A stretch of DNA of 64,000 bases from Methanoregula sp. GTDB taxonomy: Archaea > Halobacteriota > Methanomicrobia > Methanomicrobiales > Methanospirillaceae. How positions within the stretch are numbered: position 1 is the first letter of the stretch; each line of letters opens with the position of its first letter. Under the pieces are notes generated by a model. The model was not told where the DNA came from and did not search any database. It saw only the letters and a program-made list of their open reading frames with translations. Positions 1 through 64,000 of this stretch are shown one piece after another. The stretch spans positions 69,779 through 133,778 of the forward strand of contig NZ_JAQTQD010000005.1 in the NCBI RefSeq assembly GCF_028712425.1. The letters run 5' to 3'. The position numbers and the translations under genes were made by a program.

Positions 1-310
1 TCGAAGAGCCTTGAGGAGGAGAAGATTTTACATCAGGAAAATCTTCGAGTTCCGAGAGGTTCGAAGAACCTTGAGGAGGAGAAGATTTTACATCAGGAAA
101 ATCTTCGAGTTCCGAGAGGTTCGAAGAACCTTGAGGAGGAGAAGATTTTACATCAGGAAAATCTTCGAGTTCCGAGAGGTTCGAAGAGCCTTGAGGAGGA
201 GAAGATTTTACATCAGGAAAATCTTCGAGTTCCGAGAGGTTCGAAGAGCCTTGAGGAGGAGAAGATTTTACATCAGGAAAATCTTCGAGTTCCGAGAGGT
301 TCGAAGAGCC
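1..310. repeat. 60-bp tandem repeat array, 5 copies plus a 10-bp partial
   Basis: Five head-to-tail 60-bp units start at 1, 61, 121, 181 and 241, and a sixth stops after 10 bp at 310. The only difference I see between units is G or A at unit position 8 (G in copies 1, 4, 5; A in 2, 3). Each unit holds a perfect 9-bp inverted repeat, GAAGATTTT at unit positions 21-29 and AAAATCTTC at 38-46, around an 8-base loop. The array reaches the window edge, so the true copy number is unknown. There are no spacers, so it is not a CRISPR. Because 60 is divisible by 3, an open frame runs through it, but the translation is only a 20-residue Arg-rich period and is not a credible protein. Confidence 0.97.
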
Positions 311-492
311 TGCGACTCTTCTCATCCTCAACCTTTTGATAAAGGTCTCGGATTCGTCAAACCCCTGGCAGATCCTTCTCGTTTCCTGCGTCCGGTTACC
401 CACGAAAAGGAAAAACCACCCCTGACTTCTGATTGAGCCCCGAACCCACAATAACATCATTACCTCCCGATGCCCATTGTTATAGGATTTTG

Positions 493-1785
493 ATGCGCAC
501 GCCCATTGCACAGGTCACCCCCGCGTCCGGTTCCGCCGAGATCGCCGGCTGGGTCCACGAGGTCAGGGACCTCGGCGGACTCGCCTTCATGCTCATCCGC
601 GACCGGACCGGCATCATCCAGGTGACCATCCCGAAGAAGAAAGTATCCGAACAGGTCCTTGCCGCGGTCAAGGCAGTCTCCCGGGAATCGGTTGTCCGGG
701 TCAGCGGCCCGGTCAAGGCCATCGACAAGGCGCCCGGCGGCCGTGAGCTTGTCCCGGAATCGATCGAGATCATCAGCCTTGCCGAAACCCCCCTCCCGCT
801 CGATGTCTCCGAGAAGGTCCCGGCCGAGCTCGACACCCGGCTCGATGCCCGGTTCCTTGACGTGCGGAGGCCCCGTGTTGCCGCCGTCTTCGAGATCCGG
901 AGCGCTGCGTGTTACGCGATCAACCAGTTCCTCCACGACGCCGGCTTCACCGCCATAACCACGCCCAAGATTGTGGCGGCGGCAACAGAAGGAGGCACCG
1001 AGCTCTTCCCGATTGCCTACTTTGACAAGGAGGCCTTTCTCAACCAGAGCCCGCAGCTCTACAAGCAGATGATGATGGCAGCCGGTTGCGAGAAGGTGTA
1101 CGAGATTGGCCCGATCTTCCGTGCCGAGGAGCATGCAACGACAAAGCACCTCAACGAGGCTACCTCGATCGATATCGAGGTCTCGTTTGCCGACCATCTC
1201 GAGGTCATGCGCATCCTTGAGAACCTCATCATCCACACGTACGGCTACGTTGAAAAGACGTGCAGCGCGCAGATCGCCAACATCGGCGTCGAGGACTTTG
1301 CTGTCCCGAAGGCCGGTTTCCCCCGGCTCCCCTACGCAGAAGCCATCGAGATTGCAAAGAAGGGAATCGAGGAGCCGATCAAGTACGGCGACGACATCAG
1401 CCCGGCAGCCGAGCGGGCGATCGGTGCCGAGATGGGCGGCCATTACTTCATCGTAGACTGGCCCTCCGAGATCCGGCCCTATTATGCCATGCAGCACGAG
1501 AACGACCCCTCGATCTGTAAGGCGTTCGACATGATGCACCCGAGAATGGAGCTCTCGAGCGGCGCCCAGCGTGAGCACCGGTATGACCGGCTCGTACAGC
1601 AGATCAAACAGAAGGGTCTCAATCCCGGGAGCTTCGAGTTCTACCTCAAGCCGTTCCGGTACGGCATGCCCCCCCATGCAGGATGGGGTCTTGGAGCCGA
1701 CCGGCTGGTCATGACCATGCTCGGGCTCTCTAACGTGCGCGAAGCGGTCCTCTTCCCCCGGGATATGCACCGGCTGGTCCCGTAA
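493..1785 (+). CDS. aspS: Aspartyl-tRNA synthetase, probably non-discriminating
   Basis: Charges tRNA with aspartate in the cytoplasm (class II synthetase). An N-terminal OB-fold anticodon-binding domain (about residues 1-100) precedes the catalytic domain with motif 2 (GPIFRAEEHATTKHLNEA) and motif 3 (GWGLGADRLVMTML). At 430 residues it has the usual archaeal length. The ATG at 493 is preferred to the upstream in-frame start at 433 because homologues begin just before the OB-fold. In the anticodon-binding domain, position 22 is His in GWVHEVRDLGG where discriminating archaeal enzymes have Trp, and a Pro occurs in KAPGGRELVP where they have Lys. In this family those residues go with charging both tRNA-Asp and tRNA-Asn, the latter then being amidated by GatCAB. 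A T-run follows the stop. Confidence 0.95.
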   Translation: MRTPIAQVTPASGSAEIAGWVHEVRDLGGLAFMLIRDRTGIIQVTIPKKKVSEQVLAAVKAVSRESVVRVSGPVKAIDKAPGGRELVPESIEIISLAETPLPLDVSEKVPAELDTRLDARFLDVRRPRVAAVFEIRSAACYAINQFLHDAGFTAITTPKIVAAATEGGTELFPIAYFDKEAFLNQSPQLYKQMMMAAGCEKVYEIGPIFRAEEHATTKHLNEATSIDIEVSFADHLEVMRILENLIIHTYGYVEKTCSAQIANIGVEDFAVPKAGFPRLPYAEAIEIAKKGIEEPIKYGDDISPAAERAIGAEMGGHYFIVDWPSEIRPYYAMQHENDPSICKAFDMMHPRMELSSGAQREHRYDRLVQQIKQKGLNPGSFEFYLKPFRYGMPPHAGWGLGADRLVMTMLGLSNVREAVLFPRDMHRLVP

Positions 1786-1799
1786 TCCTGACCACGAAC

Positions 1800-1806
1800 T
1801 TTTTTT
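1800..1806 (+). terminator. T-run terminator after aspS
   Basis: Seven consecutive T residues lie 15 bases after the aspS stop, between two same-strand genes. This fits the U-tract type of archaeal termination; no strong stem precedes it. Confidence 0.45.
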
Positions 1807-1847
1807 CCTTCCGGGTCAATCGATCTGTACAATCGGGGCCGTTTCTC

Positions 1848-2753
1848 ATGTCCAAGGCATATTTCATCAACAAAGTGCTCGCAACAACGGTTGTTGGCAG
1901 TTATCCCGTGGTTAAAGCCGGCGGCCTCAAAAGCCTCTTCGATCCGCTGGGCGGTGCCGTCGAGACGGCCGTCTCCGACCAGATCGGGGCCGGCATCGAC
2001 ATCATCTCTGACGGCCAGATCCGGGGCGACATGATCGGGGCATTTGCCGGTAAGCTTCCGGGCATCAAAGGGCAGGAGGTTGTCGGGAAAATCCAGCCTG
2101 CTGCCTCCGCGATCACCGCAGCGGACACGAAATACGCGATCTCGAAATTCCCGAAAGTGAAAGGGATCGTCACCGGCCCGTCAACGCTCGCCCACGGCCT
2201 CCATATCAGCACCCCGATGTACCGGAACAAAGAGGAGCTGGCACTCGACCTTGCCGCTGCGCTTGTTGTCGAGGCCCGGAGCCTCGAGGCAGCCGGGGCC
2301 GCGGTGCTCCAGATCGATGAGCCGATCCTCTCGACCGGTGTCGCCGACCTTGCTACCGGAAAGCAGGCCGTGGAGATGATCGCATCGTCCGTGCGGATCC
2401 CGGTCTGCATGCATGTCTGCGGAAATATCGCCAATGTTATCGACGAGATCCTGAAATACAATGTGGGTGTCTTTGACTTCGAGTTCTCGAAAAACCAGGC
2501 CAACCTCGACATCATCTCGCGCCGGGACCTGACCGGCAAGATGCTCGGGTACGGCTGCGTGGACTCGACAACCGATACGGTCGAGACCGTGCCGGAGATC
2601 CGGAAACGGATCGAGAAGGCCGTGGAATATTTCGACCCGAAGATCCTCCTCATCGATCCCGACTGTGGCATGCGGATGCGGAGCCGCGAGGCTGCGTACT
2701 GGAAGCTCAAGAACATGTGCGAAGCTGCAAAGGAAGTGCGGCTGGCGCTCTGA
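1848..2753 (+). CDS. MetE C-terminal-like methionine synthase (corrinoid methyl donor type)
   Basis: Short 301-residue enzyme equal to the catalytic half of cobalamin-independent methionine synthase, as in the stand-alone methanogen proteins that methylate homocysteine with methylcobalamin or a methylated corrinoid protein rather than methyl-folate. The zinc ligands of the MetE fold are visible: His and Cys in CMHVCGN, Glu in FDFEFS and Cys in DPDCGMRMR. The N-terminal folate-side half of bacterial MetE is absent. The gene lies 62 bp after aspS with a T-run between them, so it is probably transcribed on its own. The methyl donor is inferred from the family, not seen in the sequence. Confidence 0.85.
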   Translation: MSKAYFINKVLATTVVGSYPVVKAGGLKSLFDPLGGAVETAVSDQIGAGIDIISDGQIRGDMIGAFAGKLPGIKGQEVVGKIQPAASAITAADTKYAISKFPKVKGIVTGPSTLAHGLHISTPMYRNKEELALDLAAALVVEARSLEAAGAAVLQIDEPILSTGVADLATGKQAVEMIASSVRIPVCMHVCGNIANVIDEILKYNVGVFDFEFSKNQANLDIISRRDLTGKMLGYGCVDSTTDTVETVPEIRKRIEKAVEYFDPKILLIDPDCGMRMRSREAAYWKLKNMCEAAKEVRLAL

Positions 2754-2785
2754 TCCACGGGGACCAGATCCCCGGTTGCGTTTTC

Positions 2786-2792
2786 TTTTTTT
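2786..2792 (+). terminator. T-run terminator after the MetE-like gene
   Basis: A T4-C-T7 stretch lies about 30 bases downstream of the stop and before the next gene's start at 2832. Confidence 0.45.
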
Positions 2793-2831
2793 CGCGAATC
2801 CTTTAACCAGAGCCGGGAAAAACTATCTGGT

Positions 2832-3314
2832 ATGCTTTCCCGATCCTGGTCAATCCCCATCACCGTCCTGCTGGTACTCCTTCTCTCTGCCGGCTGCATC
2901 CACCCTTCCGGAACCAACGGTGTGCCCCCGACTCCCCCCACCGTCGTTACCCCGCTCCCCCTGACACAGGCTCCCGGCACGTCCTGCCTTACGACACCGG
3001 GGCCTTTACAGACACTTCCCGCGTATGAAGACGTCAGTGTCACGATCGACCGGAACACGATCACCGATGACCCGACCATAACGGCTCGTTTCGACGGCGG
3101 TAAAGGCCTTGGCATGGTCCAGCGGATGACCGTGACCGTGATCCGCTCCGATTGCGTCACGGAACAGGAATTCCGGAATGCGCCAAAGATGGGAGACAGC
3201 ATCACGCTCATGGGCACGACTGGAAACGACCGGGTCATTGTCGTACTCGTGATGACCTCGGGTGACCAGTATACGGTCATCGACGCCATCTACCCGTTTC
3301 CGGTCAGGATGTGA
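2832..3314 (+). CDS. Small secreted lipoprotein of unknown function
   Basis: The 160-residue product has a basic N-terminus, a hydrophobic stretch (about residues 8-20) and a lipobox-like LLSAGC, so it is probably exported and anchored through the Cys. A Pro/Thr-rich linker (about residues 25-60) follows, typical of methanogen surface lipoproteins. The rest is a beta-rich domain with two Cys that could form a disulfide. I do not recognise the domain. It is followed closely by the convergent gene at 3367. Confidence 0.75.
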   Translation: MLSRSWSIPITVLLVLLLSAGCIHPSGTNGVPPTPPTVVTPLPLTQAPGTSCLTTPGPLQTLPAYEDVSVTIDRNTITDDPTITARFDGGKGLGMVQRMTVTVIRSDCVTEQEFRNAPKMGDSITLMGTTGNDRVIVVLVMTSGDQYTVIDAIYPFPVRM

Positions 3315-3366
3315 TAATCGCCTGTTCCCGTAAGGGAGAAAAATGATGCCGGGGAAGCCTCGTGGA

Positions 3367-4002
3367 TCACACCACGCGTGACGTGGTCGAGGCCTCGATT
3401 CCCTTTTCCGTGATGATGAAGGGCAGGAGCCGCTGGGGGGCTGCCGCGTCCCGGATCTTCTGGACTGCAAGTGTCCGCTCGATCTCCGCCTGCTGGACGC
3501 TGTTCCGGAACTCGATGACCACATCGGCTGCACGCATCAGCCGGGTCATCTCCATGGGCGAGTGGATGCCGGTAAAAACAATGAACATAAGGTTCGCCCC
3601 GCGTTTCTTCATATCCTCGCGGGCGAGCCGGAGGAATTTTAACGCCCCGTCAATACCGTACTTCAGGATTATGGCCGAGAGCGAGTCAACCACGATCCGG
3701 CCTCCCGCCATCTGCGGCAGGTACATCTCGGGATGGAGCTCGGCTGCATCGATCATGCCGATGTCAACATCGCCATCGTTCATGAAGTACGTACCTTCCT
3801 CCCCACCCTCGGCTTTCCAGAACTGGAGGGCAGCAAGGTCGAGCCCGGCAACCGGCGTGCCGTAGATCATGATCAGGGCCCCTTCAGGGAAGCCGCCATC
3901 AAGGAGCAGGTTCAGGCCGACAATCCCGGTTGTCCGCTTCTTCGACCTCCCGGTAATGGCAATATCCTGGATCCGGCTTCTCGTGTCAGTCGGGGCTGCC
4001 AT
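3367..4002 (-). CDS. KaiC/RAD55-like RecA-fold protein with degenerate P-loop
   Basis: About 211 residues with the layout of a single KaiC/RadA-like domain: an N-terminal TTGIVGLNLLLDGGFPEG entry motif, a P-loop position, a Walker B strand (GGRIVVDSLSAII) and a late VIEFRNS strand. The P-loop reads YGTPVAGLDLAAL: the invariant Gly-Lys-Ser/Thr is missing, so normal ATP binding is unlikely. Similar degenerate KaiC-like proteins occur in other methanogens; their role is unknown to me. The ATG at 4002 has a GGTG ribosome-site-like sequence 8 bases upstream; an in-frame GTG at 4014 is the alternative. Confidence 0.75.
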   Translation of the reverse strand: MAAPTDTRSRIQDIAITGRSKKRTTGIVGLNLLLDGGFPEGALIMIYGTPVAGLDLAALQFWKAEGGEEGTYFMNDGDVDIGMIDAAELHPEMYLPQMAGGRIVVDSLSAIILKYGIDGALKFLRLAREDMKKRGANLMFIVFTGIHSPMEMTRLMRAADVVIEFRNSVQQAEIERTLAVQKIRDAAAPQRLLPFIITEKGIEASTTSRVV

Positions 4003-4095
4003 CGGGGGTTGCACCGGACAGTATTATTGAATCGCTGCTTAAAAGGTTTGTGGGCTCCCGGGGCGATTTGTCGCAGAATATCACGCCAAATCGGA

Positions 4096-5637
4096 TTATA
4101 AGCCCGATCCGCCGAACTTTTGCCGGAGGTCCCTTCTCAGGAGTTTCCACCCGTGGACCCGCGGGAGCGATTCAACGATCAGCAGTTTCCGCGGGACCTT
4201 GTACCCAGCAAGGTGTTCACGGCAAAAGACATCGAACTCTGCCTGGCCCAGGCTCATCCCGGGCCGGAGAACAACTGCTGCAACCGCAAACTCGCCTTTC
4301 CGTTCGTCCGGTACACCGAAGACTGCGACATCCGCAACGGCCGGGTGACGAACGATCACGTTCTCTACTTCGGTCGGGTAGATCTTCCAGCCCGACATGA
4401 TGATCATATCCTTTTTCCGGTCGGTGATGCAGAGGATCCCGTCCGCGTCCAGGTTTCCGATGTCGCCGGTAAGGAACCAGCCGTCCGGCCGGAACACGTC
4501 CCGCGTGGCGTCGGGCAGGTTCCAGTACCCCTTCGCAACGGCAGGCCCGCGGAGGGCGATCTCCCCGCTCTCGCCAAACGACAGCTCCTTCTCCGGATCG
4601 CCCGTATCCACGATCTTGATCTCCGTGTACCCGACCGCGACGCCAACGCTCGTGTAGTTCTTGGTCAGGTGGGGGTACTCCGGCAGCGTGGTTGTCCCGG
4701 AGCCGATGACGATCGTTTCGGAGAGGCCGTAGGAGTTCGCGACCGGGATATGGTAGCGCTTGTCGAACGCTTCCCAGACCGCGGGGAGGAGCCCCCCTCC
4801 CCCTGAGATCATCACGCGGGCATGGCGGAGCCGCTCCTCGGTCCCCTCCGCTGCATGAACGAGCGAATGGATGACCGGGGGCATGCCGGCAAGGATGGTC
4901 ACCTCATACAGTGATGCAAGAGAGAGATATCGCTCGAGATCGAACCGCTCCATCATCACATAGGTGCCACCGGCACGTATCACCGAAAGACCCCACGAGA
5001 GCCCGACGTGTCCCATGGGATAGATGCCAAGGTAGGTATCAACCGGGCGGAGCCGGAGCGCGTCCCGTTCCGTATCGAGCGCGGTCATCCAGTTGCCGTG
5101 CGTGAGCATTGCACCTTTCGGCCTTCCGGTTGTCCCGGCCGTGTACTGGATATGGCAGATATCCTCCGTCGAGCAGTTCTCGGCCCGCATGTTCTCGGGA
5201 GCGGGAGGGAACGACTCATAAGCAACCGTGCCATCGCAGGCTCCCCCGATACAGATGACATGGATAAGACCGGGTGCGTTCTTCCGTATCCCGGCAATGA
5301 CCGGGGCATCCTGCCGGTCCGTGATGACCGCGACTGCACCAGCGTCATTCAGGACATGCAGGAGCTCTTCCCCGCGATACACAATATTCGTGGGAACCGC
5401 AACAGCGCCGATCCTCCAGATCGCAAAATAACTGACCAGGTACTCGGGGGAGCTGTCAAGGTAGATGCAGACCCGGTCGCCTTTCCTGAGCCCAAGCGAG
5501 CGAAGACCTGCGCCAATCCGGTTCATCTCCTCCTTAAGCATCTTGTAGCTGTACGTCTCGTTCCGCGACGGGCAGATGAGTGCAGCCTTGGCTTCGGGAA
5601 CGCTCTTTGCATCCAGGAGAGTGGTAACATTGGACAT
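4096..5637 (-). CDS. AMP-forming acyl-CoA synthetase
   Basis: 513-residue member of the ANL superfamily, which activates a carboxylic acid as acyl-AMP and transfers it to CoA. Visible motifs are the phosphate-binding loop YTAGTTGRPKGAM, the A5 motif NSYGLSET, the A7/A8 hinge region GWFLTGDIG to DRKKDMIIMSGWKIYPTEVEN, and a C-terminal GWKLLRRDLR holding the usual catalytic Lys. The substrate cannot be read from the sequence; a medium- or long-chain acid is as likely as an aryl acid. It is transcribed from a TATA box at 5674-5681, divergently from the 5782 gene. It ends 82 bases before the start of the 3367 gene on the same strand. Confidence 0.9.
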   Translation of the reverse strand: MSNVTTLLDAKSVPEAKAALICPSRNETYSYKMLKEEMNRIGAGLRSLGLRKGDRVCIYLDSSPEYLVSYFAIWRIGAVAVPTNIVYRGEELLHVLNDAGAVAVITDRQDAPVIAGIRKNAPGLIHVICIGGACDGTVAYESFPPAPENMRAENCSTEDICHIQYTAGTTGRPKGAMLTHGNWMTALDTERDALRLRPVDTYLGIYPMGHVGLSWGLSVIRAGGTYVMMERFDLERYLSLASLYEVTILAGMPPVIHSLVHAAEGTEERLRHARVMISGGGGLLPAVWEAFDKRYHIPVANSYGLSETIVIGSGTTTLPEYPHLTKNYTSVGVAVGYTEIKIVDTGDPEKELSFGESGEIALRGPAVAKGYWNLPDATRDVFRPDGWFLTGDIGNLDADGILCITDRKKDMIIMSGWKIYPTEVENVIVRHPAVADVAVFGVPDERKGEFAVAAVVLRPGMSLGQAEFDVFCREHLAGYKVPRKLLIVESLPRVHGWKLLRRDLRQKFGGSGL

Positions 5638-5673
5638 ACAATAACGTCCGCTTTTACAAAATTGGGCGCTGAT

Positions 5674-5681
5674 GTATATAG
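5674..5681 (-). promoter_or_regulatory. TATA box of the acyl-CoA synthetase gene
   Basis: The minus strand reads CTATATAC about 40 bases before the ATG at 5637. With the usual 25-base spacing, transcription would start near 5651 and give a leader of about 14 bases. Confidence 0.5.
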
Positions 5682-5781
5682 TTGTTCATTATCTGTTCCC
5701 CGGTTTCCCGTGAAAGCAGCAGAGCGGGCAGCGATGCCAAACTATTTCTTCTCTCTGGCCCGATGTATCTGCCGGACAATC

Positions 5782-6168
5782 ATGGCGGAAGAGACAAAAC
5801 AGCCCCAGAAGACAGAATCCCGCCCGGATGCCCCGCAGCAGCAGCCAGAAGGATCACGGCAGGCGAATCCTCAGGCGCAACAGAAGCAGGGCCAGCAACA
5901 GTCCGGCCAGCGGCGGCGGGATGACCGCAGGGACCGCTCCCCGTCACAGGGCCGTCACCCGGGGGGGCAGCGCCATCATTTCCGGAGGGATCATCCCCCG
6001 CGGCCGCAGCAGGCTCCCGCTGAAACGGGAGAGAAGACAGAGGATGCCGATGCAGGTGAGGACGAACGGGGACACGACCGCTCCTCGCAGCCGCGCCGGC
6101 ACCACCGGGGCGGGCGGCCCCCGAGAAAGATCATCGAAGAATGGGCCAATGATATCTACTGCGAATAA
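5782..6168 (+). CDS. Low-complexity, intrinsically disordered basic protein
   Basis: 128 residues rich in Gln, Arg, Pro, Gly and His (RRRDDRRDRSP, RHHRGGRPPRK) with almost no hydrophobic residues before the tail, so it is predicted to be disordered. The composition resembles RNA-binding RG/RGG-type tails. The last 15 residues (RKIIEEWANDIYCE) differ sharply: amphipathic and acidic, possibly a short folded or docking motif. The start is the ATG at 5782; the long open frame upstream of it is the shadow of the acyl-CoA synthetase gene on the other strand. The composition and the distinct end support a real gene, but its function is unknown. Confidence 0.65.
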   Translation: MAEETKQPQKTESRPDAPQQQPEGSRQANPQAQQKQGQQQSGQRRRDDRRDRSPSQGRHPGGQRHHFRRDHPPRPQQAPAETGEKTEDADAGEDERGHDRSSQPRRHHRGGRPPRKIIEEWANDIYCE

Positions 6169-6209
6169 AGTTCCCGTGGCCTCAATCTCCCATAACTCAT
6201 TTTTCTTTT

Positions 6210-6776
6210 TCAGCCAATCAGCCTTGGTATATCGGTACTTTTGACAATACGGACGCCAATGTTCTCCATGTCGCGCAGGTTGGCCCGGTGGATCTCTTCT
6301 GTCGCCGCACCCACCGCATCGTCGACTATTATGGCCGGGTAATTGTAGGCGATTGCATCGAAGACCGTTGTCCGGATGCAGTTGGGCGTCTGAATTCCGG
6401 TGATAATGACAGTTGTGATGCCCAGCGTGCGGAGCATCAGGTCAAGTTCCGTGCCGATGAATGCGCTCATCCGCGTCTTTGTAAGAATGTACTCTCCTGC
6501 ACGAGGAGCCAGTTCATCGATCACGGCAGCACCGTGCGTTCCGGCAACGGCAAAGGGGTGTTTCCGGAATTTCTCCTGTCGGATGATCTCCACATCGGAT
6601 CCATCCGGGCGGTGAACGCGGAGGATGTGAAAGACGGGAAGCTTCCTTTTCCGGAATTCTGCAAGAACTGCCTGGATCCTGGGGATAACGGATGCCGCCC
6701 CTGCCACCCGGTACGGGCTGTCCTCACAAACGAAATCATTCTGCATGTCAATGATCAACAGTGCCGGTCTTTCCAT
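6210..6776 (-). CDS. Isochorismatase-family cysteine hydrolase
   Basis: 188 residues with the layout of nicotinamidase/isochorismatase-like hydrolases. The catalytic triad is visible: Asp10 in LLIIDMQNDF, Lys in ILTKTRMSAF and nucleophile Cys in TGIQTPNCIRTT, preceded by the family's cis-peptide turn. It may hydrolyse nicotinamide or another amide; the substrate is not determinable here. It converges on the gene ending at 6168. Confidence 0.88.
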   Translation of the reverse strand: MERPALLIIDMQNDFVCEDSPYRVAGAASVIPRIQAVLAEFRKRKLPVFHILRVHRPDGSDVEIIRQEKFRKHPFAVAGTHGAAVIDELAPRAGEYILTKTRMSAFIGTELDLMLRTLGITTVIITGIQTPNCIRTTVFDAIAYNYPAIIVDDAVGAATEEIHRANLRDMENIGVRIVKSTDIPRLIG

Positions 6777-6843
6777 TTCTTGTTCCCCGTTAGACTATTG
6801 ATATCCGGCAGATAATAATCCTGCACTGAATCCGGTGCCCTCC

Positions 6844-7650
6844 ATGGATCCCCTCTTCCAGTATGCCTGCCTCGCTGTAACAGGAATTATCGCCGGAACG
6901 GAGTCGGGGCTTTTTGGTGTCGGGGGAGGATCCTTAATGACACCAGTCCAGTTCTGGCTCTATTCCGCCGGCGGCATGGATACCACGCTTGCAACACGGA
7001 TCGCCTTTGGCACCTCGCTTGCCGTGATCATCCCCACCATGATCAGTGGCGCGCTCGCCCACCAGAAACACGGGGTGGTGGACTGGCGGGCGGCCGTGCC
7101 AATGGGCTGTGCCGCGGTCTTCGGGGGCCTTCTTGGGGGAACGCTTGCAGCTCACCTGCCGGGCCTTCTGCTCCGGGTTTTCTTTGCCATCTTCCTTCTG
7201 ATCATGGCAGTCCGGATGGTCTGGCATATCCGCGACTGCACGGTCTGCGAGCCCCATGGGACCACCGGCCAGTATCTCCTGATCGGGTTTTTCATCGGCA
7301 TCCTCTCGGGACTGACGGGACTTGGGGGAGGGGCCCTTCTGGTACCGATCCTTGTCATCATGCTCAGGTACCCGATTCACCGGGCGGTAGGGACCTCCTC
7401 GGCCTGCCTCATCTTCTCTTCCGCAGGGGCCATGATTGCGTACATGGTCAACGGGATCGGTGTGAGCGGACTGCCGCCGTACTCGATCGGGTACGTTGAC
7501 CTTATCGCGTTCGCAGTCCTTGCCGCAACAACCATCCCGTTCGCCCGGGTCGGTGTCCGGTTTGCGCACGCGTGTTCCGGCAGGAACCTGCAGATCCTCT
7601 TTGCCGGGCTGCTTGTCCTGATCGGTGTGGCGATGCTCGTGAGCGGGTAA
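6844..7650 (+). CDS. TauE/SafE-family membrane transporter
   Basis: 268 residues with about eight hydrophobic segments and the family's two-fold repeat: each half carries a Gly-rich entry motif (GLFGVGGGSLMTPV near residue 25 and GLTGLGGGALLVPIL near 160). Members export or take up small anions such as sulfite, sulfoacetate or other organosulfur compounds; the substrate here is unknown. The ATG at 6844 is preferred; an in-frame GTG lies at 6835. A 470-bp gene-free stretch follows. Confidence 0.85.
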   Translation: MDPLFQYACLAVTGIIAGTESGLFGVGGGSLMTPVQFWLYSAGGMDTTLATRIAFGTSLAVIIPTMISGALAHQKHGVVDWRAAVPMGCAAVFGGLLGGTLAAHLPGLLLRVFFAIFLLIMAVRMVWHIRDCTVCEPHGTTGQYLLIGFFIGILSGLTGLGGGALLVPILVIMLRYPIHRAVGTSSACLIFSSAGAMIAYMVNGIGVSGLPPYSIGYVDLIAFAVLAATTIPFARVGVRFAHACSGRNLQILFAGLLVLIGVAMLVSG

Positions 7651-8118
7651 TTATTCAGGATGTTCCGATAATTTTTCTGCCGGAAATCCCCCGGCCACCC
7701 GATCGCTCGATCCGGCCGCCAAAACACCCCCCCATAGCCCGATCGCAGGCGACTTTCGCGATCTGTTAGGGTTCTATTAGCGCATTTTCGACCTACCGTT
7801 GTAAAATCACCAAAATCGGAGGCGAAAATAAACGTTTCCTGACGTTTATGACTGGTAATCCGGTCGAATACGTCAATTTCATGGTTCCTGAAAAATACCG
7901 GCTGGATCAAGAGGGGTCAAAATGGCCCCCGATCGGAAAAATACGCCTGATTTGAGAATGGGCTATTCGGGGTGCGGAGGGATTCCCATGAGGATTATTC
8001 TCCGACGGAGATTACACTTCCGGCAGGGGTGGGATCTCCTCAGTCGAGGGGAGCCTTCGGATCCTTGACTGTCTAATATTTTTGAAAAGAGAATTGGGAA
8101 ATATTGAAAATGAAAAAA
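7651..8118. other. Gene-free region with several hairpins
   Basis: 468 bp between convergent genes without a credible ORF. It holds small perfect inverted repeats: GATCGC at 7741-7746 with GCGATC at 7758-7763, ATAAACG at 7828-7834 with CGTTTAT at 7843-7849, and a 9-bp stem at 8041-8071 followed by T5. This could be a long 3' region, a non-coding RNA or a decayed gene; nothing decides between these. Confidence 0.5.
8041..8083 (+). terminator. Hairpin plus T-run terminator
   Basis: CAGTCGAGG (8041-8049) pairs with CCTTGACTG (8063-8071) as nine pairs including one G-U, across a 13-base loop. TTTTT follows at 8079-8083. It is oriented to end a plus-strand transcript, although the last plus-strand gene stopped about 390 bp earlier. 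Confidence 0.5.
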
Positions 8119-10536
8119 TTACTGGTATTCCGGCGGCTGGACCTGCTTGGGGAGCCCGCCCTTGAAGTGCTGCTGGATCTTGTCGTAGTATTGCCGGAGG
8201 TTCTCGTTCATCGTCGGGTGCACTTTCTTCTGGGCCTCATCGAAATATTTCCTTGCCACGGTGACGACTCCTTCCCGGAGGGCGAGCATCCCGGCTTCAC
8301 GGCAGAGCGACTCAAGGTCCGAACCCACGAACCCTTCCGTTGCACCGGCAAGGTCTGCGGCCAGCTTGTCGCGGGCAGGATCAGAAAGGACCAGCTGCTT
8401 TTCGGACAGCATCTCCAGGATGCGCCTCCGTCTCAGGCCGGCAGGAAGCCCCGCTCCCTCTTTGGTAACCGGGGTGGTTGCTGCCTTAAAATCTGCAACA
8501 GAGATGTCTTTTTCTTTCCCGAGCTTCTCGATGATTTCACCGAGTGCGTCCTCGTTGAATCCGGCGGTCATCTGCACGACCTCATCGAGTGATGAGCCTT
8601 CGATGGGCATGAACCGCGTGTGGATCCGGATGATCTTCTTCCGGTCCTCTATGCCGGGTTCACCGATGTAGACAAGGCGGTCGAACCGGCCTGCGCGAAG
8701 GAGGGCGGGATCAACGATGTCCGGGCGGTTGGTTGCGCCCATGACAACGACATCTTTCAGCTCTTCCATCCCGTCCATCTCGGTCAGGATCTGGTTGAGG
8801 ACATTGTCGCTTACATGCGAGTCGCTGCTCGTGCCACGGGCCGGGGCAAGGGCATCGATCTCGTCAAAGAAGATGATGGAGGGGGAGACCTGCCGGGCCT
8901 TCTTGAAGACCTCGCGGACAGCCCGTTCGCTCTCACCCACCCACTTGGAGAGGAGCTGGGGGCCGCGGACCGGGATGAAGTTTGCACCGCTCTCGCTTGC
9001 AACAGCCTTCGCGATCAGGGTCTTACCCGTGCCGGGCGGACCGTACAGGAGGATTCCCCGCGGGGGTTCGATGCCAAGATCCTCGAACTTCTGGTGGTCG
9101 GTGAGCGGGAGCTCGATGGCTTCCCTCACCTCGGTCTTTGCAGAATCGAGGCCCCCAACGTTCTGCCAGCCCACGTGCGAAACCTCGAGCATCACTTCAC
9201 GCATAGCGCTCGGGCCCACGTCACGCTGGGCGCTCCGGAAGTCGTTTGCCAGAACCTTGAGCTTGTCGAGCACCTCCTCGGGGATCTCCTCTGCGTCAAG
9301 GTCGAGCTCAGGCAGGTAGCGCCGGAGGGCTCGGATTGCCGCCTCGCGGGCAAGGGCTGCAAGGTCCGCCCCGACAAACCCATGGGTCTGCTGGGCGAGG
9401 ACGTCAAGGCTGACATCCTCTGCAAGGGGCATGCCCCGGGTATGAATTTTCATGATCTCGATCCGGTCGGGCTCACCCGGCACGCCGATCTCGATCTCGC
9501 GGTCAAACCGGCCGGGCCTCCTGAGCGCTGCATCGATGGCATCGACACGGTTCGTTGCGCCGATGACAACGACCTGCCCGCGCTCTTCAAGGCCGTCCAT
9601 CATGGTGAGGAGCTGGGCCACGACCCGGCGCTCGACTTCTCCTGTCACTTCCTCGCGCCGGGGAGCGATGGAGTCGAGTTCATCGATGAAGATGATGGAG
9701 GGCGCGTTCTCGCGGGCTTCCTCGAAGACCTCGCGGAGCCGCTGCTCGCTTTCCCCGTAATATTTCGAGATGACCTCCGGGCCGGCAATCGAGATGAAGT
9801 GCGCACCGCTCTCGCTTGCAACGGCCTTAGCGATCAGGGTCTTGCCCGTGCCGGGCGGGCCGTACAGGAGAACCCCTTTGGGCGGCTCGATCCCGAGCTT
9901 CTGGAAGAGTTCCGGGTGCCGGAGCGGGAGCTCGATGGTCTCCCGGAGCCGCTGGAGCTCGTCCTTGAGCCCCCCGATATCTTCGTACGAGAAGCGCTTG
10001 ACACCCTCGAACCCTGCCGCGGGTTTGTCCGAGAACTCGATCGAGGTATTCTTGGTGATGATCACCGCTTCCTCGGGCTCGATCTCAACGACCTTGAAGC
10101 CAACGATCTGCGGCTGGATGAAGGGCAGGCCGAGCATCACCGGGACGGTGTCGTTCTTCACCACCGGAAAGTCGATAAGGCCGTTGACAACGTGCGGGTT
10201 GTTTGCGATCGGGATCTTCTTCGGGAGGTCCTCCGGGGGTGCAAGCACCACCCGCTTTGCTTCGATTTCGTCGGCGATCTTCGCTACCCTTACCGTGTCG
10301 TTGATGCTGGCACCGGCATTGAGGCGGGTGAAGTTGTCGATCCGGACCTTCTTCTGGTTCCAGTCCTCGACAAGCGACCGCCAGACCTTGGCAACAGTCT
10401 TCCGTTTTCCCTCGATCGCGACCAGGTCACCGGGCGAGATCTTGAGTGCGAGCATTGTCTCGGGATCCAGCCGGGCCTTTCCGCCGCCCTGGTCGCCGGG
10501 GTACGCGGAATCCACCCTCAATTGCACTTCTGGCAT
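8119..10536 (-). CDS. Cdc48/VAT-type AAA+ ATPase
   Basis: About 805 residues. An N-terminal substrate-binding double-psi barrel (about 1-185) precedes two AAA+ modules. Each module has Walker A GPPGTGKT, Walker B ([14 protein letters not shown] in D1, [15 protein letters not shown] in D2) and the second-region-of-homology Arg residues. It forms hexamers that unfold proteins, probably delivering them to the proteasome in archaea. The ATG at 10536 is chosen over the in-frame ATG at 10551 because the TATA box at 10562-10570 would start transcription near 10540, leaving a very short leader. It is divergent from larC across a short shared promoter region. Confidence 0.95.
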
Positions 10537-10561
10537 TACCTTAAAGGTCATATACGCAGGG

Positions 10562-10570
10562 ATTTATAAG
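10562..10570 (-). promoter_or_regulatory. TATA box of the Cdc48-type gene
   Basis: CTTATAAAT on the minus strand is centred 30 bases before the ATG at 10536. The core is close to palindromic and lies only 9 bases before the divergent larC ATG at 10579, so occupancy here could affect both genes. Confidence 0.55.
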
Positions 10571-10578
10571 TACTGATA

Positions 10579-11775
10579 ATGAGGGTCCTCATACTCGACC
10601 CCTTCCACGGGGCAGCAGGCGACATGATCACCGCTGCCCTGCTGGACTGCGGGGCTGACCGGGATATCGTCGTGCGGGCGATGAAGGCCGTGGTAGCGGA
10701 ACCGAAGATCTCCCGCGTGACCCGGGCCGGGATCCAGGCACTCCGGATCGAGACGAAAGCCCTGCCGGTCCACCGGACGCTGGATGAAGTCCTGGAGCGG
10801 CTCGATGCTGCCGCTCCCCATGTCCCGGCGCCGGCGATGGCGATGGCCCGAAGGGTTTTCGAGCGGCTCAATGCCGCAGAGGAAGAGGTCCATGGCGGTC
10901 ACGTGCATTTCCACGATGTCGGGGCCGACGATGCAATCGCGGACATTGTCGGGGCCTGCACGGCTCTCCACACTCTTGGTGTCGACCGGGTCCATATCCT
11001 GCCGATCACGCTCGGCCACGGGACCGGTACCGGCTCCCACGGCACCTTCCCCATCCCTGCGCCGGCAACTGCTGCAATCCTCCGGCACGCAAACCTCTCC
11101 ACAATTTCAGGGATCCATGCAGCGGAACTCTGCACCCCGACCGGCGGTGCACTCCTGGCAGAGTTCCACGCAGCAGCAGGTGCTCCCGGTGAATTACCGG
11201 CCTACACTATCAAAGCCCTCGGTTACGGGGCCGGTACAAAGGATCCGGCCCATGCGCCAAATGTGCTGCGGGCGATGATTGTCGAGACAACGGGCACAGC
11301 CACCGGTCTCCCTGAGGATACGGTCGACATCCTCGAGACGAACGTCGACGACGTGAGCGGGGAGGTGATCGCCCACGCGATCGCCCGGTTCATGGACGCA
11401 GGCGCGAGGGACGCAAGCGCCACCCCGATCGTGATGAAGAAAGGCAGGCCGGGGTACCTGATACGGGTGATCTGCCTGCCGGAGTCAAGCGTAGTGATCG
11501 CCGAACTGATGGCAAGAGAACTCGGAACACTGGGCATCCGCTGTATTCCCTCGGTCCACCGTTTCATCGCGGAGCGGACGATTGAAGAGATCGATGTGGA
11601 GATTTCGGGACAGAGAAAGAAGCTCCCGGTAAAACTCGGGTGGATGCATGGCTCGGTCTATACGCTCAAGGCGGAGTTTGAGCCGGCCCGGGAGTTTGCG
11701 AAAGAGATCGGGATACCGGTCCGCGATGTGCTCCGGATTGTTGAGGAACAGGCCCGGCAGCAGATGCGGAACTAG
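10579..11775 (+). CDS. larC: LarC-like nickel-pincer cofactor cyclometallase
   Basis: 398 residues of the DUF111/LarC family. LarC uses CTP to insert nickel into the pyridinium bis-thiocarboxylate made by LarB and LarE, completing the nickel-pincer nucleotide of lactate racemase and related enzymes. The family start ILDPFHGAAGDMITAALLD is present, as is a His-rich stretch (GHVHFHDVGADDAIADIVGA) that fits the metal-handling part. It is full length with no frameshift separating LarC1 and LarC2. No larA, larB or larE is visible in this window, so the client enzyme is unknown. Confidence 0.9.
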   Translation: MRVLILDPFHGAAGDMITAALLDCGADRDIVVRAMKAVVAEPKISRVTRAGIQALRIETKALPVHRTLDEVLERLDAAAPHVPAPAMAMARRVFERLNAAEEEVHGGHVHFHDVGADDAIADIVGACTALHTLGVDRVHILPITLGHGTGTGSHGTFPIPAPATAAILRHANLSTISGIHAAELCTPTGGALLAEFHAAAGAPGELPAYTIKALGYGAGTKDPAHAPNVLRAMIVETTGTATGLPEDTVDILETNVDDVSGEVIAHAIARFMDAGARDASATPIVMKKGRPGYLIRVICLPESSVVIAELMARELGTLGIRCIPSVHRFIAERTIEEIDVEISGQRKKLPVKLGWMHGSVYTLKAEFEPAREFAKEIGIPVRDVLRIVEEQARQQMRN

Positions 11776-11828
11776 CGCCCCCTCAGGCCTGGTGAAAGAT
11801 CCCAGTTTTCCGGCTGGTGAATACGATC

Positions 11829-12392
11829 ATGACGCTCCCACTGCAAACAAGACGGCTTACTCTCATTCCGGCAACCCGGGAGATCCTTTCTGCTGAACTG
11901 GACGCCCGGGACAGGCTCTCCCGTCTTCTCGGGGCAACGGTACCTGCAACATGGCCGCCGCCGCTCATGGACGAGGGCGTTATCCGCGAGTTCCTCCGGA
12001 TGCAGGATGATCCGGCGGGACCGCTCTGTGCCACATGGTACTGGGTGCTTGACGATTCGGGAACCGGGACGAGAACTCTCATTGGCAACGGCGGCATCCT
12101 TCGGGCTGAAGGGGCACCGGATACCGCTGTTCTCGGGTACTCGGTACTGGAGGAGTTCTGGAACCGGGGCTATGCGACCGAGGCGGTCGGCGCCCTTCTC
12201 CCATTCATCTTCTCGCTCCCGGGCATAACGCGGATCATCGCCACAACGTATCCCGATCTTCCCGCATCCATCCGGGTGCTGGAGAAGACCGGGTTCGTGA
12301 AGACGGATGAGGTCCCTGCGGGCGCCGGGGCCGAAGAGGGGACGCTCTGCTACCTGCGGGAAAAACAGGGCCCCGTTTCCGACCGGAAATAG
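11829..12392 (+). CDS. GNAT-family N-acetyltransferase (RimJ/RimL-like)
   Basis: 187 residues starting LPLQTRRLTLIPAT, the usual opening of ribosomal-protein-type acetyltransferases. They have an acetyl-CoA-binding core around YSVLEEFWNRGYATEAVGALL and a late RVLEKTGFVKTDE strand. The substrate is unknown. The ATG at 11829 is chosen; a GTG at 11817 is also in frame. It is 53 bp downstream of larC on the same strand and may be co-transcribed. Confidence 0.85.
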   Translation: MTLPLQTRRLTLIPATREILSAELDARDRLSRLLGATVPATWPPPLMDEGVIREFLRMQDDPAGPLCATWYWVLDDSGTGTRTLIGNGGILRAEGAPDTAVLGYSVLEEFWNRGYATEAVGALLPFIFSLPGITRIIATTYPDLPASIRVLEKTGFVKTDEVPAGAGAEEGTLCYLREKQGPVSDRK

Positions 12393-12405
12393 CCCGGTAT
12401 TCAGG

Positions 12406-12414
12406 CTTTATAGG
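12406..12414 (+). promoter_or_regulatory. TATA box of radB
   Basis: CTTTATAGG is centred about 39 bases before the radB ATG at 12449, which predicts a leader of roughly 13 bases. Confidence 0.5.
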
Positions 12415-12448
12415 ATACCAGCCCCAATGTGGAAGAGATAACAGACCC

Positions 12449-13123
12449 ATGAAGACCGAGAAACGATCCACCGGGAACGCGGCACTCGACGCCCTCATTG
12501 GGGGGGGCCTCGAACTGAGGACGATCACGCAGTTCTACGGTGAGCCGGCAAGCGGCAAGAGTACCCTCTGCCTTGTCGCCGCCGTTGCGTGCCTCCGGGC
12601 CGGCCATGCGGTTGCCTGGATCGACTCGGAGGGGTTCTCGACCGAGCGTTTCCGGCAGATCGCGGGGGAGGATACCGAGAAGATTGCGGAGCGGTTCTTC
12701 CTCTTCGAACCGGTCGATTTCGAGCACCAGGGATCGATGATCTTCGAGGTGGAGAAGATCCTGAAAGCGCACAAGCCGGGCCTTCTTGTGATCGACTCTG
12801 CCACGGCGTTGTACCGCACCGACCTTGAGAAGGGGCGCGATGCCATGCAGGCGCTCACCCGTCAGATGATCCACCTCCTCGGCTATGCCAAGCGGTACGA
12901 GATCCCGGTCATCATCACCAACCAGGTGTACATGGATACCGTCAAGAACACCTTTTACGGCCTTGGAGGCACGGCGCTCGAACACATCTCGAAGGTGATC
13001 GTGCGGCTGGAGAAGACCGATACTCCCGGGATCCGGAGAGCCCGCCTGGTCAAACACCGGTCCCGGCCGGAAGGAGCTTCTCTCGAGTACGAGATCACGG
13101 GCGATGGCATCAGCTCTCGGTAG
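12449..13123 (+). CDS. radB: RadB, RecA-family recombination protein
   Basis: 224 residues, the typical size of euryarchaeal RadB, a RadA paralogue lacking the N-terminal helix-hairpin-helix domain. It shows Walker A GEPASGKST (about residues 31-39), Walker B GLLVIDSATALYR and the L2-region sequence NQVYMDTVKNTFYGLGG. It assists homologous recombination and may modulate RadA and Holliday junction processing. It has its own TATA box. Confidence 0.93.
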   Translation: MKTEKRSTGNAALDALIGGGLELRTITQFYGEPASGKSTLCLVAAVACLRAGHAVAWIDSEGFSTERFRQIAGEDTEKIAERFFLFEPVDFEHQGSMIFEVEKILKAHKPGLLVIDSATALYRTDLEKGRDAMQALTRQMIHLLGYAKRYEIPVIITNQVYMDTVKNTFYGLGGTALEHISKVIVRLEKTDTPGIRRARLVKHRSRPEGASLEYEITGDGISSR

Positions 13124-13197
13124 ACTCTCTCTTCTTTTCATTCGTCTCCTCTCCCGTTTCATCTCACGGACTTTCAAAAGGCAGGCAAGATTGGAAC

Positions 13198-13206
13198 AAT
13201 TATATC
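13198..13206 (+). promoter_or_regulatory. TATA box of the multi-PAS regulator
   Basis: AATTATATC is centred 32 bases before the ATG at 13234, giving a leader of about 6 bases. This supports the ATG at 13234 over the in-frame GTG at 13207, which would lie upstream of the predicted transcript start. Confidence 0.5.
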
Positions 13207-13233
13207 GTGAGACAGAGAATAGTTCCCACGCAC

Positions 13234-15294
13234 ATGGCATTGCGGAGGGAGATAACAGCCCGGCTCACTGACCTTCTGCGGAAGAATCCGCAGGGGCTCA
13301 GTATCACGGAGATCGTTAAGCAGATTAACATCAACCGGAATACTGCCGGCCGGTACCTCGACAATCTCCTCATCTCCGGTCAGGTCGAGATGCGCCATTT
13401 CGGTATGGCCAAGATCTACCGTCTTTCCGAGCGAATGCCGGTCTCATCGGTCCTCTCCCTCTCCTCCGAGTTCGTGATGCAAATCGACAACAGCCTCCGC
13501 GTCGTATTCCTCAACAAACCCTTTGCCCTGCTCATCGGCGCCGATGAGAAGGAGTTCACGGGAAAGAACATCGAATTCACGAAGATCCCATCATTCTTCG
13601 ATGATACGTATCCCGAACTTCTCGCCGCTATCCGGGAGGGAATTTCCGGGACTGAGTTCCGGGGCGAACTGGATCTCCCCGCATGCGGATGCTCGTTCTC
13701 GTACCGTGTTGTGCCGATTGTCTTTGCCAACGGGCAGAAAGGCGCCTCCCTCATCTTCGAGGATATCACGGATCGAAAACAAGGCGAGGCCCTCTTAAGA
13801 GAGAGCGAGGAGAAGTTCCGGACTCTCTTCAACAATGCAAGCGATATGATCATGCTTCATAGTCTTATTGGGGATATGGTCGACGGTCACTACATCGAGG
13901 TAAATGAGGTTGCCTGCCAAAAACTGCACTACTCCCGGGAGGAACTCCTGGCAATGGCGCCACGGGATCTCGTTGCCGAGGATTCCCTGGCATCAGTATC
14001 CGGGTTGGGAAGAGAGCTCCTGGATGAGGGGCACGTCACATTCGAGATGATCCTCCTGACGAAGGACCGCAAGAGGATTCCGGTTGAGATCAATGTCCAC
14101 CTCTTCGTTTTCAAGGATCAGCCGGTGGGTCTTGCAATAATCCGTGACATCACCCTGCGCAAGAAGGCAGAGCACCAGCTCCAGCTCATGAAGACCTCCA
14201 TCGACAGCGCCTACGACGAGATCTTCTGGATGGATATGGCGGGTAACTTCCTGTACGTCAACGATGCAGCCTGCCGGGTGACCGGGTATTCCCGTGAGGA
14301 ACTGATGGCAATGACGGTATTTGACCTCGACCCGGACTTTTCACCGGCCCGGTGGCAGGAGTCGATTGCGGACCTGCGGAAGAACAAAAAACAGTTCTTC
14401 CAGACACGGCACCGGAGAAAGGATGGCGTTATCATTGATGTGGAGATCGGTTCGGTCTATGTCACACGCGAAAAAGAGGAGATCTCGTTCTGCTTTGTCA
14501 GGGATATCACGGAACGCAACCGGATCGAGGGTGCCTTAAAGGAGAGCGAGGCCCGGTACCGCTCCCTTGCAGAGGCGTCCCGTGACATGATCTTCGTTGT
14601 TGACCGGGATGACCGGGTGCTCTACATCAACCAGCGGGCAGCGGATTTCCTCCATACGTCCCTGGGTGAGATAACCGGGAGGCCAAGGAGCGCGTTCTTT
14701 TCTCCTGAGGTCTCGGAAGGCCAGCTCAGGGGACTCCATCGGGTCTTCTCTACCGGTGAGCCCGTCAGGAGTGAAGGCCCCATGACCCTGTATAATGGGG
14801 AAGTCCTGTGGTTTGACCATGCGCTGATGCCCATTTCAGACGCAACGGGCAACGTCACATCAGTGCTCGGTGTATCGCGTGACATCACGAAGCGCATTGC
14901 TGCTGAGCAGGAGCAGCGGATGAACGAGGAAAAGAGCCGTTTCATCGCTGAGCACAGCGTTGACATCATCCACCGGCTGGATCCGGACTGCGTCCTGCTG
15001 TACACGTCTCCTTCCGTCACGACACTCCTTGGGTATGAACCAGAGGAGGTGCTGGGGAAGTCTGTTCTTGGTATGATCCATCCTGATGACCTTCCGGGTG
15101 TGATACAGGACCTCCACGGGATCCACGAGAGCGGAAAACAGACCACAACATCGGCATTCCGGTTCCGGCATAAAAACGGGCAGTACATCCTCTTCGAAAC
15201 AACGACCCGCATCATCCGTGACCAGCACGGGAAGGTGATGGAGTTCCTGAATATCTCCCGAGACATCTCGGGCAGGGCGGGAAAGAATCCGTAG
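13234..15294 (+). CDS. Winged-helix multi-PAS sensor regulator
   Basis: 686 residues. The first 70 or so form a winged helix-turn-helix domain (NPQGLSITEIVKQI, then NRNTAGRYLDNLLISGQVEMR). About five PAS domains follow, recognisable by repeated endings such as IFEDITDRKQ, IIRDITLRKK, FVRDITERNR, VSRDITKRIA and ISRDISGR, at roughly 110-residue spacing. There is no His-kinase, GGDEF or other output domain at the C-terminus, so the likely output is DNA binding by the N-terminus. Ligands (haem, flavin, small molecules) cannot be told from the sequence. This one-component layout recurs in Methanomicrobiales. Confidence 0.85.
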   Translation: MALRREITARLTDLLRKNPQGLSITEIVKQININRNTAGRYLDNLLISGQVEMRHFGMAKIYRLSERMPVSSVLSLSSEFVMQIDNSLRVVFLNKPFALLIGADEKEFTGKNIEFTKIPSFFDDTYPELLAAIREGISGTEFRGELDLPACGCSFSYRVVPIVFANGQKGASLIFEDITDRKQGEALLRESEEKFRTLFNNASDMIMLHSLIGDMVDGHYIEVNEVACQKLHYSREELLAMAPRDLVAEDSLASVSGLGRELLDEGHVTFEMILLTKDRKRIPVEINVHLFVFKDQPVGLAIIRDITLRKKAEHQLQLMKTSIDSAYDEIFWMDMAGNFLYVNDAACRVTGYSREELMAMTVFDLDPDFSPARWQESIADLRKNKKQFFQTRHRRKDGVIIDVEIGSVYVTREKEEISFCFVRDITERNRIEGALKESEARYRSLAEASRDMIFVVDRDDRVLYINQRAADFLHTSLGEITGRPRSAFFSPEVSEGQLRGLHRVFSTGEPVRSEGPMTLYNGEVLWFDHALMPISDATGNVTSVLGVSRDITKRIAAEQEQRMNEEKSRFIAEHSVDIIHRLDPDCVLLYTSPSVTTLLGYEPEEVLGKSVLGMIHPDDLPGVIQDLHGIHESGKQTTTSAFRFRHKNGQYILFETTTRIIRDQHGKVMEFLNISRDISGRAGKNP

Positions 15295-15386
15295 CATGAA
15301 GGTGCCGGTCCGGGGGTTGATCCCGTTGTCCCACTTTCACCCCACGCACCCCGTACTTGTTAATCCTTCCAAGAAGACGGGAAGTG

Positions 15387-16472
15387 ATGACAAGATGCGG
15401 GGGAAAACTGGCCCGGCTGACCTCGCAAAGCCAGTATGACATCTGTGTTCCGGGGGAATGCCTGCAACCGCTCTCAACGGAAAGCTGCATCACGCGTAAC
15501 CCGCACGCTGCCGGGTGCAACCGCATGCTCAAGGTGCTCCTCCACGGCAGCTGCTCGTATGACTGCGCCTACTGTTCGGTACGCCTCGACCGTTCAAACT
15601 ACGCGTTTGCCCCCCGTGAACTGGCAGACATCGTCCACGAACAGTACCGGAACAACCTTGCCATGGGGCTTTTTTTGAGTTCCGGGGTGCCGCACGACAC
15701 CGATGATGTCATGGGCGACCTCATCGAGACGGCACGGATCCTCAGGGGCAAGGGATACCCGGGATACCTGCACCTGAAGGTCCTGCCCGGTGCATCCCGC
15801 GATGACATCCGTGAGGCTGCACGGCTTGCGGACTGCATCAGTCTCAATGTCGAAACTACCGGGGAGAGCCGGCTCCGGTTCCTGTCGGGCATCAAGGACT
15901 ATGCAAACGACATCATGAAGCGGATCGGCTGGATTGCCGAGGCTGCTCCGGGGCGTTTCATGACACAGCTCGTCATCGGTGCTGCCGGGGAGACCGACCG
16001 GGAGATCTTCGATTGCGTTACCGCGCTCTACGGCAAGATGCGGCCCTCGCGGATCTATTATTCCGGCTTCCGGTCACTGCCAAAGACCCGGCTCTCTTCC
16101 CGCGAGAGCACTCCTGCGTGGCGCCCGCGGCGCTGGTACCAGGTCGACAGCCTCATCCGGGAGTACCGCTTCACAAGAGAGGAACTCCTGCCTGTCCTGG
16201 ATGAACACGGGATCCTTCCCAACGACGATCCCAAAGCGCTCCTTGCCCGCGGCAGCGATCCGGTTGACCCGAACTCGGCATCCTTTGCGGATCTCATCCG
16301 GGTCCCGGGTATCGGTCCAGCCACCGCACGCGCCATCATCGCAGCACGGGAGGACCGGTGGATCCGTAATCCCGGCGACATGAACATGGATACAGCCTGC
16401 CTGAGACGGGCCATGCCCTACCTGGCCTTTCCGCAGGCCCCCCGGCAGGCAACCCTTGCCCTGTTCAGCTGA
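15387..16472 (+). CDS. Radical SAM protein, DNA modification/repair type, with C-terminal HhH
   Basis: 361 residues. The radical SAM cluster motif is CSYDCAYC, preceded by a Cys-containing segment (ITRNPHAAGCNRMLKVLL). A C-terminal helix-hairpin-helix-like motif VPGIGPATARAIIAAR suggests nucleic-acid contact. This matches the family annotated as putative DNA modification/repair radical SAM protein, which in many genomes is next to a uracil-DNA-glycosylase-like gene. No such partner is visible here; the neighbours are unrelated. The ATG at 15387 follows GGAAGTG, a plausible ribosome site. Confidence 0.85.
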   Translation: MTRCGGKLARLTSQSQYDICVPGECLQPLSTESCITRNPHAAGCNRMLKVLLHGSCSYDCAYCSVRLDRSNYAFAPRELADIVHEQYRNNLAMGLFLSSGVPHDTDDVMGDLIETARILRGKGYPGYLHLKVLPGASRDDIREAARLADCISLNVETTGESRLRFLSGIKDYANDIMKRIGWIAEAAPGRFMTQLVIGAAGETDREIFDCVTALYGKMRPSRIYYSGFRSLPKTRLSSRESTPAWRPRRWYQVDSLIREYRFTREELLPVLDEHGILPNDDPKALLARGSDPVDPNSASFADLIRVPGIGPATARAIIAAREDRWIRNPGDMNMDTACLRRAMPYLAFPQAPRQATLALFS

Positions 16473-16487
16473 GGAACAATCAACGAG

Positions 16488-16494
16488 AAAAAAA
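16488..16494 (-). terminator. T-run directly after the dapF stop
   Basis: Seven T residues on the minus strand start immediately after the TAA of dapF, fitting U-tract termination of the lysA-dapF transcript. Confidence 0.5.
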
Positions 16495-17316
16495 TTAGTA
16501 ATCGATCCTTCCGGTATAAACCGTTGCAGCCGATCCTTCCATCTTTGCACCGCCATCTCTGAGGTAAATGGTCAGCGGACCGCCCTTTGTCTCGACATTC
16601 ACAACATCGCCGGCAAAGCCCAGTTTATGGACAATGGCAGCCGAAGCCATTGCACCACTCCCGCATGACAGGGTCTCGTCCTCTACGCCCTGCTCGAATG
16701 TGCGGATCCGGATGCTGTCCGGGCTGATCCTCTCGACAAAATTGACGCTCGCCCCTTCGGAGAATGTTTCGTGGTGGCTGATCTTCGGGGCGACGAATGC
16801 AAGATCCACGGCGTCAACTGCATCCACGATGATGACCGCATGCGGGGCACCCGTGTTCACGGCATGGACTTCAAAACCCTCGATCGTCTCTTCATAGTCA
16901 CCGGAGCCGGTGGCAGGGATCTCCTTTCGGTCGAACTTCGGGGGGGCCATCGTGATGGTCGCCGTGAAGATGTCCTCGCTGTATCCCATCGAAACCCCGA
17001 GCGCCCCGGATATTGTCTCGATGGTGCAGGTCTCTTTCACGTTCCCGGCATCGTACGCGTACCTGGCAAGACACCGGATACCATCGCCCCACATCCCTTT
17101 TTCATTCCCATCCGGCCGGAAAAGACGCATGCGGAGGTCACTCTTCTCCGACTTCAAAAGAAAGAGTACCCCTTCCGCCCCGATGCCGAAACGCCGGTCG
17201 CAGTAGATTGCCGCGAACTGCCCCTTCATGTCGTCAGGGATAACTACGTGTTCCCGCTCATCGATGACAATGAAGTCATTGCCGTTTTCATACAGTTTAC
17301 TGAAATGGATTTCCAT
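16495..17316 (-). CDS. dapF: Diaminopimelate epimerase homologue with Cys-to-Trp at the catalytic site
   Basis: 273 residues with the DapF two-domain fold: YENGNDFIVIDE at the start, NTGAPHAV in the middle and the second active-site motif ETLSCGSGAMASA (Cys218). It should interconvert LL- and meso-diaminopimelate in lysine synthesis. The first active-site motif reads GMWGDGIRC instead of the usual xMCGNGxRC: Trp76 (codon TGG) stands where the first catalytic Cys belongs, and Asn is Asp78. The next Cys (82) is the structural one also present in normal enzymes. Normal two-base epimerisation therefore looks impossible unless this is a sequencing error. It lies 142 bp downstream of lysA on the same strand. 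Confidence 0.85.
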   Translation of the reverse strand: MEIHFSKLYENGNDFIVIDEREHVVIPDDMKGQFAAIYCDRRFGIGAEGVLFLLKSEKSDLRMRLFRPDGNEKGMWGDGIRCLARYAYDAGNVKETCTIETISGALGVSMGYSEDIFTATITMAPPKFDRKEIPATGSGDYEETIEGFEVHAVNTGAPHAVIIVDAVDAVDLAFVAPKISHHETFSEGASVNFVERISPDSIRIRTFEQGVEDETLSCGSGAMASAAIVHKLGFAGDVVNVETKGGPLTIYLRDGGAKMEGSAATVYTGRIDY

Positions 17317-17458
17317 ACCATATCCCGCCTCACGAGCTCTTCCGTACACTTCAGGAGAGATGTGCCATTCCATAAAAGCATCGGTTGGAGAAGGAGAAAC
17401 GAGGGCAAAAAGAGAGAAAGATCGTGAGGGATCCCGCAGGTTCAGCCTGCACGATGCC

Positions 17459-18811
17459 TCACTGTTTCCTGTTGCCGGCTTTGGAAGGGGAAGAGACGGT
17501 CTTCTTCGCAAGCCCCGCAAAGTCCGATCCTTCGAAATCCAGTGTGGCGAAATAATCGCTCGCGGTCTCTGCCCTCCGGATGAGTTTGAACCTGCCGCCT
17601 TTCTGCATCAGGAACTCAGCCGACCGGAGTTTCCCGTTGTAGTTGAATCCCATCGCAGAGCCGTGCGCTCCGGTCTCATGGATAACCATGAGGTCGCCGG
17701 GGCTGATCTCGGGAAGGACTCTCTGGACGGCGAACTTGTCGTTGTTCTCGCACAGGCTGCCGGTCACATCGTACACGTGGTCCAGGGGACGGTCCTCCTT
17801 TCCGAGCACCGTTATGTGGTGATAGGCGCCGTAGAACGCGGGGCGCATCAGGTTTGCCATGCACGCGTCCAGCCCGACATAATCGCGGTGCTTTTTTGCA
17901 ACATGGCGAACGCGGGAGACAAGGTAGCCGTACGGCCCGGTCACCGCCCTTCCGCTCTCCATGACGATGCGTATCGGGGAAAGACCGTTTTTGACAATGA
18001 TCTCGTTGTAGTGCTCATGCACCCTGCGGGCATAGTCCTCGATGTCCACCTGGTGATCGACCGGGGAATAGGGGATGCCGATACCCCCGCCAAGGTTGAT
18101 GAACTCCACTTTGATTTTGGTCTTCTCGTGGATCTCGACAGCAAGCTCAAAGAGCAGCCGGGCTGCATCGGCAAGGATCTTCTCGTCCCGCTGGTTGGAG
18201 ACGATCATGGCGTGCAGGCCGAACCGGGTGGCACCTTTCTGCTGTGCAAGCTGGTACGCTTTCAGGATCTGGTCGTGGGTAAGCCCGTATTTCGCCTCGC
18301 TGGGGTTCCCGATGATCGGGTTACCGTGGCTGTAATCGTCCCCCGGGTTGTAGCGGAAGCAGATCAGATCCGGGATACCTGCGATCTTCTCGAGGAAGTC
18401 CAGGTGGGTGATATCGTCGAGGTTGATGATCGCCCCGAGCTTTTTTGCCTGGACAAACTCCTCTGCGGGCGTATCATTGGAGGTGAACATAATCTCCTCC
18501 CCTTTGATCCCGACAGCATCGGAGAGCAGGAGCTCGGGGAGCGAGCTGCAGTCCGCTCCCATGCCCTCCTCGTGCAGGAGACGGAGGATGTACGGGTTGG
18601 GGAGGGCCTTGACCGCGAAGTAGTTCTTGAAGCCGCCCTCTTTCCCATCTGTTGTAGGTACCCACGAGAATGCTTTGTACAGCCGGCGCGATCCGGCACG
18701 GATCGCCTCCTCATCGTAGACATGGAACGGCGTGGGGTATTCCTTCTCCAGCTCCTCAATGTGGGAGAGGGAGAATGGAACGGTTTTTTGTATGGGTTTT
18801 GATCCCTGCAT
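17459..18811 (-). CDS. lysA: Diaminopimelate decarboxylase, divergent subfamily
   Basis: 450-residue fold-type III PLP enzyme for the last step of lysine synthesis. The PLP Lys is Lys68 (YFAVKALPNP). The glycine loop is NLGGGIGIPY, the substrate motif is VMESGRAVTGPYG and the active-site Cys is Cys354 (GSLCENNDKFA). It differs from textbook LysA: the usual HIGSQ segment reads MIVSNQ after GLHA, and the usual GAYG reads GAHG (His383). I recall similar changes in a widespread bacterial/archaeal subfamily still annotated as LysA. It is followed by dapF, so the pair looks like a lysine operon. Confidence 0.88.
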   Translation of the reverse strand: MQGSKPIQKTVPFSLSHIEELEKEYPTPFHVYDEEAIRAGSRRLYKAFSWVPTTDGKEGGFKNYFAVKALPNPYILRLLHEEGMGADCSSLPELLLSDAVGIKGEEIMFTSNDTPAEEFVQAKKLGAIINLDDITHLDFLEKIAGIPDLICFRYNPGDDYSHGNPIIGNPSEAKYGLTHDQILKAYQLAQQKGATRFGLHAMIVSNQRDEKILADAARLLFELAVEIHEKTKIKVEFINLGGGIGIPYSPVDHQVDIEDYARRVHEHYNEIIVKNGLSPIRIVMESGRAVTGPYGYLVSRVRHVAKKHRDYVGLDACMANLMRPAFYGAYHHITVLGKEDRPLDHVYDVTGSLCENNDKFAVQRVLPEISPGDLMVIHETGAHGSAMGFNYNGKLRSAEFLMQKGGRFKLIRRAETASDYFATLDFEGSDFAGLAKKTVSSPSKAGNRKQ

Positions 18812-18967
18812 GCATAGAAATGGTCTCTCAAGAAACTTATCCTTTGAGATGATCGGGGGGGTGGGGGAAAACCAATGACAAGCGGAATCGCCTGTCTGAG
18901 AAGTGCCTGAAACCGTCGATACGGTCCGGTATCCGTGAACGGTTTTCCTCTTCCCTGCCGGGAGAGT

Positions 18968-19942
18968 CTAGTCCCCGTTAAAGCCCGCCTTTGGATCGCC
19001 GGCCAGGGTAAACTCCCCGATCTCCCATCCGAGATACTCGCGGATAATCACGTAAGCCATTTGCGGGGGGATGGCACCCTGCTCGGTGACGATGAGGTCG
19101 ATATATTCCGCAGGAGTAACATCGAAGGCCGGGTTCCGGACCGTAACGTTCGGCAGCGTCCGTGCAATCTCGTCAGGCAGCACTTCGTGGGGGGGGCGTT
19201 CCTCGATCTCGATCAGCTCGCCGACAACGGTCCGGGGTGCGAACTTGTAAGTCTCAGCGGCAACGATCACGTTCACCCTCGCCTCGGCAGCGGTATGGGC
19301 GACCTGAGAGGTCCCGATCTTGTTGACAACCGCACCGTTTACCGTCACTGCATCCGCCCCGACGATGACGAGATCGACATCATTGATGAACGACCGGACT
19401 GCCGAGTCGACGATGAAGTTCGTCTTTATGCCGGCATCGTTCAGGGTCCGGATCGTGATATGCCCCTGGTTCCTTGGGCGGACTTCCGTTGCAAAGACCT
19501 CGATCTCCTTCCCCTGCCGGTGGGCCTCGATCATGCACCCGAGCGCGACCTCCGAGTTGCAATGGGTGAGGATCACGTCACCGTCACGGATATGCCGGGC
19601 TCCGAACTCCGCGATCTTCTCAACTGCATGCTGCGAGGAGTGGATGAACTGTTCGGCGCGGTGGATGACGCCGTTCCGTGCCTGGTCTGCGGTCTTTGCT
19701 GCCGCCAGGCCGGTCATGACATAATGGACAGCATTCGGGAGCGATACGGCTGTCGGCCGGGTCGAGACGAGCAGCGCCGCGGCTGTTGCCATCTCCTTCT
19801 TGAACGCTGCAGTATCCATGGCATCCAGGGAGAGGGCATGATCCCGCAGGGCTTCCGCTGCTGCCCGTGCAATCCTTCCGGCGCCACGGATCTCCATGCT
19901 CTTTATCTTCTCAGCGGTTTCAGGTACGGTCATCAGCTTCAC
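18968..19942 (-). CDS. Ribose-1,5-bisphosphate isomerase
   Basis: 324-residue member of the eIF2B-alpha/MtnA-like fold. The archaeal enzymes convert ribose-1,5-bisphosphate to ribulose-1,5-bisphosphate, linking AMP phosphorylase to type III RuBisCO in nucleoside catabolism. Family features are the start MEIRGAGRIARAAAEAL, RPTAVSLPNAVHYVM, ILTHCNSEVALG (with the putative catalytic Cys), ATEVRPRNQG and VIVGADAVTVNGAVVNKIGT. No RuBisCO or AMP phosphorylase gene is in the window. The first codon is GTG at 19942; an ATG three codons later is equally possible. Confidence 0.9.
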   Translation of the reverse strand: MKLMTVPETAEKIKSMEIRGAGRIARAAAEALRDHALSLDAMDTAAFKKEMATAAALLVSTRPTAVSLPNAVHYVMTGLAAAKTADQARNGVIHRAEQFIHSSQHAVEKIAEFGARHIRDGDVILTHCNSEVALGCMIEAHRQGKEIEVFATEVRPRNQGHITIRTLNDAGIKTNFIVDSAVRSFINDVDLVIVGADAVTVNGAVVNKIGTSQVAHTAAEARVNVIVAAETYKFAPRTVVGELIEIEERPPHEVLPDEIARTLPNVTVRNPAFDVTPAEYIDLIVTEQGAIPPQMAYVIIREYLGWEIGEFTLAGDPKAGFNGD

Positions 19943-19991
19943 TGATCCCTTTCATCAGGCAGCATAAAAAGGATTATCTCCGGGTTTTACC

Positions 19992-20849
19992 ATGTCCGTT
20001 GCCGTTGTATTCGACAGTGCCGGAACGCTTCTCTCCACCTACCGGGTTGCAAAGGATATCTGCAACAGGAGTCTCCTGCCGGGAATCGAGACCACAACCC
20101 TGACGTTCAGTTCACCGGACCGTGTCCTGATCGTGCTTCCTGTCCATTCCAAGGACCTGATGGCCACTCCCCCGGACACGCTCCTGTCCCACTACCTCGC
20201 CGACCGGAACATCTACTTTGGCGTCAGCTGCACCCGGAAGATTGTCACGGCCGAGGATATCGCGGACGTCTTATATGCTGACCAAAGAGCCCGGGCTGGT
20301 GACCTCCAGGAGTGCATCCGGAATGTCTGGTCTGTCTGCAGGGCGGAGGAGATGGTCACCCTCAACAGCGGGGCAATCATCAACATGGCGCACAAGGCCA
20401 TCGAGTTCACTATCACGGCCGGCGGCTGGCCATTCCCCGGCGCAAAAGAGACGATCACCGCCCTGCACCGGATGGGCGTCCCCACGTTCATCGCGTCCGG
20501 GGACCGGGTAACGAAGCTCGAGAAGATGGCCGACCACTTCGGCATCCCCCGCGACCGGGTGTACGGGGTCGCGACACCCTCGATCAAGGCACAGATCGTC
20601 CACGACCTCCGGCAGGAGTACGACAAGGTCCTGATGGTGGGCGACGGGATCAACGACCTCTTTGCCCTGAGGAACGCCGACATTGCGATCCTGACCGTTG
20701 AACAGCCGGGCGACCGGCCCGAGGAGCTCTTCAAGGAAGCGGACTTCGTTGTGAACAATGTCAGCGAGGTTAAGGCAATCGTGGAGGAACTGCTCGCGCA
20801 CGGGAAAATTTGCGATCGTGACGGCAGCGGGGTATCATATAAAAGGTAA
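19992..20849 (+). CDS. HAD-superfamily protein, soluble P-type-ATPase-like, altered motif I
   Basis: 285 residues with a HAD phosphatase core split around an extra N-terminal region: motif I DSAGTLLS (residues 8-15), motif II FIASGD, a motif III Lys region (SIKAQIVHDL) and motif IV MVGDGINDLFALRNADIAI. The latter is the GDGxND form typical of P-type ATPases and phosphoserine phosphatase-like HADs. Motif I has Asp-Ser-Ala, so the second, acid/base Asp of ordinary phosphatases is Ala. It ends 35 bp before atwA, but atwA has its own TATA box overlapping this gene's end, so co-transcription is only possible. Substrate unknown. Confidence 0.8.
   Translation: MSVAVVFDSAGTLLSTYRVAKDICNRSLLPGIETTTLTFSSPDRVLIVLPVHSKDLMATPPDTLLSHYLADRNIYFGVSCTRKIVTAEDIADVLYADQRARAGDLQECIRNVWSVCRAEEMVTLNSGAIINMAHKAIEFTITAGGWPFPGAKETITALHRMGVPTFIASGDRVTKLEKMADHFGIPRDRVYGVATPSIKAQIVHDLRQEYDKVLMVGDGINDLFALRNADIAILTVEQPGDRPEELFKEADFVVNNVSEVKAIVEELLAHGKICDRDGSGVSYKR
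20836..20844 (+). promoter_or_regulatory. TATA box of the MCR activation gene block
   Basis: CATATAAAA lies inside the end of the HAD gene and is centred about 45 bases before the atwA ATG. It predicts a transcript start near 20866 with an AAGGG at 20876-20880 upstream of the ATG. It probably drives the whole run to 28212. Confidence 0.6.
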
Positions 20850-20884
20850 TATGCGACCTGTGCTACATTAGATACAAGGGTATT

Positions 20885-22498
20885 ATGAAGGCTCCATTGA
20901 TCACGGTTGAGAACCTCTGCATGGCCTTTAATGGCGAAAAGGTCCTCAAGAACGTCTCTTTTGAGATTGGCGAGGGCGAGATCCTCGGGATTATCGGCAG
21001 GAGCGGTGCCGGTAAGACGGTCCTGATGCACCTCATACGCGGGGTCGAGCAGCCGCCGACCAGCGGGAAGATCATCTACCACATGGCGGCCTGCCCGTCC
21101 TGCGAGTACATGGATGTTGGGAGTTCTGCGGGGAAGCCATGCCCGCATTGCGGGAGAACGCTTGCTGCCCTGGATGTTAACCTCTGGGACGATAAAAACG
21201 ACGAGCTCAAGCGGCGCGTGATGCGGCGGACCGCGATCATGTTCCAGCGTACCTTCGCCCTGTACGGGGACGACCGCGTCATCGAGAACGTCCTCCATGC
21301 ACTCGATGATATCGGTTACCCGCCCGAGAAATCCATTAACCGTGCAGCGGACTTAATCGACCAGGTCAGGCTCTCCCACCGCATGATGCACATCGCCCGC
21401 GACCTCTCGGGTGGCGAGAAGCAGCGGGTCGTGCTCGCCCGGCAGCTGGCCAAGGAGCCGGTCATGCTCTTTGCCGACGAGCCCACCGGCACGCTCGATC
21501 CCGACACGGCAAAGATCGTGCACAGCATGCTCATCGAGGCTGCGAAAGCCAACAACATGGGCATGGTCGTCACCTCTCACTTTTCGCAGGTCATCGAGGA
21601 CGTTGCCCACCGGGCGATCCTCATGACCGACGGGAAGATCGCAAAGATCGGATCCCCGAAAGAAGTGATCGCCGAGTTCATGAAAGGCTACGATGACACC
21701 GAGGAGTTCGGGGAGACCGAGCTGGGCGACAACATTGTTGTCGCCCGCGACCTCATCAAGCGGTACATCTCCGTGGACCGTGGCGTGGTCAAGGCAGTCA
21801 ACGGTGTCACGTTCGAGGTGGCAGCAAAGGAGATCTTCGGGATCATCGGCAAGAGCGGGGCCGGCAAGACAACGCTCTCGGGTATCATGGCGGGCCTGAT
21901 CGAGCCGACGAGCGGGGAGATCAATGTCCGCATCGGCGATGAATGGATCGACATGACCAAGCCCGGCATCGACCAGCGCGGGCGGGCAACAGGGTATATC
22001 GGCCTCCTCCACCAGGAATACGACCTCTTCCCCCACCGGAACGTTCTCGACAACCTGACTGATGCCATCGGCCTCGAGTTCCCCAAGGAGCTCGCCATGA
22101 GAAAGGCGCTTGTCACCCTGAAGATGGCCGGCTTCACCGAGGAGAAGAGCAAGGAGATCCTTGACCGGATGCCCGGCCAGCTCTCTGAAGGGGAGCGGCA
22201 CCGCGTTGCCCTTGCCCAGGTGCTCATCCGCGAGCCCCGGATCGTCATTCTCGACGAACCCACGGGAACCATGGACCCCATCACAAAGGTCGATGTCAAG
22301 CACTCCATCATGCACTCCCGCGAGGAGATGGACGAGACCTTCATCGTGGTCTCCCACGACATGGACTTTGTCCGGGACATCTGCGACCGGCTCGCCCTGA
22401 TGCGGGGAGGAAAGATCGTCCATATCGGCAAGACGAACGAAGTCCTTGCTATCCTAACCGAAGAAGAGAAGAAGGTCATGGGCCAGCCAACAGCGTAA
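20885..22498 (+). CDS. atwA: AtwA, component A2 of MCR activation
   Basis: 537-residue double ABC ATPase. NBD1 has Walker A GRSGAGKT (38-45), signature LSGGE and Walker B MLFADEPTG. NBD2 has GKSGAGKT, LSEGE and VILDEPTG. A zinc-ribbon-like insert with Cys70, 73, 86 and 89 sits inside NBD1, as in known A2 proteins. There are no membrane segments: this is a soluble ATPase that couples ATP hydrolysis to reductive activation of the nickel cofactor F430 in methyl-coenzyme M reductase. It is first in a compact run of methanogenesis-marker genes. Confidence 0.96.
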   Translation: MKAPLITVENLCMAFNGEKVLKNVSFEIGEGEILGIIGRSGAGKTVLMHLIRGVEQPPTSGKIIYHMAACPSCEYMDVGSSAGKPCPHCGRTLAALDVNLWDDKNDELKRRVMRRTAIMFQRTFALYGDDRVIENVLHALDDIGYPPEKSINRAADLIDQVRLSHRMMHIARDLSGGEKQRVVLARQLAKEPVMLFADEPTGTLDPDTAKIVHSMLIEAAKANNMGMVVTSHFSQVIEDVAHRAILMTDGKIAKIGSPKEVIAEFMKGYDDTEEFGETELGDNIVVARDLIKRYISVDRGVVKAVNGVTFEVAAKEIFGIIGKSGAGKTTLSGIMAGLIEPTSGEINVRIGDEWIDMTKPGIDQRGRATGYIGLLHQEYDLFPHRNVLDNLTDAIGLEFPKELAMRKALVTLKMAGFTEEKSKEILDRMPGQLSEGERHRVALAQVLIREPRIVILDEPTGTMDPITKVDVKHSIMHSREEMDETFIVVSHDMDFVRDICDRLALMRGGKIVHIGKTNEVLAILTEEEKKVMGQPTA

Positions 22499-22507
22499 GG
22501 AGTCCTG

Positions 22508-24037
22508 ATGATTTCCATCCATCTTGACGGGAAGAAGATGGATCTGGCCAAAGGGAGTACCTTAAAGGCCATCCTTTCCGATCATCCTGCAGACTGTGCC
22601 GTGGGCATCATCCGCCCGGCAACGCAGGAACAGAGAAAGACCGCGAACCTTGCCATAAGCACCACGGCCGGTGAAATCACGGTCGAGCTGGGCGGGACAG
22701 AGAACAGGTTTCTGGAGTCGCCGGAGATCATCGCAAAGCTTGCCCTCCACTGGGGGGACCGGTACGCTTCTGCATTCGGGCCATTCCCCTCGTCAATCCG
22801 CCCCCGCCGGAAGCCCAGCGTGTACGAGCGGGGCGATGTCATTCTTGGCTGTGGCGGGTACGAACCGGATCGTTCGTACCTGATCTTTGCTAAGACCCGC
22901 CATTCCGCCGACCACGGGGCAGATGAGACCGGAGGTGTTCTCGGGAAAGTGGTCAGCGGCCGCGGCGTCCTCGACCGGTTCACCACCGGGAACCGGATCA
23001 CGAAGATCGAGCCGGTGGTCAGCTGGGCCGATACCAGCCGCTCGTTCACGACAACCGACCTTGGGCTGGTGCTCGAGGATGGCATGCAGGTCGTGACCCG
23101 GGTCGGGATCATTGCCCAGGGATACTCCCCTGAAAAGATCACGACCGAAGCGGCAGCAAGTGTCGAGCACATGCTCCTTGCCCTCCAGCACGGCAGGTTT
23201 GTTGTCGGGAGGGCCGCATCGGCACATATCCTCGACCTGCACCTTGCGGGATCGGATGACATTTCCCAGGAATACCGGAAGCCGCGGCGGGAAGGTGCTG
23301 TCACGGTCCGCAACACCGGGAAAGCAGCCGGGGGGATCTTCATCTACCGCGTGGATGTCCCGGGCAGCCCCGCCCACAATATGGCCGGGCAGGTGGTCTC
23401 CGGCATCGAACTTGTTAAACTGGCAAAAGAGCACGACATACTCCAAATCAGCGTCCGCCCGGAACGGATCGACCTGCTCGGGCGCCCGCTTGCAAAGGCA
23501 AAAGAGATTGCAGCTGCGGCCGGTTTCACGCTGAAGGTTGATAAAGACGGCGACGACCGGATCATCGTCTCGCAGGAACCCGGCACAACGCTCGATGTGT
23601 TAAACGAGAAACTTGCCACCGTAACAACCGCACCGGTTGACAAGGTCATCGATATCGAGCTCGACGATGCAAAGGCTCCCGAGAGCTGTGCGATATTCCG
23701 GCGGTTCACCGGCCTCAAGGAGCACGATGCCGGGATGATGCCGGTCTTCTTTAAGTTCGAGGATGTTGTCCTCTTCAAGCCGCCCATTGCCCCCGACACC
23801 AAGATCACGCCCGAGAACCAGCCGGTGGACGAGTCCCCGGCCAATGCGCTCGCGATAACAAACGACACCCGGAAAGGGGCCGGGCTCGTCGGCGTGCGCC
23901 TCTCGGCAAACAAGGAGTTCGGGCCTACTTCGGAGCCCTTCGAGGGGACGAACATCATCGGGCGTGTTATCGATACAGAGAAAGTGAAGAAAGTGAAGGA
24001 GCGGGAGACTGTGTATATCAGGGAGGTGAAGCGGTGA
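22508..24037 (+). CDS. mmp3: Methanogenesis marker protein 3
   Basis: 509 residues. The N-terminus (ISIHLDGKKMDLAKGSTLKAIL) looks like a ubiquitin/beta-grasp-type strand pattern, and later segments (ESCAIFRRFTGLKEHDAGMMPVFF) match the methanogen marker 3 family. As I recall, Mmp3 is a subunit of the purified MCR activation complex together with McrC, Mmp7, Mmp17 and AtwA. It starts 9 bp after atwA behind an AAGGAG site at 22497-22502, and its end overlaps mmp6 by 4 bp, so translation is probably coupled. Confidence 0.95.
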   Translation: MISIHLDGKKMDLAKGSTLKAILSDHPADCAVGIIRPATQEQRKTANLAISTTAGEITVELGGTENRFLESPEIIAKLALHWGDRYASAFGPFPSSIRPRRKPSVYERGDVILGCGGYEPDRSYLIFAKTRHSADHGADETGGVLGKVVSGRGVLDRFTTGNRITKIEPVVSWADTSRSFTTTDLGLVLEDGMQVVTRVGIIAQGYSPEKITTEAAASVEHMLLALQHGRFVVGRAASAHILDLHLAGSDDISQEYRKPRREGAVTVRNTGKAAGGIFIYRVDVPGSPAHNMAGQVVSGIELVKLAKEHDILQISVRPERIDLLGRPLAKAKEIAAAAGFTLKVDKDGDDRIIVSQEPGTTLDVLNEKLATVTTAPVDKVIDIELDDAKAPESCAIFRRFTGLKEHDAGMMPVFFKFEDVVLFKPPIAPDTKITPENQPVDESPANALAITNDTRKGAGLVGVRLSANKEFGPTSEPFEGTNIIGRVIDTEKVKKVKERETVYIREVKR

Positions 24038-24492
24038 CGGAGTATACCCCGACCCATGTCGGCACCGTTACAAAATATGTTGTGGTGGAGTCGTTCGAGG
24101 TCACGCCAACGGACCTTGCCCTGCGGGGGTACGAGATCTCGAAGGGCACCATGATCAAGGAGACCTGTTTTGGGCTCGTTGTGAACGGGAAGGAGGAAGA
24201 GGTCGACCGGATCGTGACGGAACTCCGGAAGATGGACCCGGACCATATCTTTGTGAAGGACCGGGGTTTCCCTCCCGGCGATTCCCGGCGCTGCCGGGCA
24301 AACCTTGGCGGGGCCCGTCCCGGCTACCACGGCATGGAGTACGAGATGACCGTCATCCCCTATGTCTCGCATGGCCTCGAAGCGTTAGAGAAGCGCGACG
24401 CCGCAGCCGTCCCGGCACCAAAAGATCCGCTCGAAAAACCGGCGCTGGACATTCTCACGCTCAAGAAACTTATCAAAGCACAGGAGTCCTGA
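24034..24492 (+). CDS. mmp6: Methanogenesis marker protein 6
   Basis: 152 residues, GTG start in a 4-bp overlap with mmp3. Family-typical segments include TKYVVVESFEVTPTDLALR and the Gly/Arg-rich FPPGDSRRCRANLGGARPGYHG. No catalytic motif is recognisable. It occurs almost only in methanogens and anaerobic alkane oxidisers, usually beside mmp5, so a role in MCR maturation or activation is inferred from context only. Confidence 0.94.
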   Translation: MTEYTPTHVGTVTKYVVVESFEVTPTDLALRGYEISKGTMIKETCFGLVVNGKEEEVDRIVTELRKMDPDHIFVKDRGFPPGDSRRCRANLGGARPGYHGMEYEMTVIPYVSHGLEALEKRDAAAVPAPKDPLEKPALDILTLKKLIKAQES

Positions 24493-24494
24493 AC

Positions 24495-24941
24495 ATGGCA
24501 AAAGTATTCATCTACCCTGCAACGAGCCTGATCCTCTCTGACCTCGTCTCCCGGCACGGCCACACCCCCCTCTCGTCGGCCATTGCCGTCCGCGAGCGTA
24601 TCCAGACGGCAGGCCTGGAGTCCCCGCCCCTCCAGATCACCCCCGAAGAGCCGAAGAAAGGCCTGAAGTGGGCAGCCGTCGAGGTCCCGGCCGGCGTCCG
24701 GGGCAGGATGTCGCTCTACGGCCCGATGATCGAACAGGCTGAGGCTGCGATCATCATCAACGATGCCGATCTTGCCTTCGGGTGCATGGGGTGCGCCCGG
24801 ACAAACGAACTCATCAAGTTCCTCCTGCGCCAGAAAGATATCCCGAAACTTGACCTGAACTACCCGAAGAACGAGGAAGAGGGCGTGCAGTTCGTTGCCG
24901 CGATCAAGCGTTTCCTCGGTGAGCTGGGAGGACCGAAATGA
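24495..24941 (+). CDS. mmp5: Methanogenesis marker protein 5
   Basis: 148 residues. It has a central [16 protein letters not shown] motif with two closely spaced Cys that could bind metal or an Fe-S cluster, and [20 protein letters not shown] just before it. The family is a methanogenesis marker of unknown function. It sits 2 bp after mmp6 and overlaps mmp15 by 4 bp, which argues for a stoichiometric partner within this block. Confidence 0.94.
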
Positions 24942-26176
24942 CGCCCCCGGTACGGATCGCCCAGCTCTCCTGCGGTGCCGATTACTCCGGCGTCCAGCGC
25001 GAGATCGAAGAGGCCGCACGCGAAGTCAACGGCGAGATCTTCTTCCCGGATATTGCCTTAAAGGATATAAGGAAAGACTTCGACGCATTCGGGCTCGATG
25101 TGCGGAGCCCCGACCTGAAGCTTGCCATTGCCCGGGCAAAAGCCCTTGTCGAGGGGCGGGTCGAGGCGGATGCTGTCTTCATCGCCACCTGCTTCCGGTG
25201 CGCCGAGGCCGCCATCGTGCGAAACGAACTCCGGCACTACATCAACGAGAACTCGAAGCTGCCGGTGGTCAGCTATTCTTTCACCGAGCGGACAACCTCC
25301 GGGACGCTCCTGACAAGAATGGAGGCCCTGACCACCATCGCCCGCCGGCGTGCCCTCCTTGCCCGCGAAACCCAGCAGGGGATCACCCTCGGCCTCGACT
25401 CCGGGTCCGCGACAACGAAGGCGATCGTGATGAAGGACAATAAGATCATCGGTACCGGTTGGCAGCCCACAACGGAAGTGCTGAAGAGCGCTCATGCCGT
25501 GATCGATGCTGCTCTTTCCGAGGCCGGGATCACCATGAAGGAAGTCCAGGCGATCGGCACCACGGGGTACGGACGGTTCCTCGTGGGTAAAGACATCAAC
25601 GCCGACCTCATCCAGGAAGAACTGACCGTGAACTCGAAGGGGGCAGTCTACCTCGCCGACCGCCAGCACGGGCCGGCCACAGTAATCGATATCGGCGGCA
25701 TGGACAACAAGGCCATCGCGGTTATGGATGGGATCCCGGGAACCTTCACGATGGGCGGTATCTGCGCTGGTGCAAGCGGCCGGTTCCTGGAGATGACCGC
25801 AAAGCGTCTCGGTGTCGACATCACCGAGCTCGGTCCCCTTGCCATGAAAGGATTCAGCGGCCGGGTGCCGATGAACAGCTACTGCATCGTCTTTGGCACC
25901 CAGAGTCTGGTGAACGCCCTTGCTGCCGGGTCAACCCGCGAGGACGTGGCCGCTGCCGCCTGTCACAGCGTGGCTGAGCAGGTCTTCGAGCAGCAGCTGC
26001 AGGAAGTGGACATCAAGGAACCGGTCATCATGGTGGGCGGCACATCCCTCATCGAAGGGCTCGTCCATGCCATGGGCGAGCTGCTCCAGACAAAGGTTGT
26101 TGTCCCGCACCATTCCCAGTACATCGGGTCCGTAGGATCGGCACTGCTGGCTTCCGGGTTCATCAAGGAACATTGA
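24938..26176 (+). CDS. mmp15: Methanogenesis marker protein 15, archerase-like ATPase fusion
   Basis: 412 residues. The C-terminal two thirds is an actin/Hsp70-fold ATPase of the BadF/HgdC type: phosphate loop [25 protein letters not shown] and two Cys in the positions that hold a bridging [4Fe-4S] cluster in dehydratase activators (Cys276 in [11 protein letters not shown], Cys316 in NSYCIVFG). The N-terminal about 145 residues carry CFRC (Cys85, 88) and a [13 protein letters not shown] stretch resembling the C-terminal part of 2-hydroxyacyl-CoA dehydratase subunits. The protein thus looks like an activator joined to a remnant of its client. It may supply low-potential electrons for MCR activation; this is inference. 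Confidence 0.93.
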
Positions 26177-26177
26177 G

Positions 26178-26762
26178 ATGCAGGCTGTTGAGTATTTCGA
26201 GGTCGAATGCCCCGAGGCGCTGGGCGGGGAGTACTACAAGCAGATCGCAAACGATGTCCTGCTTGACCACAACCTGTTGAAGGTCATTGACAAACTCCAC
26301 ATCTTCATCGACCCGAAGGTACCGGTCTTTGTGGCGGTCGGGCTTCTCAAGAAGATCTCAACCCGGGTCCGTGTCGGCGATTTCGCAAACGTGAACCCGC
26401 TGGAGGGAAAGATGACGCTCGTCATATCGGATGAGACGTACCTTGCCTCCATGCTGAAGATCTTCTGGGAGCGTTTCGGGAAGGAGAAGGTCGAGCAACC
26501 CGACCGGTTCACGGTAATCCTCTATAATGTCCCGGCAACGCCAAAGGAGATCGAGGATATCGTTGTGGGTGACCCGAGCGAGTCGCTCCATAAAGACCTC
26601 ATTTATGCCCTCCGGTGCATCGCCCCCGAGGGCTTCCGGCTCCGTAGCGAGATCTTCACTGGCACGAAATTTACATTTGTGGCGAGCGAGAATACCCTTG
26701 CCGAGGACATCGATACCCTGGTTGCCGAGAAGTTCAGGCTGATGGGAGAGGTGCCGCCATGA
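26178..26762 (+). CDS. mmp17: Methanogenesis marker protein 17
   Basis: 194 residues with no enzyme motif that I recognise. The sequence (VEYFEVECPEALGGEYYKQIA at the start, VGDFANVNPLEGKMTLVISD in the middle) matches the methanogen marker 17 family, a reported subunit of the MCR activation complex. It starts 1 bp after mmp15 and overlaps mmp7 by 4 bp, so the three are probably translated together. Confidence 0.94.
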   Translation: MQAVEYFEVECPEALGGEYYKQIANDVLLDHNLLKVIDKLHIFIDPKVPVFVAVGLLKKISTRVRVGDFANVNPLEGKMTLVISDETYLASMLKIFWERFGKEKVEQPDRFTVILYNVPATPKEIEDIVVGDPSESLHKDLIYALRCIAPEGFRLRSEIFTGTKFTFVASENTLAEDIDTLVAEKFRLMGEVPP

Positions 26763-27697
26763 CGCTTGTCCCCGTCACCTACAAGGGAGGGATCTTCCAG
26801 CACGACATCGTAGTCGACTTAATCGAGGACCTGGGTGGCTACATTGTCCAGAAGCACATCATTGCTCAGGAGGTTGTCCTCCAGTGCTTTGTCCCGCGGG
26901 AGGACATCGAGCTGATCCGGCAGATCTCCCGCCCGCTCTTTGGGGAGGTGACGGACTCGCCCCTTGTCGGCACCGAGATCGCCATTGTGAGCATGAGCCT
27001 TGAGATCCACCACCTCCCCCACCCGTCCTGCGACATCGCGGAGTACGTCCGCAGGCTCGGGGCCAAGAGCAACATGGTGAGCCTTGCCCGGGGGCCGGGG
27101 AAGCGGATCGCCGGCCTGAACGACGAAGAGCGTGACGTGATCAACGAGCACGACATCGCGGTCTACCTGATGGGCAACTTCGAGACCTGCATCGAGTACA
27201 AGATGCCCACGCTCCGGCGCGGGATCGAGGTGCCCATCGTGCTCTGCGGGGGCCCGGACAAGGAAGTCCTTGAGCGCATCATCGACCCGCCGGTTGAGGG
27301 GTACGTGGGCAACGTGGGCCGGTTCATGCGGAGGACCAAGGAGGCTGACGAGCTTGCGAAGCTGGACGAGATCATCGATGAGATCACCCGCGTTCTTGAG
27401 AAGAAGCGGGAGGAGATCGCAAAGGACCCCCTCTCGGTCTACCCGGCCCGGCTCATGGGCCTGATCAGGGAGCAGATTCCCGAGATCCTGGACGTGACAT
27501 CCCCGACCCCGCTCACGGTCCAGATCGCCGGCCTCCGCGTCAAGCTCCCATATGACACGTTTGCCGAGCGGGTGAAGAAGGTCGCAATCGAGGACGGGAT
27601 CACGCTCGGCGAGGTTGCGGAGGTCCTCCCCTCGCGGATGCGGGACTATGTCATCGTCAAAGTGCTCCCGTTCTCGGAGACGAACATCGCGGTCTGA
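26759..27697 (+). CDS. mmp7: Methanogenesis marker protein 7
   Basis: 312 residues. The family motif HHLPHPSCDIAEYVRRLGAK contains the conserved Cys. A charged helical stretch (about residues 195-235, rich in Lys/Glu) precedes the C-terminal domain. Mmp7 is, as I recall, a core subunit of the MCR activation complex with Mmp3, Mmp17 and McrC. It is the last recognised marker gene of the block; the AhpD-like gene follows after 14 bp. Confidence 0.94.
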   Translation: MTLVPVTYKGGIFQHDIVVDLIEDLGGYIVQKHIIAQEVVLQCFVPREDIELIRQISRPLFGEVTDSPLVGTEIAIVSMSLEIHHLPHPSCDIAEYVRRLGAKSNMVSLARGPGKRIAGLNDEERDVINEHDIAVYLMGNFETCIEYKMPTLRRGIEVPIVLCGGPDKEVLERIIDPPVEGYVGNVGRFMRRTKEADELAKLDEIIDEITRVLEKKREEIAKDPLSVYPARLMGLIREQIPEILDVTSPTPLTVQIAGLRVKLPYDTFAERVKKVAIEDGITLGEVAEVLPSRMRDYVIVKVLPFSETNIAV

Positions 27698-27711
27698 AAC
27701 GAGGAACCGGT

Positions 27712-28212
27712 ATGGGAAAGTCATCGAAAGATACGTTTGAGGAGAAGCTTGCGCGGATTGTCGACCAGGGCGCCGACGTAACCGCGGATGAGTGGATGAA
27801 GGTCATCGAAGAGGAGTACGGGAAGGTCCCGCTCATCTTCCGGAGGATGGGCGAGCGCCCCGAGGTGCTCATCTCCCACCTGCTGTACAAGGGGACCGTT
27901 GCGGAGACGAGCCCGCTCGACCCGAAGTACGTGGAGCTGATCAGCATGGCCGTGGGAGCCGCCCTGAAGTGCCCGCACTGTACCGGTTACCACATGCAGG
28001 CGGCCCTCAAGATGGGTGCCAGCCGCGAGGAGATTCTCGAAGTTATCTTACTCTCTGGTATGATCTCCAACTCGTCTGTGCTCGCGAACGCGTACCGCAT
28101 TGTTGACGAGAAGCTCGAACGGTGCATACCGTGCGAGGTGAAAGGTATGGGCGGGAGGCCGGGAGCCGGAAAGAAAGTTCCGGTGAAAAAGACTGAGGGT
28201 AAGAGAGGGTAA
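27712..28212 (+). CDS. AhpD-like (carboxymuconolactone decarboxylase family) protein
   Basis: 166 residues. The CMD-family core carries the redox motif CPHCTGYHMQAALKMGASREE, in which Cys-x-x-Cys followed three residues later by His is the AhpD peroxidase-type active site. A second CIPC motif (about residues 139-142) sits near the C-terminus, before a Lys/Gly-rich tail. It begins 14 bp after mmp7 in the same direction and is probably part of the same transcript. It may protect or re-reduce oxygen-sensitive MCR activation components, or be a passenger. It is not a standard marker gene, so its inclusion deserves a test. Confidence 0.82.
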   Translation: MGKSSKDTFEEKLARIVDQGADVTADEWMKVIEEEYGKVPLIFRRMGERPEVLISHLLYKGTVAETSPLDPKYVELISMAVGAALKCPHCTGYHMQAALKMGASREEILEVILLSGMISNSSVLANAYRIVDEKLERCIPCEVKGMGGRPGAGKKVPVKKTEGKRG

Positions 28213-28432
28213 TCACTGATTCCCCCCTTCTGCAAAAAACCAGGGCAGGGGCGTTACTTCCTGCTTGTGGTAGGGTCTTTTCGTTACATTTCTCTGCATC
28301 TCACTCCTGACTGCGGACGAATCTGCACCTGTTTCGAAAGAGACACGGTGAAAATATTGGCATCACATCTTACACACCACGCTCTCAGGAATGGCCCGTA
28401 TGACTGTCCAGACCCGGAATATCACCCCGATA

Positions 28433-28885
28433 TTATGGCACTGTTTTTGCCTCCGGCCGTTTAACCCTTACCATTGGACAGACATTACACCCGGCCATCT
28501 CCCCGAAACAGAACAGGAATCGATCCCGGATCGTCCGCGGGAGTTTGTCCTCCGGGATAGGCACAAATCCCAGCTTCTTGTAGAACGGGATGAGGACCAG
28601 CGTTGAATGGATGAATATCTCCTCTGATGCGCAGGCCTTCAGCAGTGCCTCGACTGCCATCCGTGCATATCCATTTCCCCGGTACTTTTCCGAGGCAAAG
28701 ACACAGTCCATTTCCACGCCATCCGGGTGGAGCGTGTGCCGTGCGGTTGCAGCAAGCCGACCATCTTCGAAAACCCCAAAAATACGTTCACGAATCCTGT
28801 CTGCCTTCTGGTCCCGGTACTCCTCCCAAAGCTTTTCGGCTAGAGAAAATTCGTCGGGTTTCAGTTCCCGCACTTCAACAGTCAT
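28433..28885 (-). CDS. GNAT-family N-acetyltransferase
   Basis: 150 residues with an acetyl-CoA-binding core (VFASEKYRGNGYARMAVEALL) and the late strand FYKKLGFVPI. The C-terminal extension MAGCNVCPMVRVKR has two Cys spaced by two residues, unusual for GNAT enzymes and possibly metal-binding. The ATG at 28885 is chosen because homologues start with the first beta-strand (TVEVRELKPDEF); an upstream in-frame start would add 14 unrelated residues. Substrate unknown. Confidence 0.82.
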   Translation of the reverse strand: MTVEVRELKPDEFSLAEKLWEEYRDQKADRIRERIFGVFEDGRLAATARHTLHPDGVEMDCVFASEKYRGNGYARMAVEALLKACASEEIFIHSTLVLIPFYKKLGFVPIPEDKLPRTIRDRFLFCFGEMAGCNVCPMVRVKRPEAKTVP

Positions 28886-28980
28886 GAAAGATACCTCTGA
28901 TACACATACCGGACAGTCGTTGGGCACGGTACTATTTCAGTATGCCGAGCAGTCATCAGACCCGAAGCAGGAGAATGCGA

Positions 28981-29110
28981 CAGGTCATACGACCTGGAGC
29001 ACGAGAAGAATTGCATAGCAATTCTTCGAGGATTTTCCATCAGGAAAATCTTCGACTTCCGAACGGTCCATAAGAATCCCGGGGAGGAGATAATTTCATA
29101 GAAATCCCCG
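28981..29110. repeat. Cluster of four hairpins with CAT in the loop
   Basis: Four inverted repeats in a row: CAGGTC/GACCTG (28981-28996), GAAGAATTGC/GCAATTCTTC (29005-29027), GATTTTCC/GGAAAATC (29031-29050) and ATTTC/GAAAT inside CGGGG/CCCCG (29080-29110). Every loop contains CAT, and the third and fourth are followed by a TTCCGA-containing tail. The third and its tail match the 60-bp unit at 1-310 in 24 of 25 bases from the loop onward. They fill the gap between the divergent GNAT and asnB genes. Confidence 0.85.
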
Positions 29111-29171
29111 GCTTCCGATCCGACCCGCCTGCTCACATACTTATTACCCACCGGTACCCACCTTTACCATA

Positions 29172-31007
29172 ATGTGCGGGATTGCAGGCCAGTACTGCCT
29201 TGATGGGGGGGCGCCGGATAACGACCTCCTCGCCGCAATGGCCGGGCGGCTCGCCCACCGGGGGCCCGATGGCGAGGGGATGAGGATCTGCGGCAGCACG
29301 GGCCTTGTCCACCGCCGCCTTGCCATTATCGATCTCACGGACGAAGGGGCCCAGCCGATGACCAACGAGGACGGGACGCTCTGGCTCGTGCTCAATGGCG
29401 AGATCTATAATTACATCGAGCTCCGCGACGAGCTTCTCGCAAAGGGTCACCGGTTCCACTCCCGTTCCGATACCGAAGTCGTCCTGCATGCCTACGAGGA
29501 GTGGGGCGAAGGATGCCTTTCACGGTTCAACGGCATGTGGGCCTTCGCCCTCTGGGACGGGAAGAAAGAGCAGCTCTTCTGCGCCCGGGACCGGCTCGGG
29601 ATCAAGCCGTTCTATCATACACAGGCGGGAGGGTCCTTTCTCTTCGCATCCGAGATCAAGGCCCTGCTCTCCCACCCGGATACCGGCAGAAAACCCGATG
29701 ACCTGATGCTTGGCACCTTTCTTGCATGGGGTGTGCTCGACCACTCGGCCCGGACCATGTTCAACGGCATCTCCCAGCTCCTGCCGGCCCATTACCTGGT
29801 CGTGGATGCAGGCGGACCAAAACAACCGGTCCGGTACTGGGATGCTAAGGTCAATCCGGAAATACACGGGAGAACCCCTGATGCGGATATCGCAGCCCGG
29901 CTCCTCAACCTTCTCCGCGATGCAACCCGGATCCACCTCCGGAGCGATGTCGCCGTGGGGACCTGCCTCTCGGGGGGGATCGACTCCTCGACGCTCACCG
30001 TGCTCATAAACGACATCATCCAAAAGGATGCCCCGGCAAGCATTGGTTCCCGGCAGAAGACCTTCTCCGCTGTCTTCGCCGACAAGCGGTTTGACGAGAG
30101 CCGCTATATTGACGAGATTGTACAGGCAACCGGGGTCGATGCTCGCCGTGTCGAACCCTCGGCCGGACAGCTCTGGGACGATATCGACCATCTCGTCTGG
30201 ATACAGGACGAACCGTTTGGCTCCCTCTCTATCTATGCCCAGTACTGCGTGATGCGGCTTGCACGGGAAAACGTAAAGGTTGTCCTCGACGGACAGGGCG
30301 CAGACGAACTCCTTGCCGGGTATATTGCGTACCAGGGAACCTATCTCGGCACGCTCGCCCGCTCGTTCCGGTGGCTGACGGCAGTACGGGAACTGGCTGG
30401 CAGCATGAGCCGCCACGGGGGATTCTTCCGTTCAGCGCTGGGCCAGCTCCGTGAACGGAAAACACGCCGGGGCCTTCTATCCTGCAAGGCGGAGACCGTC
30501 ATGCGGTATAACGGCAGCCTTGACCAGGTACTTCACCGCGAGCTCACCGCAACCAACCTGCCTTCCCTCCTGCATTACGAGGACCGGAATTCCATGGCAT
30601 TCTCGATCGAGTCCCGGGTACCTTTCCTTGATTACCGGTTCGTGGAGTATGTCGCAGCCCTGCCGCTGGACCAGAAGATCCGGCACGGGATCACGAAGAC
30701 CAGCCTCCGCCGTGCCATAAAGGGGATTGTCCCGGAAGCGATCCGCTGCAGGATGGACAAAATGGGATTTGTGACTCCGGAGCAGGTCTGGATGAGGGAA
30801 GATTTGCGCCCATTTGTCCTGGAGGTGCTCTCTTCAGACTCCTTCCGTAATCGGCCATACTGGGATGCCGGCGCAGTGATCCGCGATTATCTCGCTTTCC
30901 TTGATCAGAAGTCCCCGTACTCCCCCGAGATCTGGCGGATCGTCAACACCGAGCTGTGGCTCCGGCAATTCTTTGACCAGCGCCCTGCACCGGCAACAAC
31001 GGTATGA
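29172..31007 (+). CDS. asnB: Asparagine synthetase, glutamine-hydrolysing
   Basis: 611 residues. An N-terminal class II amidotransferase domain (catalytic Cys2 in MCGIAGQYC) hydrolyses glutamine. A C-terminal ATP-pyrophosphatase domain (LSGGIDSSTLT near residue 260, later SIESRVPFLDYRFVEY) adenylates aspartate. Such AsnB-type enzymes often lie in surface-polysaccharide regions and may amidate other acceptors; here manC follows 141 bp downstream. The upstream gap is filled by the hairpin cluster, so its promoter lies at 29111-29171 or among the hairpins. Confidence 0.93.
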   Translation: MCGIAGQYCLDGGAPDNDLLAAMAGRLAHRGPDGEGMRICGSTGLVHRRLAIIDLTDEGAQPMTNEDGTLWLVLNGEIYNYIELRDELLAKGHRFHSRSDTEVVLHAYEEWGEGCLSRFNGMWAFALWDGKKEQLFCARDRLGIKPFYHTQAGGSFLFASEIKALLSHPDTGRKPDDLMLGTFLAWGVLDHSARTMFNGISQLLPAHYLVVDAGGPKQPVRYWDAKVNPEIHGRTPDADIAARLLNLLRDATRIHLRSDVAVGTCLSGGIDSSTLTVLINDIIQKDAPASIGSRQKTFSAVFADKRFDESRYIDEIVQATGVDARRVEPSAGQLWDDIDHLVWIQDEPFGSLSIYAQYCVMRLARENVKVVLDGQGADELLAGYIAYQGTYLGTLARSFRWLTAVRELAGSMSRHGGFFRSALGQLRERKTRRGLLSCKAETVMRYNGSLDQVLHRELTATNLPSLLHYEDRNSMAFSIESRVPFLDYRFVEYVAALPLDQKIRHGITKTSLRRAIKGIVPEAIRCRMDKMGFVTPEQVWMREDLRPFVLEVLSSDSFRNRPYWDAGAVIRDYLAFLDQKSPYSPEIWRIVNTELWLRQFFDQRPAPATTV

Positions 31008-31148
31008 GAACTCATGAGAGAATACCCGGGATTTCCCGGGTACAGGCAGAGAGCGAATCCTATAAATGATCATTTCCCGAGAGTATTATATTCACATCCG
31101 GTTACCCGGTGGATGCCGGGCCGATTCCGGATTCTCTTCAGGCGCTTC

Positions 31149-32498
31149 ATGAAATCCATCATCCTTGCCGGCGGTGTCGGGACGCGGCTCTGGCCGCTCT
31201 CGCGGGAATATTATCCCAAACAGTTCATCCAGCTTGGCGGCCCCTCGCTCTTCCAGAAGACGTATGAGCGGGCGGCCCGGCTCTCGGGCCCGGACACTAT
31301 CTGGATTGTGACAAACGAGATCCACCGGTATCTTGTCAGGAACCAGGTCGAGGAGCTTGGGCATACCCTTGACGATTCCCGCCTGCTTGTCGAGCCGGAA
31401 GGCAAAAATACCCTTCCCGCCATCGGCTGGGCACTGCAGCGGATACGGGAGGAAGAACCTCACGCAACGGCCGCGGTGTTCCCCAGCGATCATATCCTGG
31501 GAGAGGCCGCACTCGACCAGATCCGTGCCGCCATGCCCGTGGCAAAAGAATACCTGGTGACATTCGGCGTGAAACCGACCTCCCCCCATACCGGGTACGG
31601 GTATATCAGGCCCGGGAAAACACTCCCCGTTGGTGCTGTTGTCGACCAGTTCAAAGAGAAACCCGATGAGAAAACCGCTAAGGATTACGTCAGACGCGGC
31701 TATCTCTGGAACAGCGGCATCTTTCTCCTCTCAACGGACTGCTTCTTTGCTGAACTGAAAAAATACCAGCCCGGACTGTGCGGGGCACTCAGCGGGGGAG
31801 AGGATCCGGACTATGGATCGCTTGACGCCATCTCCATCGATTACGGGCTGCTGGAGCATTCAAAGAAGGTTGCCGTGGTGCCGCTTGACGCGGAGTGGAA
31901 CGATCTCGGTACTTTCAGGGCCATGTATGAGACAGAACAGCATGACCGGGAAGGAAATGCCGGGGAGGCCGAGTACATCGCTGCCCGGAACAATTTCGTG
32001 CATGCGCCGGGCAAAAGAGTGGGCCTGATCGGGGTGAGCGATCTCATCGTCGTGGATACCGCCGATGCCCTCCTGGTCTGCCATAACCGGCAGGCTGAGC
32101 AGGTCAAGGATCTTGTCATGCGGTATAACAACAATGACGACCCGGTGACGCAGTTCCACCGGCAGGTGCACCGCCCGTGGGGCTCGTACACGGTCCTTGA
32201 AGAGGGTGCGATGTACAAGATCAAGCGGGTGACCGTCAGGGCAGGCGAGCGGCTCTCCCTCCAGCTCCACCACCACCGGAGCGAGCACTGGGTCGTGGTG
32301 AACGGGACTGCCGAGATCGAGCTGAACGGCGAGAAGAAACTCCTGCGGAAAGGAGAGAGCACCTATGTCCACAGCGGCATGAGACACCGGCTGAAGAACC
32401 CGGGTCTTATCCCCCTTGAAGTGATCGAGGTCCAGCTCGGCGATTATCTCGAAGAGGACGATATCGTCCGGTTCGATGACGAATATGGCCGGAAGTGA
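31149..32498 (+). CDS. manC: Mannose-1-phosphate guanylyltransferase / mannose-6-phosphate isomerase
   Basis: 449 residues, bifunctional type II enzyme. The N-terminal nucleotidyltransferase shows LAGGVGTRLWPLSREYYPKQF split as usual. The C-terminal cupin isomerase domain (about 330-449) has PWGSYTVLEEG and the metal-binding His run LQLHHHRSEHWVVV. It makes GDP-mannose for glycans. The ATG at 31149 is chosen because the nucleotide-binding strand starts there; 45 extra codons upstream have no match to the family. The glycosyltransferases at 38819-42962 are likely users of its product. Confidence 0.93.
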   Translation: MKSIILAGGVGTRLWPLSREYYPKQFIQLGGPSLFQKTYERAARLSGPDTIWIVTNEIHRYLVRNQVEELGHTLDDSRLLVEPEGKNTLPAIGWALQRIREEEPHATAAVFPSDHILGEAALDQIRAAMPVAKEYLVTFGVKPTSPHTGYGYIRPGKTLPVGAVVDQFKEKPDEKTAKDYVRRGYLWNSGIFLLSTDCFFAELKKYQPGLCGALSGGEDPDYGSLDAISIDYGLLEHSKKVAVVPLDAEWNDLGTFRAMYETEQHDREGNAGEAEYIAARNNFVHAPGKRVGLIGVSDLIVVDTADALLVCHNRQAEQVKDLVMRYNNNDDPVTQFHRQVHRPWGSYTVLEEGAMYKIKRVTVRAGERLSLQLHHHRSEHWVVVNGTAEIELNGEKKLLRKGESTYVHSGMRHRLKNPGLIPLEVIEVQLGDYLEEDDIVRFDDEYGRK

Positions 32499-32525
32499 GA
32501 GCCCCGCTCTCCCGTATTCCGGCAA

Positions 32526-34364
32526 TCACCTGTTTGGTTTTTGATACGTTTTGGATCTCTTCTGCATAGTTCCGGTATATTCTCGTGCAAGACACTGCGG
32601 GCCGCTCCCGATAAGGTCCCTTCTCCCTGCGGTTTTCAGCCCTTCGAGAACCAGCCCGCGGTTCTTTGGTTCGCGGTACTGGAGCAGGGCACGCTGGACC
32701 TGCTTCTCTCTTCCCGTTGCCACATGCACGGGCTTTCCGGTGAACGGGTCAAGCCCGGTATAATACATGCAGGTCGAGACGCTCATTGGTGTCGGGGTAA
32801 AGTCCTGCACCTGCTCGGTATAGAGGTTATTGTCGCGGATGTACTCGGCCAGCCGTACCATGTCGCGGACAGTACAGCCCGGGTGGCCGGACATAAAATA
32901 CGGGACGAGATACTGTTTTTTTGTTTTTCCTTCCTGCAGGTGTGCAAACTCCCTGCGGAACCGGTCAAAGACTTCCTGCGGGGATTTGTTCATCAGGGCA
33001 GTCACTGCGGGGGAGATGTGTTCCGGGGCCACTTTCAGGTGGCCGGAGACATGGTGGTCGCAGATCAGTCCGAGGTACTGCCCCGGATCTGCAACAACGA
33101 GATCATAACGGATACCCGACCCGATGAAGACCTTCTTAACGCCCGGGATGTTCCTGAGAGTTGTCAGGAGCTCGCACTGGGAGGCATGGCTTGCATGCAG
33201 GGTCCGGCAGGCCGGGCTGCAATGCCTGTCCCGGCACGCTCCCGCCTTATTCCAGAGATCGCAGTACATACCATACATGTTTGCAGTCGGGCCCCCGACG
33301 TCCTGCACAATCCCTTTGAATCCCGGCATCTTCGTCATCAGGGTCACCTCCCGCACCAGTGATTCTCTGCTCCGGCTCTGGACGATCCTGCCCTGGTGGT
33401 GGGTGAGGGCACAGAACGAGCAGGCGCCAAAACACCCGCGGTGGCTCACAACCGAGAACCGGACCGGCTCCAGCGCCGGAACGGGCTTCTTGTAAGACGG
33501 GTGTGCTTCCCGCGAAAATGGCAGTTCATAGATGTGGTCGAGTTCCTTAGTGCTCAACGGTTTAGCAGGGGGATTCTGGATGATGACCGTCTTTGGGTGG
33601 GGCTGTGCAACGGCCTTTCCCCGGACCGGATCCTGCTCGGCATAATGGAGGGCGAACGCCCGGGCATAGACTTCCTTGTCCTTTACCACATCGGCAAAGC
33701 CGGGGATCTCCACAACTCCTGCGGGCGGGGACCTGCGCCATTCAGCGATCTCCATGGTGTATGCTGTCCCGCGGATATCGCGGACTGACCTGACAGTGTC
33801 TCCTGCATTGAGGCGGTGTGCGATCTCAGCCATCTGCCGCTCGGCCATGCCGAACGCGAGAAGATCGGCAGGGGCGTCGGCAAGGATCCCCTGCCGCACC
33901 CGGTCCTGCCAGTAGTCATAGTGGGCGAACCGGCGGAGACTTGCCTCGATCCCGCCAAGAACAATGGGGACACCGGGGAAGAGCTGCCGGACCTTGTTGG
34001 AATAAACGATAACAGCCCGGTCCGGCCGTTTTAAAATCCCGCCCGGAGAGTAGACATCGTCACTTCTCCGCTTTCGGTTCGGGGTGAAGTTGTTCACCAT
34101 CGAATCGACGTTGCCGGAGGAGATAACAAAGAAAAGCCGGGGCACTCCAAGCCGGGTGAAATCCGCATCGGATTTCCAGTCAGGCTGTGAAATGATCCCT
34201 ACAGAGAACCCGGCATCCCAGAGTACCCTCCCGATAAGTGAGGTCCCGAATGACGGGTGGTCGACATATGCATCGCCCGTGATAAGGATGATGTCGAACT
34301 GGTCAATGCCAAGCTGCTCTCCCTCTTCCCGGGACATCGGGAGAAAACGTGACTGCGGGATCAT
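32526..34364 (-). CDS. YgiQ-family radical SAM protein
   Basis: 612 residues of the YgiQ/UPF0313 family. An N-terminal cobalamin-binding-like region (DIILITGDAYVDHPSFGTSLIGR) precedes the radical SAM core with CFGACSFC. A Cys-rich segment follows (GACRDRHCSPACR) that may hold a second cluster. The C-terminus keeps the typical VQDFTPTPMSVSTCMYYTGLDP. Reaction unknown. It converges with manC. Confidence 0.92.
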   Translation of the reverse strand: MIPQSRFLPMSREEGEQLGIDQFDIILITGDAYVDHPSFGTSLIGRVLWDAGFSVGIISQPDWKSDADFTRLGVPRLFFVISSGNVDSMVNNFTPNRKRRSDDVYSPGGILKRPDRAVIVYSNKVRQLFPGVPIVLGGIEASLRRFAHYDYWQDRVRQGILADAPADLLAFGMAERQMAEIAHRLNAGDTVRSVRDIRGTAYTMEIAEWRRSPPAGVVEIPGFADVVKDKEVYARAFALHYAEQDPVRGKAVAQPHPKTVIIQNPPAKPLSTKELDHIYELPFSREAHPSYKKPVPALEPVRFSVVSHRGCFGACSFCALTHHQGRIVQSRSRESLVREVTLMTKMPGFKGIVQDVGGPTANMYGMYCDLWNKAGACRDRHCSPACRTLHASHASQCELLTTLRNIPGVKKVFIGSGIRYDLVVADPGQYLGLICDHHVSGHLKVAPEHISPAVTALMNKSPQEVFDRFRREFAHLQEGKTKKQYLVPYFMSGHPGCTVRDMVRLAEYIRDNNLYTEQVQDFTPTPMSVSTCMYYTGLDPFTGKPVHVATGREKQVQRALLQYREPKNRGLVLEGLKTAGRRDLIGSGPQCLAREYTGTMQKRSKTYQKPNR

Positions 34365-34403
34365 AACGAAAAGAATTGTCCGGGGGCCGTGAGGAGGGCC
34401 GGA

Positions 34404-34988
34404 TTACGCCGGTGGCTTTTTCGTGAGGTCGCGGATGATCTCGGCAAGACCTCCCTCCAGCTCGCTTCCGTCGTTGTTCTTCTCGCCGGGTTGTACCGGT
34501 TCTTCCTCTTCTCCCGGCAGGGTTGCCTGACCCGAATCCTTCGCCCGGGTATCCTTCAGGACCGGAAGGTGGAGCTGCATCTTTTCGTCATATTCGCGCC
34601 TTGCAGAGAGGCCGGTGATCTCGTAGATCACTGCCTCGACAATCAGGTACGTGACAGCCCGTTCGCGAAGACACCCGGTCAGGGCGTGGCCGGCCCGGCC
34701 AACGGATGCATGGTAGTGGATGTGGGGACCGCCGTCGCCCGGATAGATCGTCCCGACGCCAAAAACTTCCCAGCCACCTTCAAAAAAGATAAAGTGCGGA
34801 TCCGGTGGAATGACCGGCTTCTCCGGCCCGGTTACCATCTTGCCATCCATAAGGGCACCCAGGAAGATCACCGAACCGGCCTGGATACTCTTATCCACGA
34901 TGAAGCGGCGGAGAGATACTAACAGGTCTTCCCCGTCATCGATCCTCACGACAAAGATCCTGCCGATCTGACCTTCCGTGTATTGCAT
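34404..34988 (-). CDS. PPC/DUF296-domain protein
   Basis: 194 residues. The first about 140 form a PPC (plants and prokaryotes conserved) domain, with the metal-binding His pattern PHIHYHASVGR and the sheet TYLIVEAVIYEITG. The last about 50 residues are acidic and low in complexity (GEEEEPVQPGEKNN), a probable flexible tail. Prokaryotic PPC proteins form trimers; DNA binding is known for the plant AT-hook relatives but not demonstrated here. It is 39 bp upstream of ygiQ on the same strand. Confidence 0.85.
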   Translation of the reverse strand: MQYTEGQIGRIFVVRIDDGEDLLVSLRRFIVDKSIQAGSVIFLGALMDGKMVTGPEKPVIPPDPHFIFFEGGWEVFGVGTIYPGDGGPHIHYHASVGRAGHALTGCLRERAVTYLIVEAVIYEITGLSARREYDEKMQLHLPVLKDTRAKDSGQATLPGEEEEPVQPGEKNNDGSELEGGLAEIIRDLTKKPPA

Positions 34989-35097
34989 ATCCTCAGATCC
35001 GTTTTCTGGTATTGATATGGTGTGCCCCGGTTTATATCATATACGGCAGGGAAATGTATTCCCGACCGCCCCTTCTCATCATCAAAAAACGGGGGGA

Positions 35098-36921
35098 TCA
35101 GCGCCCTCCGGCCCCACCGCCGCCAAACCCTCCGCCGCCACCGAAGCCACCTCCGCCAAATCCCCCGTGGCCCGAGCTGTGCTGGCTGGGCGGCGAGAAC
35201 GTCGAGAGCGGGACAAAGGCATGGCTCATGCCCATGACCCCGAGCGGGACTCCTGTCTCCGGGATGCTGATATTGAGGGATTTCATCGCTACCTCAACCT
35301 TCTCACCAACACCGAGAGCTGTACCATATACGAGCCACTCGCCCCACATCGGGAGGTCGGCCGGGGCGTATTTCTGGATCATTGCCATGTTGGAGAGGAA
35401 GCGGCTAAAGGCATCCCATTCGAGCTTGTCTCTGTAATGGTCGTCCTTCCAGTGCCCGAAGAGGGTTGTCGGGGCAGCAAAGGCAATCGCTGCCTGGACC
35501 ACGACGATAATCCAAAGCCCGAGGGTGGGAAGGAGGATATACGACAGCATGGGCATGACAAGAAGGAAGATAATGGTTATCCCGAGCATAACGAACGCCC
35601 CGAGGAGGAGGGGGATAACATGGTCCCTGCCATCCACGATGTACTCGCCGGAGAGCGAGGTATCCACCCGGCTGGTCACATCGGAGAGAGAGCGCTGGTA
35701 CCGGAGGGCAGTCTCCTCAGCGCTGCGCTCTGTTTCCGCAAGCTTTGTCAGCCCTGCAATCCGCTGCGTCTCAACAATCCCGTCTTCGGCAAGGGTGTTG
35801 AGAAACGCAATGACGCGCTGCTCGTACATATCCGTGCCGGTCTCGGACAGGACACGGATCTGGATTCCTTTGCCTCCGTCGGTTTCCGTGATGGCAATAT
35901 TCTTCCTCCGGTGGAGATCGAGCAGGGTGGCGTAATACCCGTCCGCGTCAAAGTCTGTGGCATCATTTTTAAAGATAAGATTCACCTGCCAGGGTTTCAG
36001 GTTCGTCTTCGGCATTGTGCTCAGGTAGGCAGGCACCGTGAACTCCTTCTCCCTGCCGTACCTGCGGCATATCACGACCAGCAGGAGGGGGACGAGGATG
36101 ACGGCAACCATACCAAGGGTGTTTAGCAGCCAGGCCGCATAGTACTGGAGATTGTACCAGAATGCTCCTGACACTGAACTCTCTTTCACGTTGGGAGTTT
36201 CAGATCTGAATCCCGGTATCCCGCTGAACGCCTCTTTTGTGCCGAGCATTTCAACCGCCAGGATCTCGTCTGCTGCAAGGCTTCCGGTGATGATGTAGCT
36301 GTCGTCCACCTTCCGGACCTGAAGAGACGGGGGATAGGCATACACAGTGTCTATCCCTGTTGCAGGGACCGTGACTTTCACGCTGCGATAGGGAATGTGT
36401 GATGTTCCGGCCAGCTTCAGGTTGAGGTGTGTTGCAGATGCTTCATACTCAAGCGGGGGGCTGATAACGTACGAATACCGTGCAGGATACTCGCCGGCAG
36501 TGAAGTACGAAGGATTGTAGATCCCGACTTCGTTGTACTCTGCAAGGCCTCCCAGCCTGCTGCGGGATAATTCGCTGGCATAAGTTCCGTACAAGGTCAC
36601 CTTCCCGGCAGAGTCCCGGATATACCCGGTTGTCCCGGGAGCGGGTTCCATGGCCACGAAGCGGATAAACGGCTCCAGGCTGTCAGTCAGCGTGAGAGGT
36701 GCTTCCCAGATGCGGTAGAGCATCCGGTACTCGCCGCTGGTACCAACGTGATACGTGTACTGCTCCGAGAGCGCCCCGTCCCTGGAAAGGACTGCTTCGT
36801 AGGAGGTGACTGAGAGGTCACCTTCAAAGAGCGGGGGGAGGATGAATACGAGGATGAGGGCGATGATGCCAAGGGCAAGCCCTGCCCCCACAACAAGCCC
36901 CAGTTGTCGTGTCTCGCTCAC
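35098..36921 (-). CDS. DUF2207-type membrane protein with Gly-rich tail
   Basis: 607 residues, GTG start. There is an N-terminal membrane segment (about residues 8-30), a large extracellular beta-rich region, a second membrane segment near residue 255, two more near 435-475, and a C-terminal tail of Gly/Phe repeats (GGFGGGGFGGGGG). This layout is the DUF2207 family, predicted membrane proteins often paired with LemA, as here. The Gly-rich tail is typical of the family. Function unknown. Confidence 0.88.
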   Translation of the reverse strand: MSETRQLGLVVGAGLALGIIALILVFILPPLFEGDLSVTSYEAVLSRDGALSEQYTYHVGTSGEYRMLYRIWEAPLTLTDSLEPFIRFVAMEPAPGTTGYIRDSAGKVTLYGTYASELSRSRLGGLAEYNEVGIYNPSYFTAGEYPARYSYVISPPLEYEASATHLNLKLAGTSHIPYRSVKVTVPATGIDTVYAYPPSLQVRKVDDSYIITGSLAADEILAVEMLGTKEAFSGIPGFRSETPNVKESSVSGAFWYNLQYYAAWLLNTLGMVAVILVPLLLVVICRRYGREKEFTVPAYLSTMPKTNLKPWQVNLIFKNDATDFDADGYYATLLDLHRRKNIAITETDGGKGIQIRVLSETGTDMYEQRVIAFLNTLAEDGIVETQRIAGLTKLAETERSAEETALRYQRSLSDVTSRVDTSLSGEYIVDGRDHVIPLLLGAFVMLGITIIFLLVMPMLSYILLPTLGLWIIVVVQAAIAFAAPTTLFGHWKDDHYRDKLEWDAFSRFLSNMAMIQKYAPADLPMWGEWLVYGTALGVGEKVEVAMKSLNISIPETGVPLGVMGMSHAFVPLSTFSPPSQHSSGHGGFGGGGFGGGGGFGGGGAGGR

Positions 36922-36934
36922 AGGAATTACCCGG

Positions 36935-37504
36935 TCAGAACTCGATCTTCGGCGGGGTCTTTATGGCTTCCTCGAACTGGAGATATTCGAGTTTGACGAG
37001 GTGCATCATCTTTGCCACGAAGTTCGAGGGGATGGTGTCCATCATGGTGTTAAACTCCTGCGAGATGTTGTTGAAAGTATAGCGCTGGCGGGCGATCTCG
37101 TCCTCCAGTCCCTTGACCGAGTCCATGAGGCTCGTTACGGTGGTCGAGGTCTTGAGGTCTGGATAGTTTTCGGCAACCGCAAGGAGTCGCCCGAAGATGG
37201 AGCGGGACTCGGCCTCGACCTTGTTCAAATCGCCGGGACCGGCTGTTGCAACGCTCGCCCGCATGGCAGTGACTTTTTCAAGAGTCTCCTTCTCGAATTT
37301 GGCATAGCTCTTCACAGCCCCGAGCAGCTGATCGATCATATCGAGCCGCTTCTTCATGGCAACCCGGATCTGGCCGAGCGTTGCCTCGGAGGAGTTCCTG
37401 AGGCTGACGAACCGGTTGTAGATGCTCACAATCCAGAGGATGAGTCCGATGATGACCAGGATAATGATGCCCGGGATAATCCAACCAATAATTCCTTCCA
37501 GCAT
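36935..37504 (-). CDS. lemA: LemA-family protein
   Basis: 189 residues. One N-terminal membrane segment ([21 protein letters not shown]) is followed by a long helical bundle with the LemA signature [21 protein letters not shown] and a preceding [14 protein letters not shown]. It lies 13 bp upstream of the DUF2207 gene in the same direction, the usual pairing. The start at 37504 begins right before the membrane helix; the longer frame adds 25 unlikely residues. Function unknown, probably envelope-related. Confidence 0.92.
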
Positions 37505-37732
37505 TGTTCTCGCTTGTACTGATGATCGTTTTGAGTGATAAGGTAATTGGCCACCGGCAGGAATCTCGACAGGTATCATGAACCTTCAATATTTTAGCAG
37601 GTATGCGCGAGCTTAAAAGGGAGGCGGATTTTCCATCAGACTGCACCTGAAAAATTTTCATCGCGATTATCATCGTGATCGAAAAAATGATCCGGATCAA
37701 TCACACTCTGGCGGATTGTATTCCGGGTTGTG

Positions 37733-37739
37733 AAAAAAA
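37733..37739 (-). terminator. T-run after the EF-Tu-like gene
   Basis: Seven T residues on the minus strand start 7 bases after the stop at 37747. Confidence 0.45.
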
Positions 37740-37746
37740 GGGGATA

Positions 37747-38718
37747 TCACTGGATAATCATCGAGCCGACGACCCGGAGCTTGCCACCTTCCAGGTAGTG
37801 GAGCACAACGCGGGCCCCGGGGACATAGACCAGATCCTTTTCCATCGTGAGAGTCAGGGTTGGCATCCGCCAATCCCCGTCAACAACAGCCTTTTCGAGA
37901 CGGGTGGGGAGGAACTGCATCCAGTGGCCGGCATAGAGAACCATACCCTCCTTGAGAGGTGCGGGCCAGTACTTCACCAGCTGGGCTTTCCCCGTTATCG
38001 TGCCGGCATGCTGTACGGCAGGATCTGTAGTCAGCACAAAGCCGCGGTCGAGGTCCTCGGACTCGATGTTCTTTAAGGCCAGGCCGACGCGGTCACCGGT
38101 CACTGCTGACTCTGCATCGTCGTCGTGCTTCTGGATCGAACGGATCTGGGCGGTCTTTCCGGTGGGAAGGACACGCAGCGCATCATGCTTTTTGATGCTG
38201 CCCTGGGCAACGGACCCGAGGACAACGACACCGACACCCTTGACGTTGAAGTGGGCATCCACCGGGACAACGCCTTTCCCTGCGCCATCGTGGGGCTTCT
38301 GGTGAGCGGTCTGTTTCACCGAGATCTCAAGCATCTTCTCCCGGATCCCGACCATGTCCTCTTCAAGGATTTCGTAGTGTTCAAGCACCGTTCCCTTGAT
38401 GAGCGGGGCGATCTGATCCGGAGAGATGTAGTTCTTGAGGATTAGCCAGCCGGCCGACTTACCGGCGCACTGGAGCATCAGCACGCATTCCCCGAACGCT
38501 GCATTGATCTCGTCAACCACGAGGATGATGCGGTCCGACAGGGAGACTGCATAGAAGAGAGAGGACAATTTTTCCGGATACCGGGTCGGTTCGATGAACG
38601 TGACCGTTGCATCGCCTTTTTTGAGATTATAGAAGGTGATGTCGCTTGCTGTCCCCTTCTTTCCCAGATCCCTGGCATAATCCGGGGGAGCGAGGATTGC
38701 GACGGTGAGGTTGGACAT
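37747..38718 (-). CDS. EF-Tu/SelB-like protein lacking a GTP-binding site
   Basis: 323 residues. The second half contains an EF-Tu domain 2 barrel (HFNVKGVGVVVLGSVAQGSI, then IRSIQKHDDDAESAVTGDRV and DLDRGFVLT) and a domain 3-like region. The N-terminal about 125 residues keep the size of a G-domain and a hydrophobic ILVVDEINAAFG strand, but the P-loop, DxxG and NKxD motifs are all absent. GTP hydrolysis is therefore not expected. Methanogens are known to carry such SelB/EF-Tu-like paralogues of unclear role. The ATG at 38718 is preferred to the TTG at 38724. Confidence 0.82.
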   Translation of the reverse strand: MSNLTVAILAPPDYARDLGKKGTASDITFYNLKKGDATVTFIEPTRYPEKLSSLFYAVSLSDRIILVVDEINAAFGECVLMLQCAGKSAGWLILKNYISPDQIAPLIKGTVLEHYEILEEDMVGIREKMLEISVKQTAHQKPHDGAGKGVVPVDAHFNVKGVGVVVLGSVAQGSIKKHDALRVLPTGKTAQIRSIQKHDDDAESAVTGDRVGLALKNIESEDLDRGFVLTTDPAVQHAGTITGKAQLVKYWPAPLKEGMVLYAGHWMQFLPTRLEKAVVDGDWRMPTLTLTMEKDLVYVPGARVVLHYLEGGKLRVVGSMIIQ

Positions 38719-38818
38719 GATCAATTGTTGGGCGTAGTGGTATTTGGGGTTTTAGCGTGCAAGCGCTAATGGACGCCAGCAGAGAAAACAAAAAGGGGCG
38801 AGGAATTTCTTAAGTCCT

Positions 38819-40180
38819 TCAGGGGGTCACAGAAGTTCCTGCCTTCTGGAAAAATGCACGTATCCTGTCAATGTGGGCCCTGGTGGGTCGGACCGCAAGG
38901 TACATAAGAACGATGAAAAGGACGCTTTCAACAGCAAAGAACAGCCAGGCAAAATACCACCCGGGAGTGTCCACAGGACTGACATAACTGGTATTCACAT
39001 AGAGTGTGCCAAACGCCAGCGGAAACTCAATATACGCAACAACCTGGGTGATGTAGAACATAGCAATGCCAGCCAGGCTGTCGGCCACTAACAGGCAAAC
39101 CAGTGGCAGGAACCAGAGGATGTATTGCGGGCTGTGATACTTCATGCAGAAGACGATAACAAACAACGCAAGGGCCACCAGCTTGATGAGCATTTTCTCC
39201 TTCTGGATCCGGACTATCCATCCATAGAAGAGCAATATCAGGAGCGCCACAACCATGAAACCATACATTCCTGCTGATATTACGTTTGCTGATACGCTGA
39301 CATGCAGGATGTTATTGAAGAGAGCATAGATGGTGTTCGTTGCTGTATTCACGTACACATCCGAACGAACAAGGCTCCCGCCAATATAGGATGTAATGAT
39401 GGATGGCCTGAATACCAGGATTGGGACACCCAGGATGACAAGGATCGGGATAAGGATCTTCAGGATAGAATATACCTCCTCCTTTAGAGAAGTTACAGCC
39501 GAATTATACAGGACTATGAACGGGAGGGCGACTGCCGGATAAATCTTTGCGAGGAGCCCGGCCGTTGCTGATAGATATCCTCCTTTTGGTTTCCTGTAGA
39601 CCGCAAAAAGAATCGCGATCATCAGGAGGGCCGTCGGGAACGCATCGTATTTGGTCAGGACGAAATATGCCCCGGCAAACGCTGTTGCATACAGGATTCC
39701 GGCCAGGAAGGCAGTCCTTTCAGGATAGAGTTTCAGTCCGATGAGGTATACACAGCAAACGATCACCGCATCGAATAAGATCATCAGGGCCTGGAACGAG
39801 AGAATGAACATCCCAGCGCTATTGAAGAGCAGGGCGGGGAGGAAAGCAAGGGCGATCGGCAGGAATGCCAGAGGGGGATAGTCGAATCCGAAATCAGCGT
39901 AGGGGATCTTTCCATCCATCACATTGATGAAATTCTGGAGATAGTACTGGTGGTCGAAGGTATCAACGAACGAGTTGAAGATGAATACCGTTGCGAAGAG
40001 GACACAGATCTTAACAATCACAGAGAGTCCGACCAAAGCGAGGAGGTGGTTCCTCACTGTAACAGAATCGACAGATTTGAACGTGATTCCGCAAAAACCG
40101 AACGGTTCTCCTGCACCCTTACCTCTCCGTGCGCGGCCGCTTTCACTGCTTGTATTTTTCCCACCGGCGTGTTTTACCAT
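38819..40180 (-). CDS. Multi-pass membrane glycosyltransferase (GT-C type)
   Basis: About 453 residues with roughly ten to twelve hydrophobic helices. The first extracellular loop contains FDHQYYLQNF and ADFGFDYPPLAFLPIA, the Asp-containing loop and Tyr-Pro-Pro motif typical of polyprenyl-phosphate-sugar-dependent GT-C enzymes (mannosyltransferase-like). Acceptor and sugar are unknown. The ATG at 40180 is chosen; an in-frame start at 40213 adds 11 residues. It is the last of three minus-strand glycosyltransferases. Confidence 0.8.
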   Translation of the reverse strand: MVKHAGGKNTSSESGRARRGKGAGEPFGFCGITFKSVDSVTVRNHLLALVGLSVIVKICVLFATVFIFNSFVDTFDHQYYLQNFINVMDGKIPYADFGFDYPPLAFLPIALAFLPALLFNSAGMFILSFQALMILFDAVIVCCVYLIGLKLYPERTAFLAGILYATAFAGAYFVLTKYDAFPTALLMIAILFAVYRKPKGGYLSATAGLLAKIYPAVALPFIVLYNSAVTSLKEEVYSILKILIPILVILGVPILVFRPSIITSYIGGSLVRSDVYVNTATNTIYALFNNILHVSVSANVISAGMYGFMVVALLILLFYGWIVRIQKEKMLIKLVALALFVIVFCMKYHSPQYILWFLPLVCLLVADSLAGIAMFYITQVVAYIEFPLAFGTLYVNTSYVSPVDTPGWYFAWLFFAVESVLFIVLMYLAVRPTRAHIDRIRAFFQKAGTSVTP

Positions 40181-40277
40181 AGCGATAATCCCTGCCTCTC
40201 CCAGTCCTGACAATAAACATCTGTTTTATTCTGGAGGTGCATTGTCCCGCTGATGCTATAACTATTATGAAAACTGG

Positions 40278-41393
40278 TTATTCGTGTTTCCTGACCCAGG
40301 TGAACCGCCGGTTTACTAAGAAATTCCAGACGAATCCAAGCAGGATACCAATGATGTTTGCAGCCTGATAATCCATGACAAGGAATGTCACAAATGCATT
40401 CAGGACGGCGAAGTTGATAACCGCCCCCCCTGCCGAAACCACCTCAAAAGCAAGGAGTCGCTGCCAGCGGCTGGAGATTTTCTGGGGCTTGCCCATCTCC
40501 TTAAAGGTCCAGATATCGTTCCAGAGAAAATTATTGAGGATCGCCATCTGAATGGCGATGATACTGGCGATTGGGATTGGGAGGCCCGCATATTCTTTGA
40601 GAGCGATAAGGAGCCCCTGGTTTACGATTATGCCCGATATCCCCACAATCCCGAACTTGAAGACCTTCTTCCACTCCCGCCATGCGGCGCTCTCGTGATG
40701 GAAGAATGAATACAGGGTAATATCGATGACCTGCTGCGCATACTCGATGATCGTTTTAATCTTCAGCTTACTGGATCCGACCTCCCGGTCGCTGAATTCA
40801 AACGGGATCTCCTTATCGTTCTCCCAAGATCCCTTACCCAACACTTCCAAGAGAATCTTGTATCCCCGAGGTTTCAGTTTTGCGTGGGTAACAACTGACT
40901 TCCTGAGGGCAAAGAATCCACTGACCGGATCAGTCACTTCCGGGAAGAGGAGCCGCCCAAGGAACGTCGCCCCAAGGGAAATGACCCGGCGCTTGATCGG
41001 CCATTTCCGGATCCCGCCCCCTTCCATATACCGGCTCCCGATCACGATATCGGCACCTGCACGAATTTCAGCATACATCTTCGGTATAAGGGCCGGGGGA
41101 TGCGAGAGATCTGCATCGATAACGACAAAGACATCCGCACTTGCATGCGAGAATCCGTCTGCAACCGACTGCGAAAGCCCGTGATCTGAAGTCCTTACAA
41201 GGAGGTTCAGGTTCGGCAGGGTCTTTTTAAGTTCGCTGACAATGGCAATGGTATTGTCCGGTGAGTTATCATCGACAACCAGGATTTCCCCATTGAGACC
41301 ACTGTTCCGGAATACCGTCTCCACTTCGGTGATGATGGTCCGAATATTCGCCTCTTCTTTGAACGTGGGGATGATCACCGTCAGGTCATACAT
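40278..41393 (-). CDS. Dolichol-phosphate mannosyltransferase-like GT2 with GtrA domain
   Basis: 371 residues. The N-terminal about 235 form a GT-A fold (VIIPTFKEEANI, DDNSPDNT, and the metal-binding VVIDADLSHPP). They resemble polyprenol-phosphate mannose/glucose synthases. The C-terminal about 120 residues make four membrane helices of the GtrA type (FGIVGISGIIVNQGLL near the start). It probably loads a sugar onto a lipid carrier for the neighbouring GT-C enzymes. It begins 30 bp after the end of the upstream 41424 gene on the same strand, so they are likely co-transcribed. Confidence 0.9.
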   Translation of the reverse strand: MYDLTVIIPTFKEEANIRTIITEVETVFRNSGLNGEILVVDDNSPDNTIAIVSELKKTLPNLNLLVRTSDHGLSQSVADGFSHASADVFVVIDADLSHPPALIPKMYAEIRAGADIVIGSRYMEGGGIRKWPIKRRVISLGATFLGRLLFPEVTDPVSGFFALRKSVVTHAKLKPRGYKILLEVLGKGSWENDKEIPFEFSDREVGSSKLKIKTIIEYAQQVIDITLYSFFHHESAAWREWKKVFKFGIVGISGIIVNQGLLIALKEYAGLPIPIASIIAIQMAILNNFLWNDIWTFKEMGKPQKISSRWQRLLAFEVVSAGGAVINFAVLNAFVTFLVMDYQAANIIGILLGFVWNFLVNRRFTWVRKHE

Positions 41394-41423
41394 GATAGTG
41401 CAATGGTTTCTTTGTTACTGTGT

Positions 41424-42962
41424 TCAGGTATGGGTGAACAGGTAAATTCCGGGTGTTGGTTCAACCCCTTTCGTGTGTTCCTGGAGCCAGGCTACAGAAC
41501 CACCAGAGGGATCGGCTGAGCTGATGTCACCGGTAACGATATAGAATATCTTCTGACTGGTATTCAGTGCCCCAAACGATGCCAGTTCTTCCGCGCTCTG
41601 GGCTCCGTACCTGAACGTTCCTTCGGTTGCATTGGTGTAATAGTATTCGAAGGGTTGTGAGATATACCCGGGAACAAAGACGAGAATATCCCCCGGCTGG
41701 GCTGCCTGGCGTATCTGGCCGGCAAATCCTCTCCAGTCCTCTTTGGAATATGACGTATAATAGCCAACAAAGAATGGGGTTGTCACGCTGAGGACGACAA
41801 GCAGTGCCATGACCGCGTACACGATCTTCCGGCTGGAGATCAGGGAATAGACGGGCTTATATGATAGTGCAATGCCGATAAAATACACCGGGGCAAGGAT
41901 GATGAGGTACCGTGGCTGCATCGGGATCCTGTACGAGAGGAACCAGCTGATAACAAACGGGAGGATTGTCAGAGCCAGAAGGAAAAGCCCTTTGTTCCGG
42001 CCAATAAGGAGGGTCTGGATGATCCCAATCACGAAGAGGATAAGGAACAGGAACATTACGAGCTCCGAGAACCCCGAAAGCTGGCGAAACGTCTCCAGGA
42101 TAATGCCAGCACCCTGTATCCCGAATGTTGGCCCGCCCTCCGTGCGTTTGGCGAAGAGCTGGACAGTAAGGATAAGGAGTGGCAGGCTGATGATGACAAA
42201 CGTAGCCGCCCCGATGAGAGCCGGCTTCAGCGATTGGAGATTCTTTTTCCATTCAGTTGCTTTCACGAAAATGGCGTACAGGATAAGTGTCCCGGTGATG
42301 ACGAGGGTATAGAAATGTGTCCAGTACGCAAGGGCGGATAGTGCGCCAAAGAGTGCCCAGTGCGTGACATTGTTGGTCTTCAGTGCCTTTAAGAAAGAGA
42401 CCATGGCAAATGTGACAAAGAAAAGCCCCATGGAATAGGCCCGGGCTTCCTGGGAGTAAAAGATCAGGAACGGAGAGAAGGTGCAGGCAGCAGCCGCGAC
42501 AATGCCGACATTCCGGTCAACGAACTCTTTTCCTGCCCAGTACATGAGAGGGATGGTCAGGACACCGCACACCGCGGGCACGAACCGGAGGACCGTCTCG
42601 TTGTTCCCGAATACGAGCATGAGGTGCTCAATCCAGTAAAAGAGAGGGGGATTGAACTCCCCACCGGTTGTTGCCGCCCAGATGCCGGGAAGGGACATCG
42701 ATGCGAACGTATAGGTCGAGGCCTCGTCAAGCCAGAGAGAGTTGAATCCGAGGTTGACGAACCGCAGGATGGCACCGATGAGGGTGAGGGCGAGAAGGAG
42801 CTGGGTGTAACGGCTGTGCAGCAGGAGAGAACGAAGGTTTTCCAGGGTCAGGTCCCGAAACGAACTGACAGGGGACGCATACCCGTTATCCAGATCGCAA
42901 ATCCCTGCTCCGGCAACGTCCTTCCGGCCGCTTCTCCCTTTTTCCTCCCGCTTCTTCGCCAT
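41424..42962 (-). CDS. GT39-type membrane glycosyltransferase
   Basis: 512 residues with about eleven membrane helices. The first loop holds GFNSLWLDEASTYTFASM, whose Asp-Glu is the catalytic pair position of ArnT/protein-mannosyltransferase-like enzymes, and a second loop has GGEFNPPLFYWIEHLM. It uses a lipid-linked sugar to modify a protein or lipid outside the membrane. It is first of the minus-strand glycosyltransferase set 42962 to 38819. Confidence 0.85.
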   Translation of the reverse strand: MAKKREEKGRSGRKDVAGAGICDLDNGYASPVSSFRDLTLENLRSLLLHSRYTQLLLALTLIGAILRFVNLGFNSLWLDEASTYTFASMSLPGIWAATTGGEFNPPLFYWIEHLMLVFGNNETVLRFVPAVCGVLTIPLMYWAGKEFVDRNVGIVAAAACTFSPFLIFYSQEARAYSMGLFFVTFAMVSFLKALKTNNVTHWALFGALSALAYWTHFYTLVITGTLILYAIFVKATEWKKNLQSLKPALIGAATFVIISLPLLILTVQLFAKRTEGGPTFGIQGAGIILETFRQLSGFSELVMFLFLILFVIGIIQTLLIGRNKGLFLLALTILPFVISWFLSYRIPMQPRYLIILAPVYFIGIALSYKPVYSLISSRKIVYAVMALLVVLSVTTPFFVGYYTSYSKEDWRGFAGQIRQAAQPGDILVFVPGYISQPFEYYYTNATEGTFRYGAQSAEELASFGALNTSQKIFYIVTGDISSADPSGGSVAWLQEHTKGVEPTPGIYLFTHT

Positions 42963-43081
42963 GGCAACTCAGTACTATTGCGTGAATATTCCCTTATAGT
43001 TTCTTGCACGGGTTTCCGTGGATGAATTGCGGATGCGGGTGGGCACAGGAACACATCCGCTTGAAAAGATTCAGGATTGTG

Positions 43082-43939
43082 CTACCGGTCTTCCTTCAAC
43101 AGTGCCGGTGCGGACAGTGCATCAAGAAGTTGCTCCGGTGTTGAGACAAGTCCTGCCGACTGTTCCAGCATGAGGTTGACCTGTTCATCAATGCCTACCT
43201 GCCGGAAGTCTGTCCTGAGCGCAATGATCTTATTTCCCTTAGCGTAAGCATACCCCATCTCCCACGAAGTCCCGGAATCTGCATCTGCCCCGTCAATTAC
43301 AGCCACAACGATGTCAGATTTTTCAAGAGCTGCCAGGTTCAGCCGGAAGAGCCGGTCATGTTCATTTTTCCCACGGGCTGCAGTGTCGTCACCGGCATCC
43401 TGCGGGAGATGGACGGAGAAGAAGTTCTCCTGCAGGAGTCTCGCGATCCCAGCATTATACGAGCGTTCCGCTGCCGAGAAGAGAGGGGCAGCAAGGTAGA
43501 CCCGGTACCGCGAGAATGTGATGGTGTCTATGGCAGGGATCCCCGGGAACCGTGAAAGGAACACCCCGCGGCCTGGCCGTTTCGGGGGTTCATCGCCCCT
43601 GCTGCCGTAATACGTGGCGGTCACCCCGCAGGTTGGCGAGGAGTTGACACCGATGATGCAGAGTGGGGGGCCGTTTTCCCTGATGATCTCCTTCACCTCA
43701 GTTTCAAGCTGATCGAGCAGCTCGGAAAAGGCCGGGTTGTCCAGTCGTTCCAGGAAGGTGCCAGGTTGCCGGGCAGGCCCGAGGTACAGCGTCTCCGGGC
43801 AGGGCAGCGGGACCATCTGTATCCCGAATTTGTCGCATCGTTCTTTCGTGCGCTGGAACGCCTCGATATCCGATGGCTTCGTGATCCCATCGGCACGGAG
43901 GTCCGGGTTGAGGATACAGGGGCTGCAGAGCACGTACAT
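43082..43939 (-). CDS. DUF523/TudS-like domain fused to nucleoside 2-deoxyribosyltransferase domain
   Basis: 285 residues in two parts. Residues 1-135 carry the three-Cys pattern of the DUF523/TudS desulfidase family: SPC (Cys8) followed by an NPDLRADG turn, PCPE (Cys47) and SSPTCGV (Cys104), which in TudS hold a [4Fe-4S] cluster that abstracts sulfur from thiouracil. Residues 145-285 are a nucleoside 2-deoxyribosyltransferase-like domain: VYLAAPLFSAAE, DIVVAVIDG and GTSWEMGYAYA with the nucleophile Glu227. The fusion suggests desulfuration and base/sugar cleavage of thiolated nucleotides. It is divergent from tsr3 with only 31 bp between starts. Domain assignment is from motifs; function is inferred. 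Confidence 0.8.
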   Translation of the reverse strand: MYVLCSPCILNPDLRADGITKPSDIEAFQRTKERCDKFGIQMVPLPCPETLYLGPARQPGTFLERLDNPAFSELLDQLETEVKEIIRENGPPLCIIGVNSSPTCGVTATYYGSRGDEPPKRPGRGVFLSRFPGIPAIDTITFSRYRVYLAAPLFSAAERSYNAGIARLLQENFFSVHLPQDAGDDTAARGKNEHDRLFRLNLAALEKSDIVVAVIDGADADSGTSWEMGYAYAKGNKIIALRTDFRQVGIDEQVNLMLEQSAGLVSTPEQLLDALSAPALLKEDR

Positions 43940-43970
43940 TATTTAGAGTGTTGACACGCACAGATGATCA

Positions 43971-44462
43971 ATGATACCCCTGTATGCCTTCCGGGACAAC
44001 AGCTGCGATCCCCGGAAATGCACGGTCAAGAAACTGGAGCGGGCCGGGTTTCTTAAAATTTTTCAGAAACTTGGGCAGATTCCCCGCAACACACTAATCC
44101 TCGATCCCACGGCAGAACAGGCGCTCTCTCCTGCAGACCGGTTCGTAAAATCTCTTACAGTGCTTGACTGCTCCTGGGAGGTACTCGATACCGGTGCCAT
44201 CAGCTCGTGGAGGATACGGCGGGCCCTCCCCTTCCTCATGGCAGCAAACCCGGTCAACTTCGGCAAACCCTGCAAGCTCTCATCAGTAGAGGCGGTTGCA
44301 GCGGCACTCTATATCATGGGGGAGAAAGACCGGGCAAAGGAGCTGCTCTCGAAAGTGAACTGGGGCATCCGGTTCCTTGAGGTGAACAAGGAGCCGCTGG
44401 AACTCTATGCCTCGGCAAAGGACAGTACGGAAGTAGTGAAGTACCAGGCGCTGTTCATCTGA
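43971..44462 (+). CDS. tsr3: Tsr3, rRNA aminocarboxypropyltransferase
   Basis: 163 residues. Tsr3 transfers the 3-amino-3-carboxypropyl group of S-adenosylmethionine to a hypermodified pseudouridine in small-subunit rRNA. Family features are DNSCDPRKCTVKKLERAG, ILDPTAEQALSPAD, LDCSWEVLD and the C-terminal ANPVNFGKPCKLSSVEAVAAALYI. It lacks the C-terminal extension of eukaryotic Tsr3, as is normal in archaea. The ATG at 43971 lies 31 bp from the divergent fusion gene. Confidence 0.93.
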   Translation: MIPLYAFRDNSCDPRKCTVKKLERAGFLKIFQKLGQIPRNTLILDPTAEQALSPADRFVKSLTVLDCSWEVLDTGAISSWRIRRALPFLMAANPVNFGKPCKLSSVEAVAAALYIMGEKDRAKELLSKVNWGIRFLEVNKEPLELYASAKDSTEVVKYQALFI

Positions 44463-44479
44463 AAGGACAGTCTGTTTTC

Positions 44480-44701
44480 TGTACCCACGCGACCCCCCTG
44501 ATGGTCTTTCCTTGCCCAGACCTTGTTTTACGACGGGGATGGTTACTGCGGAGCATATATCCCGGGGCGGGTGGAGGGGGGTCGCATGGGTACAATCCTT
44601 GTTTTCCAGGCCCGGTCCGGAGCTCGGGATCAAATTTTTATGACGGGATACCTGATGCTCACAGAGGATTCGGACCCGAGATGTGTACCCATGCGACCCC
44701 C
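44480..44701. repeat. Three alternating inverted repeats upstream of gap
   Basis: Copy A at 44480-44498 begins TGTACCCACGCGACCCCCC, copy B at 44576-44594 is its reverse complement with one mismatch, and copy C at 44684-44701 is a perfect 18-bp reverse complement of B. B can pair with A or with C but not both. An inner stem CTCGGG (44623-44628) with CCCGAG (44675-44680) would extend the B-C hairpin. The 354-bp gap between tsr3 and gap holds no gene. Confidence 0.85.
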
Positions 44702-44816
44702 GGGCCTGCCAATGTCTCTTTAAGCGGGGCATCGTTTATGGACATAAGGGTTTTTTCCTGTCAGGCATGCGTGCGTTTCGCATAGTTTTTTCCCATCCGG
44801 CGCAATGTACGATTGT

Positions 44817-45848
44817 ATGATCAAGGTTGCCATTAACGGGTACGGGACCATCGGCAAGCGCGTGGCCGATGCTGTAGCCGCCCAGAAGGACATGAAGGTG
44901 ATCGGCGTCTCCAAGACCCGGCCGAACGCAGAGGCATTCGTGGCAAAGCAGCGCGGGTTCCCGCTTTATATCGCCGACCTCTCCAAAAAGGAGGCGTTCG
45001 AAAAGGCTGGCCTGAAGGTTGCCGGCAGCGTGGAGGACATGTGCAAAGCTGCTGATGTTATCGTGGATGCTACGCCGGGAAAAGTCGGTGCAACGAACAA
45101 GGCCTTGTACGAGAAACTGGGCAAGAAGGCTCTCTGGCAGGGGGGAGAGGAGCACGAACTGGCAGGATTCTCCTTTAACTCATCGTGCAACTACAAGGAC
45201 GCCATCGGCAGGCAGTTTGTCCGGGTGGTCTCGTGCAACACCACGGGCCTGTGCCGGATCATTAACGAGATCGATAAGGAATACGATGTCTCCCATGTCC
45301 ATGCCATCATGGTCCGCCGCGGATCAGACCCCGGTGAGATCAAGAAGGGGCCAATAGACGCCATCGTCCTCGACCCGGTCAGCGTCCCCAGCCACCATGG
45401 GCCGGACGTCCTCTCAGTCCTCCCTCACATATCGATCACCACTATGGCCATGATTGTGCCGACAACCATGATGCACATGCACGCAATCCAGATGACCACG
45501 AAGAAACCGGTTATCAAGGAGCGGGTCATCGAGCTCATCAACAAGCACCCCCGGCTTGGTCTCATCAAGAAGACGGCGGGGCTGAAGAGCACAGCCGAGC
45601 TCAAGGAGTTCGCGATGGACCTCGGCCGCCAGCGCTCTGATCTCTGGGAGAACTGTATCTTCGAGGAATCTATCTATGCAAACAAGAACGAACTCTGCTT
45701 CTTCCAGGCAATCCACCAGGAGGCTGATGTTGTTGTGGAGAACGTAGACGCAATCCGCGCCATGATGGGCAGCGAGAATGATGCAGCCAAGTCCGTTGCA
45801 GCCACGAATGCAGCACTCAATTTCAAAACAATCCAGAATAACCATTAA
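44817..45848 (+). CDS. gap: Glyceraldehyde-3-phosphate dehydrogenase, archaeal type II
   Basis: 343 residues. The Rossmann motif is VAINGYGTIGKRVADAV, the catalytic Cys is in SCNTTGLCR, and the archaeal phosphate-site and HHGPDV region follow. It is the phosphorylating archaeal type, probably working toward gluconeogenesis in a methanogen. The ATG at 44817 directly precedes the first beta-strand; an ATG at 44805 would add four residues. The upstream region contains the three-copy inverted repeat. Confidence 0.94.
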   Translation: MIKVAINGYGTIGKRVADAVAAQKDMKVIGVSKTRPNAEAFVAKQRGFPLYIADLSKKEAFEKAGLKVAGSVEDMCKAADVIVDATPGKVGATNKALYEKLGKKALWQGGEEHELAGFSFNSSCNYKDAIGRQFVRVVSCNTTGLCRIINEIDKEYDVSHVHAIMVRRGSDPGEIKKGPIDAIVLDPVSVPSHHGPDVLSVLPHISITTMAMIVPTTMMHMHAIQMTTKKPVIKERVIELINKHPRLGLIKKTAGLKSTAELKEFAMDLGRQRSDLWENCIFEESIYANKNELCFFQAIHQEADVVVENVDAIRAMMGSENDAAKSVAATNAALNFKTIQNNH

Positions 45849-45873
45849 CTCCCTTCATAACCCATTCTTTTTG

Positions 45874-46815
45874 ATGGACGCATACGAGCGTGTTACCCGG
45901 AACATTGTCGAAGTCGTCACCGATGACGATCTCCGGGCGCTTCTTTCACAGCCGACAAAACGGGTCTATGCCGGCTACGAGCCGAGCGGTGAGATCCACC
46001 TCGGCCACCTTGTCACGATCAATAAACTGGTCGACCTCCAGGCAGCGGGTTTCGAGGTCACCGTTCTGCTCGCAGACCTCCACGCGTTCCTGAACCGGAA
46101 GGGGACGATGGAGAAGGTCCGCGAACTGGCCGACTACAATAAGCGCTGCTTCGAGGGGCTGGGGCTGAAGAGCGTAAAGTATGTTCTCGGATCCGAGTTC
46201 CAGCTCGACCGGGAATACCAGCTGCTGGTGCTCCGGCTTGCGCAGGAGATCACCCTGAACCGGGCAACGCGGAGCATGGACGAGGTCGGCCGGCAGATGG
46301 ACGCCCCCACGGTCTCCCAGATGATCTACCCCATCATGCAGGCTGCCGATATCGCCCTGCTGGGTGCCGACGCTGCGGTGGGGGGCATCGACCAGCGGAA
46401 GATCCACATGCTTGCCCGGGAGCACCTCATTAACTTCGGGTACAAGGCTCCTGTCTGCATCCACACCCCGATCCTGAACGGGCTGGACGGCAAGAAGATG
46501 TCGTCATCGCAGGGGAACTACATCTCCGTTGCTGATACCGAAGACGAGATCCGGAAGAAATGCCAGAAGGCGTTCTGTCCCCCTGAAATTGCAGACAATC
46601 CCATTCTCCAGATCTTCCAGCACCACGTCTTCCCCCGGCTCCCGGAGATCACCATCAAGCGGCCGGAGAAGTTCGGCGGAGACCGCTCGTTTGGCAGCTA
46701 TGCCGATCTCGAAGCGGCCTATGGGAAAGCCGAGATCCACCCGCTCGATCTCAAGAAGGCCTGCGGAGAATCCCTCGTCGAGATCCTTGCACCCGTCCGT
46801 GACTATATCCAGTGA
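45874..46815 (+). CDS. tyrS: Tyrosyl-tRNA synthetase
   Basis: 313-residue class I synthetase. The HIGH-type motif is EPSGEIHLGHL, the KMSKS motif is GKKMSSSQG, and tyrosine-recognising residues sit in AGYEPSG and in QMIYPIMQAADI. Length and sequence fit the archaeal/eukaryal form, which lacks the bacterial C-terminal S4 domain. It begins 25 bp after gap and the next gene follows after 32 bp, so gap-tyrS-rio1 may be one unit. Confidence 0.95.
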   Translation: MDAYERVTRNIVEVVTDDDLRALLSQPTKRVYAGYEPSGEIHLGHLVTINKLVDLQAAGFEVTVLLADLHAFLNRKGTMEKVRELADYNKRCFEGLGLKSVKYVLGSEFQLDREYQLLVLRLAQEITLNRATRSMDEVGRQMDAPTVSQMIYPIMQAADIALLGADAAVGGIDQRKIHMLAREHLINFGYKAPVCIHTPILNGLDGKKMSSSQGNYISVADTEDEIRKKCQKAFCPPEIADNPILQIFQHHVFPRLPEITIKRPEKFGGDRSFGSYADLEAAYGKAEIHPLDLKKACGESLVEILAPVRDYIQ

Positions 46816-46847
46816 ACTGCAGGACATGAGAATACCGGTGGCACCAC

Positions 46848-47636
46848 GTGAAAAAGGAGACAAACATCGACAAAAAACTGGAGCGGTTCGACCAGAAGCT
46901 CGAAGAGATGGGCATCCGTATCAAGGATGCCAATGATCTCAAAGTGAGGGATGATGTCTTCGATGAGATCACCCTTCTTTCCCTGTACAAACTCGTCCAC
47001 AAGAAATGGCTCTCGGTTCTCGGGGGATCGATCAGCACCGGCAAGGAAGCAAACGTCTTCTATGGTGAGCGTGACGGGGTTCCTATCGCCATCAAGATCT
47101 ACCGGATCCGCACAGCGAATTTCACGACCATGAGCTCGTACATCGTCGGCGACAGGAGGTTTTCGCACGTCAAGAAGGCAAAGAAAGAGCTGATCTTTGC
47201 CTGGACCCGGAAGGAGTTCTCCAATCTTGCCCGGGCGCGGGAGGCGGGCGTTGCCGTGCCGGAACCGTTTGTCTGGGACCGGAATATCCTGATCATGTCG
47301 TTCATGGGCGAGGGAGAGACTCCCTGGCCTCAGATCCGGAATGCACACCTGCCGGACCCGGCGGATACCTATGCCCGGATTATCAGCGATATTGATACCT
47401 TGTACAACAAGGCTGAACTGGTCCATGCTGACTTAAGCGAGTTCAATATATTGTACGGAGACCAACCATATCTCATAGACATGGGCCAGTCGGTCACCCG
47501 CGATCATCCCCGTGCCCTGCCGTTCCTGATGAGGGACATCAAAAATATCAACCGGTTTTTCAAAAACCGCTGCGAGACCCGGGATGAGGTCGAGGTCTTC
47601 AATGCCGTGACCGGATTGAATGTTGCAGAGCCATGA
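46848..47636 (+). CDS. rio1: RIO1-type atypical serine protein kinase
   Basis: 262 residues, GTG start. Kinase features are the flexible nucleotide loop STGKEANVF, the catalytic loop VHADLSEFNIL (Asp and Asn) and the metal-binding LIDMGQS in place of DFG, all diagnostic of RIO kinases. RIO1 acts as an ATPase or kinase in the last steps of small ribosomal subunit maturation. The neighbouring KH-domain gene belongs to the same process. Confidence 0.95.
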   Translation: MKKETNIDKKLERFDQKLEEMGIRIKDANDLKVRDDVFDEITLLSLYKLVHKKWLSVLGGSISTGKEANVFYGERDGVPIAIKIYRIRTANFTTMSSYIVGDRRFSHVKKAKKELIFAWTRKEFSNLARAREAGVAVPEPFVWDRNILIMSFMGEGETPWPQIRNAHLPDPADTYARIISDIDTLYNKAELVHADLSEFNILYGDQPYLIDMGQSVTRDHPRALPFLMRDIKNINRFFKNRCETRDEVEVFNAVTGLNVAEP

Positions 47637-47690
47637 TGCCGGCCTGGAGCGCCCTATGAACCACCACACCGTACAAGGGAGAGATACGCT

Positions 47691-48236
47691 ATGATGCAGG
47701 AGATAAAAATCGCCGGAAACAGGGTTGGCGTGCTGATTGGAAAGGGCGGCGCCACCAAAAAGGAGCTGGAGACAAAGACCCACACTACCATCACCATCGA
47801 CAGCAAGGAAGGCCTCGTCAAGGTTGAAGGGAGCGACGAGAACACCGTCTCGCTCCTCAGGGCTGTTGAGATCGTCAATGCCATCAACCGCGGGTTCTCG
47901 CCCGAGCGGGCGTTTGAGATGATCGAGGACGAGGACCTCCTCCTTGAAGTGATCGACCTTGCCGGTATGGCAGACAATCCCCGCCAGCTTGACCGTCTCA
48001 GGGGGCGGATCATCGGCAAGGACGGCCGGGCCCGCGAACAGATCGAGGACATGACCGACGTCGAAATCTCGGTGTTTGGCAAGACCGTCGCCCTGATCGG
48101 GTATCCCGAGCAGCTCAAGACCGCCCGGGCAGCCGTGGATATGCTCATCGAGGGGGTTCCCCATGAGAACGTCTTTGCGTTTCTTGACCGGAAGAAGAAA
48201 GAGGCCAAACAGGACATGATCAGCTACTATTACTGA
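47691..48236 (+). CDS. KH-domain protein, Pno1/Dim2-like
   Basis: 181 residues with two KH domains: GVLIGKGGATKKELE (about residues 13-27) and GRIIGKDGRAREQIEDMT (about 104-121), ending ISYYY. Archaeal homologues of Pno1/Dim2 bind the 3' end of small-subunit rRNA and work with RIO1 during pre-40S or 30S assembly. The gene lies 54 bp after rio1, a linkage conserved in euryarchaea. Two ATG codons (47691, 47694) are adjacent. Confidence 0.92.
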   Translation: MMQEIKIAGNRVGVLIGKGGATKKELETKTHTTITIDSKEGLVKVEGSDENTVSLLRAVEIVNAINRGFSPERAFEMIEDEDLLLEVIDLAGMADNPRQLDRLRGRIIGKDGRAREQIEDMTDVEISVFGKTVALIGYPEQLKTARAAVDMLIEGVPHENVFAFLDRKKKEAKQDMISYYY

Positions 48237-48382
48237 GGATTTCCAAAAACAGAATTTCGTATTTATGTATATTGGTGCATTTCCTGTGGAAAATAATTTG
48301 ATTAAAAGGTTAGATTTCTCAAAAAGAACTGAAATATCGGCTTTTTTCAGTGGAATTAAAGGGGTCATTTCCAGGGTGTGAC

Positions 48383-50545
48383 ATGCAGATATCTGAGCTC
48401 CCCCTTCCGGAAAACCTGAAACAGCAGTACCTTGCAAAGGGAATGCTGGAGCTCTACCCGCCCCAGGCAGAATGCGTTGAGCGGGGGATGTTCGAGGGCA
48501 AGAATCTGCTCGTTGCCATCCCCACCGCAAGCGGCAAGACGCTCATCGCCGAGATGGCAATGCACAGCCATATTGCGCGGGGAGGGAAGTGCCTTTATAT
48601 CGTCCCCCTCAAAGCGCTGGCAGGTGAGAAGTTCGAGGAGTTTGGCAACAAGGGCGTCCGCGTTGGGATTGCCACCGGTGACTTCGACCGGCGGGATGAT
48701 ACCCTGGGGAAAAACGACATCGTCGTTGCTACGAGCGAGAAGGTCGACTCCCTCCTGCGCAACAATGCCCGGTGGATTGCAGACATCACGCTCCTTGTTA
48801 TCGACGAGGTCCACCTCATTGATTCCGAACGCCGCGGGCCGGTGGTCGAGATGGTCATAGCGAAGATGCGACACCGGAACCCGGCCATGCAGGTGATCGG
48901 GCTCTCGGCCACCGTCGGCAATCCCAAAATCCTTGCCGGGTGGCTGGATGCGGAACTGGTCACCAGCACGTGGCGACCGGTCGACCTCCGGCAGGGTGTT
49001 TTCTGCAATGACCGGATCCACTTCCGGGAGGGCGAGCGCCGGGTTAAGGTGGTTTCAAAGAACTTCGATGACATCAATCTCTGCCTGGATACCATTGCCG
49101 AGGGGGGCCAGTGCCTGGTCTTTGTCTCATCGCGCCGCAATGCCGAGGCCTTTGCGAAACGAGCTGCCGGGGCGATCAAGAGCGAGGACCCGGGCCTGAA
49201 AGAGTCTGCACAGGAACTGGAGAAGACCGCCGAGACCGAGATGGGCAAGACGCTTGCCGCCTGTGTTGCCCGGGGGGCAGCATTCCACCATGCCGGGCTC
49301 AGCCGGCCGGAGCGGGCGATTGTCGAGGCGGGATTCCGCAACGGCCTGATCAAGTGCATCTCCTCAACCCCGACACTTGCCGCGGGGCTGAACCTCCCTG
49401 CCCGCCGGGTGATCATCCGCGATTACCTCCGGTTTGCCGCCGGCGAGGGCATGCAGCCGATCCCCGCAAGCGAGTACCACCAGATGGCGGGGAGGGCCGG
49501 CAGGCCCCGGCTGGACCCTTATGGTGAGGCAGTGCTCATTGCAAAGGACGAGGGGCAGGTCGAAGAGCTGTTCGAGTACTACATCGATGCACCCCCCGAA
49601 GAGGTCCACTCGAAGATTGCCGAGCCGACCGCGCTCTACACCCATGTGCTCTCCCTCATCGCCTCCGGGTTTGCGGGCACGCGAAACGAGCTCCTCTCCT
49701 TCATGGACAGGAGTTTTTACGTCCACGAGCACCGGCAGGGCAGGCTGATGCAGAAGGCGGTCGATGCCGCACTGAAATTCCTTGTTGACAATGATATGAT
49801 CCTCGAGGTTGGCGAGCACCTCGGGTCCTCGGAGTTCGGCACCCTGGTATCGAGGCTGTATATTGATCCCCGGAGCGCCGCCCTGATCGTTTCCACCCTC
49901 AGGAAAACAAAAGACTATTCCGATACCGGGCTGCTCCACCTCATCTGCAGCACACCGGACATGCCCCGGCTCTATGTCCGTAACGCGGACCGCGGTGCCC
50001 TCGACAGGATGCTGGACGAGCATGAAGGCGAGCTCTGGCTTGAGATGCCTTATGAGGAGGAGGATCAGGAAGAGTACTACCGGTCTCTCAAGACGGCGAT
50101 GCTCCTCTCGGACTGGGCTGACGAGATGCCCGATGCCCGGATCTGCGAACGGTACTCTGTTGGGCCGGGGGATGTGTACGGTATGGTGGAGAGTGTGAAC
50201 TGGCTGCTGCATGCCAGCGGGGAACTCGCCCGTATGTTCGCCGGGACCTTCCATCCCAGGATCCGCGAGTTCGAGACCTGCATGAAGAACGGGATACGGC
50301 GCGAGCTCCTCCCGCTCGTGAAGCTCCGGGGAATCGGGCGTGTCCGTGCCCGCCGGCTCTTCAACAACGGCATCACCTCCCCCGAGGCGGTCCTTGATGC
50401 GGGGATCGGGGCAGTGACAAAGCTGATCGGGAGGGGTATTGCCGAGCAGGTGTTCGCCCAGCTGGAACGATCGGGGCGGGGCTTGTCTGTACAGGCTGAA
50501 GAAGATACCCCGGCAGGACAGTCAACGCTCTCTCATTTCGGGTGA
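48383..50545 (+). CDS. hel308: Hel308 DNA helicase
   Basis: 720-residue superfamily 2 helicase of the Ski2-like Hel308 type, which unwinds lagging-strand DNA at stalled forks with 3'-5' polarity. Visible motifs are Q-like [30 protein letters not shown] region [16 protein letters not shown] and [12 protein letters not shown]-terminal helix-hairpin-helix residues are [16 protein letters not shown]. The ATG at 48383 matches the family's Q-motif spacing. It has an AT-rich upstream region and is followed 4 bp later by cgi121. Confidence 0.95.
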
Positions 50546-50549
50546 TTGT

Positions 50550-51077
50550 ATGGATAGCTCTGAAAACCCCTGTGAAATCCGGGCTGCCCTGTGCTTTATT
50601 ACGGATAAGGCGGAATTTCTCCTCCGGCTAAAAGAGGTGTCCCGGCAGTTTCAAGCCCACATCATCTGCTTCAATGCCGATATGCTCGCAGGAAGACGAC
50701 ATGCGGAGATGGCCGTGTATCATGCAGTCCGTTCATTTGAGCGGGGGGATTCGATCTCAAATACCCTTGAGATGGAGGCACTCCTCTATGCGGCAGGGTC
50801 ACGGCAGTGCAATGTCGGCGCATCGTTCGGGATCCACAATGGTGAGAACCATCTCTGGATCTGCTGTATTCCCAGCCCGGAGGGCGTCTGGCAGGCCCTT
50901 GAGCGGGAGTTCTCATTCCTGCAGGACAATTCCTGGGATCAAATCAACGGGGAAAAACGGGATCTCCTCATGAAGTTGTTCAGGATCCCGCAAACGGAGC
51001 TTGCGTCCCTTGAGAGCCCCTGCCGGATCCGTGATCTGGTCCTTGAACGTGTTGCCCTGCTTGAGGTCCTGCGATAA
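50550..51077 (+). CDS. cgi121: KEOPS complex subunit Cgi121-like
   Basis: 175 residues. The family core FNADMLAGRRHAEMAVYHAV followed by ERGDSISNTLEMEALLYAAGSRQ matches Cgi121/TPRKB, the KEOPS subunit that binds the CCA end of tRNA and Bud32 during N6-threonylcarbamoyl-adenosine synthesis. The distance of 4 bp from hel308 suggests a shared transcript, a pairing seen in other euryarchaea. The ATG at 50550 is the only reasonable start. Confidence 0.9.
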   Translation: MDSSENPCEIRAALCFITDKAEFLLRLKEVSRQFQAHIICFNADMLAGRRHAEMAVYHAVRSFERGDSISNTLEMEALLYAAGSRQCNVGASFGIHNGENHLWICCIPSPEGVWQALEREFSFLQDNSWDQINGEKRDLLMKLFRIPQTELASLESPCRIRDLVLERVALLEVLR

Positions 51078-51154
51078 TCCGTATGGATTGTCCGGACTGA
51101 ACCGGCATTCTGATCGGGCCTGTTTCCGTTCAACGCATCTTTCACTGTATCTGG

Positions 51155-51643
51155 TTACAGGTTTGCATGAGAGAGGATATGGGTAATTTCCGGAACTATC
51201 AGTTCGGTTGTTGCAAGAGTTACTGCGGGGGTGGAGCCGGGAATACAGAAGATTGCGTTTCCCTTACATATCCCGGCCACTGCGCGGGTGAGCATCGCGG
51301 CCGTACCAATCTGCTGGATACTTTTCATCCGGAAGAATTCACCGAATCCCTCGATCCGTTTTTCCAGGAGCGGTGAGATCGCCTCTATCGTGCAGTCATC
51401 GTGGGTCAGGCCGGTCCCCCCGTTGATGATAATGCAGTTAGCCTGTTTCATTGCCTGGAACCAGGCATCGCGGATGTCCTCGATCCGGTCGGGAACGATG
51501 GTATAATAGGTAACGAGAAAATTCTTGTCCTCAAGGATCTGCCTGATTGTTTTTCCGCTGGTGTCGTTTTCCCGGGTTCTTGTAGTGGAGACGGTGATGA
51601 TGGCTGCTGTAATTTCAAGGGACCGGGCATGGGCGTGGCTCAT
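51155..51643 (-). CDS. moaB: MoaB-type molybdopterin adenylyltransferase
   Basis: 162 residues of the MogA/MoaB family. The fold signature is IITVSTTRTRENDTSGKTI, then IIINGGTGLTHDDCTIEAI with the conserved Gly-Gly-Thr-Gly and Asp pair, and FCIPGSTPAVTLAT. It adenylates molybdopterin before insertion of Mo or W, needed for formylmethanofuran dehydrogenase and formate dehydrogenase in methanogens. It is transcribed away from the origin region. Confidence 0.93.
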   Translation of the reverse strand: MSHAHARSLEITAAIITVSTTRTRENDTSGKTIRQILEDKNFLVTYYTIVPDRIEDIRDAWFQAMKQANCIIINGGTGLTHDDCTIEAISPLLEKRIEGFGEFFRMKSIQQIGTAAMLTRAVAGICKGNAIFCIPGSTPAVTLATTELIVPEITHILSHANL

Positions 51644-51900
51644 AATACTCTGATGTTATCTGTCCCGGATTAAGAGAATTCTGGATTGGTTTGAAGGAAT
51701 TGCTCGCGCTGCCTGAATCCGTTTCGTATTTTTTCCAGTTTTTCCTGCAGGATTATCCCGGAAAATTTCCGTGATTGGTGATAAATCCTGCCAAAAGGTA
51801 ACTTCTCCCGTGGAAGAAGATTGGGAAAAGAGGGATTATTAGTAATCCTCTTCCATTAAAACTGGTTTTTTTCTGATGAGCTTATTATTGTCAATAGCCG

Positions 51901-52294
51901 GGACCCCTTTGTTTCTTCTGGAGTAGCTTTTGGCAGGTCCGGCATCTAATCATTGTGCGGACCGATACAGGACTTTGGGTTGCGATCATTGCCAGGCCAT
52001 TCCGTTTGTTTTATATAGTATTAAAGATATATTGTGAAATGGCTGTTATTTTCAAAATATCAACAAAACAGGTGTTGATGTTATTTTTGCTCCACAGGAA
52101 ATAAAGGGGTCTCCCCCACAACACTATTAAATCCTCTGTTACATTGCTCGGCAATATCGGAGTAAACATTAGTGTTAAAGATGTAAAGAATCAACAGGAA
52201 TTGAAATTAAAAAAACCCAAAAAATTTTGCGTCAATTCAATCCAAATTAAAAAAGAACGAATAATCACGCGATCTCCATTGGAAATAAGGGGGT
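51901..52294. other. Predicted replication origin with three ORB-like elements
   Basis: The 720-bp gene-free AT-rich gap before orc1/cdc6 holds three 21-bp elements of the form CTCCA, three variable bases, then GAAAYAARGGGGT. One is on the minus strand (51903-51923) and two on the plus strand (52090-52110 and 52274-52294). The inverted pair flanks an AT-rich segment (about 52004-52089) that could be the unwinding element. The motif and layout match archaeal origin recognition boxes, which Orc1/Cdc6 binds. The rest of the gap (51644-51900) shows nothing I can name. Confidence 0.85.
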
Positions 52295-52304
52295 TTATAA
52301 ACCC
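52291..52304 (+). promoter_or_regulatory. Palindromic TATA box of orc1/cdc6 overlapping an ORB element
   Basis: GGGTTTATAAACCC is a perfect 14-bp palindrome whose first four bases are the end of the third ORB element. Its centre is about 68 bases before the ATG at 52365, so the transcript would start near 52323. Orc1/Cdc6 bound at the ORB should block TBP here. Confidence 0.6.
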
Positions 52305-52364
52305 TCACCCAAACCGATCGTTATTTAGTCTTAACTCACTAATCCTCAGCTCCTCAGTGTGACT

Positions 52365-53660
52365 ATGCCGGAAACAGATGACCCCTCAACGGGACTATTC
52401 AAAAAATATCTCACCAATAATCGCATTTTTAAAGACCGGGAAGTACTGCGGCACTCCTACCGCCCCCAGATTCTGCCACACAGGAAACCCCAGATCGATG
52501 AAGTGGCCTCCATTCTTGCCCCCTCCCTGCGAAATGAGACCCCCTCCAATATTCTCATCTACGGTAAGACAGGAACTGGTAAGACGGCGTGTGTCCGGTT
52601 TGTCGGCTCGGAGCTTGAAAAGGCGAGCAGCAAGATGGGGACGCTTTGCAGGATTGTGCACCTGAATTGTGAAGTGATCGATACCCAGTACCGGGTCCTG
52701 GCCCAGATCGCAAAATGCCTCGATGTAGTCGATGAGATGTCGAGTGACAAGACCCGGACCCACATCCCGATGACCGGGTGGCCGACCGACCAGGTGTATG
52801 CCGAACTGAAGAATCAGCTGGAGGCCGGTGGCGGGGTCCTTGTCATCGTCCTTGACGAAATCGACAAACTTGTTAAGAAGAGTGGTGATGACACCCTCTA
52901 CAATCTGACAAGGATCAATGCCGATCTGAAAAATTCTAAGGTATCCATTATCGGCATCTCCAACGACCTGAGCTTCAAGGATTTTCTGGACCCCCGCGTC
53001 CTCTCCTCCCTCTCTGAGGAAGAGATCGTATTCCCCCCGTATAACGCGCCCCAGCTGGTGGACATCCTTGCCCAGCGCGCCGAGCAGGCGTTTGTCGCCG
53101 GTGCAATCGCCGAAGGGGTAATCCCGCTCTGCTCAGCACTTGCCGCACAGGAGCATGGCGATGCACGGCGGGCACTCGACCTCTTCCGGATTTCCGGGGA
53201 GCTTGCTGACCGGGATGAGGTGTCCAAACAGGTGACGGAAGCGCATGTCAAGCAGGCTCAGGCCAAGATCGAGACCGACAGCATGATAGAGTGTATCGCA
53301 ACGCTGCCAACCCAGAGCAAGCTGATCCTGTATTCCATGCTCATCCTGGAACAGCTGGGACAGAATATCTTTACGAGCGGCGAAGTCTCACGTATATATC
53401 AGGACATCGCCCCGAGCATCGAGCTCGATGTGCTCACCCACCGGAGGATAACCGACCTGATCTCCGAGCTGAATATGCTCGGCGTCATCAACACCCGTGT
53501 CGTGAGCCGCGGGCGGTACGGCAGGACCAAGGAGATGTGGTTCGATGCCAACACGGGCAAGATCCGCGAGGTCGTTTTAAAGGACACGCGTCTCAACGGC
53601 CTCAAGGATCTCGATGTCTCCCAGATGGAAGCCAAGTGGCTCAAGACCTGGTTCAGGTGA
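52365..53660 (+). CDS. cdc6: Orc1/Cdc6 origin-binding initiator
   Basis: 431-residue AAA+ protein. Walker A is GKTGTGKT, Walker B is VIVLDEIDKL, sensor 1 is IIGISNDLSF and the arginine/sensor 2 region is EHGDARRALDLFRISGE. The C-terminal about 130 residues form a winged helix (TSGEVSRIYQDIA, THRRITDLISELNMLGVI) that reads ORB elements. It recruits MCM at the adjacent origin. The ATG at 52365 is preferred; a GTG two codons upstream is in frame. Confidence 0.96.
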   Translation: MPETDDPSTGLFKKYLTNNRIFKDREVLRHSYRPQILPHRKPQIDEVASILAPSLRNETPSNILIYGKTGTGKTACVRFVGSELEKASSKMGTLCRIVHLNCEVIDTQYRVLAQIAKCLDVVDEMSSDKTRTHIPMTGWPTDQVYAELKNQLEAGGGVLVIVLDEIDKLVKKSGDDTLYNLTRINADLKNSKVSIIGISNDLSFKDFLDPRVLSSLSEEEIVFPPYNAPQLVDILAQRAEQAFVAGAIAEGVIPLCSALAAQEHGDARRALDLFRISGELADRDEVSKQVTEAHVKQAQAKIETDSMIECIATLPTQSKLILYSMLILEQLGQNIFTSGEVSRIYQDIAPSIELDVLTHRRITDLISELNMLGVINTRVVSRGRYGRTKEMWFDANTGKIREVVLKDTRLNGLKDLDVSQMEAKWLKTWFR

Positions 53661-53663
53661 ACT

Positions 53664-54158
53664 ATGACGGATGAAAAGGATCTCGAGCTCCTCCGCATCC
53701 TGGAGGAGAACAGCCGGCTGTCGACAGAAGAAATAGCGACTATGACCAGCCTCGCCGCAGCCGAGGTTGCACGCCGTATCGGGGCCCTTGAAGCCGCCCA
53801 GGTCATCAAACGCTACTCAACGGTAGTCAACTGGGAGAAAGCCGGAAACGGGGAGGTCTCGGCCATCATCGAGCTGAAAGTGAGCCCCGAGCGCGATTTC
53901 GGGTACGACCGGATTGCCGAACGCCTGTCACGGTTCCGCCAGGTCAGGAGCCTGCGCCTCATCACCGGTACCTATGACCTCCAGCTCATTGTTTCCGGGA
54001 AGAATATGCAGGAAGTGTCACGGTTTGTCTCCGAGCATGTGGCCCCCATGGACCGGATCCGCGAGACGGCCACGCACATTATCATGAAGTCGTACAAGGA
54101 GAACGGCAATGCCTTCTTCGAACAGCCGGAGACGGAACGTCTTCCCTACTGCCCGTGA
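53664..54158 (+). CDS. Lrp/AsnC-family transcription regulator
   Basis: 164 residues. An N-terminal helix-turn-helix (LRILEENSRLSTEEIATM, then AAEVARRIGALEAAQVIKRY) precedes an RAM/ACT-like effector domain (SAIIELKVSPERDFGYDRIAER, LITGTYDLQLIVSGKN). It starts 3 bp after cdc6 and is followed 9 bp later by an aminotransferase, so it may respond to an amino acid made or used by that enzyme. The effector is unknown. Confidence 0.92.
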   Translation: MTDEKDLELLRILEENSRLSTEEIATMTSLAAAEVARRIGALEAAQVIKRYSTVVNWEKAGNGEVSAIIELKVSPERDFGYDRIAERLSRFRQVRSLRLITGTYDLQLIVSGKNMQEVSRFVSEHVAPMDRIRETATHIIMKSYKENGNAFFEQPETERLPYCP

Positions 54159-54167
54159 GGTGCCGGA

Positions 54168-55325
54168 ATGCGGAATTTTGTCTCACAGCGGGCCCAGGAG
54201 ATCCCACCCTCGGGCATCAGGAAATTTTTCGATCTTGTCCTGACGATGGACGACGTAGTATCCCTCGGGGTAGGAGAACCGGATTTTAATACTCCTTGGA
54301 ACATCTGCGAATCGGGCATCTACTCGATTGAACAGGGGGGGACGTCCTATACTTCCAACCGCGGGCTCCAGGCCCTTCGGGACACCCTCTCGCGCTATCT
54401 CGCCCAGCACTATGGCGTGAATTATGACAACAATAGCGAGATGATCATCACAACCGGGGTGTCAGAAGCGCTTGATATCGCTGTCAGGGCGATCACCGAC
54501 CCCGGCGATGAGGTTATTGTTGCCCAGCCCGGCTACGTCTCATACGGCCCCTGTATCACCCTTGCCGGGGGGACACCGGTCCCGCTCCGGTGCACGGAGA
54601 AGGACCACTTCAAAATTAATCCGGATACGCTTGCCGAACAGATCACGCCAAAGACAAAGGCGCTGGTCATGAACTTCCCGAATAACCCGACAGGCGGGGT
54701 AATGACCAAAAGCGACCTGAAAGCTGTTGCGGATATCATCATCGACCACGACCTCCTGCTCATCAGCGACGAGGTTTATGCCGAGCTGACGTACGAGGGG
54801 AGCCATTGCGTTGCGGCAACGGTCAGTGATCTCTGGGAACGGACCATCACCCTGAACGGGTTCTCCAAGGCCTATGCCATGACCGGGTGGCGGATCGGGT
54901 ACCTCTGTGCCCCGGAAGAGCTCTGCGATGCAGCTCTCAAGATCCACCAGTACGTGATGCTCTGTGCACCCGTTATGGGGCAGGTCGGGGCACTTGAAGC
55001 GCTCCGGTCGGCAGAGGAGGATAAGAACAACATGGTGAACGAGTACCGTCTCCGCCGTAACCTGTTCGTGGCCGGCCTCAACCGGATCGGCCTCCCCTGC
55101 CATGTACCGGAAGGTGCGTTCTACGCCTTCCCGTCAGTTGAGAAGACCGGGCTCTCGGACACGGAGTTTGCCGAGCGCCTCTTAAAGGAGCAGAAGGTTG
55201 CCGTTGTCCCGGGTAGTGTTTTTGGCCCCGGTGGCGAGGGGCATCTGCGGTGTGCCTACGCGGTCTCAAGAAAGGAACTTGGCGAGGCCCTTGAACGGAT
55301 GGACCGGTTCCTGCAGAGCCTGTAA
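54168..55325 (+). CDS. Class I/II PLP aminotransferase
   Basis: 385 residues of the aspartate aminotransferase fold. The PLP Lys is in TLNGFSKAYAMTGWRIGYL; phosphate and pyridine contacts appear in NFPNNPTGG and ISDEVYAEL. The N-terminus (SQRAQEIPPSGIRKFFDL, GVGEPDFNTP) fits the archaeal branch that includes aspartate, alanine and aromatic aminotransferases; specificity cannot be fixed here. It probably shares a transcript with the upstream Lrp gene. Confidence 0.9.
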   Translation: MRNFVSQRAQEIPPSGIRKFFDLVLTMDDVVSLGVGEPDFNTPWNICESGIYSIEQGGTSYTSNRGLQALRDTLSRYLAQHYGVNYDNNSEMIITTGVSEALDIAVRAITDPGDEVIVAQPGYVSYGPCITLAGGTPVPLRCTEKDHFKINPDTLAEQITPKTKALVMNFPNNPTGGVMTKSDLKAVADIIIDHDLLLISDEVYAELTYEGSHCVAATVSDLWERTITLNGFSKAYAMTGWRIGYLCAPEELCDAALKIHQYVMLCAPVMGQVGALEALRSAEEDKNNMVNEYRLRRNLFVAGLNRIGLPCHVPEGAFYAFPSVEKTGLSDTEFAERLLKEQKVAVVPGSVFGPGGEGHLRCAYAVSRKELGEALERMDRFLQSL

Positions 55326-55386
55326 TCTCTCAGGTGGGGACAACCTCACTATCGGCCTATTTTTCTATACATTTGTCTCAGGGAAT

Positions 55387-55396
55387 AGTTTATTGG
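55387..55396 (+). promoter_or_regulatory. Possible TATA box of purA
   Basis: A TAGTTTATTG stretch lies about 35 bases before the purA ATG at 55426, in an AT-rich gap, predicting a leader of about 9 bases. The match to the TATA consensus is only moderate. Confidence 0.35.
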
Positions 55397-55425
55397 GAAA
55401 CTCACACAATACTACATGAAAGACA

Positions 55426-56439
55426 ATGAGCTGTTCTATCATCGTTGGTGGATTTTTTGGGGATGAGGGGAAGGGCAAGGTTGTTGCCCACATTGCCTAT
55501 AAGGACAAACCCGTCATCATCTCCCGCGGCGGTGTGGGCCCGAATGCCGGGCACACTGTCCAGGTTGGAACCAAGGAATATGGCGTCCGCATGGTCCCAT
55601 CCGGATTTGTCTATAAGGACGCAAAGTTATGCATTGGCAGCGGAGTCCTTGTTGATCCCCGGATCCTGAAACATGAAGTCGAGACACTGGGTGTCAGGGG
55701 ACGTGTTTTCGTAGACAAACGCTGCGGCATCATAACGGAAGACCATATTGCCCGCGACAAGGGAAGCGCCCATCTGGCAAAGAAGATTGGCAGCACAGGC
55801 TCGGGCTGCGGGCCGGCAAATTCCGACCGGGTCATGCGAACCTCCCCGCAGGCAAAGGACGTTCCCGAACTTGCTGAGTACCTGCTCGATGTGCCAAAAG
55901 CAATCGACGATGCCCTGAAACAGAACCAGAACGTTCTTCTCGAAGGCACCCAGGGATTTGGCATCTCCCTGTATTATGGGACATACCCCTTCGTGACCAG
56001 CAAGGACACATCAGCCTCCCAGATTGCCGCAGACAACGGTGTCGGCCCGACACGGATCGATGACGTCGTTGTCGTCTTCAAGGCATATCCCACCCGTGTC
56101 GGCGAAGGGCCGTTCTCAACCGAGATGTCGGCCGAGAAGTCCGATGCCATGGGAATCCAGGAGTTTGGCACCGTTACCCACAGAAAGCGCCGTATCGGTG
56201 GCTGGGATGGCGAGATGGCACGGTACTCGGCCATGATCAACGGCTGCACCCAGGCAGCTATCACCGGCATCGACCGGGTAGACAAGGACTGTTTCGGGAT
56301 CACCGAATACGCAAAACTGACCAAAAAGGCCAGGGACTTCATCAAGCAGGCCGAGGAAGACATCGGCTGCCCCGTTGCCCTGATCTCCACCGGACCGGAG
56401 ATTACCCAGATCATCGATATCCGGGATGAACTGAAATGA
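55426..56439 (+). CDS. purA: Adenylosuccinate synthetase, short archaeal form
   Basis: 337 residues, about 90 shorter than bacterial PurA, as usual in many archaea. The GTP/IMP loop is FFGDEGKGKVVA (catalytic Asp), and IMP contacts lie in GGVGPNAGHTVQ and in LEGTQGFGISLYYGTYPFVT. Later segments are VVFKAYPTRVGEGPF and ITGIDRVDKDCFGITEY. It joins aspartate to IMP on the way to AMP. Its stop overlaps the start of the Trm112-like mini-gene. Confidence 0.95.
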   Translation: MSCSIIVGGFFGDEGKGKVVAHIAYKDKPVIISRGGVGPNAGHTVQVGTKEYGVRMVPSGFVYKDAKLCIGSGVLVDPRILKHEVETLGVRGRVFVDKRCGIITEDHIARDKGSAHLAKKIGSTGSGCGPANSDRVMRTSPQAKDVPELAEYLLDVPKAIDDALKQNQNVLLEGTQGFGISLYYGTYPFVTSKDTSASQIAADNGVGPTRIDDVVVVFKAYPTRVGEGPFSTEMSAEKSDAMGIQEFGTVTHRKRRIGGWDGEMARYSAMINGCTQAAITGIDRVDKDCFGITEYAKLTKKARDFIKQAEEDIGCPVALISTGPEITQIIDIRDELK

Positions 56440-56615
56440 AACGTTCACTGATGGATATCCTCTGCTGCCCGGTATGCAAAGGGGATCTTTCTCTCAAAGT
56501 TGATGCAGAAGATGCAAAAGAAATCCTTGAAGGGACCCTGCACTGTGCCTCCTGCAGGGTGGATTATCCCATCCACGAGGGTATCCCCAACCTCCTCCCT
56601 CCACAGGGACCCTGA
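56436..56615 (+). CDS. Trm112-like zinc-ribbon mini-protein
   Basis: 59 residues, ATG overlapping the purA stop (ATGA), so translation is coupled. The fold is a Trm112-type zinc ribbon: CCPVCKGDL near the start and CASCRVDYPIHEGIPNLLPP at the end, giving four Cys ligands. Trm112 proteins bind and stabilise methyltransferases for rRNA, tRNA and release factors; archaeal versions serve several partners. Nothing here shows which methyltransferase it joins. Confidence 0.85.
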   Translation: MKRSLMDILCCPVCKGDLSLKVDAEDAKEILEGTLHCASCRVDYPIHEGIPNLLPPQGP

Positions 56616-56631
56616 TACTGAAGGTTCCGGT

Positions 56632-57198
56632 ATGACAATCCCCACTCTTTTTTCTGTTCTGGTTGCAGCAGGCGGAGAGGGAGATGCCGGGTACGAAGTC
56701 CATCTGAACCGGAGCAGTATCAACTCCATTGATGTACCCCGGGAGAAGATCGTTGCAGAGCCAGGGGGCCTCCTCCGCATACGATTCATGAACCACGGGG
56801 CGCCGATTCATATCACCATCACCGCCTCCAATGCCGGGGCATTCACCAGTTTTTTTCATGAGAACCTGTATGTTGTTGATGAATCGATCCTAGCAATACC
56901 CATTCTCAAAGACTGCCCGCCGGGCACGTTCGACCTTGATGTCATCTCGGGCTACGGCTTGATGAAAGCACAGATTCCTGTCAGCATCCTGCCCCCGCAG
57001 GCATCACGCCCGACCATCCGCGAGGAATATCCTCTCCAACCTGTTGCCCGCGGCCGGCCTCATCCCCTGATGATCATGATGGGTGTCGCGCTCCTCCTGT
57101 ACTGCGCCTGGTTCTATACCGGGACAGTGTTCCTCAATATCGCGGCATTCATCACGCTCATTGTCGGGGCACTCTACACATGGTACCGTCAGCAATAA
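56632..57198 (+). CDS. Membrane-anchored beta-domain protein of unknown function
   Basis: 188 residues. The first about 135 form a beta-rich, CARDB/DUF7524-like domain (VHLNRSSINSIDVPREKI, GLLRIRFMNHGAPIHITITAS, and VDVISGYGL-like strands). Two closely spaced hydrophobic helices (MIMMGVALLLYCAWFYTG and [19 protein letters not shown]) end the chain. The family name is a guess from the pattern. The end overlaps the cobD start by 19 bp. The ATG at 56632 follows the mini-gene by 16 bp, so the set purA to pdxT may be one long transcript. Confidence 0.72.
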   Translation: MTIPTLFSVLVAAGGEGDAGYEVHLNRSSINSIDVPREKIVAEPGGLLRIRFMNHGAPIHITITASNAGAFTSFFHENLYVVDESILAIPILKDCPPGTFDLDVISGYGLMKAQIPVSILPPQASRPTIREEYPLQPVARGRPHPLMIMMGVALLLYCAWFYTGTVFLNIAAFITLIVGALYTWYRQQ

Positions 57199-58121
57199 CG
57201 CTTGCACCCCTGGTCCTGTGCGCGGCACTTGTTCTTGACCGGATCATGGGCGATCCGCAGTCCCGGTATCACCCTGTCGCCCTTCTTGGATCGTTTATAG
57301 CATTCTGGGGGAAGCCGGATTGTTACCCGGTAAGTATCCAGCGTATTGTCGGAGTCCTGTTATGGGTAGTGACAGTACTCCTGTTTTGTATTCCATTCAT
57401 CCTTGTCTCTCTCTATGCCCCCTGGTACCTGTATCTCCTCCTTGCTCCCGTGCTCCTGAAATTCTGCTTCGCCTGGCGGTCTCTTGAGGAACACGCCCTT
57501 GCCGTGGTCTCGGCACTAAAGGAGGGCATGGAAAAGGGTCGGGAGAAAGTCGGGCTCCTGGTGTCCCGGGACACTGCGTCTCTTGACCGCGATCATATCC
57601 TCTCGGCTGGTTTTGAGTCCATGACCGAGAACTTAAACGACAGTATCATCGCCCCCCTCTTCTGGTTTACCCTTCTTGGCCTCCCGGGAGCCGCAGCATG
57701 CCGGGCCATCAACACCATGGATGCCATGCTCGGGTACCAGGACGAGCGTGAACGCCTCGGGTGGTGTACTGCACGGATGGATGATATCATGAATTTCATT
57801 CCGGCGCGGGTAACCGTCCTCCTCCTTCTCGCCTGGTTTGCTCTGAAAGGCACACTGCCCCAGGCATGGCGGGTAATGCAGCGCGACGGCCACCTGCGTC
57901 CCGGTTTCAACGGGGGTATTATTATGGGGGCAATGGCTGGGGGAACATGCACCCGGTTTGAAAAACCTGGTATCTATAGAATTGGAGACGGAAACCGGAC
58001 ACTTGATGAAGCGGGCGCGGATATCCTGTCTGCGGTCAGGGCCGTCACCGTGATGTATGCAGCTCTTACCTGTAGTACTCTGATTTTATTGGGTGCCGTG
58101 ATCAATCATTTAGGCATATGA
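57180..58121 (+). CDS. cobD: Adenosylcobinamide-phosphate synthase CobD/CbiB
   Basis: 313-residue membrane enzyme of cobalamin synthesis that attaches aminopropanol (phosphate) to adenosylcobyric acid. Family motifs are [22 protein letters not shown] at the start (split here as DRIMGDPQ and [10 protein letters not shown]), [19 protein letters not shown] and [18 protein letters not shown]. About five hydrophobic helices are visible. It overlaps the preceding gene by 19 bp and pdxS by 4 bp. Confidence 0.93.
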
Positions 58122-59014
58122 AACTGGAAGAGCTGAGATTTGGCACTGAGCTCCTCAAGCGCGGCTTCGCAGCCATGCAGAAAGGGGGCGTGATCATGGA
58201 TGTCGTCAATGCCGAGCAGGCGAAGATCGCCGAGGATGCCGGCGCGGTTGCCGTGATGTCCCTTGAGCGGGTGCCGTCGGATATCCGGAAAGCAGGGGGC
58301 GTTGCCCGCATGGCAGATCCCGAGAAGGTCATCGAGATTATCGAGACAGTCTCCATCCCGGTGATGGGAAAGGTCCGCATCGGCCACTTTGTCGAAGCGC
58401 AGGTCTTAGAAATCCTTGGGGTCGACATGATCGATGAGAGCGAGGTCCTGACCCCCGCAGACGAGCAATACCATATCGATAAGAAGCAGTTCACGGTCCC
58501 CTTCGTCTGCGGTGCCCGCGATCTTGGCGAAGCGCTCCGGAGGATCAACGAGGGTGCGGCCATGATCCGGACTAAGGGCGAGGCCGGTACGGGAAATGTC
58601 GTGGAAGCGGTCCGCCACATGCGCACGATTATGGGCGAGATCCGGATGCTCCGCGGCCTTGACAAACAGGAGATGGCCGATTATGCCCGCGAGATCGAAG
58701 CCCCCGCGGAACTGGTCTTCGAATGTGCCGAGCGTGGCAGGCTCCCGGTCGTTAACTTCTCCGCAGGCGGCATTGCTACGCCGTCAGACGCTGCGCTCAT
58801 GATGCAGCTGGGAGCTGACGGCGTCTTCGTCGGATCCGGCATCTTCAAGTCCTCGAACCCGAAGCTGATGGCCAAAGCCATTGTCGAGGCGGTCAACCAC
58901 TTCGATGATGCGGAAGTGCTCGCAAAGGTCAGCAAAGGCCTTGGCGACGCCATGCCAGGCCTCGATGTCCACAAGCTCTCGGACGACGAGGTGCTGCAGA
59001 CCCGTGGACGCTAA
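58118..59014 (+). CDS. pdxS: PLP synthase subunit PdxS
   Basis: 298-residue TIM-barrel synthase that builds pyridoxal phosphate from ribose-5-phosphate, glyceraldehyde-3-phosphate and ammonia. Conserved stretches are [52 protein letters not shown] (with catalytic Lys) and [16 protein letters not shown]. The ATG overlaps the end of cobD, and the end overlaps pdxT by 11 bp, so cobD-pdxS-pdxT are translationally linked. Confidence 0.96.
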
Positions 59015-59609
59015 GATCGGCGTTCTCGCGCTCCAGGGGAACGTGAGCGAACATATCGACGCGTTCCTGTCGGTGCTCGAACGGATGGGCCACGGCCCCT
59101 CTTCCGAGGTTTTCGAGGTGAGGAGCCCGGCCGATCTTGCGGAATGCAACGCCCTTGCCCTGCCGGGCGGAGAGTCGACAACCATCTCCCGCCTGATCGA
59201 CAAGAACGGGCTGTATGAGCCCCTTCGGGCGTTTCCGGGAGGGATCTTTGCAACCTGCGCCGGGATGGTGCTGATGGCCAGCCACGTGGAAGATCCCCGG
59301 ATCCGCCCGCTTGGTCTTATTGACATGGCCGTTGACCGGAACGCGTTTGGCAGGCAGCGGGAATCGTTTGAAGCCGACCTCGTCATGGACGGGCTTGAGG
59401 GAGGACCGTTCCATGCCGTCTTCATCCGGGCACCCGTGGTCAGATCGGCAGGAAACGCTGTTCATATCCTTGCTGAGATCCCGCAGGGGATCGTCGCTGT
59501 CGAACAGGGAAAACACATGGCGTTTTCCTTCCATCCCGAGCTCGGGGAGGACACCCGTCTCCATGAACGGTTCCTGCAACGGCAGGGGATTACGAATCTG
59601 GCCTCGTGA
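59004..59609 (+). CDS. pdxT: PLP synthase glutaminase subunit PdxT
   Basis: 201 residues, GTG start inside the end of pdxS. It is a class I glutaminase that feeds ammonia to PdxS. The oxyanion motif is LPGGESTT, the nucleophile Cys is in [10 protein letters not shown], and the His-Glu pair is in SFHPELGED. The opening [14 protein letters not shown] is diagnostic. Confidence 0.95.
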
Positions 59610-59789
59610 TTGTTGCAGAGAAGTATGAACAGGTCCGGTACTGGTGCCTGATCGGAAAGTGATTTTACTTTCGCGGTGCTATGCACAAGAGAATAACCAC
59701 AACAATACCAGTTTCTTTCAGCTGCAGCCAGTCTGCAATCCAGACTCCCGTACGCGTTAACCCCTCATAAGATCAGGTCAGGGATATCC

Positions 59790-62000
59790 ATGAGTTCACA
59801 ACCGGTTGTTGACAGCATCCTTTCCGCCCGGTACCTCCGGAAAGGTGAGAAGGATTTTTCTGATATCTGCCGCCGCACAGCAGCAGCCCTTGCCGACAAT
59901 AACGAGGAAGAAGCCCGGTTCTTTGAGGCCATGACCTCTCTCCGGTTCCTTCCGAACTCCCCGACCCTGATGAATGCCGGCACCGAGCTCGGCCAGCTCT
60001 CTGCCTGCTTCACGCTGCCGGTCCCTGACTCCATTGATGGTATCTTTGACGCCATGAAGCAGGGGGCCATCATCCACAAGACCGGTGGCGGGACCGGGTA
60101 TAACTTCTCCCGTCTCCGCCCCGAAGGTTCCCCCGTCCAGTCAACCGAGGGAGTGGCCTCAGGTCCTGTCTCGTTCATGCGGGTCTTCAACGCAGCAACG
60201 GAAGTCATCAAGCAGGGCGGCCGCAGGCGCGGGGCAAACATGGGGATCCTGAATGTCTGGCACCCGGACATTCTTCCTTTCATTACGGCAAAGACAAAAG
60301 AGGGTGAGTTTGCCAATTTCAACATCTCCGTGATGGTCAATGACCGGTTCATGGACCTTGTCTCCAAAAAGCAGTTCAATACCGTCTGGCTTAGCCATCC
60401 CAGAACGGGAGACACGGTAACGGTAGGCCGGATCTGGACAGCCATTGTCGAGGGGATCTGGAAGAATGGCGAACCGGGGATCCTGTTCTTTGATGAGATC
60501 AACCGGAAGAACCCGACACCGCAGCTGGGAGAGATTGATACCACAAATCCCTGCGGCGAGCAGCCGCTCTTCCCCTACGAGAGCTGCGTCCTTGGGAGCA
60601 TCAACCTCGCCGCCTGTATGCGGGGTGGTGTGCTTGATGAACGATTACTCGAGGAGACCGCCCGCATGGGCACATGCTTCCTCGACCTGGTCATAGACAA
60701 GAACACCTTTCCCATCCCGCAGATTGCGGAGGCAACGAAGCGGACACGGAAGATCGGCCTTGGCCTGATGGGAGTCCACGACGCCCTGCTCATGGCAGGG
60801 CTGGCTTATGATTCTCCTGAGGGACGGGCATGGTGTGAGCGGGTCATGCAGTTCGTCACCCGCGCCGCTGTTGATGAGTCGCGGCAGCTTGCCACAAAAC
60901 GCGGACCATTTCCCTCATGGGAGGGAAGCATTTGGAAGGAATTCCCGGTCAGGAATGCAGCGATGACAACCATCGCCCCCACCGGCACCATCTCGCTGCT
61001 TGCCGGGTGTTCGAGCGGGATCGAACCCATCTTCTCGTTTGCCTATACGCGGAAAAATACTGTTGGCAAAGTGTTTGTCATCGTCAACCCTGTCTTCCGC
61101 GACCGGCTCGCAGCCACCCTCTCTGCGACAGGGTTGGCAGGCAAGGCACTGGAGAACAAAGTTGAGGAAGTAGTAGCGCACGTCCATGAAACGGGGTCCG
61201 TGCAGGATCTGGACTGGCTTCCTGAGGCGTTCCGCTGCCTCTGCAAGACAGCCCTTGATATCAGCTGGAAAGATCATATCCTGATGCAGGCCGCGTTCCA
61301 GAAACATGTCCACGCCTCTATCAGCAAGACGATCAACATGCCGGCTTCAGCAACAAGGGAAGATTGTGCAGAAGCCCTCCTCATGGCCTGGAGCCTGAAG
61401 CTGAAAGGAATCACTATCTACCGGACCGGCAGCCGCGAGGATGTTGTCCTCTCCCTGAAAGACAAGGCCCCTGCCCCTTCAGCGGAGGTGCCTGTGGCAC
61501 CAGGACGTACTGTGCCGGAAACGATCCCGTCCCTCTCCATCGACCGGCCAAAAGAGCTCTCAGGACGGACCTATCTCTGCCAGTCCGGCTGCTGCCGGCT
61601 CTATGTCACGGTCAACCTCCTGGACGGGAAACCAATGGAGGTATTTATCAGGACGGTCGGGAGCGGGGGCTGCGAAGCGAACAGCAGCGCTCTTGGCCGT
61701 GCTATCAGTACCGGCCTCCAGAACGGGGTTCCGTTCAACAAGTTCGTCAAGCAGTTTGCCAAGGTCAACTGTGTTGTGGCCATCAAGAACCCGTCTTCGG
61801 AAGGGCATTCGTGTGCGGATGTTGTCGGGCGTTGCATCGAGCTCTCGGCAAAGAACCAGAGTATCACCACCTTGAAAGACTGGGATATCCGTGATATAGG
61901 GGCAAAGAACCCCTGCCCGGACTGCGGGGAGCCGCTCGACTTTGGGGAAGGCTGCAACAAGGGGATCTGCAAGCACTGCGGCTGGACCGGGTGCAGCTGA
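59790..62000 (+). CDS. nrdJ: Adenosylcobalamin-dependent ribonucleotide reductase (class II)
   Basis: 736 residues. Reductase motifs are FLPNSPTLMNAGTELGQLSACF, KTGGGTGYNFSRLRP, the radical-site NPCGEQPLFPYESCVLGSINLA and the substrate loop TIAPTGTISLLAGCSSGIEP. A C-terminal Cys-rich zinc segment CPDCG to CKHCGWTGC ends the chain, as in NrdJ. It makes deoxyribonucleotides without oxygen using B12, in line with the nearby cobD. The 180-bp upstream gap shows no riboswitch that I can identify. Confidence 0.95.
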   Translation: MSSQPVVDSILSARYLRKGEKDFSDICRRTAAALADNNEEEARFFEAMTSLRFLPNSPTLMNAGTELGQLSACFTLPVPDSIDGIFDAMKQGAIIHKTGGGTGYNFSRLRPEGSPVQSTEGVASGPVSFMRVFNAATEVIKQGGRRRGANMGILNVWHPDILPFITAKTKEGEFANFNISVMVNDRFMDLVSKKQFNTVWLSHPRTGDTVTVGRIWTAIVEGIWKNGEPGILFFDEINRKNPTPQLGEIDTTNPCGEQPLFPYESCVLGSINLAACMRGGVLDERLLEETARMGTCFLDLVIDKNTFPIPQIAEATKRTRKIGLGLMGVHDALLMAGLAYDSPEGRAWCERVMQFVTRAAVDESRQLATKRGPFPSWEGSIWKEFPVRNAAMTTIAPTGTISLLAGCSSGIEPIFSFAYTRKNTVGKVFVIVNPVFRDRLAATLSATGLAGKALENKVEEVVAHVHETGSVQDLDWLPEAFRCLCKTALDISWKDHILMQAAFQKHVHASISKTINMPASATREDCAEALLMAWSLKLKGITIYRTGSREDVVLSLKDKAPAPSAEVPVAPGRTVPETIPSLSIDRPKELSGRTYLCQSGCCRLYVTVNLLDGKPMEVFIRTVGSGGCEANSSALGRAISTGLQNGVPFNKFVKQFAKVNCVVAIKNPSSEGHSCADVVGRCIELSAKNQSITTLKDWDIRDIGAKNPCPDCGEPLDFGEGCNKGICKHCGWTGCS

Positions 62001-62083
62001 GATTACCCGACCTGTTCTACACGATTACCAGAACTCCGGTCATCCTCTCAAAATATATGGGGGAAAGAAACACTCCTTTCTCC

Positions 62084-62458
62084 ATGTCATATGGGAAGAC
62101 CCTCCTTTTCATCTACAATGCCGATAGTGGCATCCTGCCGGGATTGAAGGAGTATTCCTCGAAGGCCGGCACAGTGCACGAACGGAATTTCTGCAACTTA
62201 ACTGCAATAACCAATACCCCGATCGGCATGAAGAAAGACTGGAAACGGTTCGTCCGGGACTTAAACATTCCGGCCCGGTTCCTGAACCGGAATGAATTCA
62301 TCTCCGAGATCGGGGCCGGGCTCATCACGTTCCCGGCAATTCTTGTCCAGATGGGAAAAGATTTCCTGATCGTTGCCAGCAGCGAAGAGATCAACAGGTG
62401 CGCCAGCCTTGATGATCTCATCAGCCTTGTGCGTCAGCGATCGCTGGAGATTCCATAA
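62084..62458 (+). CDS. Conserved hypothetical protein, thioredoxin-like guess
   Basis: 124 residues if started at the ATG at 62084; other in-frame ATGs are at 62057 and 61991. A TATA-like AAAATATATGG (62050-62060) is centred about 30 bases before 62084, supporting the short form with a tiny leader. Family-like segments are LLFIYNADSGILPGLKEY, FCNLTAITNTPIGMKKDWKRF and the end EEINRCASLDDLISLV. I recall bacterial proteins with this pattern but no known function. It follows nrdJ by 83 bp. Confidence 0.75.
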   Translation: MSYGKTLLFIYNADSGILPGLKEYSSKAGTVHERNFCNLTAITNTPIGMKKDWKRFVRDLNIPARFLNRNEFISEIGAGLITFPAILVQMGKDFLIVASSEEINRCASLDDLISLVRQRSLEIP

Positions 62459-62470
62459 ATCCGCGGCGGA

Positions 62471-63190
62471 CTATCTCTTCCAGTCTTTTTTCATCGCCTC
62501 GGAGCGCAGCTCCGGTGGCATGAGCTCGATTGCATACCGCAATGCCGTCCGGGGCATCCGTTGCTTGTTCTTCATGACATACTGAAAAATTTCCCCGGTA
62601 TGCTTTCTGCTGGCCTCTTTTAAGAGCCAGCCATATCCTTTCTGCACCATGTCATCAGTGTCGGTCAGCAGCAGATCGGCAATTTCCATGGACTCTAAAA
62701 GGAACTTCCCATGCTTTGCGGGGACAATGAGGGAAACCGCTGCTGCCCGTCGCATCCACTGGTTCTCTGACTGCGTCCAGCGTTTCAGTTCATCAACAGT
62801 GTCCGGGAATTGCTCAACAAAATCTCCCAGTGTATGGTTGCAGAACCCGTCACAGGATGCCCAGTTGGTGATGTACGTCTCGATCCAGCGCCGGAACACG
62901 GGGAGATCGTCTCGTTCGTACTGCCCTGAGAGGGAATGCGCCCATTCGGATACGATAAAAGACTCTTCCATGTACCCGGACTGGCAGAGTTCCTCGCACA
63001 GGGCGAAGATCTCCGGCTTCGGCCGGCTCTTTACTTTTTTCCAGTATTTTTTTGCCAGTGCGATGACGGCAGCAGTTTTCGTGCCATAACAGCGGATCTC
63101 TTCTTTGAAGAACCGCTTCGAGCTCTCCTGTAGTGCGGGATCGGCAATGATCTCAAGTTCCATCCGTATCCGGGCAATAACCGGGTCCAT
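62471..63190 (-). CDS. AlkD-like DNA alkylation repair protein
   Basis: 239 residues, all-helical HEAT-like repeats of the AlkD glycosylase family. The opening is SSKRFFKEEIRCYGTKTAAV, followed by the typical WIETYITNWASCDGFCNHTL segment, whose Trp and Asp sit where AlkD contacts the lesion. RRAAAVSLIVPAKHGK and DTDDMVQKGYGWLLKEAS follow. It removes positively charged alkylated bases in characterised members. It converges with the 62084 gene. Confidence 0.9.
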   Translation of the reverse strand: MDPVIARIRMELEIIADPALQESSKRFFKEEIRCYGTKTAAVIALAKKYWKKVKSRPKPEIFALCEELCQSGYMEESFIVSEWAHSLSGQYERDDLPVFRRWIETYITNWASCDGFCNHTLGDFVEQFPDTVDELKRWTQSENQWMRRAAAVSLIVPAKHGKFLLESMEIADLLLTDTDDMVQKGYGWLLKEASRKHTGEIFQYVMKNKQRMPRTALRYAIELMPPELRSEAMKKDWKR

Positions 63191-63311
63191 ACCAATGTGT
63201 TGCCGGAATCATGGATAAGGGACGCGGTATGCGGGGAGTGAAGGTGATGCACTGCCTCAAGATTGTCAGGGAAATTCAGTGTAAAGATTGTATAAAAAAA
63301 TGATGTGGCAT

Positions 63312-63710
63312 TCACTGGGATACAGCAATCCCCGGTCCTGTAATATCTTCAGCGGAGATTTTTTCCAGCGCTTCTGCAATGAAGATCTTGACGAATGCAT
63401 TGTCGCTGTTGTAGGCCTGCTGCAGGGCATGTGCTGCCCGTGGCCCTCCTATCTTTCCCAGGGCAGATGCAGTGACCCAGCGAATATCCTGGTCCTCGTC
63501 CATCAGTGTCCGGGCGAGATAATCGACTGAACTCCTGTTGCCGATATTCCCCAGAGCATCCACAGCAAAGAACCGTACCCATTTATCCTCATCAGCCAGG
63601 GCATGGTGCAGGTATTCAAGTGCCGGCTCACCGTGTGTTCCCAGGGTGACGATGGATTTCCACCGCTCCGGTCGCACCCGGTCCTTTAAATCCATTAGTG
63701 CTTGTTCCAT
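63312..63710 (-). CDS. HEAT-repeat protein
   Basis: 132 residues made of about three PBS-lyase-type HEAT repeats (WVRFFAVDALGNIGNRSSVDYL, IRWVTASALGKIGGPRAAHALQ, FVKIFIAEALEKI). Such proteins are scaffolds; the partner is unknown. It lies 121 bp upstream of the AlkD-like gene on the same strand, and both are HEAT-type helical proteins. A shared transcript is possible. Confidence 0.82.
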   Translation of the reverse strand: MEQALMDLKDRVRPERWKSIVTLGTHGEPALEYLHHALADEDKWVRFFAVDALGNIGNRSSVDYLARTLMDEDQDIRWVTASALGKIGGPRAAHALQQAYNSDNAFVKIFIAEALEKISAEDITGPGIAVSQ

Positions 63711-64000
63711 ATTCCACTCCTCCTCCCAATCGGGACAACTGGAGCATCACAGTGAGATAAATATCAAAATTTGCCAAGGGATTTTGCAGATCAGGTCTGC
63801 ATGGCAACAGGCATTTACCGTCTCTGTCATGAGAGATTGCCCGTTGGCAGAAAAGTCGTTCTCGGAAGAGACTAATCCTTGCAGTAACGATACCGATGCC
63901 ATTGACAGCAACCAGAACGGAAATGATGGTGTGAAGAGTGCACGGATCAATAGCGTGTCTTTTATTTCGAACTAGTGCTGGCACTTCTACGACCAATCAC
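63711..64000. other. Right-edge region without a supported gene
   Basis: 290 bp with only short overlapping open frames on both strands and no recognisable protein. An AT-rich GATAAATATCAAAATTT segment near 63754-63770 could be promoter material for either strand. The next gene probably lies beyond the edge. Confidence 0.4.

Follow-up and report, generated by a model that had tools for sequence, protein, structure and literature searches.

In Methanoregula sp., a single gene encodes a TudS-like desulfidase domain followed by a nucleoside 2-deoxyribosyltransferase (NDT)-like domain, an architecture that is real and conserved, that combines two known enzyme families, and that apparently has not been described before. 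The gene occupies positions 43082–43939 (stop codon included) on the minus strand of the window, the 64,000-nucleotide stretch of DNA that was analysed, and reads as one frame of 285 aa with no internal stop, beginning at an ATG that is preceded, one codon upstream, by an in-frame stop. It is present in single copy in its 2.67-Mb genome. The initial annotation proposed this pairing and knew of no precedent for it; no paper describing a desulfidase-deoxyribosyltransferase pairing was found in the open-licence literature searched, a description elsewhere being possible. Among TudS-family sequences, 58.9% are single-domain proteins and 40.1% carry a DUF1722 domain (PMC11417400), and these figures leave about 1% for the remaining architectures.

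A scan of a genome collection yielded 61 complete fusions that could be read, all of them from Methanomicrobiales wherever the title of the record gives that order or one of its genera, with Methanoregula, Methanolinea, Methanoculleus, Methanogenium, Methanospirillum, Methanocalculus, and Methanocorpusculaceae represented. The joining of two separate genes by a frameshift, which the annotation had named as fatal to its claim, was rejected as the origin of the fusion, as was misassembly: there is one frame, and the 61 full-length homologues, which share the architecture, include the closed chromosome CP121470 and isolates. A chance motif was likewise rejected as the explanation of the domain matches on the grounds of profile, fold, and conservation. 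Retention of the architecture and its key residues in 61 full-length homologues places it far from chance. One locus, in Methanogenium cariaci (L063:4998-5968), has the fusion split over two overlapping frames, reflecting either a frameshift or a sequencing error.

The fusion is characteristic of its order. Of 393 genomes sampled from the phylum, 83 belong to the window's order. The N-terminal domain was located in a long frame (247–526 aa) in 80 of these 83, and 65 genomes from other families have it in short frames (134–215 aa; counts taken from the table by hand). Among the three exceptions within the order, G062 and G277 keep a PF05014 gene, with a frame of 155 aa in G277. Outside the order, both domains occur in this sample as separate, unlinked genes; the fusion was not found in any of the 65 other genomes with the N-terminal domain, and standalone NDT and desulfidase genes were not neighbours in the flanking DNA examined. 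Plasmid and viral matches contained single domains and no fusion. The independence of the two genes in related families would suit an arrangement in which the fusion merely co-expresses two enzymes that have no coupled function, as would the lineage of a Methanomicrobiales MAG (L080:4959-5408) in which the NDT domain stands alone. We consider this very unlikely, however, since 80 of the 83 genomes sampled from the order have kept the fusion and both active sites are intact in the 61 fusions that were read completely. In the MAG the desulfidase domain is absent from the genome, and the lone NDT gene lies near tsr3 with another gene between them. Its NDT groups within the fusions, though on a very long branch, and the N-terminal domain was therefore likely lost in this lineage.

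The N-terminal domain (residues 1–140; 43520–43939, minus strand) is related to TudS at the level of fold more clearly than at the level of sequence. The Pfam model PF04463 (2-thiouracil desulfurase) matches residues 3–128 with an E-value of 2.6e-4, but its score of 21.5 bits is below the gathering threshold of 34.7. A stronger match, at residues 3–131 (E 1.1e-16), was obtained with NCBIfam NF045597, "CD3072 family TudS-related putative desulfidase," where the score of 60.9 bits does not reach the equivalog cut-off of 130 bits. All 32 fusion orthologues tested matched NF045597, and 23 of these matched PF04463 at E ≤0.01. In profile comparisons the domain was similarly closer to standalone CD3072-type proteins (E 6.5e-20) than to PF04463 proteins (E 8.2e-7). 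Judged by its sequence, the domain is thus a relative of the CD3072 TudS-related group and not an equivalog. When the N-domain profile was searched against PDB sequences, TudS was not recovered; it was found by the fold search alone. In the AlphaFold model (pLDDT 95.6 for this domain; 88.1 for the whole chain, with pTM 0.86), the best five PDB matches by Foldseek were all TudS (probability 1.00, TM 0.59–0.61, E 2.6e-3 to 5.6e-3), and the next match had a TM of only 0.31. Residues ~1–140 are accordingly modelled as a TudS-type fold, and the outcome that would have contradicted the annotation, a structure outside that fold, was not observed. Its label of TudS/DUF523 holds for the fold and the residues, but the nearest group is CD3072 TudS-related, and the domain remains under the Pfam threshold for DUF523.

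The residues used by TudS are largely retained. TudS_A uses Cys10, Cys43, and Cys104 together with Glu45, Ser101, and Ser103, and Arg17 docks the substrate phosphate (PMC10611767). The three-cysteine pattern recognized in the initial annotation aligns with these ligands, and Cys8, Cys47, and Cys104, like Glu227 of the second domain, are found at the positions it gave. Cys8 (43916–43918), the predicted [4Fe-4S] ligand corresponding to TudS Cys10, is present in 61/61 fusions, in 30/30 standalone CD3072-type proteins, and in 29/29 PF04463 proteins. Also invariant among the 61 fusions are Arg15 (43895–43897), aligned with Arg17; Cys47 and Glu49 of the Cys47-Pro-Glu49 motif (43793–43801; TudS Cys43 and Glu45); and Ser101 and Cys104 of the Ser101-Pro-Thr-Cys104 motif (43628–43639; TudS Ser101, Ser103, and Cys104), all on the minus strand. 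The position of TudS Ser103 is Thr in the window protein, T, A, or C among the fusions, and T or S in the phylum's PF04463 proteins. A further cysteine, Cys35 (codon 43835–43837, minus strand), is invariant in 61/61 fusions, while in 59 relatives hydrophobic residues are commonest at this position; only in the fusions is it invariant, and neither the standalone CD3072-type nor the PF04463 relatives have it as a rule. Cys35 sits towards the end of the helix that precedes strand 2 and by topology should lie away from the cluster. Among the PF04463 proteins of the phylum (L113–L142), 19 of 29, mostly of 320–410 aa and thus RudS-like in length, have Ile or Ser where the third TudS cysteine aligns; they may either take their third ligand from elsewhere or have a different cluster.

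The residues preceding the third cysteine are V98, D/N99, and S100 in the fusions, as opposed to K, S/N/G, and G/K in PF04463 proteins. This difference, and the greater proximity of the domain to CD3072 than to DUF523, could indicate that the pair acts on some other thiolated compound, such as a thiopurine nucleoside or a small metabolite: the pocket of the CD3072 type is unlike that of TudS, and the archaeal NDT, with its preference for purines, is unlike pyrimidine NDTs. AvNRT, an archaeal relative of the second domain, prefers purine ribonucleosides (PMC7308715). Such a substrate seems unlikely when Arg15, Glu49, Ser101, and the three cysteines are as in TudS. We also know of no source of thiopurines in these archaea.

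The assignment of the C-terminal domain (residues ~144–265; 43145–43510, minus strand) is more straightforward. PF05014 matches residues 147–250 with an E-value of 9.6e-25 and 87.4 bits, well above the gathering threshold of 28.8, and PDB entries 7m5h, 7o62, and 8pqp were recovered by both sequence and fold. Fold matches of the full model were Desulfotalea 7o62, Enterococcus 7m5h, Chroococcidiopsis CtNDT, and LlNDT, followed by DNPH1. The deoxyribosyltransferase domain with Glu227 that the annotation described is therefore borne out. Glu227 (43259–43261, minus strand), the predicted nucleophile aligned with CtNDT Glu88, is invariant in 61/61 fusions, as are Tyr148, Asp221, and both Asn255 and Met257 of the NLM motif (residues 255–257; 43169–43177, minus strand), a motif that binds the 5′-OH in NDTs. 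The CtNDT counterparts of these five residues are Y7, D82, E88, N118, and M120 (PMC10913048). Other parts of the active site diverge. At the position of CtNDT Asp62 the 61 fusions have His (34), Asn (19), Leu (5), or Cys (3), and never Asp; Asp111, the proposed proton donor of CtNDT, has no clear counterpart in their shorter loop. Loss of Asp62 was considered as a hallmark of the fusion and dropped: Methanosarcinaceae NDTs have Asp in 16 of 17 cases, but in the wider set of standalone relatives the position is also often replaced, frequently by Cys or Asn. In CtNDT, Asp62 is close to the 2′-OH, and the D62N variant keeps about half of its efficiency with more futile nucleoside hydrolysis (PMC10913048). 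By analogy, we would speculate that the fused domain favours hydrolysis and can accept ribose.

The replacement of this Asp by varying residues in all fusions bears on whether the NDT-like domain might instead serve the desulfidase mainly by recognising its substrate and mediating oligomerisation, with glycosidic cleavage being weak or not physiological. There is precedent in RudS, where DUF1722 targets TudS to tRNA (PMC11417400), and NDTs are oligomers in which the NLM motif comes from the neighbouring subunit (PMC7308715). However, conservation of Glu227, Tyr148, Asp221, and NLM in 61/61 fusions exceeds what binding alone needs, and the D62N variant of CtNDT is still active at about half efficiency (PMC10913048), so that we regard a purely accessory role as rather unlikely.

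Genomic context provides some background on the possible substrate. The divergent neighbour is a tsr3-like gene of an rRNA-modification family (43971–44462, plus strand; PF04034, E 3.4e-44), adjacent to the fusion in 55 of 57 testable loci. The start codons of the two genes are 31 bp apart (gap 43940–43970), meaning that their promoters must overlap, and the gap is also short at many orthologous loci. The neighbour reported in the initial annotation is thus present and conserved, but the linkage is positional and not functional evidence; a divergent gene is by itself no pointer to RNA modification. A ThiI match was found in the genome of the window (E 1.3e-60), and 4-thiouridine is therefore probably made. 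Uracil phosphoribosyltransferase (UPRTase, Upp) was not detected in this genome, where free uracil would consequently not be reused by Upp, and among 80 genomes of the order just 19 have it above the family cut-off. A link to Upp-based uracil salvage is unsupported, Upp being missing in most of the order.

The reading that we favour, and to which we give an even chance, is a bifunctional thio-nucleoside/nucleotide enzyme of Methanomicrobiales that combines desulfuration with cleavage or transfer at the N-glycosidic bond in one pathway; the analysis establishes the predicted folds, the order-wide fusion, and the invariant residues, and from these we infer the cluster, both reactions, the substrate, and the coupling of the two domains. 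In the N-terminal domain, Cys8, Cys47, and Cys104 would ligate a [4Fe-4S] cluster, leaving one iron open to bind the sulfur of a thiolated base, which would then be removed with the help of Glu49 and Ser101. The substrate would most likely be of the 4-thiouracil type, originating from turnover of ThiI-modified tRNA, and Arg15 would be placed to hold a 5′-phosphate. The C-terminal domain would open the N-glycosidic bond via a covalent (deoxy)ribosyl-Glu227 intermediate, from which the sugar could be passed to water or to another base. In favour of such an enzyme, the counterparts of the TudS ligands and catalytic residues and the NDT active-site residues are invariant in 61/61 fusions; retention of both active sites over 61 genomes and several families is expected if both are used. 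Conserved fusions usually join steps of one pathway. The Methanoregula genome encodes ThiI, and no second PF04463 or PF05014 gene was found in it. Against it, no tested activity was found for any CD3072-type domain in the literature searched, TudS Ser103 is not kept, CtNDT Asp62 is replaced and Asp111 lacks a clear counterpart, the window genome has no detectable UPRTase, and the MAG mentioned above keeps an NDT without the desulfidase domain. AvNRT also counts against it, as this enzyme acts on purine ribonucleosides and does not hydrolyse pyrimidine nucleosides (PMC7308715). It is nonetheless plausible that desulfuration and glycosidic chemistry are coupled on thiouridine nucleotides, given the retained catalytic and phosphate-binding residues of TudS and the presence of ThiI in the genome.

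The recycling role of TudS has been worked out in bacteria. An order-wide pairing suggests a dedicated enzyme for the clean-up or recycling of sulfur-modified RNA building blocks, and the near-universal joining to an enzyme of nucleoside-sugar chemistry argues strongly, if circumstantially, that CD3072-type desulfidases act on nucleosides or nucleotides. The stronger proposition, that the fusion represents a new enzyme class in which one chain performs Fe-S-dependent sulfur removal and sugar cutting or exchange for housekeeping or salvage of thiolated bases throughout the order, is possible, and we would place it somewhat below an even chance. If the protein is bifunctional, desulfuration at an Fe-S centre and glycosidic chemistry would be directly linked within one chain. 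It is in any case a compact, well-conserved protein for testing what CD3072-type relatives do.

Several known systems resemble parts of the fusion. TudS itself (DUF523, PF04463; PDB 6z92–6z96, 6zw9) has the same fold, the three Cys ligands, and counterparts in Glu45, Ser101, and Arg17, but it is a single domain of ~150 residues, whereas the fusion is below the Pfam cut-off, lacks Ser103, and has the extra invariant Cys35. The CD3072 family (NF045597) is the closest sequence family of the N-terminal domain, matched by 32/32 tested fusions, although at ~60 of the 130 bits of the equivalog cut-off, and its standalone members end after the domain. RudS (TudS-DUF1722) likewise joins an N-terminal TudS-type domain to an accessory domain; that of the fusion is instead NDT-like, with no DUF1722 match in the Pfam scan. 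NDTs (Desulfotalea 7o62, CtNDT 8pqp, LlNDT) share with the fusion their fold, the nucleophile Glu, the Tyr, the Asp, and the NLM motif, while the fusion differs in its desulfidase-like domain, in N/H/L/C at CtNDT Asp62, and in a shorter region around the leaving-group Asp111. Finally, AvNRT, the N-ribosyltransferase of Archaeoglobus veneficus, is an archaeal PF05014 enzyme that has a TD[Y/F]R motif and NLM, as does the fusion, but it is standalone, has Phe7 where the fusion has Tyr148, and is specific for purine ribonucleosides (PMC7308715).
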